A stretch of DNA of 64,000 bases. Source: Fistulifera solaris. Lineage: Eukaryota; Bacillariophyta; Bacillariophyceae; Naviculales; Stauroneidaceae. Location of the stretch: positions 746,501-810,500 of the forward strand of contig AP026145.1 of assembly GCA_030295235.1 (NCBI GenBank). Direction: 5' to 3'. The notes beneath the pieces were generated by a model, which saw only the letters and a program-made list of their open reading frames with translations, was not told the origin of the DNA and did no database searches. Shown piece by piece: positions 1-64,000 of the stretch (within the stretch, counting starts at the first letter, position 1; each line of letters opens with the position of its first letter). Made by a program: the position numbers and the translations under genes.

Positions 1-134
1 GTCAACAAGGATTTGTTGCATCACATTATTGCTGTTCATCCAAAAGAATAACTGTTGCAGCAATAGTATAGAAACGAATACATATTATAAAAGGAGGTGA
101 CAGGGAGCTGCGTAAGGAGGCAAGGCAGTCCAAA

Positions 135-3100
135 ATGACCTCCAAAGATCCTCGCGAATATGTTCGGTAAGTTTCGATGGATTAGCTTGAAGGAATCCAA
201 ATTTTTGTGTCATTTCACCTAACTCCTATTCTATACAGTCTCGCGTGTGAACTACACTTGTCCGGAGCTTTGGAAGAAAGTGATCCGGTGGTAGAGGACT
301 TTTTAGCGAGCCCGGAGGAAACGAAATTGTTTGTGTGGACGTCCGCCGGCAAGATGCACGCCGGTCTTACGTTACCGTCGGCGGCGGTGACAGCAGCCAT
401 TGTCTTTTGCCGCTCCAACGAGTCGTCGACCCTCCAATGTTTGACGTTACCGTCCAGCGGCGACGAAACAACAACGACGACGACCACTTCTATCTTGCAA
501 GCCTTGCAAATTTACACGCAGCAATGTTTCATGCCCACCGTGCAGTCGATTTTGCAGCAAGATGAGGAAGCGCTGCAACGTCTGCAGGATAAGTTGCGAG
601 CTTTAGATGTGGCGCTGCAACAGACGTCTCGTTCCGCGCACTTGCCGTCGATTGAATTGCCCATTCATCCGATCCTGCAAGCGGCCGTGGAAAAGCGAGG
701 AGATGGTGTTTCGTCCTGGGACTGGGAAGCGCTGGGTCTGGCCGAAAAACTGAACGACGATGACTTTCTGAACGAACTGCAGGCCGAAGTCTCGGGCTGG
801 ATTGCGCAAATTCGTACCATCACCACCCTCCAGCCAGAATTGGTGATTCAGGCGTCGGAAGATCAAGCTCCCAACCCGGACGCTGTTGCTCACGAAATGG
901 CGTATTGGACGGCATTGCAACAAGAACTGCAACATGTCCAGGAACAGTTACAGTCACCCGGAGTCGAGGCGACGGTGGCTTTGTTGCGAGAAGCGAAACG
1001 CTTCGTGGCCACGTTGGCATTGGAAAACAACACGGGTCTCGAACAGGCCATGGCGTACGCGGCGGATATGACCCATTTTTGAAGGGATACCCGTTGGCGG
1101 ATTTACAGGCGGCGGTGGATTTTGAACAATTGGCGGCGGTGGTGCAAGCCATCTTCGATCATCTCAACAAGATCCGCTCGAGTCGTTACTACTCACTTCC
1201 CCGTGGGATTCTGTTGTTGGAGGGAACAACGGTCGTTCTTCGAGATGCTATTCAGCATTTGTTGCTTCAAGATAAGCACAAGAACTTCTTGTTCATGGAC
1301 TATGCGGACTATCAACGCAAAATTCGGTATCCTGTCCTGGACGTATTTGTGCAGTTTGAAGATCGTTGGCAGGAATGGAAAGAATTCATGCTGGATCAGG
1401 GCCGACGTCGGAAGGTGACAGGCCTCAGTAAATTGCTGGATAGAATGGTATTGCACCACATGCCATTGAGAGAACGACTGGACCAAATTGATGAATTCCG
1501 CCAAGCTCAGGAGACCCTACGCAATGTTGTTCACACGGTGTTGCGGGAAGATGAACCCACCGCGTTGCAGCAGGTGGAGCACGCTCCTCGGCAAATATTT
1601 GGAAGTATTGCTGTCCTCGACTTGAGTCCAGGAGGGAAACAAGCCTTGGAAACAGCACTAGAAGAGTATGACCTGCAAACCGATGCTATAGAGGAACGTC
1701 TAGCCCGACTCCTCCGTGAAAAACTGGAGGCATGCCAGGTATGTATACATGCGGCTCGGATTTTTGAAAGTTTGATAGCTTTTTTTAACCGTGTGATCTT
1801 TCCGCAGGATGCTGAAGACATGTTTGGAGTATTCGCTCGCTTCAATCTGCTCCTGACGCGAAGCCGAGTACAGTCCGCTGTGAAGGAGTTTCAGATGCAG
1901 CTCATATCGACTGTCGCTGAAGCTGTAGAGAAACTGCAATCGAAATTTACTTTAAAGTACGAAGCGTCGCCGGCTGCCCGCATTTCACGTCTACGAGGAA
2001 TCCCTCCTGTAGCGGGAAAGATTCTTTGGGCGAAACAAATGGAGCGACAAGTTCAAACATTGATGGAGAGAATGAGTGATGTCCTCGGGCCGAATTGGGG
2101 ACAGCAGCTAGAAGGCCGTCAATTGAGCAAAAGCGGCGATGAGCTTCTTTCCAAGCTGGATGCTCGCTCGTATTTCCGGAGCTGGGTGACAGAGTGGGAG
2201 CGCGAACTTTCGTCTTCGGCCCACAATAAGCTCAACTCGTATCCAGTGTTGATTGAGAACCAGCAGGGAAAGCTTGTCGCTAGAGTCAACTTCGATGAAA
2301 GAAGCGAGCTTCTTTTCAAAGAAATACGACACCTAAAGTGGTTAGGTTTTGCAAAGGACATCCCACGCACGTTGGTCATGGTCTCTGACGAAGCTACTGC
2401 TCGCTATTCATATGCAGTGGCAATCAAGACGGCACTTCGCTCCTATCAAGCTGTCCGTGTCTTGATAAGTTCTGAACTAGAGCCACTTGTGATGCCGCAA
2501 CTACTCGAAATTCGCGAAATTATTTCGGAAGCCTTCGATGTGAAGTTATCTACTTCTACGGCTGTTTCCAAGAAACACCGTGTCCGCTGGGATGCAAAAG
2601 AAATGACTGATTGGGTTATCCGCTTGACTGAGTCTGTCACAAAGTTCGAAGATCGAGTAGAGCAACTTCTTCGTGCTTGTGATAAGGTTGATATTGCGTT
2701 AAATTTGATGGAAAAGGTGGATTACAACGCCAACATGTTTCTTGGTGTTTTGAGTAGTATCCAAAAGACAATAGATGAGATGTCGCTAAGTGGCTACTCC
2801 GACCTGGACTATTGGGTTAACACAGTCGGAGACAAAATGGCTGAGGTTCTTGCAAAACGCCTTGAAAAGGCTCTCAAAGGGTGGAACAGGGCACTTCGAC
2901 TCTCGAAGGAGAACTTGAATAGCCACTCAAACGAAGGTAACGAAGTAGATGGCGATATGAATGAGAGAGATGACGGCCTTGAGCTAGCTGTCTTGCCGAT
3001 GCAAGTGAATCTAGAAATTGTTCTCCGCAATCAAGAAATTTCTGCTTCGCCCTCCTTACCATCTGTTAGAGCCCACTTTCTAGACGCGCTGCATGCGTAT

Positions 3101-6100
3101 ATCGGTACCGTGTGTAATTTGCCACGACCGAGAGGCGGTCGTTACGAAGTCTTTGATGGTATTACAGCCAAAAGCTCCAATGATCTAAAAGTTTCGGCAA
3201 ATTGCTTTGATGACTTGTTGAGTTTAGTTCCGGTGGAGGTTGTTTCGGAAGCCTATACCTGCATCGAGCACCACGTCAACGAAGCAGCAGTCTTCGTTGA
3301 CCAATGGTTGGCATACCAGACACTTTGGGATACTCAAGTTCCTGATGTAGCTGCAGCGGTTGGAACCGACGTGCACAAATGGCAAATGCTTCTTGCTGAA
3401 GCTGCAGACGCTCGCGCGACTCTGGATCTATCAGCTTCTGTCTCTGATTTTGGTCTGGTCACAGTAAAGTATGGAAAGGTCCAATCTCAGATAAATTTGA
3501 AGTACGATTCGTGGCAAAAAGAGTTACAAGCTTCATTTGCTACAATTCTGGGACAATGCATCTCCGAAATGCACCGAACAATCACAACTACTAAAACAAA
3601 GCTGGAAGAAACGACTCTTGATAGTGCGTCGACGGACAACATTGTACTCGGGGTTACATTTATTCAGGAAGTGAAGCAAAAAGTCGGTGTTTGGATCAAG
3701 GAACTAGACTTGCTTTGCTCCTCCGAGAAGCAGCTTAGGAAGCAACGGTACTTATTTCATTCGGAATGGCTTGAAACAAGTGTGTTGAAAGGTCTTTACG
3801 ACAGTCTCTTGCAGATTCTAGAGCGTCGCAGCAGAACGATGGAGCAACAAATCCCGCTTTTGCAAGCTCGAGTTGCAACCGAAGACAAGTCTGCTTCGAA
3901 ACAACTTGCTGAATTGGTTGACAACTGGAACGACAAGAAGCCACTAAGGGGAAATATGAGCCCTCCGAACGCCATGGAGCTTTTGGCAAAGTATGAAATT
4001 GACCTTAATAAGGCACACATCCACCAAGAGAATCTAGTTAAAGCGAAGGATGCGCTTGGATTAGAGCACATGGTGCAAGCCAATGACATTATAGCTGCTT
4101 TGAACGAACTGTCCGATTTGAAAGAAGTGTGGCAAGCGATGATGGAACCTTTCGAATCCTTACAACAAATTAAAGATACACTTTGGTCGAGTGTTGTGAC
4201 ACGCAAAATCAAGCGTGGTCTCGATGACCTTCTGGCATCAATGCGTTCACTCCCCAATCGGGTAAGGCAGTACGAAGCTTACACGCATTTGCATGATGCA
4301 GTTAAGGACTTCATTGCCGGACACGGACTAATGTCTGATTTGAAAACCGACGCGCTGAAAGAAAGGCATTGGAAAATGATACTCCAGCGTCTTGGAATTC
4401 GTATTCCTCTTGCGGATCTGACGCTGGGATTGCTTTGGGAAAATGGTGTGTTGACGAGAAAGAAAGAAATAAGCGAAATCTTGTCAATGGCTCAAGGCGA
4501 AATGGCTCTAGAAGTTTTTCTCACCCAAGTTCGCGACCGGTGGACTAAACAAGAACTGGATTTAGTACTTTTTCAGAACCGTACACGTCTCATCCGTGGC
4601 TGGGACGAACTCTTTGCCACGCTCGACGACCACATCAATGGTCTCGTGCAAATGAAGAGTTCCCCATTCTATCGTGCTGTGAGGGAGTTCCAAGAAGAGG
4701 GGAAGCTCTGGGAGGACCGTCTTACCAAGCTCCGAGCTGCATTTGACGCTTGGGTCGACGTACAAAGGCGATGGGTTTACCTTGAGGGGATTTTTGTTTG
4801 GAAGTTCGGATATCAAGGCGCAACTTCCTGCAGAGTGGTCTCGTTTCAAGAGCGTGGATACAGAATTTGTTGCTCTAATGAGACGTATTGCAAACAAACC
4901 AAATGCAATGGAAGTTCTTAATATTGATAACCTCCAGCGAACCCTGGAGAGACTTGGAAACTTAATGGGGGTTATTCAACGTGCACTCGGTGAATACTTG
5001 ACGAAGCAGCGCAGCGACTTCAGTCGCTTTTATTTTCTTGGTGATGATGACTTGTTGGAAATCATGGGAAATTCTGGCGAACCAGGAAAGGTGCTTGCTC
5101 ATATTGGAAAAATGTTCGCCGGTATTGCTGGGGCGCGAGTTGTCTCGGAAGGACTTCCGGAAAACGTTCGGACGCGCTTGGATGCAATGGTCTCGAAAGA
5201 CGGTGAGATCGTACCATTCCACAAGCCAATCGATATAACGGAGACCACGAATGTCAAGGATTGGTTGAAGGATGTCGAAACAGGAATGCAGACAACACTG
5301 GCACTACTTCTCGAATCAGCGGTCCAAGAAGATGACTATACAATTGATACCAGCTTCACAATAGATAATGCAGAGAAATTTGTTGGATGGGCGACGAAGT
5401 TTCCCGCGCAGGTAATGATTCTTGCTACACAGATAAACTGGAGCATGGGAGTCGACAAAGCGCTCCAGGATCAGGATGTTGAACAGTCATTATCATCTTT
5501 CCTAGCAATGTTGGAATGGAAACTTGAAGTCATGGCGAGTACAGTCTTGGAAGAATTACCTTCTGATGCGAGAAAGAAATTTGAACAAATGATCACAGAA
5601 CTAGTTCGTCAAAGAGACATTGTTCGATCTTTGCAAAATGAGGGAGTCAAGAATCCAAAAGATTTCCGTTGGCTTTACCATCTTCGATACCGCTATAATC
5701 CTGCAGCTGAAAATTTATCAGAGAAGCTGGTTGTTATGCTTTCAAATGCATCCTTCCAATACGGATTCGAGTACCTTGGCATTGGGGAGCGGTTGGTCCA
5801 AACGCCACTCACAGATAAGTGCTTTTTGACGCTGACACAGGCCCTTCATTTTCGTCTGGGAGGAAGTCCATTCGGTCCTGCTGGTACAGGCAAGACGGAG
5901 AGTGTTAAAGCCCTTGGAGCCGCATTAGGACGGTTTGTGCTAGTTTTCAATTGCGATGAAACATTTGACTTCAGTGCAATGGGACGTTTACTTGCGGGGC
6001 TTTCGCAAGTGGGTGCGTGGGGATGCTTCGACGAGTTCAATAGGTTAGAAGAGCGCATTCTGAGTGCTGTCAGCCAACAAATCTTGACCATTCAGCAGGG

Positions 6101-9100
6101 TCTACTCGGCCGAAAATCAAGTGTCGAGTTACTTGGAAGAAATATTTCTTTGCACAGTAATGTCGGCATTTTTATAACGATGAACCCTGGATACGAAGGT
6201 CGTAGCAACCTTCCAGACAACCTCAAGAATCTCTTTCGGTAAGTCTATTTTTGGGCATAACGCATACCTTGCACAAATGTTGTCTTCTAAATTCTTTTAC
6301 AGGTCGATGGCAATGGTGGTCCCAGATCGCAAACTGATTGCTCAGGTTATGCTTTATAGCCAAGGGATTGTGACGGCTGAAAGACTTGCAGGGAGAGTTG
6401 TGGACTTGTTCTTATTTTGTGAAGAGCGTATGTCCAAACAACGGCACTACGATTTTGGACTGCGTGCACTGAAGACCCTGTTAGTGAGCGCTGGTGCTCT
6501 TAAGCGCAAAGCACTAGAGGGAAAAGGTAGCCTCTCTGGCGACGATCTTGCGAGGGAAGAAGAAGCTGCGCTTATAGCAGGAGCCTGCAACAACGTCCTT
6601 CCAAAACTTGTTGCTGAAGATATGTCTCTCTTCACTGAGATATTGAGTGAAGTGTTTCCTGGTGCTCAGGTCACCAAGATGGAAGACGAAACCGCCCGCG
6701 AACACATTATCGCCGTCTGCAGAGAACATCAGCTTGTATCGGAGACCGTCTTCGTTCAGAAGATACTTCAACTAAAACAAGTTATCGACTCGCGTCACGG
6801 CATCATGGTGGTGGGAAAGTCAGGTAAATCGGCAGCTTTGAGAGTGTTGCTCGCTGTTCTCGAAAAACTTGATGCGACCAAAGGTGAGCTGTATGTTATT
6901 GATCCTAAAGCAATGAGCAAGGACCGTTTATATGGTTCTTTGGACGGAACAACGCTTGAGTGGACGGACGGTGTTGTGACGAGTTTGCTTCGAAAAATCA
7001 TTGACAATCAGAAGGGCGAGGCTGATCGTCGGCATTGGATTGTTTTTGATGGGGACGTCGATGTAAGTACGAGAGATCATTAACGCGGTTCTGTAATATG
7101 GATGTCTTTCCTAATCTTTTCGTCGTAGCCTGAATGGGCCGAGAATCTGAATTCGGTACTTGATGATAACAAAATGTTGACCTTGCCCTCGGGAGAAAGA
7201 ATTTCGATTCCTGATAATGTTCGCATTATTTTGGAAGTTGACAATCTTTCCCATGCAACACCAGCGACAGTTTCGCGTTGCGGCATGGTCTGGTTTAGTG
7301 ATGATTGTATTTCAACTGAGATGGCGCTCAGTCACATGATTGATTCACTTGCAATAGACAACCTGGTCGAAGGGGTAACACAGAGCAGCGAAATTCCGGC
7401 CGCACAAACTCAGTTTATCATGGCAATTAAGCCATTGATACACTCTGAGAGGACCTCGTCTCTTGTTGTCGACGCTCTTGAATTTGCTTTACACGAGAAA
7501 CACATCATGGATACATCTAGAGACCAACTTTTGAAAAATCTTTGCTCCCTGCTCACCCAGGGGATCAGTCTTGCTGTGGAGTATGACGAAAACCATCCAG
7601 ACTTTCCTATCACAGGAGAACACATGGAAAAATTTGCAAAGCGCTGGATGCTTCATTCATTACTTTGGGCTTTTTGTGGTAGCGCTTCTTGGGAAGTTCG
7701 CAAGAAATTCAGCGATATGCTAGTAAGGACGAGCGGTATCATGCTTCCTGACGCAAATAATTGCGTATTTGATTACCGTGTTCGTGTTGACAATGGTGAA
7801 TATGAACCATGGAGTGATAGTGTACCAAGAATGGAGATTGAAAGTCACCGTGTTGCATCAAGCGATGTAGTTATTACGACAACCGACACAGTAAGACACT
7901 CTGAGGTCTTGGCTGGTTGGTTATCGAAACGGGTGCCTCTTATTTTATGTGGCCCCCCTGGTAGTGGCAAGACCATGACGCTTACAAGCGTCCTCCAAGC
8001 GTTTCAAGGCGTTGTTCTGGCTAGCTTGAACTTCTCTTCAAGGACCACCCCAAAAATTATATTGAAGACATTCTCGCAGTATTGTTCCTATGTGCGACGG
8101 GGAAAAGACGTTTATTTGGAGCCATCTCAAAACCTGGGTGACAACACTTGGCTTGTTGTATTCTGCGATGAAATAAACCTTCCCGAAAAAGACTCATACG
8201 GGACTCAGCGGGTGATTATGTTCATGAGGCAGCTGGTGGAACATGGTGGTTTCTGGAGAGGTGACAACATTTGGGTGAAGATCAATCGAATTCAGTTCGT
8301 CGGTGCATGTAATCCTCCCACCGACGCTGGCCGAGTCGCTATGTCGCACAGATTTCTACGCCATGTTCCAGTTCTTCTAGTCGACTTCCCTGCAAAAGAT
8401 TCGTTATTGCAGATTTACAGGACTTTTAACGGTGGCGTGATGAAATTATTTCCTAATCTTAAGGGCGAGACAGAAGCCATGACGGAGGCTATGGTCGAAG
8501 TGTACCTGGAAAACCAAAAGAAATTTACCCCGGAAATTCAGCCGCAGTACTTTTACTCCCCCTCGCGAACTGAGCCGTTGGGTAAGGGGGGTTTTCGAGG
8601 CGGTGAGGGATATCGACCATGGTTTGACAAGAGAAGAGCTTGTTCGAGTGTGGGCTCACGAGGCCCTCCGGTTGTTTGCCGATAGATTAGTCGAAAAGGC
8701 CGACCAAGAGTGGTGCAGCAATAAAATTGACGAAGTTGCTCGAAAGTGGTTCGCTGGAGTCGACTTTGATATCGCATTGCAAAGACCTATTTTCTACACG
8801 ACTTGGCTAAGCAAGGAAACAAAACGGGTGGACCGAGATGAACTCAAATCTTTCCTTGCTGCTCGCTTGCATGTGTTCTACGAGGAGGAGCTTGATGTCC
8901 AGTTGGTCGTCTTTGACGAAGTTCTTGAACACATTTTACGAATTGATCGTGTATTAAGACAGCCTATGGGCCACCTCCTTCTCGTTGGCGACTCTGGTGC
9001 AGGAAAAACTGTACTCAGTAAGTTTGTGAGCTGGATGAACGGACTCAACATATTCCAAATTAAAGCACACTCCCGCTATGGAATGGAGGATTTCAATGAA

Positions 9101-12100
9101 GATCTTCGAAATCTCATGCGGAGAGTAGGTGTCGAGGGAGAGAAGATATGCTTTATTTTTGACGAAGCAAATGTCTTATCTTCTGGTTTCATCGAGGCTA
9201 TTAACGCTTTGCTTGCAAGTGGTGAAGTTCCTGGTCTGTTTGACGGCGAAGATTTCTCTTCACTTATGACCTCCGTCCGTGACAGTGCAATGCGGGATGG
9301 CACGATTCTTGACTCTGAAGAAGAATTATGGCGCTACTTTACAGCCATTGTTCAAAGAAACCTCCACGTGGTTTTTACTGTCAATCCAAGTGGGGGCGAT
9401 TGGAAGAATAGGTCAACAACAAGTCCTGCCCTTTTTAATCGATGTGTCGTCGATTGGTTTGGGACGTGGGGATCCACAGCGATGGCCCAAGTCGGCAAAG
9501 AGTTTACTCTTCGCATTGATATGGGAGATTCTGAAGCTGAGGGAGGATCTTGGGGTATGGGAGATGGCGAGGAGCTGATGAAGAAAGTAGCCGATGTGTT
9601 CGACGGGTCGGGTACCATGAGGCAGGCCGTTGTTGCTGCTCTTGTAGCCATCCACGATATTGCTAGGTCGACTGCCGAGACAGCGGCTAATGAGACACGT
9701 AGTATTGCGAGAACATTTTTGTCACCGCGTGATTACCTAGCGCTTATCGAAAACTTTGTTTCTTGCCTTAACAAACGCCGAGAACAAGTTGAAGATGAGC
9801 AGCTTCACGTGAATGCCGGCCTAGATAAACTTCGACAAACCCAGGAAAACGTTGCCGAGCTCAAAAAGGGGTTGGGGGCCAAGACTGAGGAGTTACGTAG
9901 GAAGGAAGCGCTAGCGAATGAAAAACTTCAACAAATGGTGGCCGATCAGAATGTTGCTGAACAGCGAAAGGCCGAAGCGGAACGCATGAGTGCCGCCGTC
10001 GAAAAACAACAGATTCAAATTAATCAAAGAAAGGAGGAAGCACAAAAGACCTTGACGAAGCAGAACCTGCTCTAAGGAGCGCACAAGAGAGTGTGCGCGG
10101 CATAAAGAAGCGAGATCTTGACGAAGTGCGAAATCTAGCGCGTCCTCCGGCCAACGTAAAATTGACATTGGAATGTATCGCCATCATGCTTGGAGAAAGC
10201 AAAGTGGAATGGGCTGATATTCGCAAGGTGCTAAACAAGATTGACTTCATCCCCAGTATTATCAATTTCGACGCGGATAATCTCTCTTTGAAGCAGATAA
10301 ATCTTGTGAAGGAGCAGTACATAGACGGAAATCCTGATCTTACGGAAGAAAGTGTGACAAGGAGTAGCAAGGCGTGCGGCCCCCTTTACAAATGGGCCGA
10401 ATCGCAAATAAGATACAGCACAATTTACAATAACATACAGCCGCTGAGGGATGAAGTTGAAAGATTAGAGCAAGAGGCGTTAGTTGCCAAGGAGGATAAG
10501 TCAAAGATTGAGGGCGAAGTGCAAGATCTTGAGTCATCCATTGCTCAATACAAGACAGATTACGCTACTTTGATTCGTGATGTCGAGGCGCTGAAAGTAG
10601 AAATGGAAGCGGTCACCACCAAAATCGCTCGTGCGGAAAGCTTACTTCACAGTCTAGAACACGAGAGCCAGCGTTGGGCGAAAAGCTCAGAGGCATTTCA
10701 AACGATCATGAAGAGTCTCGTAGGCGACGGTTTGCTGATGGCTGGATTCCTCACCTACGCAGGCTTTTTTGACTTTCATAGCCGATCAAATATGATGAAT
10801 CAATGGAAAAAGGCGCTGGATTTACTGGACATTGATTTTCGCCTTGATCTCGGCATTGTAGAGTCTCTCAGTACAGCATCTCAGCGGCTTACTTGGGAAA
10901 GCGAAGGACTTCCAAGCGATGGACTTAGCCTTGAAAATGCTGTTATTTTGGATCACTCGACAAGGTTCCCCCTTATTATAGACCCTTCCGGTCAGGCCAT
11001 TGCTTTCGTCTTGAAAAAGTATTCGAACGAAAAGATTCAGACAACAAGTTTTGTGGATAAGGCTTTTGCCAAAACTCTTGCGAGCGCCGTACGTTTTGGA
11101 ACAGCACTCCTGGTCGAGAACGTCGAAACAATCGATCCTATATTGAACCCAATTTTGAACAAAGAACTTCAGCGCACCGGTGGTCGAACTCTAGTTCGCA
11201 TTGGGACAGAGGAGGTCGACTACAGTCCTAAGTTCAGAATTATTCTCAGCACAAAGAATCCAGCCGTCCACTTGACACCAGACCTCTGCTCTAGAGTAAC
11301 GTTGGTGAACTTCACTGTTACGCCTGACAGTCTTCAAAGTCAGAGTCTAAGCCAACTCGTTAGGGCTTTGAAGCCGGCCCTCGAATCACAAAGAGCTGCA
11401 CTATTAAAGCTTCAAGGTGAACAAAACGTAAAATTACGTGGTTTGGAAGACCAAATGCTTTCGAAGATCAGCGCTTGTGAAGGAAGTATTCTAGATGATG
11501 ATAGGGTTGTTGAAGGAATGGAAATCTTGATGAAAGAAGGCGCGCAAGTTGAAGAGCAGATTTCTCACAGCGCTGAAGTCATGAAACAAGTGCACAAAGC
11601 GGTTGCTCAATTCGAACCTTTTTCTTCCTTGTGTCGTAATCTGTTCATCTTGCTAGAAGCCCTCCGTGAGTTGAGCTTCTTGTACGAATTCACTGCAACG
11701 ACATTTATTTCCATCCTGCAACATGTCCTCAGCCAAATTCAAGGTGGAGACGACGACGCAAAAGTGCTTGAGGAGCTCAGACGTAGTCTCTTTTCCGAGA
11801 CCGTAGCTCGTATCGGTCGCGGCCTTCAAGTTGAAGACAAACTTGTTTTTTCCATCCTTTTGGCTCGGATCTTTAAGAACGACAAGTCCATTGGCGCAGA
11901 TACGGCAAGCTCTTCCTCTGACTTGGTCAAAATTATTGTGGAACAATTTGGCGAAGCTTTCCTTTGGCAAGGGCGTGGTCTGAACGACCTTGTCGACGTT
12001 ACTGAACTCGAGATCAATTCGACAACTCCTCTTCTTCTCTGCAGCGCACCAGGTCATGATGTGAGTGGAAGAGTCGAGGCGATGGCACGTGAATTGAACA

Positions 12101-12972
12101 AAGATCTCGACGCCGTCGCAATGGGCAGTGCTGAGTGTTTTGATATTTCGGAACAACTTGTATCGGTGGCTGCGAAACGTGGAACATGGGTCATGCTCAA
12201 GAACGTACACCTGTGCGCCGACTGGCTCCGCGAATCGTTTGTCAAAAAGCTTCAATCACTCAGCCCCGCAAATACACACAAAGATTTTCGCATCTTCATT
12301 ACGAGCGAAATCAATCCGCGTCTCCCGACCGGTCTACTTCGTATCTGTGATACGATTGTTGCACAGGCGCCTACAGGAATTAAGGCTTCCATGACGCGTT
12401 TCTTTACCAGCATAGCCAAAGAACGATTTCATTTACAAGTTCGCAGTCGTCTTTATTTACTGCTGGGTTGGGTCCATGCAGTCATTCAAGAACGTCTTCG
12501 CTTCGTACCAAACGGCTGGACCGAGGCCTATGAATTCACCGAAGCGGATGCACTTCATGCGTTGGATGTGATAGATAGTCTGTTGGAGGATGCGGGTCAA
12601 TCACTCGATCCCGAAAAGTTGCCGTGGGACGCTATACGCTCGACGTTACAGCGAGGTGTTTTTGGTGGTCGTGTGACGACGCCTCGTGACCAGCAGGTTC
12701 TCGACGATTTGATTGCGACCGTTTTTGTTCCGGAAGCATACAATGTGAACTTTGTTGTTGTCAAGAGCGACAACGTCGTATTACCCGAAACCACCACCCG
12801 CGAAACGTGTTTAGATTGGATTTCTCACCTTCCGGAGCACACACCGCCGACTTGGATTGGCCTGGACGCGAGTGCCGAAGTGGAACGAGAACAGAGGATG
12901 GCCCGATCAGTGAACGAGAAAGTCTCGATTCTGCAGGAAAAGTGTGACAGTGTTGATGGCAATGAGAACTAA
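135..12972 (+). CDS. DYNC1H1-like: Cytoplasmic dynein 1 heavy chain (four apparent frameshifts)
   Basis: Minus-end-directed microtubule motor subunit. Four coding exons: 135-166 (starts MTSKDPREYVR), 239-6238, 6303-7062 and 7129-12972, all with GT-AG introns that keep the frame and fit the family alignment. The tail, linker and six AAA modules follow the cytoplasmic dynein 1 order. Walker A motifs are seen in AAA1 (GPAGTGKT, about 5874), AAA3 (GPPGSGKT, about 7951) and AAA4 (GDSGAGKT, about 8988), with Walker B GCFDEFN in AAA1. The stalk and microtubule-binding region lies at about 9790-10620. AAA2 has a shortened P-loop, GKSGKS, at 6814-6831. Single-base lesions interrupt the frame: T run 1076-1080 (base missing), ATTTTTG 4790-4796 (extra base), C run 8558-8562 (extra base) and 10052-10053 (base missing). 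About 4,210 residues; it stops at the end of AAA6, so the usual C-terminal domain is absent. The family is certain; intactness is not. Confidence 0.95.
167..238 (+). other. Intron 1 of the dynein gene
   Basis: GTAAGT donor at 167 and a TATACAG acceptor ending at 238. Splicing joins CG to T (Arg) and gives the conserved continuation LACELHLSGAL. It leaves a first coding exon of only 32 bases. Confidence 0.85.
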
Positions 12973-13321
12973 TATAAACATTTCTGTTCGAAATGAAACT
13001 AAATTACATTCTTTTAATCTTAGCTGCATCGAAAGAACGAGATAAAAAGGTAATGATGCAATGTAATTCTGGCTCTATAGTCTAGCCGGCTACTGAGTAC
13101 AGAACTACGAGGAAAAAAGGTTAGGGCCTATAAATAATGATGTATGACCGCTACGACGAGAAGAGCAATTATGCTTAGCAGAGTTGAATATGATTTTTGC
13201 CAACATCATTCATTATTTTGATTATTGCAGCCTTGATTGGAGCAAGCATCATTTCTCCCCTTACTCTCTTCTCCTTTAACATGCCAAAGATCAATACTAG
13301 CCCCTTATTTGAAGTCATTCC
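12973..13321. other. Intergenic, AT-rich
   Basis: This follows the dynein stop. I looked for a continuation of the dynein C-terminal domain in all three forward frames and found none, only short ORFs with no family resemblance. Confidence 0.5.
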
Positions 13322-14818
13322 ATGCCTTCTTCGGAAACCGGAGCAAGTGGCGCGCTGGAGACCTGGGATCGAATGGCCGACGTACCGATTCCTGCGCGAG
13401 CCGGAGAATCTCTCCGAAATCAATCAATACCAGCACGCCATGGTTTCTTTCGCTCGACAATGGTACCTTAGCGTAAGTGTCACCCCGCGGAAACAATGAT
13501 GTTCCGCTTCAAGAGTCTTTGTCGTTGCACTTGGTGACAAAGGTCTCGCCATTCACATTGTCGGTAAAACGGACTAGGTTGTCGCCCAAACGGCAGCATT
13601 CTTCATGGACTTGGAGGAAAAGAAGACAGAGTCGAAAGAGGATCCCAACAATATTTTTAATTTAGTGCGGGAGACCGTATCTTTGATTTTCGTGCCGCCG
13701 AAGCTCTGTGCTTCACCTGCATGTTGGAGGCAGTTCCTTGCGGAAGGTGATATTGTGTGATATTATACTCAGTGATGTACAGGCCTTTGCCCTCGGAATC
13801 TGTCCGACATTGACACAAATGACCTTTGAGAACTGTTGGTTCCAAGACGGGGCGAGACGTTTGTCGATGTGCTCGAACATCGCCAAACGCGCCTGGGCAC
13901 CTTGTCGTTTCCGTACAATACGCCGTTTCACAAGGATCATCTGAAACGCCTCATCCAAGCCAATAAGGCAGAACAGTTGATATTGCCTCGGTTGGATGAC
14001 GAGCTGGATCTTTGCCAATTTCGGCACCAGTCCAGTCGCTGACCTACGAAGTTGCCTTCTCATCCTTGGTGGGGACCGATTTTGAAAACGTGAACATTGA
14101 GACCGACAAACTGTTTCTTTCGGTCTACAATGAAAGTGACGATTTTCCCACGGAACTCATGATTTCCATTTGGAAACGCATTGGTGCTTTAGGTCATTTT
14201 AAAGAGTTGGGAGTCCGAGTCCCAGTCGACCAGGAAGTATACGAACAATTTGGCTGTGAAGTGGCAAACAGCAGGGTTATGAAGGAAGCTATCCGTGCCA
14301 TAATTGCATATCCTGGTTTGACGACTCTTCAATTCGGTGATCCTGACGGATGTGAGGATTGGGATTCTTATTTGGAGGATCTGTTTGACAAGCAGGAGGA
14401 AACAAAACGCTTCGAACATTGAAAGTGCATTTGCTCGATGAAGAATGTACATTTGACTCGGACTATGATCTTCTTCTTCATTTCGCACAATAGATTTATC
14501 ACGGTGATGAATGACGACGAAGAAATATACACCGATGGGTTGCATGTCGATGCGCTCTATGCGTTGAATCGTTTTTATCGCGGCTTGCTGGATCTAAAGG
14601 TGGAAACTCCTTCGGAACGGCCATTATTGGTGGCGACTACTTTGACGAAAGGCGCTTCCAGTAGTTTTCAGCGCATGGCTCTTTTGCTGTCCGATCATAC
14701 GGATACATTGTGTGAACTCACTCAATTTGGCGACGAGCTTGACAATCCTTCACCATCGATCCAAGTTCGAGCTCCGAAACGGAACCGGAGTCGAAAGAAG
14801 CAGCGAGGACGCAAGTAG
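13322..14818 (+). pseudogene. Broken gene with leucine-rich-repeat-like segments
   Basis: A possible start at 13322 opens MPSSETGASGALETWDRMAD. Protein-like sequence then moves through all three frames, with an in-frame TAG at 13575 in one of them. Segments with LRR-like spacing of Leu and Ile include LRKVILCDIILSDVQAFALG (about 13739), FPTELMISIWKRIGALGHFK (about 14148), TLRTLKVHLLDEECTFDSDY (about 14408) and LYALNRFYRGLLDLKVE (about 14556). The last piece ends in a basic tail, KRNRSRKKQRGRK, at 14818. At least four frame changes occur in 1.5 kb, more per kilobase than in any neighbour, so true decay is likelier here than elsewhere in the window. I do not recognise a specific family. It could also be a real gene with several assembly errors. 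Confidence 0.45.
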
Positions 14819-15117
14819 AAGACTTGCGATTGATGCAGGGACTAACCTCTTTTGAATTTCACTTGTACGTTGACTTAATCGTGTGCAACCTTAGTTCCGT
14901 AAAATTATTTTCTTTAGGCTATTCTGCTAATGCTACTGATGCTAGCTGGAGCTTTATACGTAGCATCGTTTTCCAAAATATCGCTCATTGCTGAGCATTT
15001 GTAAACACGCCTCAACTAAGATACGAAGTAGCCGAAACGTGCTTATTGTTGTTTCTAGGCCAGCAATGGCTCGTGATTCATTCGGCTCATGACGACTCCT
15101 CGCTCCTCGATCATCGA

Positions 15118-15638
15118 TCAAAATACCTCATTATCGAGTAATATTATAGTCGACAAAATCCTCGGTTGGTTACCTTCGTAAAACGCGAACAGCGGACCGG
15201 TAAACAGAGCTCCACCCACTCTTTGTAAAACGGCTGGCTGAGCACCCTCAATGATTTATGACCTGGGTGAATCTGAAGGTACCACGCCATGGCATGAAGT
15301 AAGCCCGCAAGGCGCAACAAGCGTCCAGTTCCAGTCCACGATTGATTCGCTTTCTTCGTTTGATCCTGGTCTTGAGCCGTCCATATCACAGAAGTATAGT
15401 ACATAAAACACAGTAATGGAGCATACATCAAAGCTCCCGGTGCATCGATTTGAAAGTAATAAACAAGGTAGAAAACGGTCGTGACGGTAGCCCAAGAAGG
15501 ATGGTGTGGGGCTCTTGACCATTTTAACGTCATCCTTGTTGTGAGAGGCAAATGCGATTGAAAGATCAAGATGGTCCACACAATAATGGGCACACCAAAG
15601 AAAGTTAACAGAAGGAGAGAAAGAGTCTCGATAAACAA
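15118..15638 (-). CDS. Mpo1-like / DUF962 membrane protein, frameshifted
   Basis: Mpo1-family proteins are ER membrane dioxygenases; the yeast member acts in alpha-oxidation of phytosphingosine-derived fatty acids. Here FFGVPIIVWT, FYLVYYFQIDAPGALMYAPLL and HAMAWYLQIHPGHK match the family pattern of short helices and conserved His residues. After HPGHK the frame breaks at about 15253-15257. Reading one frame over restores the family ending, IEGAQPAVLQ followed by GGALFTGPLFAFYEGNQP, to a stop at 15118. The amino end looks short, because the usual His-containing segment before FFGVP is not visible; a missed first exon or truncation is possible. The assignment rests on pattern recognition only. 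Confidence 0.55.
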
Positions 15639-16251
15639 GATAGATCAACTAGACCTAAATTCAATGTAATTCACGATACTTTATTCACAGTAAACCAACA
15701 CGGAGTAATCCGCAACAATACAAACGTCTCATCCTATTATTTGTTCTTATTTGCCCAAACGAAGACACATCACACTGAATTTCCGTCTATCTCAATAACT
15801 AACATCACAGATTTTCTGTATTTCCGTTTGTCTAACTTTTTTTACAAAAAGATCAATACTGTACCAATAAGAGACTCAATCACTTTTCCGCCTCTTAAGG
15901 CGCCAGCCAACAATCGAGTATATTATATTGAGTAGTTCAAAGACGATTTTGACCTAGTACTTGAGAGCCGAACAGTTTTGATGCTGTACACTTTACATGA
16001 GATTTGTCTGGCTCGGGGCTCGGGGCCTTATTGACCCTTGACCGTTCCTCTTTTTCTCGTTTGACCATGATGCTGCAAATGTAAAGGGCAACTATTTTTT
16101 GACAGGCATTTGTTTCATGCACAACAGTTAACTAGTCACCACCCATTCGAATCCTGCGTATGTTAGCATTTTTCGAGGCTAAATCATGACATAGCGGAAA
16201 GAAAACTTCATTAGGGAGGCGAGACACCGAGATCCCCGACCCAAAATAATC
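15639..16251. other. Intergenic, AT-rich
   Basis: Divergent upstream region of the Mpo1-like gene and the potassium-channel gene. I see only short ORFs without protein-like composition. Confidence 0.5.
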
Positions 16252-17796
16252 ATGTCGAGCATTCGCACCAACCGCCCTTCACCCTTCAAGGATTCTTCGA
16301 ACATAGTAGCAACAATCGATGTCGAATCGGGATTTTCGTCTCATACTTACGAAAAGCGGTTGCTGGAAAAAGCACGACAGATCTGGGCTCGAAAAGCCGC
16401 CACGGCCAGTGCGATCGCCATTGTCGTATTGCTCGTCGTGGGCGTTTCCTTTTTCGTCTCGTCACGACGTGGTCTTGGTCGCAATCATTCTTATTTGCCA
16501 TTTCGACGGCTACCAGTGTCGGATACGGTCATATTCATACACCACGAACGACTCTATTTCAACTCTTTTGTCTCTTTACATACTGGTGGGTTTCGCGCTG
16601 CTGGCGTTGGTGGCGGCCCAGCTTTATCAGTACTTCACTCTGGACGATGCGATCGAAACATCCGAAACTAAACGACCCAGCGGTCGGGCCTCGCCCACAA
16701 ATCCTACAAGGTCCAAACACAGCGAAATATTCGGTCTCTGGGAAGGAGAAATCAAAAGGGCGTTTCGTCAAACACATCATGAGCGAGCCCTTTCCGTCGG
16801 CGTCCCTCTCTTTCTCGTCTTTTTCAGTGGTACGATCGTCATTGGAACCGCCGAAGAATGGAGTTTTCACGAAGCATTGTACTTTGCCGTAGTATCGTCT
16901 ACGTCCGTGGGGTACGGTGATTTTACTCCCAAAACGACTCTGAGTATTTGGGTCACCTGCATCTGGTTGCCCTGCAGCATCCTCTTCATGTCCATCAGCA
17001 TGGGGACGATGGCTCAGTGGTATTTAAAAGATTGGCGGTACAGAGCCAGCATTCTGCGGTTTGCTCATGCAGGAGGACCGCACGTATTACCCACGGTACT
17101 TTTATTTGCTGGGGCGCTTCTGATTGGGCAGATTGAGGAATGGACGTTCCTGGAATCCGTTTATTTTGCGGTGGTGAGTTCCTGCACCGTTGGCTACGGG
17201 GATTTTCATCCGAGCACGACCATTGGCATGACGCTAACGATGATATGGCTGCCTTGTAGCATTTTGTCCATCTCGGTGTATATGAGTGTGGTGGCCCGGC
17301 TGTTTCTGCGTCTCAGTAACCAAATGAATGAAGAACTGGACCGCTGGATTCGACAAAGAAACACCCATATCGTGTCCGCGTGTGGTGGGGTCATCGTCGT
17401 GGCACTCCCGCTACTTCTTACATTACTGACGGGTGCTTTTCTGGTGGGGCACGCGGAGCGATGGTCGTTCGTGGAATCCGTCTATTTTGCGTTGGTGAGC
17501 TCTTTTACAATTGGTAAGTCAACAGATGTTTATTTCTCATAGTCGAAACTGCACACCGACTGACGATCGCACTTTCACTAGGCTACGGAGATTACCATCC
17601 GAGGACGACGTTGGGCATGGTTTTCACGTGTGCGTGGCTGCCTTGTAATCTCGTTTTTACTTCTGTCTACATGGGCTCGATTGCACAGTGGTATTTATCC
17701 TGGAGCGCAAAGAAGATACAACGATTGGAAGACCAACTGCGGCGACATGGATCGGAGGAATTTGACACCGAGAAAACTATTATTTCTTCTTCGTAA
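16252..17796 (+). CDS. Four-pore (4 x 2TM-P) potassium channel in one polypeptide
   Basis: Membrane channel of about 495 residues built from four tandem M1-pore-M2 modules. The selectivity filters are TSVGYGH (16512-16532), TSVGYGD (16901-16921), CTVGYGD (about 17183-17203) and TIGYGD, the last split by an intron at 17514-17581 (donor GTAAGT, acceptor ACTAG). Modules 2-4 share a pore helix of the form EEWSF/ESVYFAVVSS before the filter and an M2 beginning IWLPCS or AWLPCN. Module 1 is more divergent (TWSWSQSFLFAISTA). No EF-hand, RCK or cyclic-nucleotide domain is visible; the tail is a short charged helix (KKIQRLEDQLRRHG). Two one-base losses, near 16466 and 16574-16580, shift the frame inside module 1. 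Usual channels of this fold have one pore per subunit (tetramers) or two (K2P dimers), so a single chain could form the whole pore. That last step is inference. Confidence 0.85.
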
Positions 17797-18032
17797 AAAC
17801 GCACCGATCGTAAACGGTAAAATGAATTTCGGAAGAAAAACAACCCTAAACTAAACCTAATAGACGAATAATTTTAGAGAAGGCTCTCATTCGCGACACT
17901 AAAATTCGCAGTGAAGAACTTGCTACCTACTTGGTCTTTGCGAATACATAATCATAACTGTCTAATAATTAAATTGACCAGATTGCAGAGCCAACGCAGA
18001 TTTTAAACCTCCTCAACAAAACAAAGAACTGT

Positions 18033-18674
18033 TTAAGCACAGCATCCTTTCTTCTTCTTGCCTCCATCGGACAGAGAGATGGTTTGACCGGCACTCAACG
18101 AGCTGCCCGCCGCGGCTTCCTCGGCTTGCATGTTACGGCGCGACATGAGACGGTAGATTTCCGTCAAAATTCGTTGAAAGGCAGTGTCCACACCACTGGC
18201 ATCCAACGCCGATGTCTCAATGAACGCCAGATTGTGCTGTTCCGAAAAGGCCATCGCTTCGTCCGTTTCTACGGCACGCAAGTGTCGAAGATCGGACTTA
18301 TTACCCACCAACATGACTACAATGTTGGCTTCCGCGTGATCTCGAAGTTCTTTCAACCAACGCTCCACATTTTCAAAGGTCGGGTGCTTGGAAATGTCGT
18401 AGACCAACAAGGCACCGACCGCCCCGCGATAGTAGGCGGACGTGATCGCACGGTAACGTTCTTGTCCAGCGGTATCCCAAATTTGCGCCTTGATCGTCTT
18501 TCCTTCCGCCTGAATGGATTTTGTGGCAAATTCGACACCAATCGTCGACTTGGATTCCAAGTTAAACTCGTTTCGGGTGAAACGAGACAGCAAATTCGAT
18601 TTGCCCACGCCACTGTCGCCAATGAGCACAATTTTGAAGAGGTAATCGTATTCTTCGTCAACGCGCGATCCCAT
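18033..18674 (-). CDS. RAB11: Rab11-family small GTPase
   Basis: Membrane-trafficking GTPase of recycling endosomes and the trans-Golgi; 213 residues, intact, no intron. The P-loop is GDSGVGKS (residues 19-26), followed by the switch I segment TIGVEF, switch [13 protein letters not shown], and the guanine-specificity motifs NKSDL and ETSALD. The effector region and the phrase [19 protein letters not shown] are typical of Rab11/RabA. The hypervariable tail is polar and ends KKKKGCCA, with two cysteines for geranylgeranylation. The start at 18674 gives the usual Rab11 amino terminus, [14 protein letters not shown]. The nearest upstream gene, a secreted lipase, is divergent. Confidence 0.95.
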
Positions 18675-19452
18675 GGTAATGTTTATTAGCTGTAAATGAG
18701 TAACAGAAGCACAAGTGAGGAAAGGAAAATGCTTGTTATAGAAGAGGGCAACGACAGCTCGCTCGAATGAATTATTACTCAGTCAACGGCATTGTGGACG
18801 GTCATTCCGTTTGTACAGAAAGAACTATAGTAATACGTGACGTCAACCTTGGACACCGTTGAACGGGCGAATTATTTTCCTCCTCGAAAGGAAGGCCCCC
18901 GCGCAACCATTGCAACAAAAACAACAATCATGATGTGCATGATGTGAAAAGACAAGTCAAACGACAGCCACAGCATACCTCGATGAAAAAATAAAGACTT
19001 CTTTTGCTCGTGTAAAGTGTGCGTTGCACGTTTTTTTGCAACACTCCTCGCGGAACGGAATGGCGAACCGGACGGTCTTTTTACAGTACAAGTAGTCTTA
19101 TCTATGAAAAGTGTTCGACCGTTAGATCGTACAGTAATATAGGACCAACGAAAATAATAGTACTCTTATTGAATTCAACTGCTTGTTCCGGTACTTCTTT
19201 ATTTCGTGACTACAGTACCGGTACGAGCTTTTCTAGTTGACGATCTACGGACCTCAACGGACTACTCAACAATGGATAGTGGATGGCCGTCGCAGCACGT
19301 CAGAGCTCATTCGTTCTCTCTTTTTCTCATTCCAATCCCATCACAAATTATCCAACAGCCGACGACTCTTTCACCAATTAATTCCAGGAGTGCCTTCGAT
19401 TGGTACATACTTTCATAGTATTGGGACTAACCTATTAAATTTAGACGCCGCC
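18675..19452. promoter_or_regulatory. Divergent promoter region with a palindromic CRE
   Basis: It separates Rab11 (-) from the secreted lipase (+). A perfect palindromic cAMP-response-type element, TGACGTCA, lies at 18838-18845. CRE-like ACGTCA/TGACGT elements are established in CO2- and light-responsive diatom promoters such as the PtCA1 promoter. Whether this copy is used is unknown. An open frame reaches back to 19237 but looks non-coding before 19453. Confidence 0.4.
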
Positions 19453-21909
19453 ATGAGGATAAAAACGATCGTATATTGCCTGCTCCCCTGGACCCACGCG
19501 TTGATTGTGACGAGCCCACCACCGCGCCATCGGCACACAACTCGATACGCCACGGTGGAAGCCATTTTAGAAGATTCGCGCGTCCAGTTCGATATGGATA
19601 TTGCCGTCTTTTGCGGAGGACTCGCCTTTGATGCTTACGTGGAACCACCGGCCGATAGCAGTCGCTGGGAAACGGGTAGCAAGGGATGGAAAGTGGCCTT
19701 TTGTTCCGAGGCGTTTACACGGAATCTCTACCAAGGATTGGTCAAGGTGAAGGTCAAAAAAATCCTCGACTTACCCAGTAGTCCCGATGGTGACAACGCC
19801 GCCGAACAAATTGTGACAGGCAAGGGTGTCGACGCGTGTTTGCTCGTCGCTGTATTGGAGGGTCACTGGAAGGAAGATATCGATTTGCTGGAGAAGGAGC
19901 AGTATCACGATGGAGTCTTGGGATTGACGGGGGCCGCACATGTTGGAAGGACTAGTACGGCATGGTCGAATGTGGATGAGCGGGCGAGTCAACAAAGCCT
20001 GAAACAGCGGGGCGAACCGAAGCCGTATCATATTCCTGCCACGTGGGGCAAAGGTGGCATAGCCGTATGGCCGGAAGCACCACCGCAGGACCGGAAGCAG
20101 GTCAAGGAATCCGACAGTCCTAAGAAAGGGCGCATCACGAATCGGAGCAATCAATTTTTTCTTTACGTTCAAGATCCCAGCACAGCGCGGCTGGTCTTTA
20201 CCGTAGCGGATGACAATCGAGTTGGAGGTCTGGTAGGCGTAGGGTCGACTCATAAGCGTTTAACCAGCCTCATTCCCAAAGCAGCAAATGCACCGGAGCA
20301 GTGGATGGACGAGTGGAAGAAAGCAATGATCGAACAGGCCCGTCGAAAGGGTGAAACAGATGAGTTCGAGGTGCCAGCGATAGATCCTTCCAAATTAGGA
20401 GCTTCATGGGAAGGAAAGCTGAAACTCATATCGAAACCACGAAAGAAGAGCAAGCAGGGACAAATTATGACCGGAGTTGCCGCAGGGGCGGCCGTGGCGG
20501 GTCCCATGGGAGCTGCCGCTGGATTTGTGATTGGGAATTTGTACGAGGGACAGGTGCAAGGCGTCATTGAGTGCGAATTGAATTATTTACCGATTTTGCC
20601 AAATCCAGCGGCACGACGACCGGTGTATACGGTCAAGGGAGGAATGCCGGGAATTGACTGGGGTGAACTGTTCCAAAAGTACCAAACGCGCAAAAGTCAG
20701 TTATCGGAGACTTCCAGCCAGCCAACCCCGTCCGTGTCGGACATTGGGCAGAAACTGAGAGAGATGAAGGATCTTGAACATTGCTTCTTTGTGAATCATG
20801 ATATCACAGGCGGTACATGTGCTGTTTATCGATCGTTGGAGAAAAAGGTGATCGTCGTGTCGTTTCGAGGCACTTGTGAACCTGTGGACTTGTTTACCGA
20901 CACGACTTTAGTACAGGAGCCATGGATCGAAGGAGAGGATATGAAAGATCCAGAAATCATTAAAGTTCATTCTGGTTTTCGAACATCCATGGATTCCATT
21001 TCGAGGAGGTTGAAGGAGCTTATATTGGCGACACCGACACCGGGTGATGACATATCGGATTATGATATGCTGGTAACAGGTCATTCGCTGGGTGGTGCTC
21101 TCGCAACACTATTCACTGCCGACATAGGCGAACATGGAATCGATGCCGGTCGCGGTTTACCTCAATCGAAACCTTCTGATGTGTGGTGGAAGAGCATTGC
21201 CAACACTCTCATTGGCCAAAAGGCCGCAGATATGGAAGGCAAAAAACCTCCACGCCCGAAGTCATTATACTTGTACAACTTTGGAAGTCCCCGAGTCGGA
21301 AATGAACGCTTCCGTATCATGTTTGACTCTCTGCTCGCCGATGGCCGCATCACACAGGCCTACCGAGTGGTCAATGGCGAAGATGTGGTGGCGCGATTGC
21401 CCCGGACGGTCAATGCTCTCGTGTTCGGGAACGTTGGTTACGATCACGTGGGGACTACCGTCTTGGTCAAAGACCCTAGTCAAGCCGACGATGGCGAACC
21501 GTTATTGTGGGTCGAGGGCGAATCCGATGACAATACTTGTCCCGTACGCGATGGCATTGCGTTAACCAACCCTTTGAGTGAAGGGTCTTTGCTCGCCGAT
21601 CTAATCAATGCGACCAAGACTGTACTCAACGATGAAGACACCTCGAAGAATGCCGATCTATGGACCAAAGTCGGCAGCGCCGCCATGATGGTGACCGAAC
21701 GCATCAAAACGGTCTCCGCCAGTGACCTGGCGTCGGTGTTGGGTATCGATCAGAAGTTTACAGAACGTGAGGTTCGAATCATTCAGAGCCTTTTGGAAGG
21801 GAAAGCGGTAGCTCACCACATGGAAGATCAGTATTATGGATCAATGGGACGAGCGTGCGGATACAAAGCGGTAGTTGGTGAAGAACTTGTCGAGTTGCAA
21901 GATACTTAA
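19453..21909 (+). CDS. Secreted C2-domain plus class-3 lipase protein
   Basis: Predicted triacylglycerol or galactolipid lipase of 818 residues. I chose the ATG at 19453 over an in-frame ATG at 19237 because it has a good context (gccgccATG) and begins a signal peptide, MRIKTIVYCLLPWTHALIV. The first half resembles a C2 beta-sandwich (VAFCSEAFTRNLYQGLVKVKV, and FFLYVQDPSTARLVFTVADD). It is followed by a Gly/Ala-rich hydrophobic stretch (GVAAGAAVAGPMGAAAGFVI, about residues 340-360) that could sit in a membrane. The lipase_3 core has VVSFRGT, the nucleophile elbow GHSLGG (Ser545), Asp644 in NGEDVV and His665 in YDHVG, a complete triad. The signal peptide indicates entry into the secretory route; plastid or vacuole cannot be separated without a clear cleavage motif. 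The frame is intact. Confidence 0.85.
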   Translation: MRIKTIVYCLLPWTHALIVTSPPPRHRHTTRYATVEAILEDSRVQFDMDIAVFCGGLAFDAYVEPPADSSRWETGSKGWKVAFCSEAFTRNLYQGLVKVKVKKILDLPSSPDGDNAAEQIVTGKGVDACLLVAVLEGHWKEDIDLLEKEQYHDGVLGLTGAAHVGRTSTAWSNVDERASQQSLKQRGEPKPYHIPATWGKGGIAVWPEAPPQDRKQVKESDSPKKGRITNRSNQFFLYVQDPSTARLVFTVADDNRVGGLVGVGSTHKRLTSLIPKAANAPEQWMDEWKKAMIEQARRKGETDEFEVPAIDPSKLGASWEGKLKLISKPRKKSKQGQIMTGVAAGAAVAGPMGAAAGFVIGNLYEGQVQGVIECELNYLPILPNPAARRPVYTVKGGMPGIDWGELFQKYQTRKSQLSETSSQPTPSVSDIGQKLREMKDLEHCFFVNHDITGGTCAVYRSLEKKVIVVSFRGTCEPVDLFTDTTLVQEPWIEGEDMKDPEIIKVHSGFRTSMDSISRRLKELILATPTPGDDISDYDMLVTGHSLGGALATLFTADIGEHGIDAGRGLPQSKPSDVWWKSIANTLIGQKAADMEGKKPPRPKSLYLYNFGSPRVGNERFRIMFDSLLADGRITQAYRVVNGEDVVARLPRTVNALVFGNVGYDHVGTTVLVKDPSQADDGEPLLWVEGESDDNTCPVRDGIALTNPLSEGSLLADLINATKTVLNDEDTSKNADLWTKVGSAAMMVTERIKTVSASDLASVLGIDQKFTEREVRIIQSLLEGKAVAHHMEDQYYGSMGRACGYKAVVGEELVELQDT

Positions 21910-22054
21910 GATTTTGAAGTGACGAGGCGGTAACGGTTTAAAAATAGAATAGATAACAGTTGGTTTTAGTATGTGTCATTAGCCTTTCTTGTTATTAATG
22001 TACAATAAGTTATGAAACAACATCCACAAAGGATGAATATGTGCATTTGTGTTT

Positions 22055-22675
22055 TCAGGATTGTTCCAGTAGTAAAGCAGCAGCACTGGCTTGCCCCATG
22101 GCCTGCGCAAAGAGGCGACTGGGTCGACTGATCGATTCGCAGCTGGTGCGAATGACTTCATCGGAGGATTGCGATTTTTGTAGGTCGAGAAGCAGTTCGG
22201 CCAATTCAAAACGCCGAACTTGTCGATCTTTGCTCATCGAGCGAGCGGTCCATCGTTCCATTCCGACACGGTTGGGTGCGGCGGTGATCCATCGTTGCAA
22301 GTGACTGCGCTCGGAGGGAGTCGATAGGAGCTGGAAGGGTTCGTGTTCGGACATGGCGCTCTTGCAAATCGTAAAGGAATGCTCCAACACCCGTTGATAG
22401 CTGAAGGGTGCCCGGTTTTGCGACTCGAATTGAATGATCGTTTTGGCCATGCCCATGGTATTTCGTTTGAACATTTTGTAATCGGCGGAGCTATACCATA
22501 GCTCCGCGCAGTCTTCACTGCACAGCATTTGGTTCTCGTGGTAGACATTGGCAATGTCGTCGAAGGAAACCGCCTTGGAAGAAGTAGTCGTCTTCGGCTC
22601 GGTTCTTTCCACAGTGACCGTCGATGAGACGGACGATGCGCAGTCGAGAAGTGATAGATCGCGTTGTACACCCAT
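22055..22675 (-). CDS. Small hypothetical protein with SFDD and WYSSADYKMFK motifs
   Basis: About 206 residues from the ATG at 22675; an upstream in-frame ATG at 22834 adds a stretch that looks non-coding. After a Ser/Thr-rich amino end come SFDDIANVYHENQMLCSEDC, WYSSADYKMFKRNTMGMAK and RCxE-type segments, then RVGMERWTARSMSKDRQVRR and an acidic-basic helix. I have seen similar D-x-x-x-W[YF]-S-x-x-[DE]-Y-x-x-F/M segments in small diatom proteins of unknown function, but I cannot name a domain. No signal peptide or membrane segment is seen. It converges on the lipase gene, with 145 bp between stops. Its own promoter region is 22676-23375. Confidence 0.7.
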   Translation of the reverse strand: MGVQRDLSLLDCASSVSSTVTVERTEPKTTTSSKAVSFDDIANVYHENQMLCSEDCAELWYSSADYKMFKRNTMGMAKTIIQFESQNRAPFSYQRVLEHSFTICKSAMSEHEPFQLLSTPSERSHLQRWITAAPNRVGMERWTARSMSKDRQVRRFELAELLLDLQKSQSSDEVIRTSCESISRPSRLFAQAMGQASAAALLLEQS

Positions 22676-23375
22676 TGTTTTCCGATGATTCTTCTTGGTG
22701 AAGTTGATTGCTAGTGTTAGCAACATTGAAAAGAAAGGAAAGGAAAAAATTGTGACAGCGGAACAGAAGCGAGAAGAAAGCAAGTGCGAATTCGGGTCTG
22801 GCATCGGGACATTTCCCCACTTCACCGAACACAAAGAACCGTCGAACGGATCTTTTCCGGGGAGTATTTTGTTTTTGAATTGTGAACTCTCTTTTTGTAG
22901 CTTTTCTTTGCTTTCATTTTGCTCCCCGTGTTTCTACGGACCTTTTTCCCGCATGCCGTTTTCGGCTTTCGGCCCAAGTTCTGTCGCCCAAGCAAATGGA
23001 TAGGGAAAATCCGACTATACGAAAAACAGTCGGACGCCTATCAGCGAAGGAGGAAGAATCCTACTTGGTGTACTTTATCATGTACAGTATCACTTCCCCG
23101 ATCATTTCCGATTAACCCTTAACCCCGACCCGTGTTCAACTAGCTCAGGACTCAACTATGGAGGAACCTTAGTTCGTAAAAACAAAAAAAAAGACGAGAT
23201 CCTAGTCAAAAAACCAAAGCTAGCTCCTAACAATGGCAAGCGTGCTTATAATTTACATACAGAAGAATTATAAAAGCAAGAGATACCGTTGAAAGGAAAG
23301 TTGAGCGTGCAAATAGCCTGTCAATGATGGAAAGGATGATTGTCCATGCTTCGACCACTGTCGAAACGATTGGTG
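22676..23375. other. Intergenic
   Basis: Upstream of the WYSSADY protein and downstream of the tyrosine recombinase-like gene. Only short spurious ORFs and AT-rich stretches near 23180-23200; no RNA gene is recognised. Confidence 0.5.
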
Positions 23376-25079
23376 TCATATCCCCGATTGCGCATTGACC
23401 GATTCCAAAAGAACCACAGCGGGTGCTACCTTGGTTTCGAGTGTCCTTCGATCATAGGACGTTCGTTGCATTTGAATGCTGTGACCCATGTACAATGCTA
23501 AAGCTTCGAGTTCCTTTTCAGAAGCATCGGTGGATTCCCGCACATGTGTGACCACCATGTCCCGCAACAAATGCGGATTGGTGCGCTTTCCGGTAAAACG
23601 ATAACAGGCGCGCGATACGATCTGGTACAGCGAATCTTGGGTCAATGGTTTGCCGGTCCGGGGCTGCGCAAAGAGGAATGGGGTGCTGGGCTGCAAGCAG
23701 GGACGCCAGTGTTCTAAAAAATCGTCAATCGAATCGGTCAATCGAGCCTGCAATCGGAGTGGAGCCCGCTGTCCGTACACTTTTCCGGTTTTGTAATCGT
23801 CCGCGCCGTGTCGGATCGTCCAGCACTCGTCGTCCTTCACAAACGTCCGTCCCAACTCCAGCTCTCGAATGGTACGTTGTCGATCCGGAACGCTGGCAAA
23901 AATTTGTAAAATGAGGTATTTTTGATATAGCACAGCAATTTTTCGTCGTTCCTTGGCATTGGACTCATCCAGTGATTTCATTTCGTTCCGCAATTCCTCG
24001 CCCGCGCGTTGGACGACATCTAAAAATTGCGGCCACGTCAACCACTTTTGGGCCTCATCGCTCGATCGACCGGCCACGGATTGTTTCCGGTTCGCATCGC
24101 GTTGCAACTTGCGCAATTCTCGTAGGGCGGGTATATCGTCGTAGGGTTGATTGGTGGCGGTGGCATCACTTTCGTGGGCGAAACGGTATTTGAAGAGCTT
24201 GATCAGACCCCGCACCAAATTGGCTTCGTACGACGCCGAAATGGAGCGTGTTTTCCGGAGCCAGAGTAAGAAAGCGACGACGTCGCTTGCGGACTCCTTT
24301 TCCTTATTGGGAATAATGTCAAACAGAGAACTATTTTTTCCGAATTGACCGCGCTGTTCCATATGCCATCCTAGAAAAAGGCGAGCGTGTCTCAGGTAAA
24401 CATCCGCTGTGGCTTTCCGTATCGGAGCTTCTTGTTGCAAAATACTTGGCTCAATCATGAACTTGAAAAATGCATCCAAGTCCTGCATCAATCGGGGGTA
24501 ATTCGGATCATTAGGAAGGAGGCCATAGTTGTCACTGGGACGTGCTTTGGCCGTTGGATTGACCACGGTCTTTTTCATATGAGGCCGACGTGTGGTGTTG
24601 GTCTTGATGTCAAGGGCAAAAACATCCGTCGCAGGTGACGAACTTGTCGACGTCTGCTGAGACGGGCCCTTGCTTTCATCACTTCGGACGGGTGTCGCAG
24701 CAGTCCTTTCTGCTAGGACCGGTACAATGGCAGCTCGGGTATGGTGCGCCATCCAGGGCGGAAAATTAAAATCTTGAATCAAAACTGATGATATCTGATC
24801 GTTGTCGATCGACCGAAAAATAGCCCGCAGCGACGAACTATCCCCATTCTCCGCCAATAAGCCTTCTTGAATGAGTTTATCGGTCAACTGCTTTTGTTGT
24901 TGCGCGTTTGGACAATTTTGTAGTAAATGTGTGATGAAGGGATCCGAACAGTCTTCATGGAAGAGTTTGTTATTGTATAAAGCAGATTTCAGACGGGCGA
25001 CGGAACTGAAATGCCAAAGAGTGTGCCGTCGCGCGTCGGACAAAAAACAAAAAGAGAGCAACGAGTAACCGATGAACAT
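23376..25079 (-). CDS. Tyrosine recombinase-like protein (Crypton/integrase type)
   Basis: 567 residues with an intact frame. The amino third is low-similarity. A core-binding SAM-like helical region follows (TADVYLRHARLFLGWHMEQR, about 225-250). The catalytic domain keeps all the expected residues: Arg in DRQRTIREL (400-405), Lys in DYKTGK (430/433), His503-x-x-Arg506 in NPHLLRD, His533 in MGHS and nucleophile Tyr542 in TSYDRR. This is the phage-integrase/tyrosine recombinase fold, which in eukaryotes is carried by Crypton transposons, DIRS elements and domesticated descendants. I see no terminal repeats, reverse transcriptase or second element gene around it. A single-gene Crypton or a domesticated copy fits best. 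The start is uncertain, since an in-frame Met further in could be used. Confidence 0.75.
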   Translation of the reverse strand: MFIGYSLLSFCFLSDARRHTLWHFSSVARLKSALYNNKLFHEDCSDPFITHLLQNCPNAQQQKQLTDKLIQEGLLAENGDSSSLRAIFRSIDNDQISSVLIQDFNFPPWMAHHTRAAIVPVLAERTAATPVRSDESKGPSQQTSTSSSPATDVFALDIKTNTTRRPHMKKTVVNPTAKARPSDNYGLLPNDPNYPRLMQDLDAFFKFMIEPSILQQEAPIRKATADVYLRHARLFLGWHMEQRGQFGKNSSLFDIIPNKEKESASDVVAFLLWLRKTRSISASYEANLVRGLIKLFKYRFAHESDATATNQPYDDIPALRELRKLQRDANRKQSVAGRSSDEAQKWLTWPQFLDVVQRAGEELRNEMKSLDESNAKERRKIAVLYQKYLILQIFASVPDRQRTIRELELGRTFVKDDECWTIRHGADDYKTGKVYGQRAPLRLQARLTDSIDDFLEHWRPCLQPSTPFLFAQPRTGKPLTQDSLYQIVSRACYRFTGKRTNPHLLRDMVVTHVRESTDASEKELEALALYMGHSIQMQRTSYDRRTLETKVAPAVVLLESVNAQSGI

Positions 25080-25740
25080 AGCAGGAACTTTGAACTCGTC
25101 TAGATGCCCTTTTCTGGATGAAAATAGGAACTTCTAGCGAACAATTTTGCGGTGAGGAGAGTGATGTAAAAATCAAAGCAAATGAAAATGAGATAAATGG
25201 CTTTATGAATGGATGTTATTGATGGGGCGAAAGTTCCAAAATGGGGGCAAAATTCATCGGCGTCGAAAAAATTGGAGGGAATTTTGAGTGAGTTTGTAGA
25301 GTTTTTTAAATAGGATCCGTGATCAGGACGGCTGTCTTGAGTGTCAAAGTGGACATGTCATCTCTCCGATATTCGTAAATTAAGAATATATTTATCATCC
25401 GCATTAAATGGAAAAGAAGAAATCAGTACAGTAATTCATTCTACTCCATTACACGGCACTCCAACGGAAAACGTTTACCGTTGTATTATACCATTGCATT
25501 TAGGAGCGACGCTGCCGGGCGGTTCCAACAGTGGCTAAATAATTTTTATAGAATATTCAGTATGTATATAACAACTGGCCGATCAATACCGGATTATCGA
25601 CCGAGGCGCGCTTTGAATAGAGGAACCCGTTATCTTTCGCATTTCCGTGGCTCACTTCTATTGACTTTGTTGTTTCAAGCAAATAAACACCAGTTGCTAT
25701 TTTGCTTCCCAGAGGTATTGTTTGATCGAAAGGATTGATT
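25080..25740. promoter_or_regulatory. Divergent promoter region of the recombinase-like gene and CDKA
   Basis: 661 bp between two divergently transcribed genes; no other gene is seen. It contains AT-rich stretches around 25140-25320. No specific element is recognised. Confidence 0.35.
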
Positions 25741-26882
25741 ATGGAGCGGTGAGTTTGTAAAGGAACGTGTCCGGCGGCGGCCTTGTTGCGGCCGAGGGCA
25801 AATGCCGAACAAATGTCAAAAAAGTCGGGAAGAATGGAGCTTACGATGCAATGCGCAATGTTTCGTTGCTACCTTTCAGTTGAATTATAATCGGTTCTCT
25901 TTTCTGTGTTGTGTAAATGATCACCGACCCATGGCTAACCTTTTTTCTTTATCATTTCGTCACCAATGACATTTCAAATCGACACACGCATAGCTACCAA
26001 AAAATTGAAAAGCCGGACGCGGCCTTGGGAGAAGGAACCTACGGAGTCGTTTACAAGGCGAAGGACCTTGTCAATAATGAAATTGTTGCGTTGAAACGTA
26101 TCCGCCTCGAAGTCGAAGATGAAGGAATTCCTTCCACCGCACTTCGAGAAATTAGCCTGCTACGAGAATTGAACCATCGCAACATTGTGGAATTAAAAGA
26201 TTGCGTGCAAGAAGATGGCCGCTTGTATCTTGTCTTTGAGTTTCTCGACAAGGACTTGAAGAAGTACATGGAATCTGTCAGTGGGCTTCTCTCTGCTGCT
26301 CAGGTGAAGTCCTATCTGTTCCAGCTTTGCCGTGGCTTGGCTTTCTGCCATGCGCGCGGTGTTATGCACCGTGACTTAAAGCCACAAAACCTCTTGGTCA
26401 CACGGGATGGGATTCTGAAAATCGCCGATTTTGGTCTAGCTCGAGCGTATTGTCCGCCCATTCGTCCTCTTACCCACGAAGTTGTCACTCTCTGGTATCG
26501 TCCCCCGGAAATCTTGCTCGGCTCGCAAGCTTACGCTCCCCCGGTGGATGTCTGGGCCGTCGGTACCATTTTTGTTGAAATGGTGACCAAGCGTCCGCTT
26601 TTCCCCGGCGACTCGGAAATCGATCAACTCTACAAGATATTCCGACAACTCGGAACGCCTACCGAGAATGTCTGGCGTGGCGTCCAAACGCTTCAGGACT
26701 GGAACACCGCCTTCCCCATCTGGTACAAGTCCGATTTCTCGCCCGTCGTTTTGCAGAATCTGGAACCCGCCGGGTTGGAATTGCTCGAAATGTTTTTGGC
26801 GTACGATCCCAAGGACCGCATCACGGTGAAGGAGTCCTTGCATCATCCTTACTTTGATGATTTGAATAAGGAGAACATTTAA
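25741..26882 (+). CDS. CDKA2-like: A-type cyclin-dependent kinase with PSTALRE helix
   Basis: Cell-cycle Ser/Thr kinase, 298 residues. The coding start is an 8-base exon, ATGGAGCG (25741-25748), spliced over a 245-bp intron (25749-25993, GTGAGT donor, CATAG acceptor) to 25994-26882. This gives [20 protein letters not shown], the classic CDK amino end. Visible features: glycine loop GEGTYG with inhibitory Thr18/Tyr19, Lys37, cyclin-binding PSTALRE (49-55), [15 protein letters not shown], and a T-loop ending [17 protein letters not shown] four-residue insertion, PDAA, precedes the glycine loop. P. tricornutum is reported to have one PSTAIRE and one PSTALRE CDKA; this fits the latter (established knowledge, not checked). 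Starting at the ATG at 25917 would translate the intron. Confidence 0.93.
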
Positions 26883-27242
26883 TGAAATAAGGCAGCGTGA
26901 CGCGCCAAGCACAGAGCCATAAGCTCTTAATCGATTGTAGTAATCTACTGTTTATGAATTGCGTACGGCTAGCTAGTGAAAATCGTTTCTATTACCTGAC
27001 ATTTATTCGGAAAAGAGTGCGTTACACTGGTAGCCAACGAGAAAAAGCCAGGCTCTACACAAGCTTCCCCGTGTGCCCACGTAGATTATGGTCTTCCGGT
27101 GGCTGCACGCGATCAAAGTGAGTCCGGCGTGTTATGCGGGTAAACGGATTACCACCCGTTGTTTCAACCTTCTTTCCGCAAGCATTATTGCTGCTCTCTA
27201 GATAATAGTTCAATAACCTGGTGGTCGCGTGATCACCGGTGT
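26883..27242. other. Convergent 3' region
   Basis: Lies between the CDKA stop and the corrected stop of the phosphoglucose isomerase gene. No gene or stable hairpin was recognised. Confidence 0.4.
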
Positions 27243-29368
27243 CTACCCTCTTCCTGTGCTGCGTCCTTCTAGCATTTGCTCCTTGACATTCAAAGCCAAC
27301 TTTTGCCTAGCTCGACACCGAACTGATCGAAGGAGTTTATATCCCAAAGAAAGCCTTGAACAGTTGTGCGATGTTCATAAAGTGCGAGAATCTGACCACA
27401 AGCGTATGCGGTCAGTTTTGGAAACAGCAGAGAAAGACTCGGTCTATTTCCCTCAAAGACACGATGAGCCACCACATCTTCATTGAGCTCCCCGTCTTCA
27501 CGCACTTCATCGGCCGTTTTACCAGTAGCAAGAGCATCCGGTTGAGCAAAGAAGTTTGCCATTAACTCATCGTGCGATGACAGTGATTCCCCATCGACAC
27601 AATAATCGTGCTGGCTCTCACAAAACCCAATGAAATCACAGGGAACTGTCTGTCCCATGTGTAGCAATTGATAGAATGAGTGCTGTCCATTCGTTCCGGC
27701 CTCACCAAAATCAATTTCTCCAACGGCATAATCGACCGGTGTCCCATTCTTGGTCACAGTCTTGCCATTGGATTCCATGTCGAGTTGTTGGATGTGAGCG
27801 GGTAATTTGAGCAACGCTTCGGCATACGGTAACGTGGTTCTGGACTTGTAGTTGAGAAAACTCATGTTCCAGACTCCCAACAAACCCATGATGATGGGAA
27901 TGTTCTTCTCGATCGGGTCGTTTCGAAAATGATCATCCATTGATTCGGCACCACGAAGGAATTTCTCAAACAATTCAAAGCCATACAAAAGACTGATCGG
28001 CACAGCTCCCGCCGCACTACAAACCGAGTAGCGACCGCCGACCCAATCCCAAAACCGGAAAAAATAATTCTCGGTATCAATACCAAAGTCCTTGACCTTC
28101 TCCATGGCCGAAATAGAAGCACACGCCACCATGTGTTTCTCCACAACTTCCGGATCATTTCCCATGAAATCCCACAGCCACTGCCGCATCGTTTTCGCGT
28201 TCAACATGGTTTCGGCCGTGGTAAAGGTTTTCGAAACAATGACAATGAGTGTTTCTTCGGGATCCAAATCCGCACACGTCCGTTCCACATCCACCGGATC
28301 CACATTACTCAAGAACCGTAAATTGTATCCCAATGCCGCGGTGATCCCTTCCGGTTCCGTCTTTAAGCACTCGTGCACAAACTCGGGTCCGAGGTACGAT
28401 CCACCAATGCCCACGGAAACAATATTCCGGAGTCGTTTTCCCGTATAACCGCGAAGCTGTCCCGATCGTACACCATTCGTAAAGACTTTGATTTGATCCA
28501 ACACATCGTGCACTTCTTGAATGGCGTCGACATCGTCATCCACAAGCACCGTCCCGATTTTCGATCGACTCGCCCGCAATGCCGTATGCAAGACGGCACG
28601 ATCTTCCGTGAAATTGATTTTGTCACCCCGGAACATGGCTTCAATCTTGCCCCGCAAATCTTGTCGTTTCGCCAAATCTCCCAACAATTTCATCGTCTCT
28701 GTTGTCACACGTTGTCGGGAATAATCCAAATACACTCCATCGTGCGTGGCATACAAGGCCTCGGACCGGACCGCATCTTGCATCAATTGTCGCAGGTGCG
28801 TCGTTTGAATGTATTCGGCATGTTTTTGCAGTCGTTTCCATTCGGCGGTCCGACTGACCAATGTGGCCTTGCGTTGTATAATGTTGGCAAAGAAATTCAA
28901 GACGGGGTTGGTGGTGGTGCGGGGGGATGATGATTCGGGTGGCGGTGGTTGTTGTTGTGTTACGGGCGGTGATTCTTCTGTCTCTTCGACGACTGCTTCG
29001 TCATCGTCTTCGGTCGCCGCATGTTGCAAAGCTGGCCGAACGAGTCGTACCGTGGCTTGATGATGTTGATCCCAGGCCACACGGAAATTGGGTTTTAGTA
29101 CATTCCAATTATTGTCTTGCTGCTGATGATGATGCTTTTGTAATACAGAATAATCGCCCGTTTGTAAGGCATAATCGGCCTCTTCGGCCGACGGTGATGA
29201 CGAAACTCGTTCAAGATCTAGTTCCGATTGTGATGACTCGGAGGGTGATTGTGGTTGCGATGATTTGGCATTCAAAAGTGCCGCCGGTCGGAGCACCGTT
29301 GTATAGAGTGGTGAAAAGCTAGAAACGAATGTGAGAAGGCCATAGGTGAAAACGAAACGACGCCTCAT
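27243..29368 (-). CDS. GPI: Glucose-6-phosphate isomerase, probably plastid-targeted
   Basis: Interconverts glucose 6-phosphate and fructose 6-phosphate. The GPI core is clear: SVGIGGSYLGPEFV, VIVSKTFTTAETMLNA, GGRYSVCSAAGAVPISLLYG, the signature segment with LLHMGQTVPCDFIGF, and GFLWDINSFDQFGVELGK near the carboxyl end. The Met at 29368 begins a hydrophobic leader with an SSF motif, MRRRFVFTYGLLTFVSSFSP, resembling the diatom bipartite plastid presequence. A Gln/Ser/Pro-rich linker of about 130 residues follows. One T is missing from the T run at 27301-27304 (an A on the coding strand), giving an early stop at 27290. One frame over, the protein continues KLALNVKEQMLEGRSTGRG to 27243, which suits the family ending. 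Confidence 0.93.
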
Positions 29369-30212
29369 CGTGTTCAAGCATCTTCTCGCGATCATGATTT
29401 GAAAAATGAACGACTCAAACAGAATCGCACATAAAAATTGTTTTTTAATTTTGTGACACCAATCGCTGTCACGAGAATTCTCTTCGCGCATAGCAGTTTT
29501 TTCCTCCTGTCACGTCACGATTGATTCTCCAAATGGCCACCGGCGAGACCAAAGCTCGCATGAATCAATCAAATACATTTATCAACAAACACAAAACAAC
29601 AATCCCCAGCAAAAAATAAAAGAGATAAACATTACGACAATAACCGCTCTCTTTCGAACGGCATCCAACTCGAGCCGACATGGGCTGTAAGGTTTTGCAC
29701 TCGCAGCACTCACCTTTGCACTTCTATTCTCCACAGCAGATATAATAGGATGGTTATTCGAAACATTCTTTTATAAAGCTATATCAGATGGGGTTGACTG
29801 TGAATGTATGTATTGCAATACAACGACAATGCCGAGACGGCTTGAAGTTGGCGGCTTTTTTCAAAACAAAACGTCCCGGTCGGGGACAAAAGGGCGCTCT
29901 CAACGTCAACTTCCGCGGCACGAACGCCAGCTGGCTTTTGTATGGACTCGAGTGTACCAGGAACGCCTGCTGGCTTTCTGTCGCAGCGTAACCGAAAGCT
30001 ACGGTGCGTTCGTTCCACTTCAAACACGAATGAATAGTCAAGAAGGAGTCACGGAAGTCTGTACTTCATTCCGACAAAGAAGCTCTTCGTCCGTGTCTCG
30101 TTTTCGGATCGATCTCGCATTCGCTCATTATTATTGTTTCCAAAATCGATCCAGCATCCAGCGTCGAAACAACCATCCAAAGGTCTTTTTCTTGTCATCC
30201 CATCCCTCTGCG
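29369..30212. promoter_or_regulatory. Divergent promoter region of GPI and the intermediate peptidase
   Basis: 844 bp. An open frame runs through it toward the peptidase (29808-30212), but its translation is Arg/Ser/Gln-rich without domain character, so I treat it as 5' leader. No specific element is recognised. Confidence 0.35.
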
Positions 30213-32225
30213 ATGCAGTCTTCCACACGCTGGGTCCGCGCACTCTGGACCCAAGTTCGATCTTACTCGACAACGCAGAGAGGCTTGTATTCGATTCCGG
30301 AATTGTTACAACCCGGAGATTTCATGATCTTGACGAAACGCGCCATTCAAAAATGCGATCAGCTACGGTCGGAAGTTGCTGCCTTTTCGGAACATCCACG
30401 TTACACCTTGTTCCAATTGGACGCCATCAGTCGGACCGTTTGCAATGTCATTGATGCGGCCGAATTGGCCCGCAGTACACATGCTTGTGCGAAATGGCGG
30501 GAAGCCGCCCAACGCGCCTTCACGGTCTTACAAGATTACATTGCGCAACTCAATGGCGACACAACATTGTATCAAGCGTTACGGAAAGCCAAGCCGGCCA
30601 TGAATACTTTTACCGAAGAAGAACAACGATTTGTATTGTTGTTGCAAGCGGAATTTGAACGGGATGGCATTCATTTACCCGATGGTCAAAGAGAACAAGT
30701 TCGACAAATTCAAAATCAATTGACGGAATTGGAAACCTTGTTTAGTCGCAATTTGGTGACATCGAAACAAGATATTTGGGCCGATGCTGCCCGCGTGCAA
30801 GAAATTATTCCTCGACAGGTACTGCAATCGCAATTCGGTTTGGGACAATTGGATGGTTCGAACCTGCGTTTGTGTCAATCGTCCACACCCGTCTTGCAGA
30901 CTTTGTTGAAATATTCATCGTCACCCTCGTTGCGGAAACAAGTATATTGGGAGAGTACCACGGCAGTCCCCGAGAATGTACCCGTGCTCGAGGCCTTGAG
31001 GGAGACGCGACACGCGTTGGCGCAATTGTTGGGGTTTGCGTCGTACGCCCATCGTTTTTTGCAGCATCAAATGGCGGGGAGTCCCGCTACAGTTCAAACG
31101 TTCTTATCGCAATTGCAACAAAAACTGTATCCGGCCTACCAAAAGGATATGCAATTCTTGTCCAAACTCAAATCGCAACTCGAAGGCCATGCGAAAATCG
31201 AACCATGGGATGTTTCCTTTTACACGGCATTGATTCAAGCCCAACAAGGATTCGATGTCTCGTCGGAAGTGTCGCAGTATCTTTCGCTGGAACAGTGTAT
31301 TCGGAGTTTGCAATCGTTGGTGCAAACCTTGTTTGGCATCCAAATGAAAGAAGAAGAATTGACGGAATCCGAACAGTGGGATGTTGTTGCTGGCAATCAA
31401 AGTCACATTCGTCGATTCGCCTTTACGGCGGAAGATGGTCGTCCACTGGGAATTCTGTATATGGATTTGCATCCGCGGGAAGGCAAATATACGCATGCGG
31501 CTCATTTCACGGTGCGGTGTGGCTGTCAAACTGAGTTCGACACGGAGGAGTATCAATTTCCGATCATTGCCCTCGTCTGCAATTTATCGTCGGGCGGCGA
31601 CGAGCTGTTGTTGTTGTCACACGGTGAAGTCGAAACCTTGTTTCACGAATTTGGTCACGGCTTGCATTCCTTATTGAGTCGAACGCGATTTCAGCACATG
31701 TCCGGGACGCGCGGTGCCATGGATTTTGTCGAAACACCGTCACATTTGTTCGAACATGTTGCGTGGCATGCCGATTTGTTTTTACGGCCCTTCACGGCGC
31801 ACCATTTGACCGGTCAGAGTCTGCCGGACAATTTAATTACAAAGTTGCAGCAATCGCGGTACGCTTTTTCGACCATCGAACGGTACCAACAAGTCTTGTA
31901 TGCCAAGTTGGATCAACAATTGTTTGGTCCCCACTCAAAGCAAAGCAGCACCCGCATCTTTGCCTATTTGCATCACCAAATGGGAATTCCGTACACGCCC
32001 GGAACGCATTGGCACAGTCGGTTTGGACATTTGGTCACGTACGGGGCCGGGTATTACGGCTATTTGTACGCCCACGTGTTTGCGAGTGATCTGTGGCACC
32101 ATTTGTTTGCCTCTACTTCAGATTGGCGACGATCCGGGGACGTCTTGTGGCACGGTTTGTTGCAACACGGCGGAGCCAAAGATCCGGCCGTCTTGTTGAA
32201 TGAAATACTCTCTTATAAATTATAG
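30213..32225 (+). CDS. MIPEP: Mitochondrial intermediate peptidase (M3 metallopeptidase)
   Basis: Removes an octapeptide from some imported mitochondrial precursors. 670 residues from the ATG at 30213. That start gives a basic amphipathic presequence, MQSSTRWVRALWTQVRSYST, as expected for mitochondria; the longer open frame upstream looks non-coding. The zinc site is HEFGH (residues 478-482), with the third ligand Glu507 in DFVETPS. The family segment RTRFQHMSGTRGAMDFVETP and the C-terminal YGAGYYGYLYAHVFASDLW match MIPEP rather than cytosolic thimet oligopeptidase. The frame is intact. It converges on a small gene at 32362-32703. Confidence 0.92.
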   Translation: MQSSTRWVRALWTQVRSYSTTQRGLYSIPELLQPGDFMILTKRAIQKCDQLRSEVAAFSEHPRYTLFQLDAISRTVCNVIDAAELARSTHACAKWREAAQRAFTVLQDYIAQLNGDTTLYQALRKAKPAMNTFTEEEQRFVLLLQAEFERDGIHLPDGQREQVRQIQNQLTELETLFSRNLVTSKQDIWADAARVQEIIPRQVLQSQFGLGQLDGSNLRLCQSSTPVLQTLLKYSSSPSLRKQVYWESTTAVPENVPVLEALRETRHALAQLLGFASYAHRFLQHQMAGSPATVQTFLSQLQQKLYPAYQKDMQFLSKLKSQLEGHAKIEPWDVSFYTALIQAQQGFDVSSEVSQYLSLEQCIRSLQSLVQTLFGIQMKEEELTESEQWDVVAGNQSHIRRFAFTAEDGRPLGILYMDLHPREGKYTHAAHFTVRCGCQTEFDTEEYQFPIIALVCNLSSGGDELLLLSHGEVETLFHEFGHGLHSLLSRTRFQHMSGTRGAMDFVETPSHLFEHVAWHADLFLRPFTAHHLTGQSLPDNLITKLQQSRYAFSTIERYQQVLYAKLDQQLFGPHSKQSSTRIFAYLHHQMGIPYTPGTHWHSRFGHLVTYGAGYYGYLYAHVFASDLWHHLFASTSDWRRSGDVLWHGLLQHGGAKDPAVLLNEILSYKL

Positions 32226-32361
32226 AAGAACAATTAATAAATAGAGTTATTGTGAATGTGTCTCTAGTGTACGATGGCTTCAAAAAATAATAGCTTTTTT
32301 TTAATTTGAACTTGGTGAGGCGACTATTCATTCTTTCGCTTTTGTTATCGATTCCCACTCC

Positions 32362-32703
32362 CTACAATTCTGGCTCATCAAAGACGACTCCTGGGCGATA
32401 CTCGAAACCGTTTCGGGGGGGTACGACAGGACTCCTGGTGATTTCCTTTCTACGGGGAGACAAAGTCGTATCATCATCCTCTTGACGCTGGCGTTTTCGC
32501 GACGGCTCCTCGACTTGATCCGACGGAAGCATATTCCAGGACCGCACGTTCCGGGGAAGGATTGTCACTGGTTCTTTGCGGGGAATCAATAACACGGGTC
32601 TGGGTTGGGACGTCTTGACGGCTGTAGGTTTCGGAACGACAATGAACGGTGAATAATAGGCCCTGGGTGGATCTTCGGGAAGGGTTGATGAAGGAGGAGT
32701 CAT
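32362..32703 (-). CDS. Small basic Pro-rich hypothetical protein
   Basis: 113 residues, MTPPSSTLPEDPPRAYYSPF onward. It is rich in Pro, Arg and Ser and carries a nuclear-localisation-like cluster (RKRQRQEDDD). No domain is recognised. The composition is protein-like and the ATG is well placed in a 1-kb gap between two recognised genes, but no family supports it. A short non-coding ORF cannot be excluded. Confidence 0.45.
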   Translation of the reverse strand: MTPPSSTLPEDPPRAYYSPFIVVPKPTAVKTSQPRPVLLIPRKEPVTILPRNVRSWNMLPSDQVEEPSRKRQRQEDDDTTLSPRRKEITRSPVVPPRNGFEYRPGVVFDEPEL

Positions 32704-33152
32704 GATCGATAATTTTTACCAGGTATTATTTGTTCTTATGCAGCTCGCTGTCCTCCCGAACGCGAAGAATAATGAAGCCATTGTGCCTTTTGGTTGCTTC
32801 ATGATGTTGTTTATTACCGTATTGTTTCATTATTCTTTCGGAAAGGACTCCCACGCCTTTTTCATCATGGTGCAAGGAAAACGCGAGAAAAAAAATACGG
32901 AGTAATGAGAAAAAAGGAAAAAAAGGACTCCCACCTTGTCTGTGACGCACCAGTTTTGTCTGAATATATAAAAAACGTAAAAATATTTCGTACGTTTGTC
33001 CGATGGGTGACAGTTGAAGCACGGTCTCCTCTGTCCGTTCGGATCCTCCTCCCTCGCAATCGTATAGGTTTGTGTGTGTGCCGATGAACGAATAAAGCTC
33101 TCATTGTGTAATGAACTTTCGGTGGGAAAGGTTTCGGATCACAACCCTTTTG
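32704..33152. other. Intergenic, purine-rich
   Basis: Upstream of protoporphyrinogen oxidase. Contains a long A/G-rich tract at about 32880-32935. No gene is recognised. Confidence 0.45.
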
Positions 33153-34790
33153 ATGATGCAATCAACCATCTTCTGGTTCTTGAGCTGCCTGGCGGTAGCG
33201 CAGGCCTTTACGGCCTCGCCGACACAACACACGCGACACGCAGTTTCGCCCCTCGGAGCAACCAAGTCGGTCGATTGTTTGGTCGTCGGATCGGGCGTTT
33301 CCGGCAGTAGTTTGGCTTTTAATCTCGTGAAGCATCACAATTTGGAAAATACGTTGCTCGTCGAAAGCAATCCCGTCGTGGGAGGCAATCTCATTTCCAA
33401 ATCCAACGAAGACGGTTTTGTGTGGGAAGAAGGACCCAATTCATTTCAACCGACACCGTACATTTGTCGGATCGTTCATGAATTGGGTTTAACACCAGAA
33501 TTGGTCTTGGCCGATGGTTCTTTGCCGCGGTTTGTGTATTGGCAAGGAGGTGGTGCCGGTGACAAATTGGCCAACTTGCACGCGTTACCGACGAATTTGC
33601 CCGGCGACTTGTTGGATTTCAACCTTTTGACGTGGCCGGGGAAAATCCGGGCGGGCTTGGGTGCGCTCGGACTCATTGCACCGCCGCCAACGGACCGGGA
33701 AGAATCGATTCGGGAGTTTGTGACACGCCATTTGGGAGCCGAAACCTTTGAACGCGTCATTGATCCCTTTGTCAGTGGTGTGTATGCCGGGGATCCCGAT
33801 CAATTGGCGATGCGGGCCGCATTGAAAAAAATTCATCGTCTCGAGGGATTGGGGGATTTCGGACCGGGATTGGTATCGGGTGCCATTGCTAGATTTCAAG
33901 AAATCGCGCAAGAGAAAAAAGACAACCCACCCGATCCGGCATGGCCGACGTACAAAGGTGGTCAGTTGGGTAGTTTCCAAAAAGGATTGCAGACGTTACC
34001 CAATGCGGTCGAACAATTTTTGGGACAAGATCGTGTTTGGAAGAATACGGCCGTTGAGTCGATTACTAAAAAGGATGGAATGTTTGTCGTCACGATGCAA
34101 CAGAATGGGAAAAAGGTCCAAGTTGAAGCCAAATCCGTGTGTGTGACAAGTCCCACGCGTGTCACGGCGAAGATTGCCGCGGAATTAATTCCCGCCGCGG
34201 CACGATTGTCGGAAGTGTACAGTCCTCCCGTCGCGTCCGTGACCATTGCGTATCCTAAAGAAGCCTTCAAAGAATTGCCGGGCGGTACACCCGACCAGCC
34301 CCTCCGTGGGTTTGGTCATTTGTTGCCACGCTCTATGAAAGTGCGGTCGTTGGGAACCATTTGGTCCAGTAGTTTGTTTCCCAATCGGACACCGCCCGGT
34401 TGGGAATTGTTGTTGACGTACATTGGTGGAGCACGTGATACGGCGGTGGGAGATATGACCGAAGACGAAATTTATCAACAAGTCGAAGCTGATGTGCAAC
34501 AAATTTTGCTCAAACCCAATTATCAGGGACCGATCCAACGCATTGGATGTCGGGTATGGAAGACGGCGATTCCGCAATACCGCAAGGGTCATTTGGAGAT
34601 TTTGGAAGCCTTGGAGAAAGATGAAGCGAAATGTCCCGGCTTGTATTTGGGTGGCAATTATCGTACCGGTGTAGCCTTTGGGGATTGCATTCAATTTGGT
34701 TGGACGGAAGCTGAGCGTGTGGCACAATTCTTGCGATCTTCGTCGGTTCAAACGAATGAGACGGAAGTCAAGAAAACAGTCAAGGCTTAA
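33153..34790 (+). CDS. PPOX: Protoporphyrinogen IX oxidase, plastid-targeted
   Basis: Oxidises protoporphyrinogen IX to protoporphyrin IX, the last step shared by heme and chlorophyll synthesis. The FAD site VVGSGVSGSSLAF is followed by ESNPVVGGN and WEEGPNSFQP, all typical of plant-type PPOX. Later segments are RVIDPFVSGVYAGDP, GGQLGSFQKGLQTLP and the C-terminal FAD contact LYLGGNYRTGVAFGDCIQFG. The Met codons at 33153/33156 open a signal peptide ending AVAQ|AFTASP, the Ala-Phe cleavage motif of diatom plastid precursors; the ATG at 33111 would place a charged extension before it. The frame is intact. The gene converges on an acetyltransferase, with 58 bp between stops. Confidence 0.94.
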   Translation: MMQSTIFWFLSCLAVAQAFTASPTQHTRHAVSPLGATKSVDCLVVGSGVSGSSLAFNLVKHHNLENTLLVESNPVVGGNLISKSNEDGFVWEEGPNSFQPTPYICRIVHELGLTPELVLADGSLPRFVYWQGGGAGDKLANLHALPTNLPGDLLDFNLLTWPGKIRAGLGALGLIAPPPTDREESIREFVTRHLGAETFERVIDPFVSGVYAGDPDQLAMRAALKKIHRLEGLGDFGPGLVSGAIARFQEIAQEKKDNPPDPAWPTYKGGQLGSFQKGLQTLPNAVEQFLGQDRVWKNTAVESITKKDGMFVVTMQQNGKKVQVEAKSVCVTSPTRVTAKIAAELIPAAARLSEVYSPPVASVTIAYPKEAFKELPGGTPDQPLRGFGHLLPRSMKVRSLGTIWSSSLFPNRTPPGWELLLTYIGGARDTAVGDMTEDEIYQQVEADVQQILLKPNYQGPIQRIGCRVWKTAIPQYRKGHLEILEALEKDEAKCPGLYLGGNYRTGVAFGDCIQFGWTEAERVAQFLRSSSVQTNETEVKKTVKA

Positions 34791-34848
34791 CACTAGATAT
34801 CTCTCTTATTTTCGTTACTATATTTCAAAACGAACTTGCGAACTATGT

Positions 34849-35655
34849 TCACTTTCGTTGATACGGCCGCAACATGCAATAAACTTGCACCGGTTTCTCC
34901 GTACCGGTTGGGTCGTTCAGGAGATGAGCGCCCACCACTTGATAGCCAAACTTTTGATAAAAGTTCTTGTTCTTTTCTCCCCCACATTCCAGATACAAAT
35001 CGCGTTGATGCGCATCGGCCAATTCGTTCATCCGACGCATGATGGCGGAACCGAATCCTTGTCCTTGACAGTCCGGATTGGTTCCTACCGCCTTGACGTA
35101 CCAATGAAGATGAGGGGCATATTCTTTGTGACATTGCCGCATGAGTGCGAGCATGTGATCGGCGCGGGCTCGAATGGGACGCGACAGTTCTTTGTCCACC
35201 GCGGTCTTTTCTAAGACGATCTTGGGAATTTCCCTCCGAAGAGCCAATCGAACGACAAGACACGTATCCATCCAAGCTTCTCGGAGCTTTTGAAAGCAAC
35301 CCTGTTGGTGGATTTCCACCAAGATACTAGTAGCACCAATCTGTTGGTCGGCGGTCATTTTATTCAAAATGAAACCCTTCTCTCGGAAGGCTTGATTTGT
35401 CACATAAGACATGATGAACGTATACAGTCCTTCTTTGCTATTGACATAGGAGGCGGACTGTTCCGCCAGCTTTTGATTGACGGTCGATCCCACCATCCAT
35501 GTCACGTTCGGTTCCCCATCGACTTGGGGAGTGCCACAGAACGATTTGCCCAAAGCGTGGCGGACTTCATCGAAGGTGGCGTCGCACTTCCATTCGGCGG
35601 AAGGCACAAACTCCTTCTTGGCTTGTTGAAGAGAAGATGCGGAAAAGAAAGGCAT
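34849..35655 (-). CDS. GNAT-family N-acetyltransferase
   Basis: 268 residues from the ATG at 35655 (MPFFSASSLQQAKKEF). An in-frame ATG at 35787 is possible but adds a polar stretch without features. The acetyl-CoA-binding motif A is VGTNPDCQGQGFGSAIMRRM, with the Q-x-x-G-x-G/A core, followed by LYLECGGEKNKNFYQKFGYQ as motif B. The amino half has no recognised domain. The substrate cannot be told from sequence: the fold is used on proteins, small amines and metabolites. No targeting signal is obvious. It is convergent with protoporphyrinogen oxidase. Confidence 0.85.
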   Translation of the reverse strand: MPFFSASSLQQAKKEFVPSAEWKCDATFDEVRHALGKSFCGTPQVDGEPNVTWMVGSTVNQKLAEQSASYVNSKEGLYTFIMSYVTNQAFREKGFILNKMTADQQIGATSILVEIHQQGCFQKLREAWMDTCLVVRLALRREIPKIVLEKTAVDKELSRPIRARADHMLALMRQCHKEYAPHLHWYVKAVGTNPDCQGQGFGSAIMRRMNELADAHQRDLYLECGGEKNKNFYQKFGYQVVGAHLLNDPTGTEKPVQVYCMLRPYQRK

Positions 35656-36090
35656 GTTTTGCGCTGGTAAATTTGTATGATGAGACGAGAATCGTTTTTC
35701 TTGTTGGTGATTTTTTGAATTTTGAATTACTCCGTATTTTGTGGCGTTCCTGGGAATTCCGGAATTTCCAGGAAGGAAAGCGAACACGACACGGAGAACG
35801 GCAGTCCTAGAGTGCGACTTTTCGCCCGAAGAACCTTTGAGACGCGAGACGCGAGAGAGACCCGGTTTTAAACAGTTTTCAGAATATGAAAATAATTGTC
35901 GGTTGAAAGATCGACTACGGCACAGCTTTCTATCTGTAAAACGAGATGAGTACTCTATAACACTGACTTTTTTTGAATTTCATGGAATTGCAAGAGAAAA
36001 AGCAACTCCTTTAACCATAATCTCCATCGCAGTCTCAATCTGCTATTATTCCTTCATTGCTGTCTTTATTGCAAAGTATTCAATAACATC
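35656..36090. promoter_or_regulatory. Divergent promoter region
   Basis: Separates the acetyltransferase (-) from the FkbM methyltransferase (+). No specific element or gene is recognised. Confidence 0.35.
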
Positions 36091-37056
36091 ATGCCTTCTC
36101 CTCGGTTCCCCTCTCCCCGTCATAGGCTGAAAACTAATTTTAGTCCTTCGTGGCTCGTTTGTTTTCTATGCGGCTGCCTGGTGGGATATTACTGGCAAGG
36201 AAACAGCGTCGATGTGTTTATGTTTTCGTCGTCGTCTTTAACCAACAACAATCACCATAACTACAATGCTACTACTCTACAAAATAACGATGGATGGCGG
36301 CAAATTGATGTCTTTTACGGAACAGCTCCTACTACTAGCCAGCAGTGGTTTTCTCAAGCAGCACAAGACGAACTCGTCATTGGCTTGTTGCGCGGAAAAC
36401 GCGATGGATATTTCGTGGATTTGGCCGCCAATGATGCTTTACTGTTGTCGAATACCTACGCCTTGGAACAACGATACGGATGGTACGTGTGAATATTGAA
36501 GTAGGAGGTATCTGTAAAGTAGCTTCCTTCCTGACGACTCATCTACGTCACCAGGCACGGCTTGTGCATTGAACCCAATCCTGTGTATTGGAAGAATTTA
36601 TCGTATTATCGTTCGTGTCATACCGTAGCGGCGGTCGTGGGTGCCGAACGAATGCAACCCGTCTATTTTCGTTACGAGGCGGGGGATCATGGCGGCATTG
36701 CCGATGAAGGATTTGACAATGGCAAACGATGGCAACGGTCCAGTGAATTGGCGTATACGGTCACCTTGCAAGAAATATTCGAACGCTACCAAGTTCCACA
36801 CGAAATCGATTACTTGTCGTTGGATGTGGAAGGAGCGGAAACCTTTGTCTTGCAGCAATTTCCTTTATCGCAGTATCGCATCAAAATCATTACGGCGGAA
36901 CGATTGAAGGGTGACATTCGTGTCTTTTTGAAAGGACATGGCTACGAATTTGTCGCAAAATTGACAAGATGGGGAGAATCATTGTGGGTGCACACGTCTG
37001 TGAAGGATGAGTTGGATTGGTCTGTTTTGAAGCGACTTGAGTTTCCGCGTGGATAG
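36091..37056 (+). CDS. FkbM-family methyltransferase, type II membrane protein
   Basis: SAM-dependent methyltransferase of the FkbM type, about 297 residues. Exon 1 is 36091-36482 and exon 2 is 36555-37056; the 72-bp intron (GTACGT donor, ACCAG acceptor) splits a Trp codon. The amino end has one membrane span (WLVCFLCGCLVGYYW) after a basic segment, then an Asn/Ser-rich stem, as in Golgi type II enzymes. The catalytic region contains FVDLAANDALLLSNT, CIEPNPVYW, and the family signature DYLSLDVEGAETFVL. The downstream part IKIITAERLKGDIRVFLKGH also fits. Members methylate sugars and related substrates; the target here is unknown. It is convergent with the next gene, with 93 bp between stops. 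Confidence 0.85.
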
Positions 37057-37149
37057 TAATTGTAGAAACCACCTACAAACGAGAGAACAGTAGTTCCCCA
37101 GTGATACAGTATAGGCTTGTATTGATAGTAAAACAACGATTTGACTCAT

Positions 37150-37830
37150 TCATTGTCTCTTACTAATCGCCGACGGACGCCAGTAATAATCTCCCATGGT
37201 CAATAAGGTCGTCGTTCCTGTCATCCACCACAACGATTGCAACACCGGTTCCAAAGTGCTATCAACAATCCACGGATGAAACAGACACGTCGTGAGAGTC
37301 GCAAATTGCAAAGTCGTGTTCAGTTTCGAAATCAAGGTCGGATGAACTTCCAGTAATGGCGCCCCGGCCGGTTGTTGTTGCCATATTTGGTAAGTGGCCC
37401 CAATCAACACCAAGTCTTTGCACAACCACAGTGTCACGAGCGGCGATGGCAATAAAATCAGTGTTGCCGATGGCTGATACCAGATCGAGAGAGCCACCGT
37501 ATTTATCAACAATTTATCCGCCAAGGGATCCAAATACGACCCCAAAACCGTCTTCATATTGTGATGTTTCGCAAGGTATCCATCCCCAAAATCGGAAACC
37601 CCCGCGAGAAAACAGCCCCACACGGCGGCTTCGTATTGTTGTGTTAATATGAAATACGACAAAATGGGAGTACACGCAATCCGTGTCATGGAAATGAGAT
37701 TGGGTGGTGATTTCCATTCTTGTTGCGAAGAAAAGGAGATTGTTTGGAGTACGAAAGGTCGAACGAGTCGTCGACGGTAGCTTCGCAGAAGGTTGTGATG
37801 CATCATCATTGCGACGTCGCTTTTACGCAT
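37150..37830 (-). CDS. CRLS1-like: CDP-alcohol phosphatidyltransferase, cardiolipin-synthase-like
   Basis: 226 residues. The family motif DxxDGxxA(R)x8GxxxDxxxD appears as SDFGDGYLAKHHNMKTVLGS followed by YLDPLADKLL. It holds Lys where Arg is usual after Ala, and the four acidic residues are present. LGSYLDPLADK is typical of eukaryotic cardiolipin synthase, which joins CDP-diacylglycerol and phosphatidylglycerol in the inner mitochondrial membrane. Several hydrophobic segments follow (LILLPSPLVTLWLCKDLVLI and others). The amino end is basic with few acids (HHNLLRSYRRRLVRPF), suitable as a mitochondrial presequence. Phosphatidylglycerophosphate synthase is the main alternative. Confidence 0.82.
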   Translation of the reverse strand: MRKSDVAMMMHHNLLRSYRRRLVRPFVLQTISFSSQQEWKSPPNLISMTRIACTPILSYFILTQQYEAAVWGCFLAGVSDFGDGYLAKHHNMKTVLGSYLDPLADKLLINTVALSIWYQPSATLILLPSPLVTLWLCKDLVLIGATYQIWQQQPAGAPLLEVHPTLISKLNTTLQFATLTTCLFHPWIVDSTLEPVLQSLWWMTGTTTLLTMGDYYWRPSAISKRQ

Positions 37831-38161
37831 GCACTTATTCGGAAGCCTTTAACAGACTATTTCAAATTTCAACGAAAGACAAGAAAGGATGGTTCTATTG
37901 TATATGTTAAGTCGATTGTTTTTCATGGTCAAAGCGTGTCATCGTTCGAGATGTCTTATTGTTTTTTCGATGTTCCAGAGCGCCTTCGCATAAATGTCGC
38001 ACCGAAACCACGTACTTCAATTCGTGAATGCAACTTGTGCGCGATCCCGCATCATTGTTACGCATCAAAAAAAAAATGCCTCGTGTCATTTTTTCTCTCC
38101 CGCCGAACTGTTGCGTTCTTTATTATCTTGCATTCCTTCTCATTCCTTCACAAATCCTATT

Positions 38162-38752
38162 ATGAATACTGCAACAGAAGAAGAAACAATGCTTGCTTCA
38201 TTTACACGCGAAGAAGCAACGTTGTTGCGGGTCGCGGCCGCCTTTGTCACGATTCATCACCGTCGCCACAACAAACGGCCTCGTTCGTCAGAAGAACTAC
38301 TGCCGTCCCGACCCACTCCCATGCCTTCAAGGGAACAGCACATTCAACACATGATGCTGCTCTGTCAATCGACTCCCGTCGGGACGCCGCGATGGCACAG
38401 TTTGGTGCACCATTTGGCCCAACAGTTGCCTGTAACCTTAAATTGGCAGCCTTCGTTCGAGCAGGAAGCCTTGTGGCACGCCTTGTTGCCACTGAATCCG
38501 GCGTACTTTGCCTCCAAGCTGATTCCTGTGTTGCAGCCCCAAAAGCACTTTTTGTTATTGCAAGCCGCGTTGTTGCAAGCTCCCTTAAAGGTGGTCGAAA
38601 CGACTGTGGACGAATGGTTGAAGGCACCGCCGTTGCTCGATTTGGCGGCCTATTATGTGCAAACGTCCAATGGGACGGAATTGCTGTCGAAATGGGCACA
38701 AGATCAGTTGTTGCAGCAGTTGCTACAGAGACTCCAGTGTGAAAACAAATAA
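38162..38752 (+). CDS. Hypothetical protein, Leu/Gln-rich
   Basis: 196 residues from the ATG at 38162 (MNTATEEETMLASFTREEAT). The open frame extends back to 37994, but the extra part reads like leader sequence. It is rich in Leu, Gln, Ala and His, with repeated helical segments (HSLVHHLAQQLPVTLNWQPS, KHFLLLQAALLQAPLKVV), and looks all-alpha. No motif is recognised. It ends 23 bp before the stop of the convergent coiled-coil gene. An overlapping frame at 37720-38742 is longer but has poor composition. Confidence 0.6.
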   Translation: MNTATEEETMLASFTREEATLLRVAAAFVTIHHRRHNKRPRSSEELLPSRPTPMPSREQHIQHMMLLCQSTPVGTPRWHSLVHHLAQQLPVTLNWQPSFEQEALWHALLPLNPAYFASKLIPVLQPQKHFLLLQAALLQAPLKVVETTVDEWLKAPPLLDLAAYYVQTSNGTELLSKWAQDQLLQQLLQRLQCENK

Positions 38753-38775
38753 CATGATTATAGTCTTACAGTACA

Positions 38776-41700
38776 TCAATGTTGCGCTTCCATGTGTGCC
38801 ATGAGTTCATCGCATACTTTGTGAAGTTCGTCGTATTCGAATTGCAGCTTCTTTTCTGAGATTCCAGGTGGCTTAGCGCGTTTTGGAGCAAAGTGTTGGT
38901 GGCTTCCGCTTCTTCGAATTTGTTTTCGAACTCTTCCGCGGCTTTTAGCAGACCCTGCATCTCTTTGCGGTAATCGCGAGCCTTTTGGGCGGCTTCTTTC
39001 TCAATTGACTCCTTTGCACCCTTGAGTTCCGCAAGTTCCTTGTTCAGCTCATTGAGTCGGATATCCTTCTCTTTCGAGGCAGTTTCCCAGTACTTTTGGC
39101 GTCTTTCAGCTCGGCTTCCAACCGTTCCGCATTGCTCTTGACAATATCGTATTGCTTTTTCAATTTCACATAGAGGTCGTTGGCTTGCTTGAATTGTTTC
39201 TCCGCGCGTTCGATCACCTTGTTTTCGGCTGCCTTACATGCCCTCTCCCTTTTTTCTTCGGTTTCCGCAACGAATTGCTCGTGCTCCTTCTTGAATGTGT
39301 CGTACTGTTCTTGAAGCTTTGCCAGAGCCTGTTCGGACTTCTCCAAGGCCTTTTCTGAGTTCTCGAGCTTAATGCTCCACGTCTTTTCAATCTTCTGGTG
39401 CGCCTTGGCTTTCAGTTCCATCTCATCCAGCTGGAAGGTTAATGTGTTGACCTGTGTCTCCTTTTCCCGGATGACCTTTTCTTTCATCTCAATATTTTCT
39501 TTGTGCTCTGCTTCCACCAAGTCCAGCTGCGCCAGCAAGTCGTCCAGTTCCTTCGTATGCCCGTCTTGAATCTCTTTCAGGCGGCTTTCAAACACTTCCT
39601 TCTGAGCAGCTATTTCGTTTTGCTGCTCGTCCTTGATATCGGCGAGATCCTTCCGAGCCTTATCCAATTCCTTTTGCACTTCCGCGAGTTTATTTTCGAT
39701 TTCGATCTTTGCTTCCCGCTCAATATTAAGCTTCTCGATCTCGACGTCCATCATTTCTGTGAGCTTTCTCAATTCCAGCTGATGTTGTTCAAAAGCCTGG
39801 GTGACATCTTTCTCAGCAGCATTTACCTTCATTTTCATTGATAGTGCGTTGCTACGTTCCGATTCAAGTTGCGACTGCAAGCTTTCGATCTTCTGAAGCA
39901 GATCTTCTCTCTCACCACATGAGCTCGCTTCAGATATAGTTTGACGAAGTTCACTCTCAGTTGCCCGGAATTGAAGTGTCTGTTCTTCCAATGTCTTACG
40001 CAGCTCCAGTATTTCGGCGTCATTTTTCTCTCGCAACGTTTGGATAGCCCTCTCATGCTCATCAATGAGATCCTTTTCTTTTTTTTCGAGATCAGAAATC
40101 TTTTGAAGAAGTTCTTCCTTTTTCTGTACGTCTCTCAGTCCCTCGCTTCGATTGGCCTTCTTTTCAGCCTCCAAAGCCGCAATCTTTTCTAACAGTTCTT
40201 TCCTCTCGTTTCCTTCTGCCACGGAAAGATTTTCCTTCAATTCGCGCCCCTTCTCGGCGTTAGCTTCGACCCGAGATTCATACTGCTTTCTGATGCACAT
40301 AATTTCTTTCTCATTAGCCGTGCGCAACTCTCTGAGGGCTCGTTCATGCTCTTCATTTCGCTTCAAAATTTGCTCTTCAAGAACGACTACTTGTTGCCGC
40401 AGGCTTTCTTTTCCTTTTCAAGCAACTCTTCTGAATTTCGTTTGACACTGGGTGATCTCTTGGTCGGTGTTCCATAGGATGTAGTAGGTCGATTTGGAGA
40501 CTTGACAGGGGTGCGCGTATTAGGGCTTGGTCGGTATAATCGAGAGTTCGGCACGTTTCCAGTGCTCTCACGGCGTGTCGGTGTTTTCGTGGGCGACTTT
40601 CTCTTAGTTTCTAGCTCGTGCAAACTGTCCTCATGGCTTTTCTTAGCAACTCGAAGATCCTCCTGTAGATTTGTGACTTCCATCAAACGTTCTTCTAGTT
40701 CCTCCTCCATTTTCTTTTGAGCTATTTTTCTTTCCTCAAGCTCCGCACTTATGCAGGAAAGTTGCTCTGTGAGAGAAACGTTTTCAGCAGTTACTGTTTC
40801 ATGCTCGGATAGCTTCGCTTTCGTCAATTTCAGCTCTTTTTGCACACGTAGTAACTCTGCCGGAATGACAGCGTGTTGCGCTTGAAGCGCCTCCTTCTCT
40901 GCAATAGCTGTCTCTAGTTCCTTTTGAGCGCGCGAAAGGGCGTTTGAGACGGTAGCGAGTTGTTGCTCTATTTCTTTTGAGCGCTCTTTCTCATGTCGCA
41001 GCTCCTCAAGTGTTGTGTCTAGCTTTGCAGATTGCTCGCGTAATGAATCCGCTTCATCCTTAGGAATTTGATCGAGAGTAGTAAGTTCATGTTCCGTTCT
41101 CGCCAGTTGACTTTTCGTTTCCGCTAGCTCTTCCTGCAGCTCATGAATCTGGCTCGTGAGCTTCTCAGAGGCATCAGCACGTTCTTTCTGCAAAACTTTG
41201 AGCTCATTCCGCAACGTCACCAGTTCTTTCTCTCGTTTCGCGCTTTCTCCATTGTTCTCAAGACGCTCAATCTCAATCTGACGGGCGTGAGCCATGCGGT
41301 TCGCTAAAGCCAGTTGGTCCTTCTGCTCGGCGAGTTTCTTTTTATGTAACTCCTTGAGTGCTGCAATTTCTTGTTGGTGCTGAAATAACAACTCGTCTTC
41401 TTGAAGCTGGAACTGCCTATAAGCTGCTTTTAGCGCATCTTCCACGGCAAACTCAATCTGTGACCGGCTTTCTTTTCCGAAAGGATCATTCCATTCTATT
41501 TCAGCTTTGGCTAAGGCTTCATTGATGTGTTGATCCAGCTCTTCTGACGATATTTTCCGTAGTTCTCGATCATTCTGTCTATCATATGCCTCAAAGTCGT
41601 CAGGAAGAAAGGCAGCGTCATCTTCATCGTCATTATCATCGACCTCAATGAGGAGGATGCTGTCTTGTCTGCCTTCGTCCACGGAAGATCCCTTAGTTGA

Positions 41701-42952
41701 GACTTCCTTAACCGTTGATAACTCTTCGCGACTGGGAATAATTCGAACGAGAGCGGGTGAGGTCCTATGATTCAAGTAAGGTGACTGATGCATAGAGGAC
41801 CCTGTGATCATTTGAACCGGCGGCGGAGAATGAGAACTGACTCTCGAGATGGATGACGAACTCGCGGAGTCGTCTTCGCTGTCAGTTCCTACGAGACTGA
41901 TGTGCTTTGGACCGGTCGACGCTTTGTATACGTCTTCCAGTGCAGCTCTTTTGGGGCTTTTTTCTGTGTTCTTTAATGGTGATTTGGAATTTGTATTTTC
42001 TGTCGGCCTTGGAACATGGGACTTACTTGCCGCATTAGCAAACAATGCTGGGATTACGAGTTTGCCGGGTGTTATTGTTTGCTTCTTGGGCGAGATTCCG
42101 CTTCCGGCTGGGGCAGAGGAGCAGGACACAAATCGCTCGAAGACAGATCCTCCTTCTGATGTTTTCCATTTCTTCTCCTTGCTCTTTGAATCACTCGTAT
42201 CATCATCACTCTCCTTTTGATCGTCTTGCGGTTTGGGAGGCGGAGGCGTCGGCAATTCATTTACTTTATATGCCAGTCCTATCACCTCGTCCAACGACGA
42301 CTGAATAGCTTGGCGGACCTCATCTTCAGCATACAAAGTCAAGTTATCTCTTGCATTTGCGACTGCCTCGGCAAAGCCTCCCCACAGCCAGACTCCATTG
42401 GGTCGGCGTCGGCCTCCGAAGGCGCTTCTGGAGGAATTCTACTCTCTCGACGACAAGCAACTCCACAGACCGCGTTATTTGTGGGAGAACAACCGCTCTC
42501 GAGCACATCCTCATCCCGATCGGCACTTTTTTGAGAATCATCGCTCCCCGTGGGGCCAAAAATTCGATTCAGCAGGTTTGACGACACCTTTTTCTTTTTA
42601 AAGATGAAAATCGCTGAGCTTTACGACTGAAAGGCGATACTTTGGATTGATCGGGAGTTGATTCGCTTGCTTGCATTTCAGCACTCAGTTCTGCTTTATA
42701 TTCCGGTGAAAACATTTTCTTCGTTCGATTGCGGTCGTTCTTTTTTGTGTCCTCTGCTATCGCCGCTCCAGATGCCTTCAGGAGTGAATTTAAATCGTCC
42801 GGGAGAAATTCTTCACCCTTTTGAACAAAGGTGAACGGTTCAGCACTGTCTTCTGTCGGATTTCGGGATTCTCCTTGGTTGTCAAACATTCGTGGACTTG
42901 GATCTTTCGGACGAAGCGATGCCATGGGGGATGCCGCCGGCGGATCAGCCAT
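38776..42952 (-). CDS. Long coiled-coil protein with a TACC-like C-terminus (frameshifted)
   Basis: About 1,390 residues when pieces are joined. The amino third is acidic, Ser/Pro-rich and disordered. A Lys/Ser/Pro block (KSPTKTPTRRESTGNVPNSR and PTTSYGTPTKRSPSVKR) may bind microtubules. The rest is heptad coiled coil. In the frame that follows the last break the protein ends LQFEYDELHKVCDELMAHME, close to the ENEELTxICDELIxKM ending of TACC proteins, which bring XMAP215/ch-TOG to spindle poles. One-base losses break the frame near 42590-42600, 42370-42385, 40404-40418, 39093-39096 and 38852-38855, all but one in A/T runs. Coiled coils mimic each other, so the TACC call is tentative; that it is one gene is better supported. 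Confidence 0.6.
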
Positions 42953-43689
42953 GTTAAAACGCTTGTATCGTGGATTGCTTTTTATCTGAGCACTTAGCAG
43001 CTAGACTTTGCGCCGATTTAGAAGACTTTGGCGTTGAGTGCTTCTTACTAGAACGTTGCGCTACTCTTATCGAGAGTTGTCAACAAGGTCGGTCAACCTG
43101 CATCAAAATGTCACAGGAACGTGTTGCTCTTTTGTGAACATTTCTCGGCTTGCTTGCGCTCATTCGGGCGTGATTCTCTTCTTATCGATCATTGGTATTT
43201 GTATAACAACTATTCAAAACATTGATACTAAAAAAAATAGATGTAGTCCGAGTCCCTGAATAAGTGTAGCATATGTTTTAACAATTGCCGCCCGGCGCAC
43301 TACTAGGTTTCTTACTCTTTGAATACAGCCAATTCAGCATAATTTCACCTTTTACCTGGTACGGTTAAGGATACATGGCTAAGGAAAGTAGACAAAGAAG
43401 GACTTAAACTTAAACATCATCATGATCTCGCCACATTTCTTTGCACGCAAGAGCTATTAAGAAAGCGACACGCAGAACGCAGCGGAAATGAACAATTATA
43501 TTTATTAAAATCAACCAGGTTTACGCCCAACAAGCCTTAAGATGCTTTAGGTTATTACTCATTGTCAAGATGAACAGGAGAGTTATCAAAACGAAATACT
43601 ATCCATACTTAATCAATGATATGCGAGCTCAAAACATAAAACGAAACCTTTCTACAAAGCCAAACGTATGCGATTAGCGCTTATGTTCT
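42953..43689. other. Intergenic, AT-rich
   Basis: Lies between the coiled-coil gene start and the transhydrogenase stop. I saw no coding or RNA feature. Confidence 0.5.
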
Positions 43690-46600
43690 TTAAGATCGAT
43701 AAAACTCCTTCACTCCTACGGCGAGTTTCTCGACTGTATCTTTGGCATCACCCAAAAGCATGTCGGTATTATCTTTTAGGAAAACCGGGTTGTCGACACC
43801 GGCGTAACCAGCAGCAAGACTTCGCTTCATGACAATTACCTGCCTTGCATCCCAAACACGTAGCACTGGCATACCGGCAATCTGTGAATTCGGATCATCA
43901 ATAGCAGCCGAGTTGACGGTGTCATTGGCTGAAAGAGTGGGAATAATCATAGGCAAAAGGACGTCAATGAGGATGCAAAAGTGAACCATTGAAATAAACA
44001 ACAAATACTTACCACCAATCACTAAAGCCACATCAGTGTCACGAAAGTCGTCATTGATTTCTTCCATTTCCTCAACAATATCGTAGGGCACACCGGCTTC
44101 GGCAAGCAAGACATTAAGCTGTCCAGGCATGCGTCCCGCAACAGGGTGGATCGCAAAGCGGACGTTTTGCCATTTTGCGCAAGACTTCGACCATCTCTTT
44201 GAGAGGATACTGAGCCTGAGCGACGGCTAAACCATAACCGGGAACGATGATAACGCTTTCGGACTCAGTGAGAAGGCGAACTGTGTCATCGACGCTTGTC
44301 AAAGTTGACTCGCCCTCGAATTTCATAGCTTCGCCACCTGCTGTGCCCTTTGTTCCATAACCACCAAGAATGACACTAGTGATGTCCCGATTCATTGCAT
44401 CACACATAATTTTGGTCAACGCCGCACCAGAGCAACCAATCAAAGCACCTACTGTAGTCAGAATAGGCATGTCAAGCATAAAACCTTCTGCACACAAAGC
44501 CCATCCAGAATAGCTGTTCAAGACAGTGATAACGACAGGCATGTCCGCACCGCCAATAGACGCAGTCATGTGCCAACCCAATACTCCTGATGTGGTCAAT
44601 GCTGTAGATAACGCAGCCATTCCGGTGCCAACACCGGGAGCTCCCATCAAAACAGCACCCGCTCCTACTGTTGCCGCTCCCAGGCCCATATTGATTTGAT
44701 CACGAGCGGCAAGAGCAAGAGGCGCCGAGGGTAGGCGACCGTCTAGTTTTCCGAATGCCACAAGAGACCCCGTGAATGTCACACTGCCAATCACAGTCGC
44801 TAGGTAAATACTTGCCAAATGAACGCCATCCAACTGAGTGGTATCAGGAGTGTTAAGGTAGTCACCACAGCAGCCGCACTAGCAGCCAAGCCCACCAATG
44901 AATGGAAGGCTGCTACTGTTTGCGGCAAAGATGTGGGCTCCACCTTATGACCGATGCGATGTCCAGCCAGAGCACCTACACCCATTAAAGCTCCAATTCC
45001 AGCCGTAGTACCAAATCCAGGACTTAAGTGACCAATTGTAGAAGCAATGCCAAGAGCTACTCCAGCTTGCCCAGAAATAGCACCGAGTCTCGCCGTTTTC
45101 TGCGAAGCAAGACCTGCTATTCCGCCAATACATAACAGTCCAGCCAGCGTCGACGCCGCAGCGTCAAGCTCGGGAAACTCTGCCAGAGAAAGATCCAACG
45201 GAATAGGCAGCCAAAGCAGCGCCCGCCGGAACACCGTAGAGGTGATAGTACTCAGGAGGATCGTCTGGTCGCTTGAACATGTCCAGCATTTTTGTCGTTA
45301 CAATAAAACCACCTGAAAGAAATGAAAATCGACATCAAATTATTAGTTTTCAAACAGCAGCTCGCGTATATCGCGAAGGTAACACTCACCGACAATATTG
45401 ACCGTTGACAGCGTAGTTGCTATTGCAGCAAGAGCGGTTACGACGGGTCCGGTGCTATGAGCATATAGATGCATGCCACCTAATGCGGTTGTTCCAGAAA
45501 TGGCGTTTGTCACCGCCATGAGCGGAGAGTGCAACGCGTGGGTTACACCCATTACGACTTGAACGCCGATAACATTGGACAGCGCAAACGTAGTGAGCAT
45601 ACTAGAGAAAGCAGCATCTGGTGCTAGGGCGCCCATGCCGAGAAGAGCTGCCGCAGCATACCCCGACTGCTTCGCTCCAGCTATGTAGGGTGCTTTGTGG
45701 TCCACAACAATGTCTTGGGTAGTTTGTGCTTTTGCAGGAGGCGGTGGCGGCGTTACAGGAGCCGGTGGAGGAAACATCTTAAAATCGCGAAAGGGCATTA
45801 GTTTCTGATTCGAACGGCCATCCACTTTCAGCGTCTGCACTTACAAGTTTTCCATTTTCCACTACAAGCATACCTCGAACGGCTTCATCATTGTGATCAA
45901 TAAAATAATAACCAGCTTCTTTTGTCGTTTGCGGCCCAATACTTAACAGGAACTTGGAGATGTTGTTTGCGTACAGGTTAGATGATGTGGTCGACAAGCG
46001 ACTAGGCAAATCCGTATAACCGATGCAGGTGACTCCATTGTTTGTCACAATTTTCTGATCCGGGACTGTTGTCTCGATGTTCCCACCAGCTTCTGCAGCA
46101 AGATCGACCATCACAGAGCCATTCTTCATCCCTGCCACCATTTCTTTTGTAATCATGATCGGAGCCCTTTTACCTGGAATCAAAGCGGTCGTGATAACTA
46201 TGTCAACATCGCTGCACTGCCTAGTCAAAAGATCTTGAGCAGCTTTGTGCCATTCGGGTGACATTTCTTTCGCGTAACCCCCCGCACCCGATCCGTCTTC
46301 TTCGTAGTCCACGAGTAAAAACTGAGCACCCATAGCTTCCACTTGTTCCTTTGTGACAGGTCGCACATCAAAAGCCCGAACAATCGCTCCCATATTCTTT
46401 GCCGTTTGGATAGCTGCTAAGCCGGCTACTCCCGCTCTGTTGTTTAGTAGAGAAAAATGCAAGCGTCAGACGAAGTTCGAGGTGAATCAATGCGAAATTT
46501 CAAACTCAACTCACCCAATGACCAGCACTTTGGCGGGAGGAACCTTTCCGGCCGCCGTCATTTGCCCGGCGAAAAAACGCCCAAACTCGTGACTTGCTTC

Positions 46601-47240
46601 GAGAACGGCACGATATCCAGAAATATTGGCTTGCGAAGACAACGCATCGTAGGTCTGTCCGCGACTGAGGGTACGAGGAATGCAATCCATGGCAAACGCA
46701 GTCGCGCCTTGGTCTTGAGTTGTTGCACGAGTGCTTCGTTCTGACGAGGCCACAGAAACGAAACAATCGTACGATTCTCCAAGGCTTTGACCTGCTCCGG
46801 CGTGGGAGGTCTCAACTATTGATCGTAAAACGAAACAATGTTAATCATCGGTCAGCAGAACGAAAAAAAATCGAAAGTTTCAAATAACTTACCTTCAGAA
46901 CAATGTCGGAATCTTTCCACACATCGTCAACGATGGTCGCACCCGCCGCTTGATAGGCTTCATCCGTAAAGTGTGCACCTTCTCCGGCACCCTTTTCGAT
47001 CAAGACTTGAAATCCAGGCTTCACCAGCCGAGTCACCGACTCGGGGGATGCCGCAACGCGTCGCTCCAACGGAAAGGTTTCTCTCGCGACACCGACTTTT
47101 AAGCTTGAATAAGAAATACCTTTCGGCTTTCCTTCTTCTTTCAAGGACGTACTCGTGAAGTATCGAAACGCCAGAGAGGCCGCCGGCACCGTACGGTCTA
47201 GCACACTGAGGCGTACGAGACGCCCCACCTGCAACACCAT
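43690..47240 (-). CDS. NNT: Proton-translocating NAD(P) transhydrogenase, alpha-beta fusion (frameshifted)
   Basis: Inner mitochondrial membrane enzyme that couples hydride transfer from NADH to NADP+ to proton movement. Five exons: 47240-46893, 46815-46515, 46436-45390, 45312-44013 and 43928-43690, all with GT-AG introns. The presequence is basic ([20 protein letters not shown]). The NAD-binding domain I ([20 protein letters not shown]) comes first, then multiple membrane helices, then the NADP domain III ([30 protein letters not shown]). This is the same order as the animal fusion, unlike the reversed Entamoeba arrangement. Frame breaks lie near 46716-46730, 45801, 45195, 44853 and 44165-44168; the conserved protein resumes immediately after each. 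The start region diverges from a coiled-coil gene. Confidence 0.93.
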
Positions 47241-47769
47241 TCTTTTGTCGATCTGCCGCCGAACGATTACCGACGAGGCTCTTACAACAACTTTCTCCTC
47301 TTAATGCCTACTGACGAGGAATCGTTCTCGTTGCTATCGTCGCCACTGACACAGCTTTCTTGACAAAATGAAAGATCCGATTTCATTCGCCATGGGCGGC
47401 GAAATTTGCATGCGGAAAGATCTTTTGCGAACGCACACAAAAACAGTGAGCCGCCGCACACTGATCCTTTGTGTACTTCGGTTTCGGTATTCCGTTGTCT
47501 TTCTGATTCAAATGTATATCGTATCGGTATCGATTCCACTATTTGCAGTACGTGCGGCATTGCTCCATTGCAAATTGCAATGGACGAAACACTCTCGACG
47601 CGATCCTTTCATTCGGCAAGAATTATTCTTCGAAGAACGCTTTGACTTTCCTTTCCCGCAGCATTTTTCCCTCCGCACCCCAGCAGCACTCACAAATGAC
47701 GAAGCATCCGCAGCGGATACCATCTTCTTCCGGGGATCCGTGTGAACCACAGCACTTCTTTCCTCAATT
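47241..47769. promoter_or_regulatory. Divergent promoter region
   Basis: 529 bp shared by the transhydrogenase (-) and the coiled-coil gene (+). Only spurious ORFs; no specific element is recognised. Confidence 0.35.
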
Positions 47770-49410
47770 ATGGTCAACAACAGTAACACGCAAGGCAACG
47801 CGGCCGAGTCCTTCGAAATGGGGATTCTGGCGTTTGGAACCTCCGTGACGGTCACGGACGAAGTGCGACGTTCCGTTGAAAAGGAAACGGAACTTTTGGA
47901 AGAATCAATTCAACAATTGCGCGCGAAAATCAAAACCGAAGAAAAGGTCGGCGAGGAGCTTCGTCGCAGTCGCCTCAGCAGCGGGAAAGAAACACGGGAC
48001 ATTCTGCAAGGTTCGACAGAAAACTTGAGCTCTCTCCATTTCACTGTTGACTTTTTGCAGGAATTGCACAAATCATTCACCTTGGAATTGATGGATCCGA
48101 CAGCCGAACCGGGCGCAGATGACGCGACGAAACACGTGCACGGGATTTCATTGGTCGATATTCAGGCAGAGATAGCCGAGCAACAACGGGAACTCGATAC
48201 CTTGCACGAGGAGGGACTGACTCATGTCCAAAGTTTGTCGTTGTTGAAGGAAAAGAAAGCTGCCGTGACGGAGGAGATGGAGGCCTTGAAAAGTCGCATC
48301 GTTGACGACAAGCTGGAGGAGCAGAACACGGAATGGGACGCCAAAATTCGCCTCGCCAAGCAAGAACTCGATAACGAGATGAATCGCCGGAGCTCTTTGA
48401 TTGCTAGTCTCGAAGATGCGAAGCAGCAAAACGACGCACTCGAACAAGAAAAAGGCAAGCTGGTAAGTCTATTCTTGACATATAATGATCAAGTTGTCTC
48501 AAGATTCTGACAAGTGTTTTGTAATTCGGGTTTGCAGTTGGCGGAGCTTAACGAGAATACCGATGCTTTGCAGGCGGAACAAGAAGCTCGTGAAAAGCAT
48601 CGGTCGGAGATGGAAAAGAAAAATTGGACAAGCAGGTCGTCTTGCAACGCTTGAATGCCGAGAGGTCAAGTAACGCATCGCGAATTGCCGAGCTCAAAGC
48701 GCATTTGGAAGAAGCAAAGAAGCTAGTTGATCTTCGAGAAGGACTCAAAACGAAACGCGAAGCGGCTCGTGCAACGCGGTTGGAGTTGCACAATGAGAAG
48801 AAAAACGCTCGAGATCGAGCTCGCGTCCATCAAAGAACTCGCGGCGAAAGCCAAGGCAGAAGATTTTATGGTTGAGGAATCGATGCGGGAAGTTGATGTG
48901 TTGCGTCAGCAGAATGATGAAACGCAGGCTAAGCAGGTGTTGCCTGGGGAACGTGAATACGAAAGTCTCCTTCAGCAGGAGATTGAGCTGAAGTCGTTGC
49001 TCGGAGACGCTCAAAATGATCCAACTTTCATTGATCTAAAGATTACGATCGATAATCTACAGCAGCGACTCGATGATGTGAAGAAAGAATGCTCGGAGTA
49101 TTCTGCCGAACAGGAGAAGAAAAAAGATGGAGAAGGACGAGCTCGACGCTAAAGCGGAAAGTCACCAGAACTCAATCTCCGCCGAAATTCAAGGCTTACA
49201 GGAAGAGCTTTCTGCCGTGCAAGAAGATAATGCCGAGGTCGAAAATTCCATCAATGGGCTCCGTCGCAAGATTCATGACAAAAGTGGAGGGAAGGAGCTT
49301 GCCTTGCTCAAGCAGAAGCTTCGTATCTATCAGCAAGGCGCTGACTTGCTAAAGTTGACAGCCAAAAGGAGAAACGCATCCTTAACCACGATTCTGATCA
49401 TTTCGACTAA
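47770..49410 (+). CDS. Coiled-coil protein of unknown function (frameshifted)
   Basis: About 520 residues. Exon 1 is 47770-48462 and exon 2 is 48538-49410; the intron has a GTAAGT donor and TTTGCAG acceptor in phase 0. After a short non-helical start (MVNNSNTQGNAAESFEMGIL) the sequence is almost entirely charged heptad coiled coil rich in Glu, Lys, Leu and Gln. Frame breaks occur at the A runs near 48619-48623 (base missing), 48800-48805 (extra), 49120-49127 (extra) and 49363-49367 (missing). Following the shifts, the protein ends KKEKRILNHDSDHFD at 49410 rather than running into the low-quality frame to 49561. It might be cytoskeletal or kinetochore-related, but nothing specific supports that. 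Confidence 0.65.
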
Positions 49411-49770
49411 TCTATGCTTACATCTCGGACAATCTTTGCTTGCTTGCTTGCTTGGTGGTGGTGGTTGTTTGCGAAAGTCTAGCGGCTGTGACGTGCTCAA
49501 GCTAAGTGCTGATTCCCTCGTTTGTGCCTATAGCTGTATGCCCTATAATCAAATATTTTGAGTCTGCATACCTGATAGTTTCTAGAAATTTGTTGCTTCA
49601 CTATAGCAGTTTTTGCCATAATAGAATCCGGAAAACTTAGTACAAGTGCCGGTGCGACTCGAGGAGAGATCTACCGACGCGGCGGTGCACTATTATATTC
49701 TGTTCATTAACCCTGTTGTCACATAAGTGCCCTTCTTTTCCCAGTATAGCGCTTAGGCTTTACCTCAAAG
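49411..49770. other. Intergenic
   Basis: Downstream of the coiled-coil gene and upstream of uracil phosphoribosyltransferase. Contains a short run of direct gcttgctt repeats at about 49436-49455. No gene is recognised. Confidence 0.4.
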
Positions 49771-50515
49771 ATGTCAAGCGGGTTGCATCCTAACCTCACC
49801 CTCGTCCAGAGCAAGGCGTTGCGCTTACTCTTTACGAAACTACGGGGTAAGAAAACAAAGATCACCTTCCGAGCAGTTCTTCCGAAGAAGCCTCATCTTT
49901 CAATACATTTCAACCTGTGAAACTCCAGATAAAAACACTTCTCAGGTCGACTTCGTTCAATATTCGAAACGGCTGATGCGCTTGCTGGTGGAGGACACGC
50001 TGGCAAGTCTACCAACAGTTGAAATAGAAAGGCAAACACCAACCGGTTTGTTTAAAGGACTCGAATCCACGACAATTCCGTCCCAAACCTGCGTCGTTTC
50101 CATTATGCGGAGTGGCGATGCTTTACTGGAATCCTTCCGCGAAGTAGAGCCTGCCTTTAAGGTGGGAAAAATTTTGATTCAAAGGGACGAAGCCAGTGCT
50201 GACAAGACAGCACAGTTCTTCTATGAGAAACTACCTCCGGGCATCCACGAGATGAATGTTATCTTGTGTGATCCCATGGTGGCCACGGCTGGATCGGCCA
50301 TCGCTGCCTTGGATTTATTGTGCCAAGTCAAACACGTCGATCCGAGCCAAATTACGTTTGCGACTATTATATGTGCCCCCGAAGGTTTGGGAGTACTGGC
50401 GCGAAAGTATCCTGAAGTCAAGATTGTCACAGCTGCCATCGATGAAAGCTTGAACGATGAAAAGTTTATTGTGCCCGGCTTGGGTGACTTTGGAGATCGA
50501 TTCTATGGAACGTGA
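49771..50515 (+). CDS. UPP: Uracil phosphoribosyltransferase
   Basis: Pyrimidine salvage: uracil plus PRPP gives UMP. 220 residues from two exons, 49771-49846 and 49929-50515. The 82-bp intron is GTAAGA...CCAG. Exon 1 gives MSSGLHPNLTLVQSKALRLL and joins to DKNTSQVDFVQYSKRLMRLL, the usual UPRT amino end; the ATG at 49976 alone would lose that part. The PRPP-binding segment is CDPMVATAGSAIAALDLL, preceded by SIMRSGDALLESF. The ending GLGDFGDRFYGT is the uracil-binding carboxyl terminus. No targeting peptide is seen, suggesting a cytosolic enzyme. It is convergent with the next gene, 63 bp away. Confidence 0.94.
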
Positions 50516-50578
50516 AGCAAAGATAACTATAATTTTTTTTATAATAAATGACTTGTATTATCTGCGTTTCATTCACTT

Positions 50579-51597
50579 TCATGCTTGACCCGTAATGAAA
50601 GGACTACTGGGAGAGGAAGGACGAAACACCGGCTGCAAACCCGTCTCAAATTGCTTCAACTCGTCGGAATCAATTCCGTAGCTTTCTCCAATAATCACAC
50701 GCGCTTCCTTCGCCACCGTGCGGCAGGATTCTACCATCATGGCCGCGGACTCACGATCGGTACCTCCCGATTGTTCAACCGTTCGAATTTGCAAGACGGC
50801 CGTTTCCAAGGCTTTGATGAATTGTTCCAAAGATACAAGAGTAGCAGCGTTCGTGTTTTTCAATTCGAGTGTTTGACCAGTGGGCGTGGTAATCGTATTG
50901 GCTTGAGGTGTCAAATAGTGGCGGTATAAATTGGCCCGAATGGAATCTTGTTGTGTACGGAGCAACTTGTTCAAGAGTGCCATGCCCGGATCGAGATTCT
51001 TCTCTACTTCTTCCTGACATCGTGTGTATATATGCTGCAGAACCTGTAATCGACTAGCTGCTCCCTCTTCTTCGGAAGGTTCGTCTCGCATCGCATCCTT
51101 CATATTGATTGTCATGACGTTGAAAAAAGCGGCATCGAGACGCCCTTCCCGAGCGGCTTTGCCAATCAGCGAATCTAGTTTGCGAACCTCACCGGCCTCC
51201 AGCAACGACTTCAGCGTTTGGGTGGCCGTTTCTAGCTGCTCTTGCAATAAATGGTTGAGACCACGCGCCACTTTCTGCACCGAATTGTGGTGGTGTCCTT
51301 CGGCCTGTCGAAGCTTTAGCAGCAGTTTTGGTGGAAGTGTAGAGAGAGTCTCCAAAAGGACTTGAGAGAGAGGTTTATCGGCGGTAACTTGGGAATATAT
51401 TCGTTCGATTGCATCAATTTCTTCATCGGAAAATAAAAGGGACGACTCCTCTGGCGACGAAGCGGATTGTCCGATTTGGGTCCGCCATAAATAAGAGAAG
51501 GCGCCAGTAATACGCAAAGCCGGGGGCGTCGAAAGCCACGCTTCAACCGAAAGAGGCTCAGTCCCAAAAGGCATAAAAACAGCCAGGGGCCTTTCAT
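50579..51597 (-). CDS. Putative plastid-targeted protein of unknown function
   Basis: About 338 residues. The intact frame starts at 51574 (MPFGTEPLSVEAWLSTPPAL). A frame one base over starts at 51597 with a strong signal peptide, MKGPWLFLCLLGLSLF. If one T is missing from the coding-strand T run at 51550-51552, the two join to put the signal peptide directly before SVEA|WLSTP, an acceptable diatom plastid cleavage motif with an aromatic residue at +1. The mature part is helical (KPLSQVLLETLSTLPPKLLL, GLNHLLQEQLETATQTLKSL), with a Ser/Pro-rich end. No domain is recognised. The corrected start is inference. Confidence 0.65.
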
Positions 51598-52427
51598 GCT
51601 GTTGCGACAGAGGATGGTTGATAGGGATTGGTTGATTGGTCGTAATTCGTAGTTTTTGTAATGTCGTCGACTCCTCGACTATTACTCCTCGTTACGTATT
51701 TGCTTGGATGTGTGTGCGGGAAAAACGTCACACTTACACTTTTACTATAAGTTAGGAACCCGTACGACTCTATAAAATGTTGGTCGCGAAACTTGAAACG
51801 CCAATTTTTTTTTAAAAGAAACTGCATGTTGTCAGCCTCGACAAAAGTAGAGTGTCGCCTTCTAATGCTTCGCAACGAGCTATCACATAATTAGGCACGC
51901 AAGCATCTGCTGGTCATGTTTTCCTTGTAGTTGATGTCTGCGACGGTACTAGTAGAAAGGCATCGCATCGGAAGGTTAGGTGCCGTCCCTGCGTCGCACG
52001 AATTCATCGCACATTACCGCAATCTTCCATTCTTTCCTTGCAAAAGACAGACATACTACAACAGCCATTAATTGATGCAGCTATGGTTGAGTTTATTGGA
52101 TGAATAATCACTTATCATTTATCATTATCAAGTCGATAGATAGGGACCTTCAACGTCATGGAAAAACGCTGCTGAAAATTTAACACGGAGCGCCGTTTTT
52201 TTGATGTCCGTTAAGGTTAGCGACTTTGGGGTCTACTATATAGCGTTTGTGTATAAAACGTGCTCACTTCACGCGTGACTGAAATTGAAAACCGTTTCGC
52301 CGTGGAAACGCTTCACAAAAGAAAACCGCATCACGTCAACCAAACAACAACATGCCACTTTTTGATCATAATTTCATCCTCACAAAAAATCAAATTGATT
52401 CATTTCGCATTAAACTCCACAAACATC
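51598..52427. promoter_or_regulatory. Intergenic with TATA-like elements for the next gene
   Basis: TATATAG at 52237-52243 and TATAAAACGTG at 52252-52262 lie 165-190 bases before the ATG at 52428. Another copy of the same 11-mer is found before the secreted-protein gene at 55456. Otherwise there is nothing coding. Confidence 0.4.
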
Positions 52428-52838
52428 ATGAGCCTCCACGTGCTTTCTTCGGTTCCCTGTGATCGCAAACGACAGCCTCATCGCCCGACGATCGAAGTGC
52501 AGGCGAGGATCAGGTCGAAGGAGAACGTCGCTCGTTATTTTCGAATGCTACGTATCGCGCGTAACAAGCTCCAAAGGGCCCTGTATACAATCGAAGAAGG
52601 TGAGATGGATGAAATGCCTGGTGCTCCTCGTGTGACGATTCGAAAGCGACCCATGAAGGAAGCGCCCGTCGTCAAAAAGAGTCCTACTTTCAGACGCGCC
52701 ATCAGCAAAAAGCGACAACATCGTCGTTTCAAGGCCATGGACGAGGATGACTTTTCCAAGATTACCATGGTGTGTGAAGATCTTCACGCCTCTTGGGCAC
52801 GGTCTCATACTCGAAGTCCAACTATTTGGAATCACTAA
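52428..52838 (+). CDS. Small basic protein, tandem paralogue 1
   Basis: 136 residues starting MSLHVLSSVPCDRKRQPHRP; the in-frame ATG at 52260 lies in leader sequence. It is rich in Arg and Lys, with a helical middle (VARYFRMLRIARNKLQRALY) and an acidic carboxyl motif (RRFKAMDEDDFSKITMVCED). The 50 bases before the ATG and both protein ends resemble the gene at 53456. No known domain, signal peptide or membrane segment is seen. The basic composition suggests nucleic-acid or protein binding, but this is a guess. Confidence 0.65.
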   Translation: MSLHVLSSVPCDRKRQPHRPTIEVQARIRSKENVARYFRMLRIARNKLQRALYTIEEGEMDEMPGAPRVTIRKRPMKEAPVVKKSPTFRRAISKKRQHRRFKAMDEDDFSKITMVCEDLHASWARSHTRSPTIWNH

Positions 52839-53455
52839 TCTTGATCGCTCCTGATCTGGCATTGCTTCCGGTTACCTGGTGCATAGATATACATGACATA
52901 AAGCGAAGTTGAATAAATCTGTTGAATCATGTGGTAGTTTAAGCTTGCAATTAGGTTTACAACCTCGGCATCAACACATTTGTTATTCTTTATAAATCTA
53001 ATTCCGATCTTCAAGGGAAATTCCAGCTTTCGAATTCTCTCATGAGCATCCATCTAGGACGAAAGCGTAACACTATCTGTCATGGTCGATGCACCGATGA
53101 GAGATCTCGGACAACATCGTCCATTTACGACAGTTGCGGCGTTTTGTTTTCGTGTTGCATGAAAACTGCACGGTTTACGGTGCGGGTTTGGCAGAACACG
53201 GTATTCTAGTATGTAAGTTAAGTACCAGTACGGTTCGATGTAAGATTTTATCTGAGGCAGTTCGACACTGTGCGCGCCGGCTGACGCTCGAAAACGACAA
53301 GACTTGAAAAAATGAAAACTGTTCCGCTCGTCTCCGCGGAAACGGACGAAAACCGCACGGTTTCCACGAAAGAATAATGAACATCTCATCACAACTTTAA
53401 GCTCACAAAAAGCAAATCGACTCACTTTGCATTCGATCAAACCCTCAAAAGCATC
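52839..53455. other. Intergenic between the two small paralogues
   Basis: The last 120 bases before 53456 resemble the leader of the gene at 52428, including ctcacaaaaa(n)caaat and a closing catcATGA. The rest holds nothing recognised. Confidence 0.45.
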
Positions 53456-53845
53456 ATGATTTACCCCTTGGTTTCTTCGGCTGGCGCGAACAAGCAGAGT
53501 GTTGATAAGCTCTCGTTGGTAGCCTCTTCGCTCTCCATCGACAACAAGGAGAACAGCATTAAGATCTCTCGTCATCGTCGAAATCCAAGCAAGCAAAGCA
53601 ACGACTTTTCTACCGTCATGTCCACCAATATGGGTGGCAATATCTTTGATCTCAATGCTGCTCTTCGTTTGGAAGAGGAAAAAGGCAAGCCCATACTGAA
53701 AAAAGCACATCGACGAACCCAAGCTACCGATTGGAGTGAGCTTCGTGGCATCTCCCAACACCGTCGCTCCTCGGCTCTGTCAAAGGAGGATTTTATGGAG
53801 ATCTTGGACATGGTCGGCGATGATCTTCTGAGTTCTTGTCTATGA
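53456..53845 (+). CDS. Small protein, tandem paralogue 2
   Basis: 129 residues starting MIYPLVSSAGANKQSVDKLS. It ends ISQHRRSSALSKEDFMEILD then MVGDDLLSSCL, parallel to the end of paralogue 1 (QHRRFKAMDEDDFSKITMVC, then EDLHASW). It has a Ser/Asn-rich first half and a basic middle (KKAHRRTQATDW). The shared leader and ends with a diverged centre suggest an old tandem duplication. No domain or targeting signal is recognised. Confidence 0.65.
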   Translation: MIYPLVSSAGANKQSVDKLSLVASSLSIDNKENSIKISRHRRNPSKQSNDFSTVMSTNMGGNIFDLNAALRLEEEKGKPILKKAHRRTQATDWSELRGISQHRRSSALSKEDFMEILDMVGDDLLSSCL

Positions 53846-54018
53846 GATCTGGGCAAGACCCCTTTTATGATGCGGCATTATTTCTAAGATACAACTAAAA
53901 AACGTTACTAAAATACAAATTCTAAAATATATTGTTGTTAGCTCATTCGTATTAATATTGGACGCATTAGACAGGGCACGCACTCTTTAGTTAGTTATTC
54001 ATTCGCGAAGAAATGCAT

Positions 54019-54867
54019 TCATTCAAAGCTCTTGGCCTCCTGCGGTAATTGAGCATCAAGAAACTTCTTTTGCAATGAATTAGCCCAAAAACGAGCTATG
54101 ATAAGTCTAATGACTCGCCGATCCGAAGAAAAACCCGCACTGGCTTTGCCCAAGATCTTTCCCCCATCGTCCACCTCACCTTGGTCATGATTGTCGTCTT
54201 GGCTCTCATTGGATGTCTTGCTGGAGCGCTGCAGCAATTTTGGTCCACCGAGAGATTTCATGCGATTGAGCCAGATCTGTAAAACTTCCTTTGAAATAAT
54301 CCCATCGGAAACCATATTCCGTATCGTAAAACCGCCCTGTCTCACAAATGCTAAACTCTTTTCAAACTCTGTTTCGTCGGGCCCTCTCCCATCATCAGGA
54401 TAACCAGTCATATCGAAGAAAGCTACTTGCTCAACAATAGCACAAAGAACTACCCCAAATGCGGAGTGAATATTGTACTTCTGTCGAACTTCGTCCATAA
54501 TTTCGTTTCTTGCTAGCTGGAAATGCCGTCTCCAGAAAGAAGCGTCTTGATCATGACACCATTGCACAAATGCCTCTTCGTGCGTGTCCCAAAACTCTCT
54601 ATAAGAAGACATGTCTGCTTTTAACTTTTGTCGCAACCGCACCCTGTCCGACCAAACTTGATCACGGAGATCCGGAGGCCAGGGACTGTCATCGAGGGCC
54701 TTGATTTCCGCGTTCGCTTGATCTGTCTCCAAATCGGTCATGGCTGTGATGAGATCGGCAGTTCCATTCGGAAGAAAATGCACAAAACCACAACAAGCAC
54801 ACGATCCGCCGGATACATAATCAAACAAGACACGATCGGTCAACCACTCGTCGGTGTATCGAGGCAT
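54019..54867 (-). CDS. Conserved-looking hypothetical protein
   Basis: 282 residues (MPRYTDEWLTDRVLFDYVSG). A Cys cluster, SCACCGF, lies at about 23-29. A charged helical region with many Trp and Asp follows (WDTHEEAFVQWCHDQDASFW), then FGVVLCAIVEQVAFFDMTGY, a polar segment and a C-terminal helix. The composition and codon pattern look genuine, but I recognise no family. No signal peptide is seen. The Cys cluster could bind a metal, which would need more than these three cysteines to be convincing. Confidence 0.6.
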   Translation of the reverse strand: MPRYTDEWLTDRVLFDYVSGGSCACCGFVHFLPNGTADLITAMTDLETDQANAEIKALDDSPWPPDLRDQVWSDRVRLRQKLKADMSSYREFWDTHEEAFVQWCHDQDASFWRRHFQLARNEIMDEVRQKYNIHSAFGVVLCAIVEQVAFFDMTGYPDDGRGPDETEFEKSLAFVRQGGFTIRNMVSDGIISKEVLQIWLNRMKSLGGPKLLQRSSKTSNESQDDNHDQGEVDDGGKILGKASAGFSSDRRVIRLIIARFWANSLQKKFLDAQLPQEAKSFE

Positions 54868-55455
54868 CTCAGAAATTCTATCCTTCGCGCTTTCTTATCA
54901 TCCGCTTGTGGCTGCCTACTAACTCAAATGGAATGGAAGGTGAATAATCGAAGATTCGTTGAATAATGTGAGTTGCTAAGCAAGCACGAGAAAAGATTTT
55001 GCATTGTCTTCGCGCATCTCCATCACTTCGTTGACTTCGATCTCCAACGGCCCGCTGTATGTGTTCTTTGCGATGGCCAAAACGCGACTTGAAAAGCAAG
55101 AAAGGAAGAAACAAGGATACTACTTCATAAGTTATAGTTCATAGTTCGGAGATATTCCCATTTCACGAAACCAAATTTCGCTATAGTAACAAACTACAAT
55201 ACATTAGATAGTCTGGCGAATTTTTATCATCAGTTATCTATAAAACGTGAAAACGCGGGGCGTCCTCGTCCACCTTCAAATATTTTTCAAACGGACGGCT
55301 CAACACGACTTTTACACGTTTGTTCAGAATTATTTCCTTTGGCTTCACAAACTCCACCCTCCAACTGCGATAGATCGATGCATTCGCAACAAAACAACCT
55401 CTGTTCTTATTCATATCGTCGGCAATTGTAAATTACAGCATCGATACCAAACATC
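54868..55455. promoter_or_regulatory. Divergent promoter region with a TATA-like element
   Basis: TATAAAACGTG at 55239-55249 lies about 207 bases before the ATG of the secreted protein at 55456. No gene is seen. Confidence 0.4.
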
Positions 55456-58005
55456 ATGATATCCAGACAAGTAGTCTGGACTGCCGTCATGGCATTTACA
55501 TTCCATCGCATTGTCGGATTAGAATTTCGGCAAACAGTTCGTGAATGTAACAATTCGCCGGGTACCATTGGGTACAGCCGCATTATAGACATGAATCTTG
55601 ACATTGATCGCGAGCTAGGAGCGATTGCGGGTGGCAAGACGCCGGATGCCACGTATCTATTTATTCTTTGTCCCGACACCCAGTTCGACGTGGAAGACAC
55701 ACCGCTCACTCCGATGCTGGATAATTCAATTTTTGCGTGCGGCGATACTGGTAAAGCGACCGGTTGTGTCTTTAAAGGAGGAGAGATTCAAGTGAATGTG
55801 CCACGCTCCAAGAAAGGAGGCCACAATATGCAGGCAGTTAGCTTCTTGGGTGTAACCTTCCAAGGATTTTCCCAAGCAGCTATCAGCGGGGATGCTGGAT
55901 CCACTACAGAAGTTACACTTTCTCATGTCAAGTTCTCGGTACGTGTCTGGAGTATTTACTGTATTTCGCTTGTCTTTTGTTGTTCTAATCGCCTCTATCA
56001 AAGAACTATAACGCCATGTGTGCAGTCCAGCAACAAGCCGACGATGGGACGGAACCATTCGGCTTGATGGGACAGGAGATCACAATAAGTAAAGCAGTTG
56101 GTGGTGTAGGTTTCTTAAATGTTGGAGGCGCCCTTAGTCTGGACGGGCTGTATATCTCTAGTTGCGACTTGGTCGGGGCTGTATCAACTGGGAGTTCCTC
56201 TGGGGGAAGTGTAGGTGTGACAATGGTCAAAAAAGCGGTTGTCACGACAAGTTCGATTCAGGTAAGTCTGTAACAACGATTCGCGTAAACTCGTATGGAT
56301 ATTGACTAAATCATCATCGAAATCGCCTTTTCGCGTCAGGATGTTTTCTCGGCAGTGGAATCGTCTAGGATGAACGCAGTTAATGTGAAAGTCAACAACA
56401 TGAAAGGAATGGCCAATGTTTTTAATGTAGAGGGGGAGCAGCATGGCAACGCTGGAAAACATCGACATCGCGAACAACGATTTTCAAAGATCAACCCCAT
56501 CTCTCTTGTGGACTGGTGTTAATGTTCGAGACAACTCGATGGCTTCCGTTGCCAACTTCATCATTCGCGAATCAACTAACGTGCAAAACATGGTGTCTGC
56601 GAAGTCTTACAGTATGGTGAATGTTCAAAATTCCATAGCAAATGATCTCTTTGGAGGACGCGAAGCGGTATGTGCCTCTTTGTATGTATCGCGATACAAA
56701 ACTTGAACTCATTTGAACCTCACCGCTTTTACAGGACACGAACGAAGTCAGTGCCCTTTTCTTCGCCAGTGAAAACTCCGATCTTATCATCGAAAGAACC
56801 GACACTGAGAATATTGAGTTGTTCACGGTATGTAAATAGGTCATGGCCACGACAAGATTTTGCTTTTCGAGACTCTCACACTGTGACTCCAGTCCATAGC
56901 ATTTGCCAGCAAGACCAGCAGCATTCAATATCGTGAATCGTGCGTGGGATCGGGAGCGACCCAAACAGCGATTTTTGTTGATGCCAACTCTACGTATGTA
57001 ACTGCAATGAACTACATTGATCCATCATTTTCGACATCGGACTGCAGGGAGGGAAACACCCGAGTTTCTAAGGAAAGACCGGGGCAAACTTGTTTTCAGA
57101 CTCCATTTCAATCATGTGAGGTTAGTTGTGAGCAGGGGTTTGATCGGCGTACTTGTTTGAGAGCTATTGTTGCCAGGCAAGTAGGCAACGAAACGGAGAC
57201 GTCGCCAACAATCCCGGTAAACGTCACTTCGCCAACAATACCGGTCAATGTTACTGAACCAACTGCTGCTCCGTCGCTTACAATAGTAAGCTCAGCTCCA
57301 TCCGCTCCAACGACCTCAGTCCCTTCAGCGCCTGAGAGTCCAGCACCCACGTCCATTGTCACACCGGCTCCAGTTGTTGCGTCTACTGCATCGCCTACGG
57401 CAGCACCAGTTGTCACGGCCACTGGAACGCCGACCGCAGCGCCTGTGGTTACAGCAACGGGAGCGCCGACAGCTGCACCGGTTGTTACGACCACTGCTAC
57501 ACCAACCGCTGCCCCCGTTGTAACAGTTACCGGTTCACCGACAGCTACTCCAACAGCAGCCCCAATCCCTCGTCGAACACCGCAACCATCGGCTGCTCCT
57601 TTACCGCGCCCAACGACACTTTCTCCGACCCAAGAAAGAGAAACAGCTAACCCCACAATTTTTCCCACACAAAGTTCAAGTAAGGTATGCATAGAATGGG
57701 GAAAGTGGGTAAAACGAGAGCATCGTACGAAAGGGAAAGGGGCACATATATACTACGCATTCGATGAAAATATCTGTATCAGCTATGAATCATCAGGTGA
57801 ATTTTTCGGCGAGGCTGTCGTGACTCCCGGGCATCAGAAGTACTTTCCCAGCAAACTATCACGAAGTTCAAAAGGAAAGAAATCCAGCAAGAAGTCGAAA
57901 AAATCGCATAGCAAGAAGAGCTCCGAGCATAAGAGTTACGACCACCGTGACGATTACAGAAGGAGAAAACGCCCAACCACGATATGGATAAAGAATGAGA
58001 TTTAA
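55456..58005 (+). CDS. Secreted beta-helix-like protein with mucin linker and Lys/Ser tail, copy A
   Basis: Five exons: 55456-55938, 56004-56261, 56340-56667, 56735-56827 and 56893-58005. All introns are phase 0, about 65-80 bp, with GTACGT/GTAAGT/GTATGT donors. The start gives a signal peptide, MISRQVVWTAVMAFTFHRIV. The body has repeated short beta-prone segments (MKGMANVFNVEG, ATLENIDIANNDF, MVSAKSYSMVNVQNSIANDL) like a right-handed beta-helix. Then comes a Cys-containing segment (RPGQTCFQTPFQSCEVSCEQ), a Thr/Ala/Pro-rich linker with about five PTAAPVVT-type repeats (57380-57560), and a tail with KGKKSSKKSKKSHSKKSS. One extra G in the run 56432-56436 shifts the frame within exon 3. Probably a cell-wall or matrix protein. 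Confidence 0.8.
57370..57560 (+). repeat. Tandem coding repeat PTAAPVVT
   Basis: About five imperfect copies of a roughly 36-base unit encoding T(A/V)(T/S)G(T/A)PTAAPVV. It is a proline/threonine linker, likely O-glycosylated. Repetition creates a long open frame on the minus strand (57108-57692) that is not a gene. Confidence 0.8.
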
Positions 58006-58638
58006 ATCATGCATCCGTAATAGCCGGGCGTCTCGGTCGGCTCCACTTTTGTCCGATTAGTAACGCTAGTGTAGCGATAACATTAGTTTTATGTTTCATA
58101 TTCCTGTTACTACTCAATTCGCATAACATTGACGGTACTTTTCACAGGAATCGAGACGAATTTGGTGACTTGAATGAATCTTCGCTGTTGTCATGCTGGT
58201 TTCATTGAATTCAAGGACACAAACAGCAACTACTAATTTCAGCTCTAAGCTTGGATCAGGCGCCCGTTGTGCACCTTAAGGAGAATACGACAGCTTAGTT
58301 GTACAACGCAGATATCATTTAGTAGCCATCACTGTATTTATCCTGGCCGGATCCCATAGCTAACGGTAGGCTAGCCCAAAGAGCAATGCTCTTTGGGCTA
58401 GAGAGGTTGGCTAGAGCTAGAGAGGAAGCATACCTGGTAGGTCTAGTAAATGATGTCTGTCCATCCATCCTCATCTCAGATGGAAAGCGTTCAAAGTTCA
58501 AAAATAACGGTTCCGTTATTAACGTGCGTTGAGGAAATTTTTCCGCCATCACATTTTTGTTTCAAAACACAACGCGACCATCGAGCCCGAAACACAAGAA
58601 GTATCTGAATTATAGCACCTTGAAAACGTTAGGGAACC
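58006..58638. other. Intergenic between the two secreted-protein copies
   Basis: Contains a perfect 14-bp inverted repeat at 58371-58401, listed separately. I see no TATAAAACGTG element of the kind found before copy A. Confidence 0.45.
58371..58401. repeat. Perfect 14-bp inverted repeat with 3-base loop
   Basis: Arms CTAGCCCAAAGAGC (58371-58384) and GCTCTTTGGGCTAG (58388-58401) around AAT. It would form a strong hairpin in either strand, about 240 bases before the start of copy B. Its role is unknown. Confidence 0.85.
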
Positions 58639-60860
58639 ATGGGCACCAGAATACTTGCCTTGTTGGGCTTTTCTGTTATCATAGCGCGTGCGAGTGCACA
58701 ATCCGCAGCACCATGTCCTCGTGACAACTCAGTCACAGGGTACTCGTCCATAGAAGTGCTAAACAGCGACATGGAGAGCGAATTGCAGAATATACAGGCA
58801 GGATCGGCTCCAGCTGAAGAATACACTTTTCGATTATGTCCAGATACTGTATTTGACACGACAACAACGCCTCTACGACCACTTCTAAACAACGCAATGT
58901 TTGTTTGCGGGGAAAGCGGAAAAAGAGCGGATGGTTGTACATTTATCGGAGGGTCTGAACAAATAAGGTTCCAAGATAGCTCAATAGAAGGATATGTACT
59001 GCAATCAATGAGCTTTATGGGGTTATCTTTTGCCGATTTTGAGGGGAATAGTGATTTAACGGGGGCGTCGATAGGAGCCTATGCATCATCTCAATTGACA
59101 GCAACTTTTTCAGATGTGGCTTTTACGGTACGTGTCTCTTCTGTACGTATCATGCATTACGATAAATTACGCTAAAACGATGCATTGCAGGATTTTGAAA
59201 GCGACTTTGTGGTACGACAAACAGCAGGATTCAGCACTGAACCACCGATGAATATCGAAATGCGCGATGTGACAGTAACTGGCGGAACTGCTGGAGTTCT
59301 CTTCGATAACGACGGAGGTGTTCTTAGGCTGGAAAGTGCTTCAGTGGCCGATGTTACGAGTGCGGCTCTTATCGCTACAGCGAATTCCGGAAGCTCATTT
59401 TTGCAGGCTAGTTCCGTCTCGGAGAGCTCTCTAAATTCTATCACTTTTACAACAGCAACGGGATCCACGTCGGTGATAGATACTAAAGTGACAAACATGG
59501 TACTGGTTGATGACGCTTTTTACGTGGAGGGTGATGGTAGCAGCCTTTCGCTATCCGAAGTCGAAGTGAGCGGAACGCAAGTAGACGCCCCTCTGTCATG
59601 GACTGCCGTCGCGGTCCAGTCGCAAGCCACCGCAACCCTAGAAAAGGTGACAATAGCCGGCAATGAAGGGCTTGAATTTGGGCTTAGTGCAACACTGGCC
59701 GGTGTGATATCAATGAAAGACTCTGTAATCGAAAACAACCAGGGTGTGGTAAGTACTACATGGATTAGCGCCCACACTCTCATGAAGTAGCCCTAACTTT
59801 TGCTCTTTCAGCAACCCCTCAATCGAACTTCCGCACCTCTTTTTGGGATATCGGATTCAGATATTACAGTAGAAAGAAGTCAATTTATGGGAAATGAGGG
59901 ATTCACGGTACGCTTTCCTCCTGTGCAACTTCATTGATCCATGCTTTTTTCGGTCTAACCATTTTCGTCTCGTCGGAACGGACAGGCTGTTGGTGTCTTT
60001 TTGCTTCGAAGCAAAATCAACTTATCTACCAGCTGTATTCAAAATGGGTCTTCCGAGTTCGTTTTATCTGTGGACTCGGCATCCACTTTCACGATGGATA
60101 CGAACTTTTTAGAGAATTACCAGTCCGAACAATGCGACATTGGTGCTAGGCTGTTCAAAGAAACGGACGGATCGGGTTGTTTCGTTGGATCGGGAACCTG
60201 CGAAGGTACTTGCGAGATCCTTGCGGATCAAACGGAATGTCGAATAGAAGCCCCGGAACCGACGGCTTCGCCCACGGCATCTGCGCCGGTAGCAACGACT
60301 GTTTCACCCTCACCTCGTCCAAGTAGTGAATTAACGCAACAACCCACTTTGGCACCTGTCGTGGAACGAACAATTATGCCATCAACAGGTGTACCTACCA
60401 TTATCTCCACGGTATCCGACGTACCAACCCTCATGGGGAGCGACGAACTCTCATCGGTACCATCGGAGATATTCTTAACGTCTCCTCCGTCGATCGAAAT
60501 GGAAGAAGAAGAAATAAGCGGGAAAGGCAAGAAGAGTAGCAAAAAGGGAAAGAAGGAAAGCAAGGGTAGTAAAACCGGCAAGAGTAGCCCTAGTGGGAAG
60601 GGTAGTAAGACTGGCAAAGGCAGCAAAAGCGGTAAAAGAGCAAGAGCGGTAAGGGCGGTAAAGGCTCGGAAGGACAGCACACCGAATTACCCGCCCTAGC
60701 AATTACGATGAGTCCTACTGGCTTGCCATCAAGTAGTCCATCAACAACCATCGAACAAGAAAGATCCACAAATTTGGGGCTCACTCGGCAGATCGTGGGC
60801 AGACGGCAATGGCGCAAGTTTCTGCAAGACGTGGCACAAAGGGACGACTCCTCCCGATGA
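58639..60860 (+). CDS. Secreted beta-helix-like protein with Lys/Ser-rich tail, copy B
   Basis: Tandem paralogue of the preceding gene. Exons 58639-59127, 59191-59748, 59812-59907 and 59986-60860, all introns phase 0. The first intron occupies the same place as in copy A, after a matching segment (FSDVAFT here, LSHVKFS there). Signal peptide MGTRILALLGFSVIIARASAQ; shared CPDT and CG(E/D)(S/T)GK motifs follow. The body has beta-helix-like repeats, then CDIGARLF and GSGTCEGTCEILADQTEC, a short Thr/Pro linker, and a Lys/Gly/Ser tail (GKGKKSSKKGKKESKGSKTG, then GKSSPSGKGSKTGKGSKSGK). One A appears missing at 60634-60637. With it restored, the tail stays K/S/G-rich and the frame ends at 60860 instead of 60699. 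The Lys/Ser pattern recalls silaffin-type silica proteins; function is inferred only. Confidence 0.8.
60530..60660 (+). repeat. Lys/Gly/Ser low-complexity coding repeat
   Basis: Repeats of GGNAGNAAR triplets encode GKGSKTGKGSKSGK-type sequence in copy B. Both strands stay open through it, which explains the antisense frames here. Confidence 0.7.
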
Positions 60861-61352
60861 GTACCTGGTATAGTGGGGAGCACTTGTACGCAATATAAAT
60901 TCACAAACTGTAAACATTTATAGCCTCAATTGAATGCACTAATTATTCATAGAAAGAACGGGATGTTTTAGATGATGCCTAAAATTCTAATGGCCGTTAC
61001 CAAGCGACACCAATGATTCGTGTCTAAGTAGGAAGCGGGACTACTTTGTTTCCTTAACGGACATAAAGTACCAGGTACTTGTAGTGTGAACTGTGAAACA
61101 TTGTCTAGAAAACAAACACCGGTACGATTAATCAACACGTTTTGGTAAAACGCAGCCAAAAAACCCCAAGAGCAAGAGGGTGTGCGCTGCGAAAGTGCGC
61201 CTTTGCATTATTTTTCTTCAACACGCAGCAGTTTGACACAACAAGAAACGAACTTAACTTACTATTAACAAAAAAATAGACTTCAGGATCACAAAAGAGC
61301 AAAGAAGATCAGATCCTTTCATTTTCTCAGTACAATTTCTTCTCTTTCGACC
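60861..61352. other. Intergenic
   Basis: Between copy B and the zipper protein. A-rich before the next start; no gene is recognised. Confidence 0.45.
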
Positions 61353-62760
61353 ATGGAGACTAATAATGCCGATGAAAACGATGAATGCAATCTCGACAAC
61401 ACTCTCATTGAAAGTTTATTCTACAACGAGATGATGTTGATGGAAGAATCACCGTCACTCCTATTGTCGATATTGTCGGCAGATGGAACTCCGTCTGTGG
61501 ATACTAATACGTTGATGGGGACTTCATTATGGGGTCAATTAGGCTCACCAAGTCAGCCGCTCGTGCCACAGCCAGCGCACGTCCCTCAGTATCCTCAACA
61601 TCAACAGGCGCAACAGGAACCACCGAAACTGGAATCAACACTGGCTACCCCGAATCCTTTGGTAACCGTCTCAAGGGTGACAAGCTACCAAAATGCTGAA
61701 GGGGCTGCCGCAGCGCCTCCTTCAGCTCCGGAACCCCTAGTACCGCAGATGACATTACCATCCTCAACAGCCAAGCCAAGTACGATGGACGAAGCAGAGA
61801 AACGCAAAAACTGGTTTCTCAGTTCGCCACCATGGCGTCTCGATTGGGTATTCACTTGCCGCCACAAGTTTTGCGAGCATCTATGGAAGGTCGACAAGTC
61901 GCTGTTCCAGCTTTAGCCACACCCACCGGAGACTCCACAGCGACGGTTCCACCGGCGTCTCCATTTCCCGTCATCTCCGGCGACACGGCATCCTTGCAGC
62001 CGATTGTACAGGAACTTCAGTCGACGGCGGAAGCCGCCATTGCTGCGGTATCGAAAAAACACCCTCTTGAAGAGAATGCCTCGTCCGCCAAGCAGCCCAC
62101 GTATTCCAAACGCCGCAAAAGGCCAGTTTGGGAGAATGCGAGCGCCGACTGGCTTCCTTACAAGCCGAGAACAGTTTACTCAAACGTCACTTGCACAACA
62201 TTGCCAACAAGTCGGCCGCTCTCCAGACGGAACAGAAAGCCGCGGAAGCCCAGATCCGTCATTTGTGGAGTAGTAACGCGACTCAACAGCAATTGGATGC
62301 GGCGGTGAACAATCTCACCGAGCTGTATTCGGATTACGGGAAACGTCGACAAGATGAACTTTCGTTTCATTTGGAGCAACTACGACGACTGGCAAATCCC
62401 ACCAACGTGACGAAAATGGGTTTATGGGCATTGGGACAGCAGTCCGTCTTAAAAAAGAATCCCATTGCCGGTATGCTGCAAAAGGAACTCGACATTACCG
62501 CACAGCAAGGTCGTAAAATAGTCGAACAACGGGAAAAGATTCGTCACGTGTCGTCGAACTTAAAAGAATGTTTGGATCTATTGGGAAAGCTACAGACGTT
62601 ATGTGAAAAGAAGACGAACATTTTCCATGATCGCATGTCGAAGTGCCGAGAAATCTTGACGCCACGACAAGTAGTGAAACTGATTCTATGGATTCATGAT
62701 CACGCACAAGTCCTCGAGAACGTTTGTCCTGGATGGGGATCCGAGACACTTCATTCCTAA
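61353..62760 (+). CDS. Leucine-zipper regulator-like protein (frameshifted)
   Basis: About 470 residues in three frame segments. The amino part is acidic and Pro/Gln-rich (METNNADENDECNLDNTLIE), as in activation domains. The protein then reads DEAEKRK, a one-base loss in the A run 61806-61810, and QFATMASRLGIHLPPQVLR. A basic patch (YSKRRK) is followed by a second loss in the A run 62117-62120, then ECERRLASLQAENSLLKRHL HNI, a leucine-zipper-like heptad. The carboxyl part (YSDYGKRRQDELSFHLEQLR, KMGLWALGQQ) continues to the stop at 62760 and resembles regions found behind zippers in diatom bZIP proteins. The canonical bZIP basic signature N-x7-R/K is not visible, so DNA binding is uncertain. 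Confidence 0.6.
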
Positions 62761-63563
62761 AAAAATGATGGACCGGCTTAAGATCGACGATAGATCTAGG
62801 TTTAGTAATAGCCACAGTAACTATGTTTAGCATAAATAAAGTAGCCTGGTTCATTTGTCTAAAATGCATGTTGGTCTTGTGCCTCTCTCTAGCTTTACAT
62901 AGCAGCACCACGAACTCAGAACTCAGAAAGGGTCAAGGTTGGAAAATGACAAGCGCACGCACTTCCAATTATTTTTCCCTCCATTCTCGAAAGAAAAGTG
63001 ACGCACACTGTAACGTGTGATTGTCCGTTATTTTGACAAACGCAAGGAAAAAGGAAATGATCTATGGATTAAAATGTACAGTGAAGAATAAACAGTTTCC
63101 GTTCAGATACGGCGCGCTCGTAACGGAAAGAAAGCAAGAACCATCGTACAGTTTTTCTCATAGAATCAAGGAATTCATTCCGCGCGAGCTGGACCGTGCG
63201 CCAAGAGTGTCTTCCGTTTGACTTTTATCCTCCACGGTGCAGCAAAAGTGTGTCTCTTTCGGACCAATAGTATCCAGGCCATTCAACTCATGAACTCGCA
63301 ACACAACCTCTCTTTGGATAAACACTAAACCCATTCGTTCGTCAAGTGTTTTCGCTAGAACTCACTGCAACAAGTCGAAATACTCCTTGCGGCTTTGGAT
63401 AACAAATCGCGCGAGCGAAGACAATTATTTTTCTGATCGTTACTTGACACCCAAAACGTCAAGAACGGTTTCAAAACATCCATCGAAAGACAGCCAGAAC
63501 TGCGAACCGTTTTTTGTCAGTCAAAGACTTTCCTCTTCCCGCATTACAACAAATCCCATAACA
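62761..63563. promoter_or_regulatory. Intergenic upstream of the SQD2-like gene
   Basis: 803 bp with short ORFs only. No specific element is recognised. Confidence 0.4.
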
Positions 63564-64000
63564 ATGAAGTTTTCAACATTCGTATACCTGCTGTGTGCGC
63601 CCCTGATGGTGAATGCCTTTCAAACTTCAACTACGAAGCCATCATTGAATCCGGCGTCCTCGTCGGCGTTGTTCGGTATCAAGAAGAAGAAGAACGACCT
63701 TACCACGCAAGTTCCGGCTTTGAATCGTCACCCGCCTCGTAAAATTTGTTTAATGGTGGAGCCCACTCCCTTTACTCACGTCTCTGGATATGCGAACCGA
63801 TTCAAAGAGATGTTGAAATTTATGAAAAAGGCTGGCGACGACGTCGAAGTCTTGACCGTCGATTCCAAGACTCCGGCAGCCAAGTTACCCACAGATTTCA
63901 AAGGCTATCCCATTCAACACACGCAAGGGTTCACCTTTCCCCTCTATAATCATATTTCCCTCACGGTCGATTTGCCAGAGATGAAGGGGGCTCGCATTTT
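63564..64000 (+). CDS. SQD2-like: Sulfoquinovosyldiacylglycerol synthase-like glycosyltransferase, 5' part
   Basis: Transfers sulfoquinovose from UDP-sulfoquinovose to diacylglycerol, making the plastid sulfolipid SQDG. Only the first 145 codons lie in the window. The signal peptide MKFSTFVYLLCAPLMVNA is followed at once by FQTSTTKP, the diatom plastid cleavage motif (VNA|F), and a Lys-rich linker. The mature start PRKICLMVEPTPFTHVSGYA, then NRFKEMLKFMKKAGDDVEVL, matches the GT4 SQD2 amino domain (the family reads PRRIALFVEPSPFAYVSGYK). The ending PLYNHISLTVDLPEMKGARI also fits. The catalytic second Rossmann domain is beyond the window edge, so other GT4 members remain possible. Confidence 0.82.
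   Translation, partial: MKFSTFVYLLCAPLMVNAFQTSTTKPSLNPASSSALFGIKKKKNDLTTQVPALNRHPPRKICLMVEPTPFTHVSGYANRFKEMLKFMKKAGDDVEVLTVDSKTPAAKLPTDFKGYPIQHTQGFTFPLYNHISLTVDLPEMKGARI

Follow-up and report, generated by a model that had tools for sequence, protein, structure and literature searches.

We found that a single gene of the diatom Fistulifera solaris encodes four tandem 2TM-P pore modules, each with its own GYG filter. Potassium channels need four pore loops, which are usually contributed by four or by two chains. In the window—i.e., the whole 64,000-nucleotide stretch of DNA that was analyzed—all four lie in one gene, and a homeologous copy with the same four modules is present on another contig (C22), the two conceptual proteins being 90% identical. 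The overall account that we favor is a likely one: a 492-aa protein with the module order A-B-B'-B'', which arose from a two-pore ancestor, uses one chain per pore, and probably provides a leak-type K+ conductance. We also lean, if more cautiously, toward the view that it is a natural K+-selective channel in which four 2TM-P modules, each with a canonical filter, follow one another in a single chain as A-B-B'-B'' and which works as a monomer.

The gene starts at the ATG at 16252, and its stop codon ends at 17796 on the plus strand, giving 492 residues when its segments are joined at the protein level. Its parts are listed below, the limits of each module being its hydrophobic peaks.

16252..17513, plus strand: exon 1, in three frame segments
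16252-16455, 16455-16577, and 16577-17513, plus strand: the frame segments of exon 1, one base being read twice at each join
16411..16618, plus strand: module 1, A type (M1, P loop, M2)
16450..16454, plus strand: frame break 1, a T5 run that is T6 in the homeolog
16512-16532, plus strand: filter 1, TSVGYGH, within module 1
16575..16577, plus strand: frame break 2, a TTT run with one base too few for homology to continue, common to both homeologs
16787..16996, plus strand: module 2, B type
16901-16921, plus strand: filter 2, TSVGYGD, within module 2
17069..17296, plus strand: module 3, B' type
17183-17203, plus strand: filter 3, CTVGYGD, within module 3
17390..17667, plus strand: module 4, B'' type, interrupted by the intron
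17507-17513 and 17582-17592, plus strand: filter 4, TIGYGD, split, within module 4
17514..17581, plus strand: phase-1 GT-AG intron of 68 bases, splitting the first Gly codon of GYG in filter 4
17582..17796, plus strand: exon 2, with the end of filter 4, the last M2, a short C-terminal tail, and the stop codon

Directly downstream of the channel gene, at 18033-18671 on the minus strand, lies an intact Ras/Rab-family GTPase (Ras family E 1.3e-62).

The presence of four modules was supported at both the protein and the DNA level. Four separate stretches of the conceptual 492-aa protein matched Pfam Ion_trans_2 (E 3.6e-52 for the protein as a whole; 174.6 bits, the cut-off being 22.5), and a whole-genome profile search of the raw DNA gave four separate Ion_trans_2 matches at the locus, each above the family cut-off. 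The protein has eight hydrophobic peaks, two per filter, and four GYG filters (GYGH, GYGD, GYGD, and GYGD). When a relaxed filter pattern was applied to the six frames of the window, three matches were obtained (filter 4, split by the intron, falls outside this count), compared to 0.08 on average over 50 mononucleotide shuffles, which excludes a chance origin of the filters. The sequence-only reading had proposed four 2TM-P modules in one gene, and this was borne out by the four Ion_trans_2 stretches, the eight hydrophobic peaks, and the same four modules in the homeolog. Pfam Ion_trans also passed its cut-off (30.3 vs. 25 bits), its best stretch covering profile positions 175-233 of 241, which is the pore end only. 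Among solved structures, the best match was KCNK9 (E 4.5e-19), and PDB matches also included 9pik and TOK1 entries. Neither a voltage sensor nor a nucleotide-binding domain was detected from Pfam profiles and hydrophobic peaks, and no EF-hand family was among the seven Pfam families found for the conceptual protein up to E 1. The chain continues for about 42 residues beyond the last hydrophobic peak.

A single open frame spans modules 2 and 3 and the first half of module 4, and the linkers between hydrophobic peaks are short, at about 24 residues between modules 2 and 3 and about 31 between modules 3 and 4. This leaves no room for separate genes, and modules 2-4 as independent genes were ruled out accordingly. 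Module 4 is intact only after removal of the 68-base intron, while module 1 needs two frame changes. That module 1 nevertheless belongs with module 2 is indicated by a paralog on contig C23, a 697-aa stop-to-stop frame in which two modules, with GYGH and then GFGD, follow each other in the same A-B order. This paralog makes a separate gene for module 1 unlikely, and it contradicts the case, raised by the sequence-only reading as a possible refutation, of a module 1 that is part of a neighboring gene. It also bears on the first filter: the difference between GYGH and the GYGD of the other three stands, but it is not peculiar to this gene, as the first pore of the two-pore paralog has GYGH as well.

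The intron at 17514-17581 was upheld as a GT-AG intron of 68 bases, with a counterpart in the homeolog that differs by two 5-base gaps. An intron at the same place and in the same phase was also seen in pore A of a two-pore paralog on C36 and in pore B of a paralog on C1, and is absent from modules 1-3 and from the C23 paralog. The shared position may mean that the intron is old or that insertion at this site happened more than once. The two paralog introns at the filter Gly codon are as follows.

C36 (L013), about 2048-2112, reverse strand: filter Gly-codon intron
C1 (L019), about 2466-2540: filter Gly-codon intron

As to how such a protein would work, one chain would fold its four modules round one axis, its TxGYG loops together making a single asymmetric K+ filter, i.e., a pseudo-tetramer with a pore predicted to be K+ selective. 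One chain per pore is favored since the four canonical filters equal the number that one pore needs, and the short linkers among modules 2, 3, and 4 are compatible with a single ring. Given the short tails, and since no voltage sensor, nucleotide-binding domain, or EF hand was detected, the protein probably provides a K+ leak, with gating perhaps at the filter.

Of the other explanations, the one that survives best accepts the four modules and places the chain in a dimer or a higher assembly, with either two whole pores side by side, as in Trk/Ktr/HKT dimers, or a single pore to which each of two chains gives two loops, the remaining modules being structural. Trk-type chains dimerize, and the closest solved relatives of the diatom protein by sequence are the K2P and TOK channels. 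Plant TPKs, too, are reported as dimers in excerpts of PMC8619664. All four filters, however, are intact K+ signatures, so that none of the loops looks as if it had been given over to a structural task, a point that counts only against the shared-pore version and not against two complete pores. We consider such an assembly unlikely, though by no means negligible.

A plausible source for the modules lies within the same genome, of which 51.7 Mb in 61 contigs was searched. Channel genes were found on the paired contigs C21/C22, C23/C24, C36/C37, and C5/C6. The homeolog of the C23 paralog, on C24, is split over several frames, and C36 and C37 hold three pore pieces each, two of which, in C36, fit one intron-split pore. 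A third copy of the two-pore paralog, apparently broken into several frames, was seen on a small 46.9-kb contig (C53, 38500-43500). None of the other channel loci examined in the genome had more than two pores per locus, these pore counts being lower bounds from a filter pattern that misses intron-split pores.

Modules 2-4 share 45-46% identity with one another and only 20-22% with module 1. In module trees of 12 rows each (C22_m2 and C22_m3 of the homeolog excluded), module 1 grouped with module 1 of the paralog (99/98). Modules 2, 3, and 4 grouped with module 2 of the paralog at 83/95, and the A-type and B-type modules of the paralogs fell on two sides at 88/88, neither value being decisive. 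A pairing of modules 1 and 3, as expected from an ABAB doubling of a two-pore gene, was rejected (p-AU 0.003), as was a single clade of all four modules of the gene (p-AU 0.012). The grouping of modules 1 and 3 with module 1 of the paralog was only borderline rejected (p-AU 0.052), and a clade of modules 2-4 without module 2 of the paralog gave a p-AU of 0.51. On these sequence comparisons, the module order A-B-B'-B'' is favored, and the simplest history seems to be that of a TPK/K2P-like two-pore channel whose second module would have been tandemly copied twice more.

We then consider the genomic setting of the two copies. Identity to C22 is 83-94% over most of the window, one 586-base piece being at 75%. 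It amounts to 94% for window positions 1-13057 and to about 83-89% for most of 15927-64000; gene conversion or exchange between the subgenomes may account for the high identity of the first 13 kb. The genome gave 23 silicon-transporter matches (best E 3.5e-222), which indicates a diatom; of 14 control genomes, one gave a signal, and this was below the cut-off. The pairing of homeologous contigs is consistent with an allodiploid genome such as that of Fistulifera solaris, a species described in excerpts of the literature as allodiploid (PMC13276009) and as having 42 pairs of homoeologous chromosomes (PMC5935921).

The two frame breaks in module 1, pointed out by the sequence-only reading, are indeed present, but, judging from the homeolog and from a control in a dynein gene, they are probably not features of the gene. 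Break 1 is private to the window: with T6 at this site, the homeolog keeps one frame from M1 across the first filter. Break 2 is present in both homeologs, and two more one-base indels occur in the C22 copy alone. When one base is added at break 2, an ungapped match to the paralog is obtained (FQLFCLFYILVG vs. FQLYTIFFILMG). Across 32.8 kb of aligned CDS-like sequence between the contigs (hand-chosen intervals that include some noncoding edges and the channel itself), there were 73 gaps, among them 32 of one base, 14 of three bases, and 9 of six bases. These gap lengths, together with frame changes in several long ORFs, suggest that one-base errors are frequent in the assembly.

The control is a cytoplasmic dynein heavy-chain gene that lies upstream at 764-12969 and has several one-base indels, some of them restricted to one homeolog and one or more common to both. 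Around position 10040, the two copies each hold 14 bases, one fewer than the 15 required by homology to residues 1995-1999 of 27pt_A, a solved Dictyostelium-type dynein chain. The bases surrounding the AAAAG run of the dynein gene are identical in both copies and leave no room for an intron. Since the dynein heavy-chain gene is unlikely to be dead in both copies, a shared one-base loss also occurs in a gene that is likely alive. Given the absence of break 1 from the homeolog, the shared dynein loss, and the restored paralog match at break 2, both breaks are probably one-base assembly errors, break 2 with less certainty than break 1, and translation would be continuous across both. An intron at break 2 was ruled out by reading, because homology runs through both sides and no spare sequence is left.

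Real frame breaks would instead make the gene a decaying pseudogene in both subgenomes. Break 2 is found in both copies, the homeolog has two extra private breaks, and the channel gene holds 3 one-base gaps in about 1.5 kb, above the average for the CDS-like sequence (32 in 32.8 kb). Against this stands the pattern of substitution between the copies, which at codon positions 1/2/3 amounted to 32/19/89, summed over seven segments that were set, with their frames, after the frames had been seen, and the first of which was compared only from about 16287. The third position was the commonest in all seven segments of the composite frame (p<0.05 in five). Over 457 codons of the two homeologs, with those adjoining gaps or before 16297 left out, dN was 0.054 and dS 0.309, corresponding to a dN/dS of 0.17, and there was no stop. 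The third-position excess flanks each break and, with the low dN/dS and the open frame, argues that both sides of each break are under protein-level constraint. In addition, the hand-chosen CDS-like sequence has 32 one-base against 14 three-base gaps, and the upstream dynein gene has the same kind of breaks, one of them shared. We therefore regard decay in both subgenomes as quite improbable. More improbable still is a genuine break 2 that yields a module-1 fragment plus a three-module protein, or that is crossed by a ribosomal frame shift: both copies have break 2, and the frame read after it is already open before it, but a programmed frameshift was rejected under the slippery-heptamer rule for want of a canonical heptamer at CTC TTT ACA, one missing base restores the ungapped paralog match, and a shared defect of the same kind is seen in the dynein gene, for which neither scenario would be plausible.

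If the single-chain, four-module reading is right, each of the four loops of this simplest scaffold, 2TM-P, could vary separately from the others, as happens in sodium and calcium channels. A dimeric two-pore channel would then have become a single-chain asymmetric pore through the copying of one module, which is another route than the 1-3/2-4 pattern of CNGK. With a two-pore relative carrying the same A and B modules in the same genome, the evolution of a single-chain pore would become directly testable.

Judged by its sequence, the diatom channel belongs with the TPK/K2P channels, with which it shares homologous 2TM-P modules, TxGYG-type K+ filters, the combination of A-type and B-type modules, and two-pore paralogs in the genome, but it fails the two-pore count, as both it and its homeolog have four modules per chain and not exactly two. 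Many plant TPKs carry C-terminal EF hands, whereas none was detected in the diatom protein. K2P channels have an extracellular cap, for which the roughly 19 residues between the M1 peak and the first filter of the diatom protein are too few. Fungal TOK channels, to which the PDB matches noted above extend, also have more than one pore unit per chain, a 6TM unit being joined to a 2TM-P unit to give two pores (excerpts of PMC7576140).

Nav, Cav, and CNGK channels follow the same single-chain pseudo-tetramer logic; they are, however, built as 4 x 6TM with voltage-sensor helices, while the diatom protein is 4 x 2TM, with eight peaks. CNGK, which is K+-selective according to the title and abstract of PMC4749565, is described in excerpts of PMC7576140 as a four-repeat channel whose repeats pair 1-3 and 2-4, in contrast to the A-B-B-B pattern here. 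According to the excerpts of PMC8619664, a single-pore structure is usual for SAR organisms, and according to those of PMC7576140, no tandem Kv-like or CNBD channels were found in diatoms; no survey of the present gene was noticed in the excerpts of either paper. Among the literature matches listed, a scope with most subscription journals outside it, we recognized no report of a four-module 2TM-P channel with GYG filters. Short-peptide pattern scans, with 12 and 92 matches scanned in genome_contigs (bacteria, archaea) and 1 and 82 in viral_contigs, confirmed no relative in these bacterial, archaeal, and viral contig collections, a result with no bearing on other diatoms.

Four M-P-M units in one chain are also the plan of the Trk/Ktr/HKT transporters. 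The filters of that group rest on single glycines, whereas the diatom protein has four full TxGYG or CxGYG filters, and no TrkH-type family was among the Pfam matches of the conceptual protein up to E 1. These single chains of four M-P-M units, which form a superfamily of K+ and Na+ transporters (excerpts of PMC7918770), had been overlooked in the sequence-only reading, whose limit of one or two pores per chain for the 2TM-P fold was thus overstated. In Trk/Ktr/HKT, the architecture works with simplified filters; the diatom gene would be its version with the standard K+ filter.
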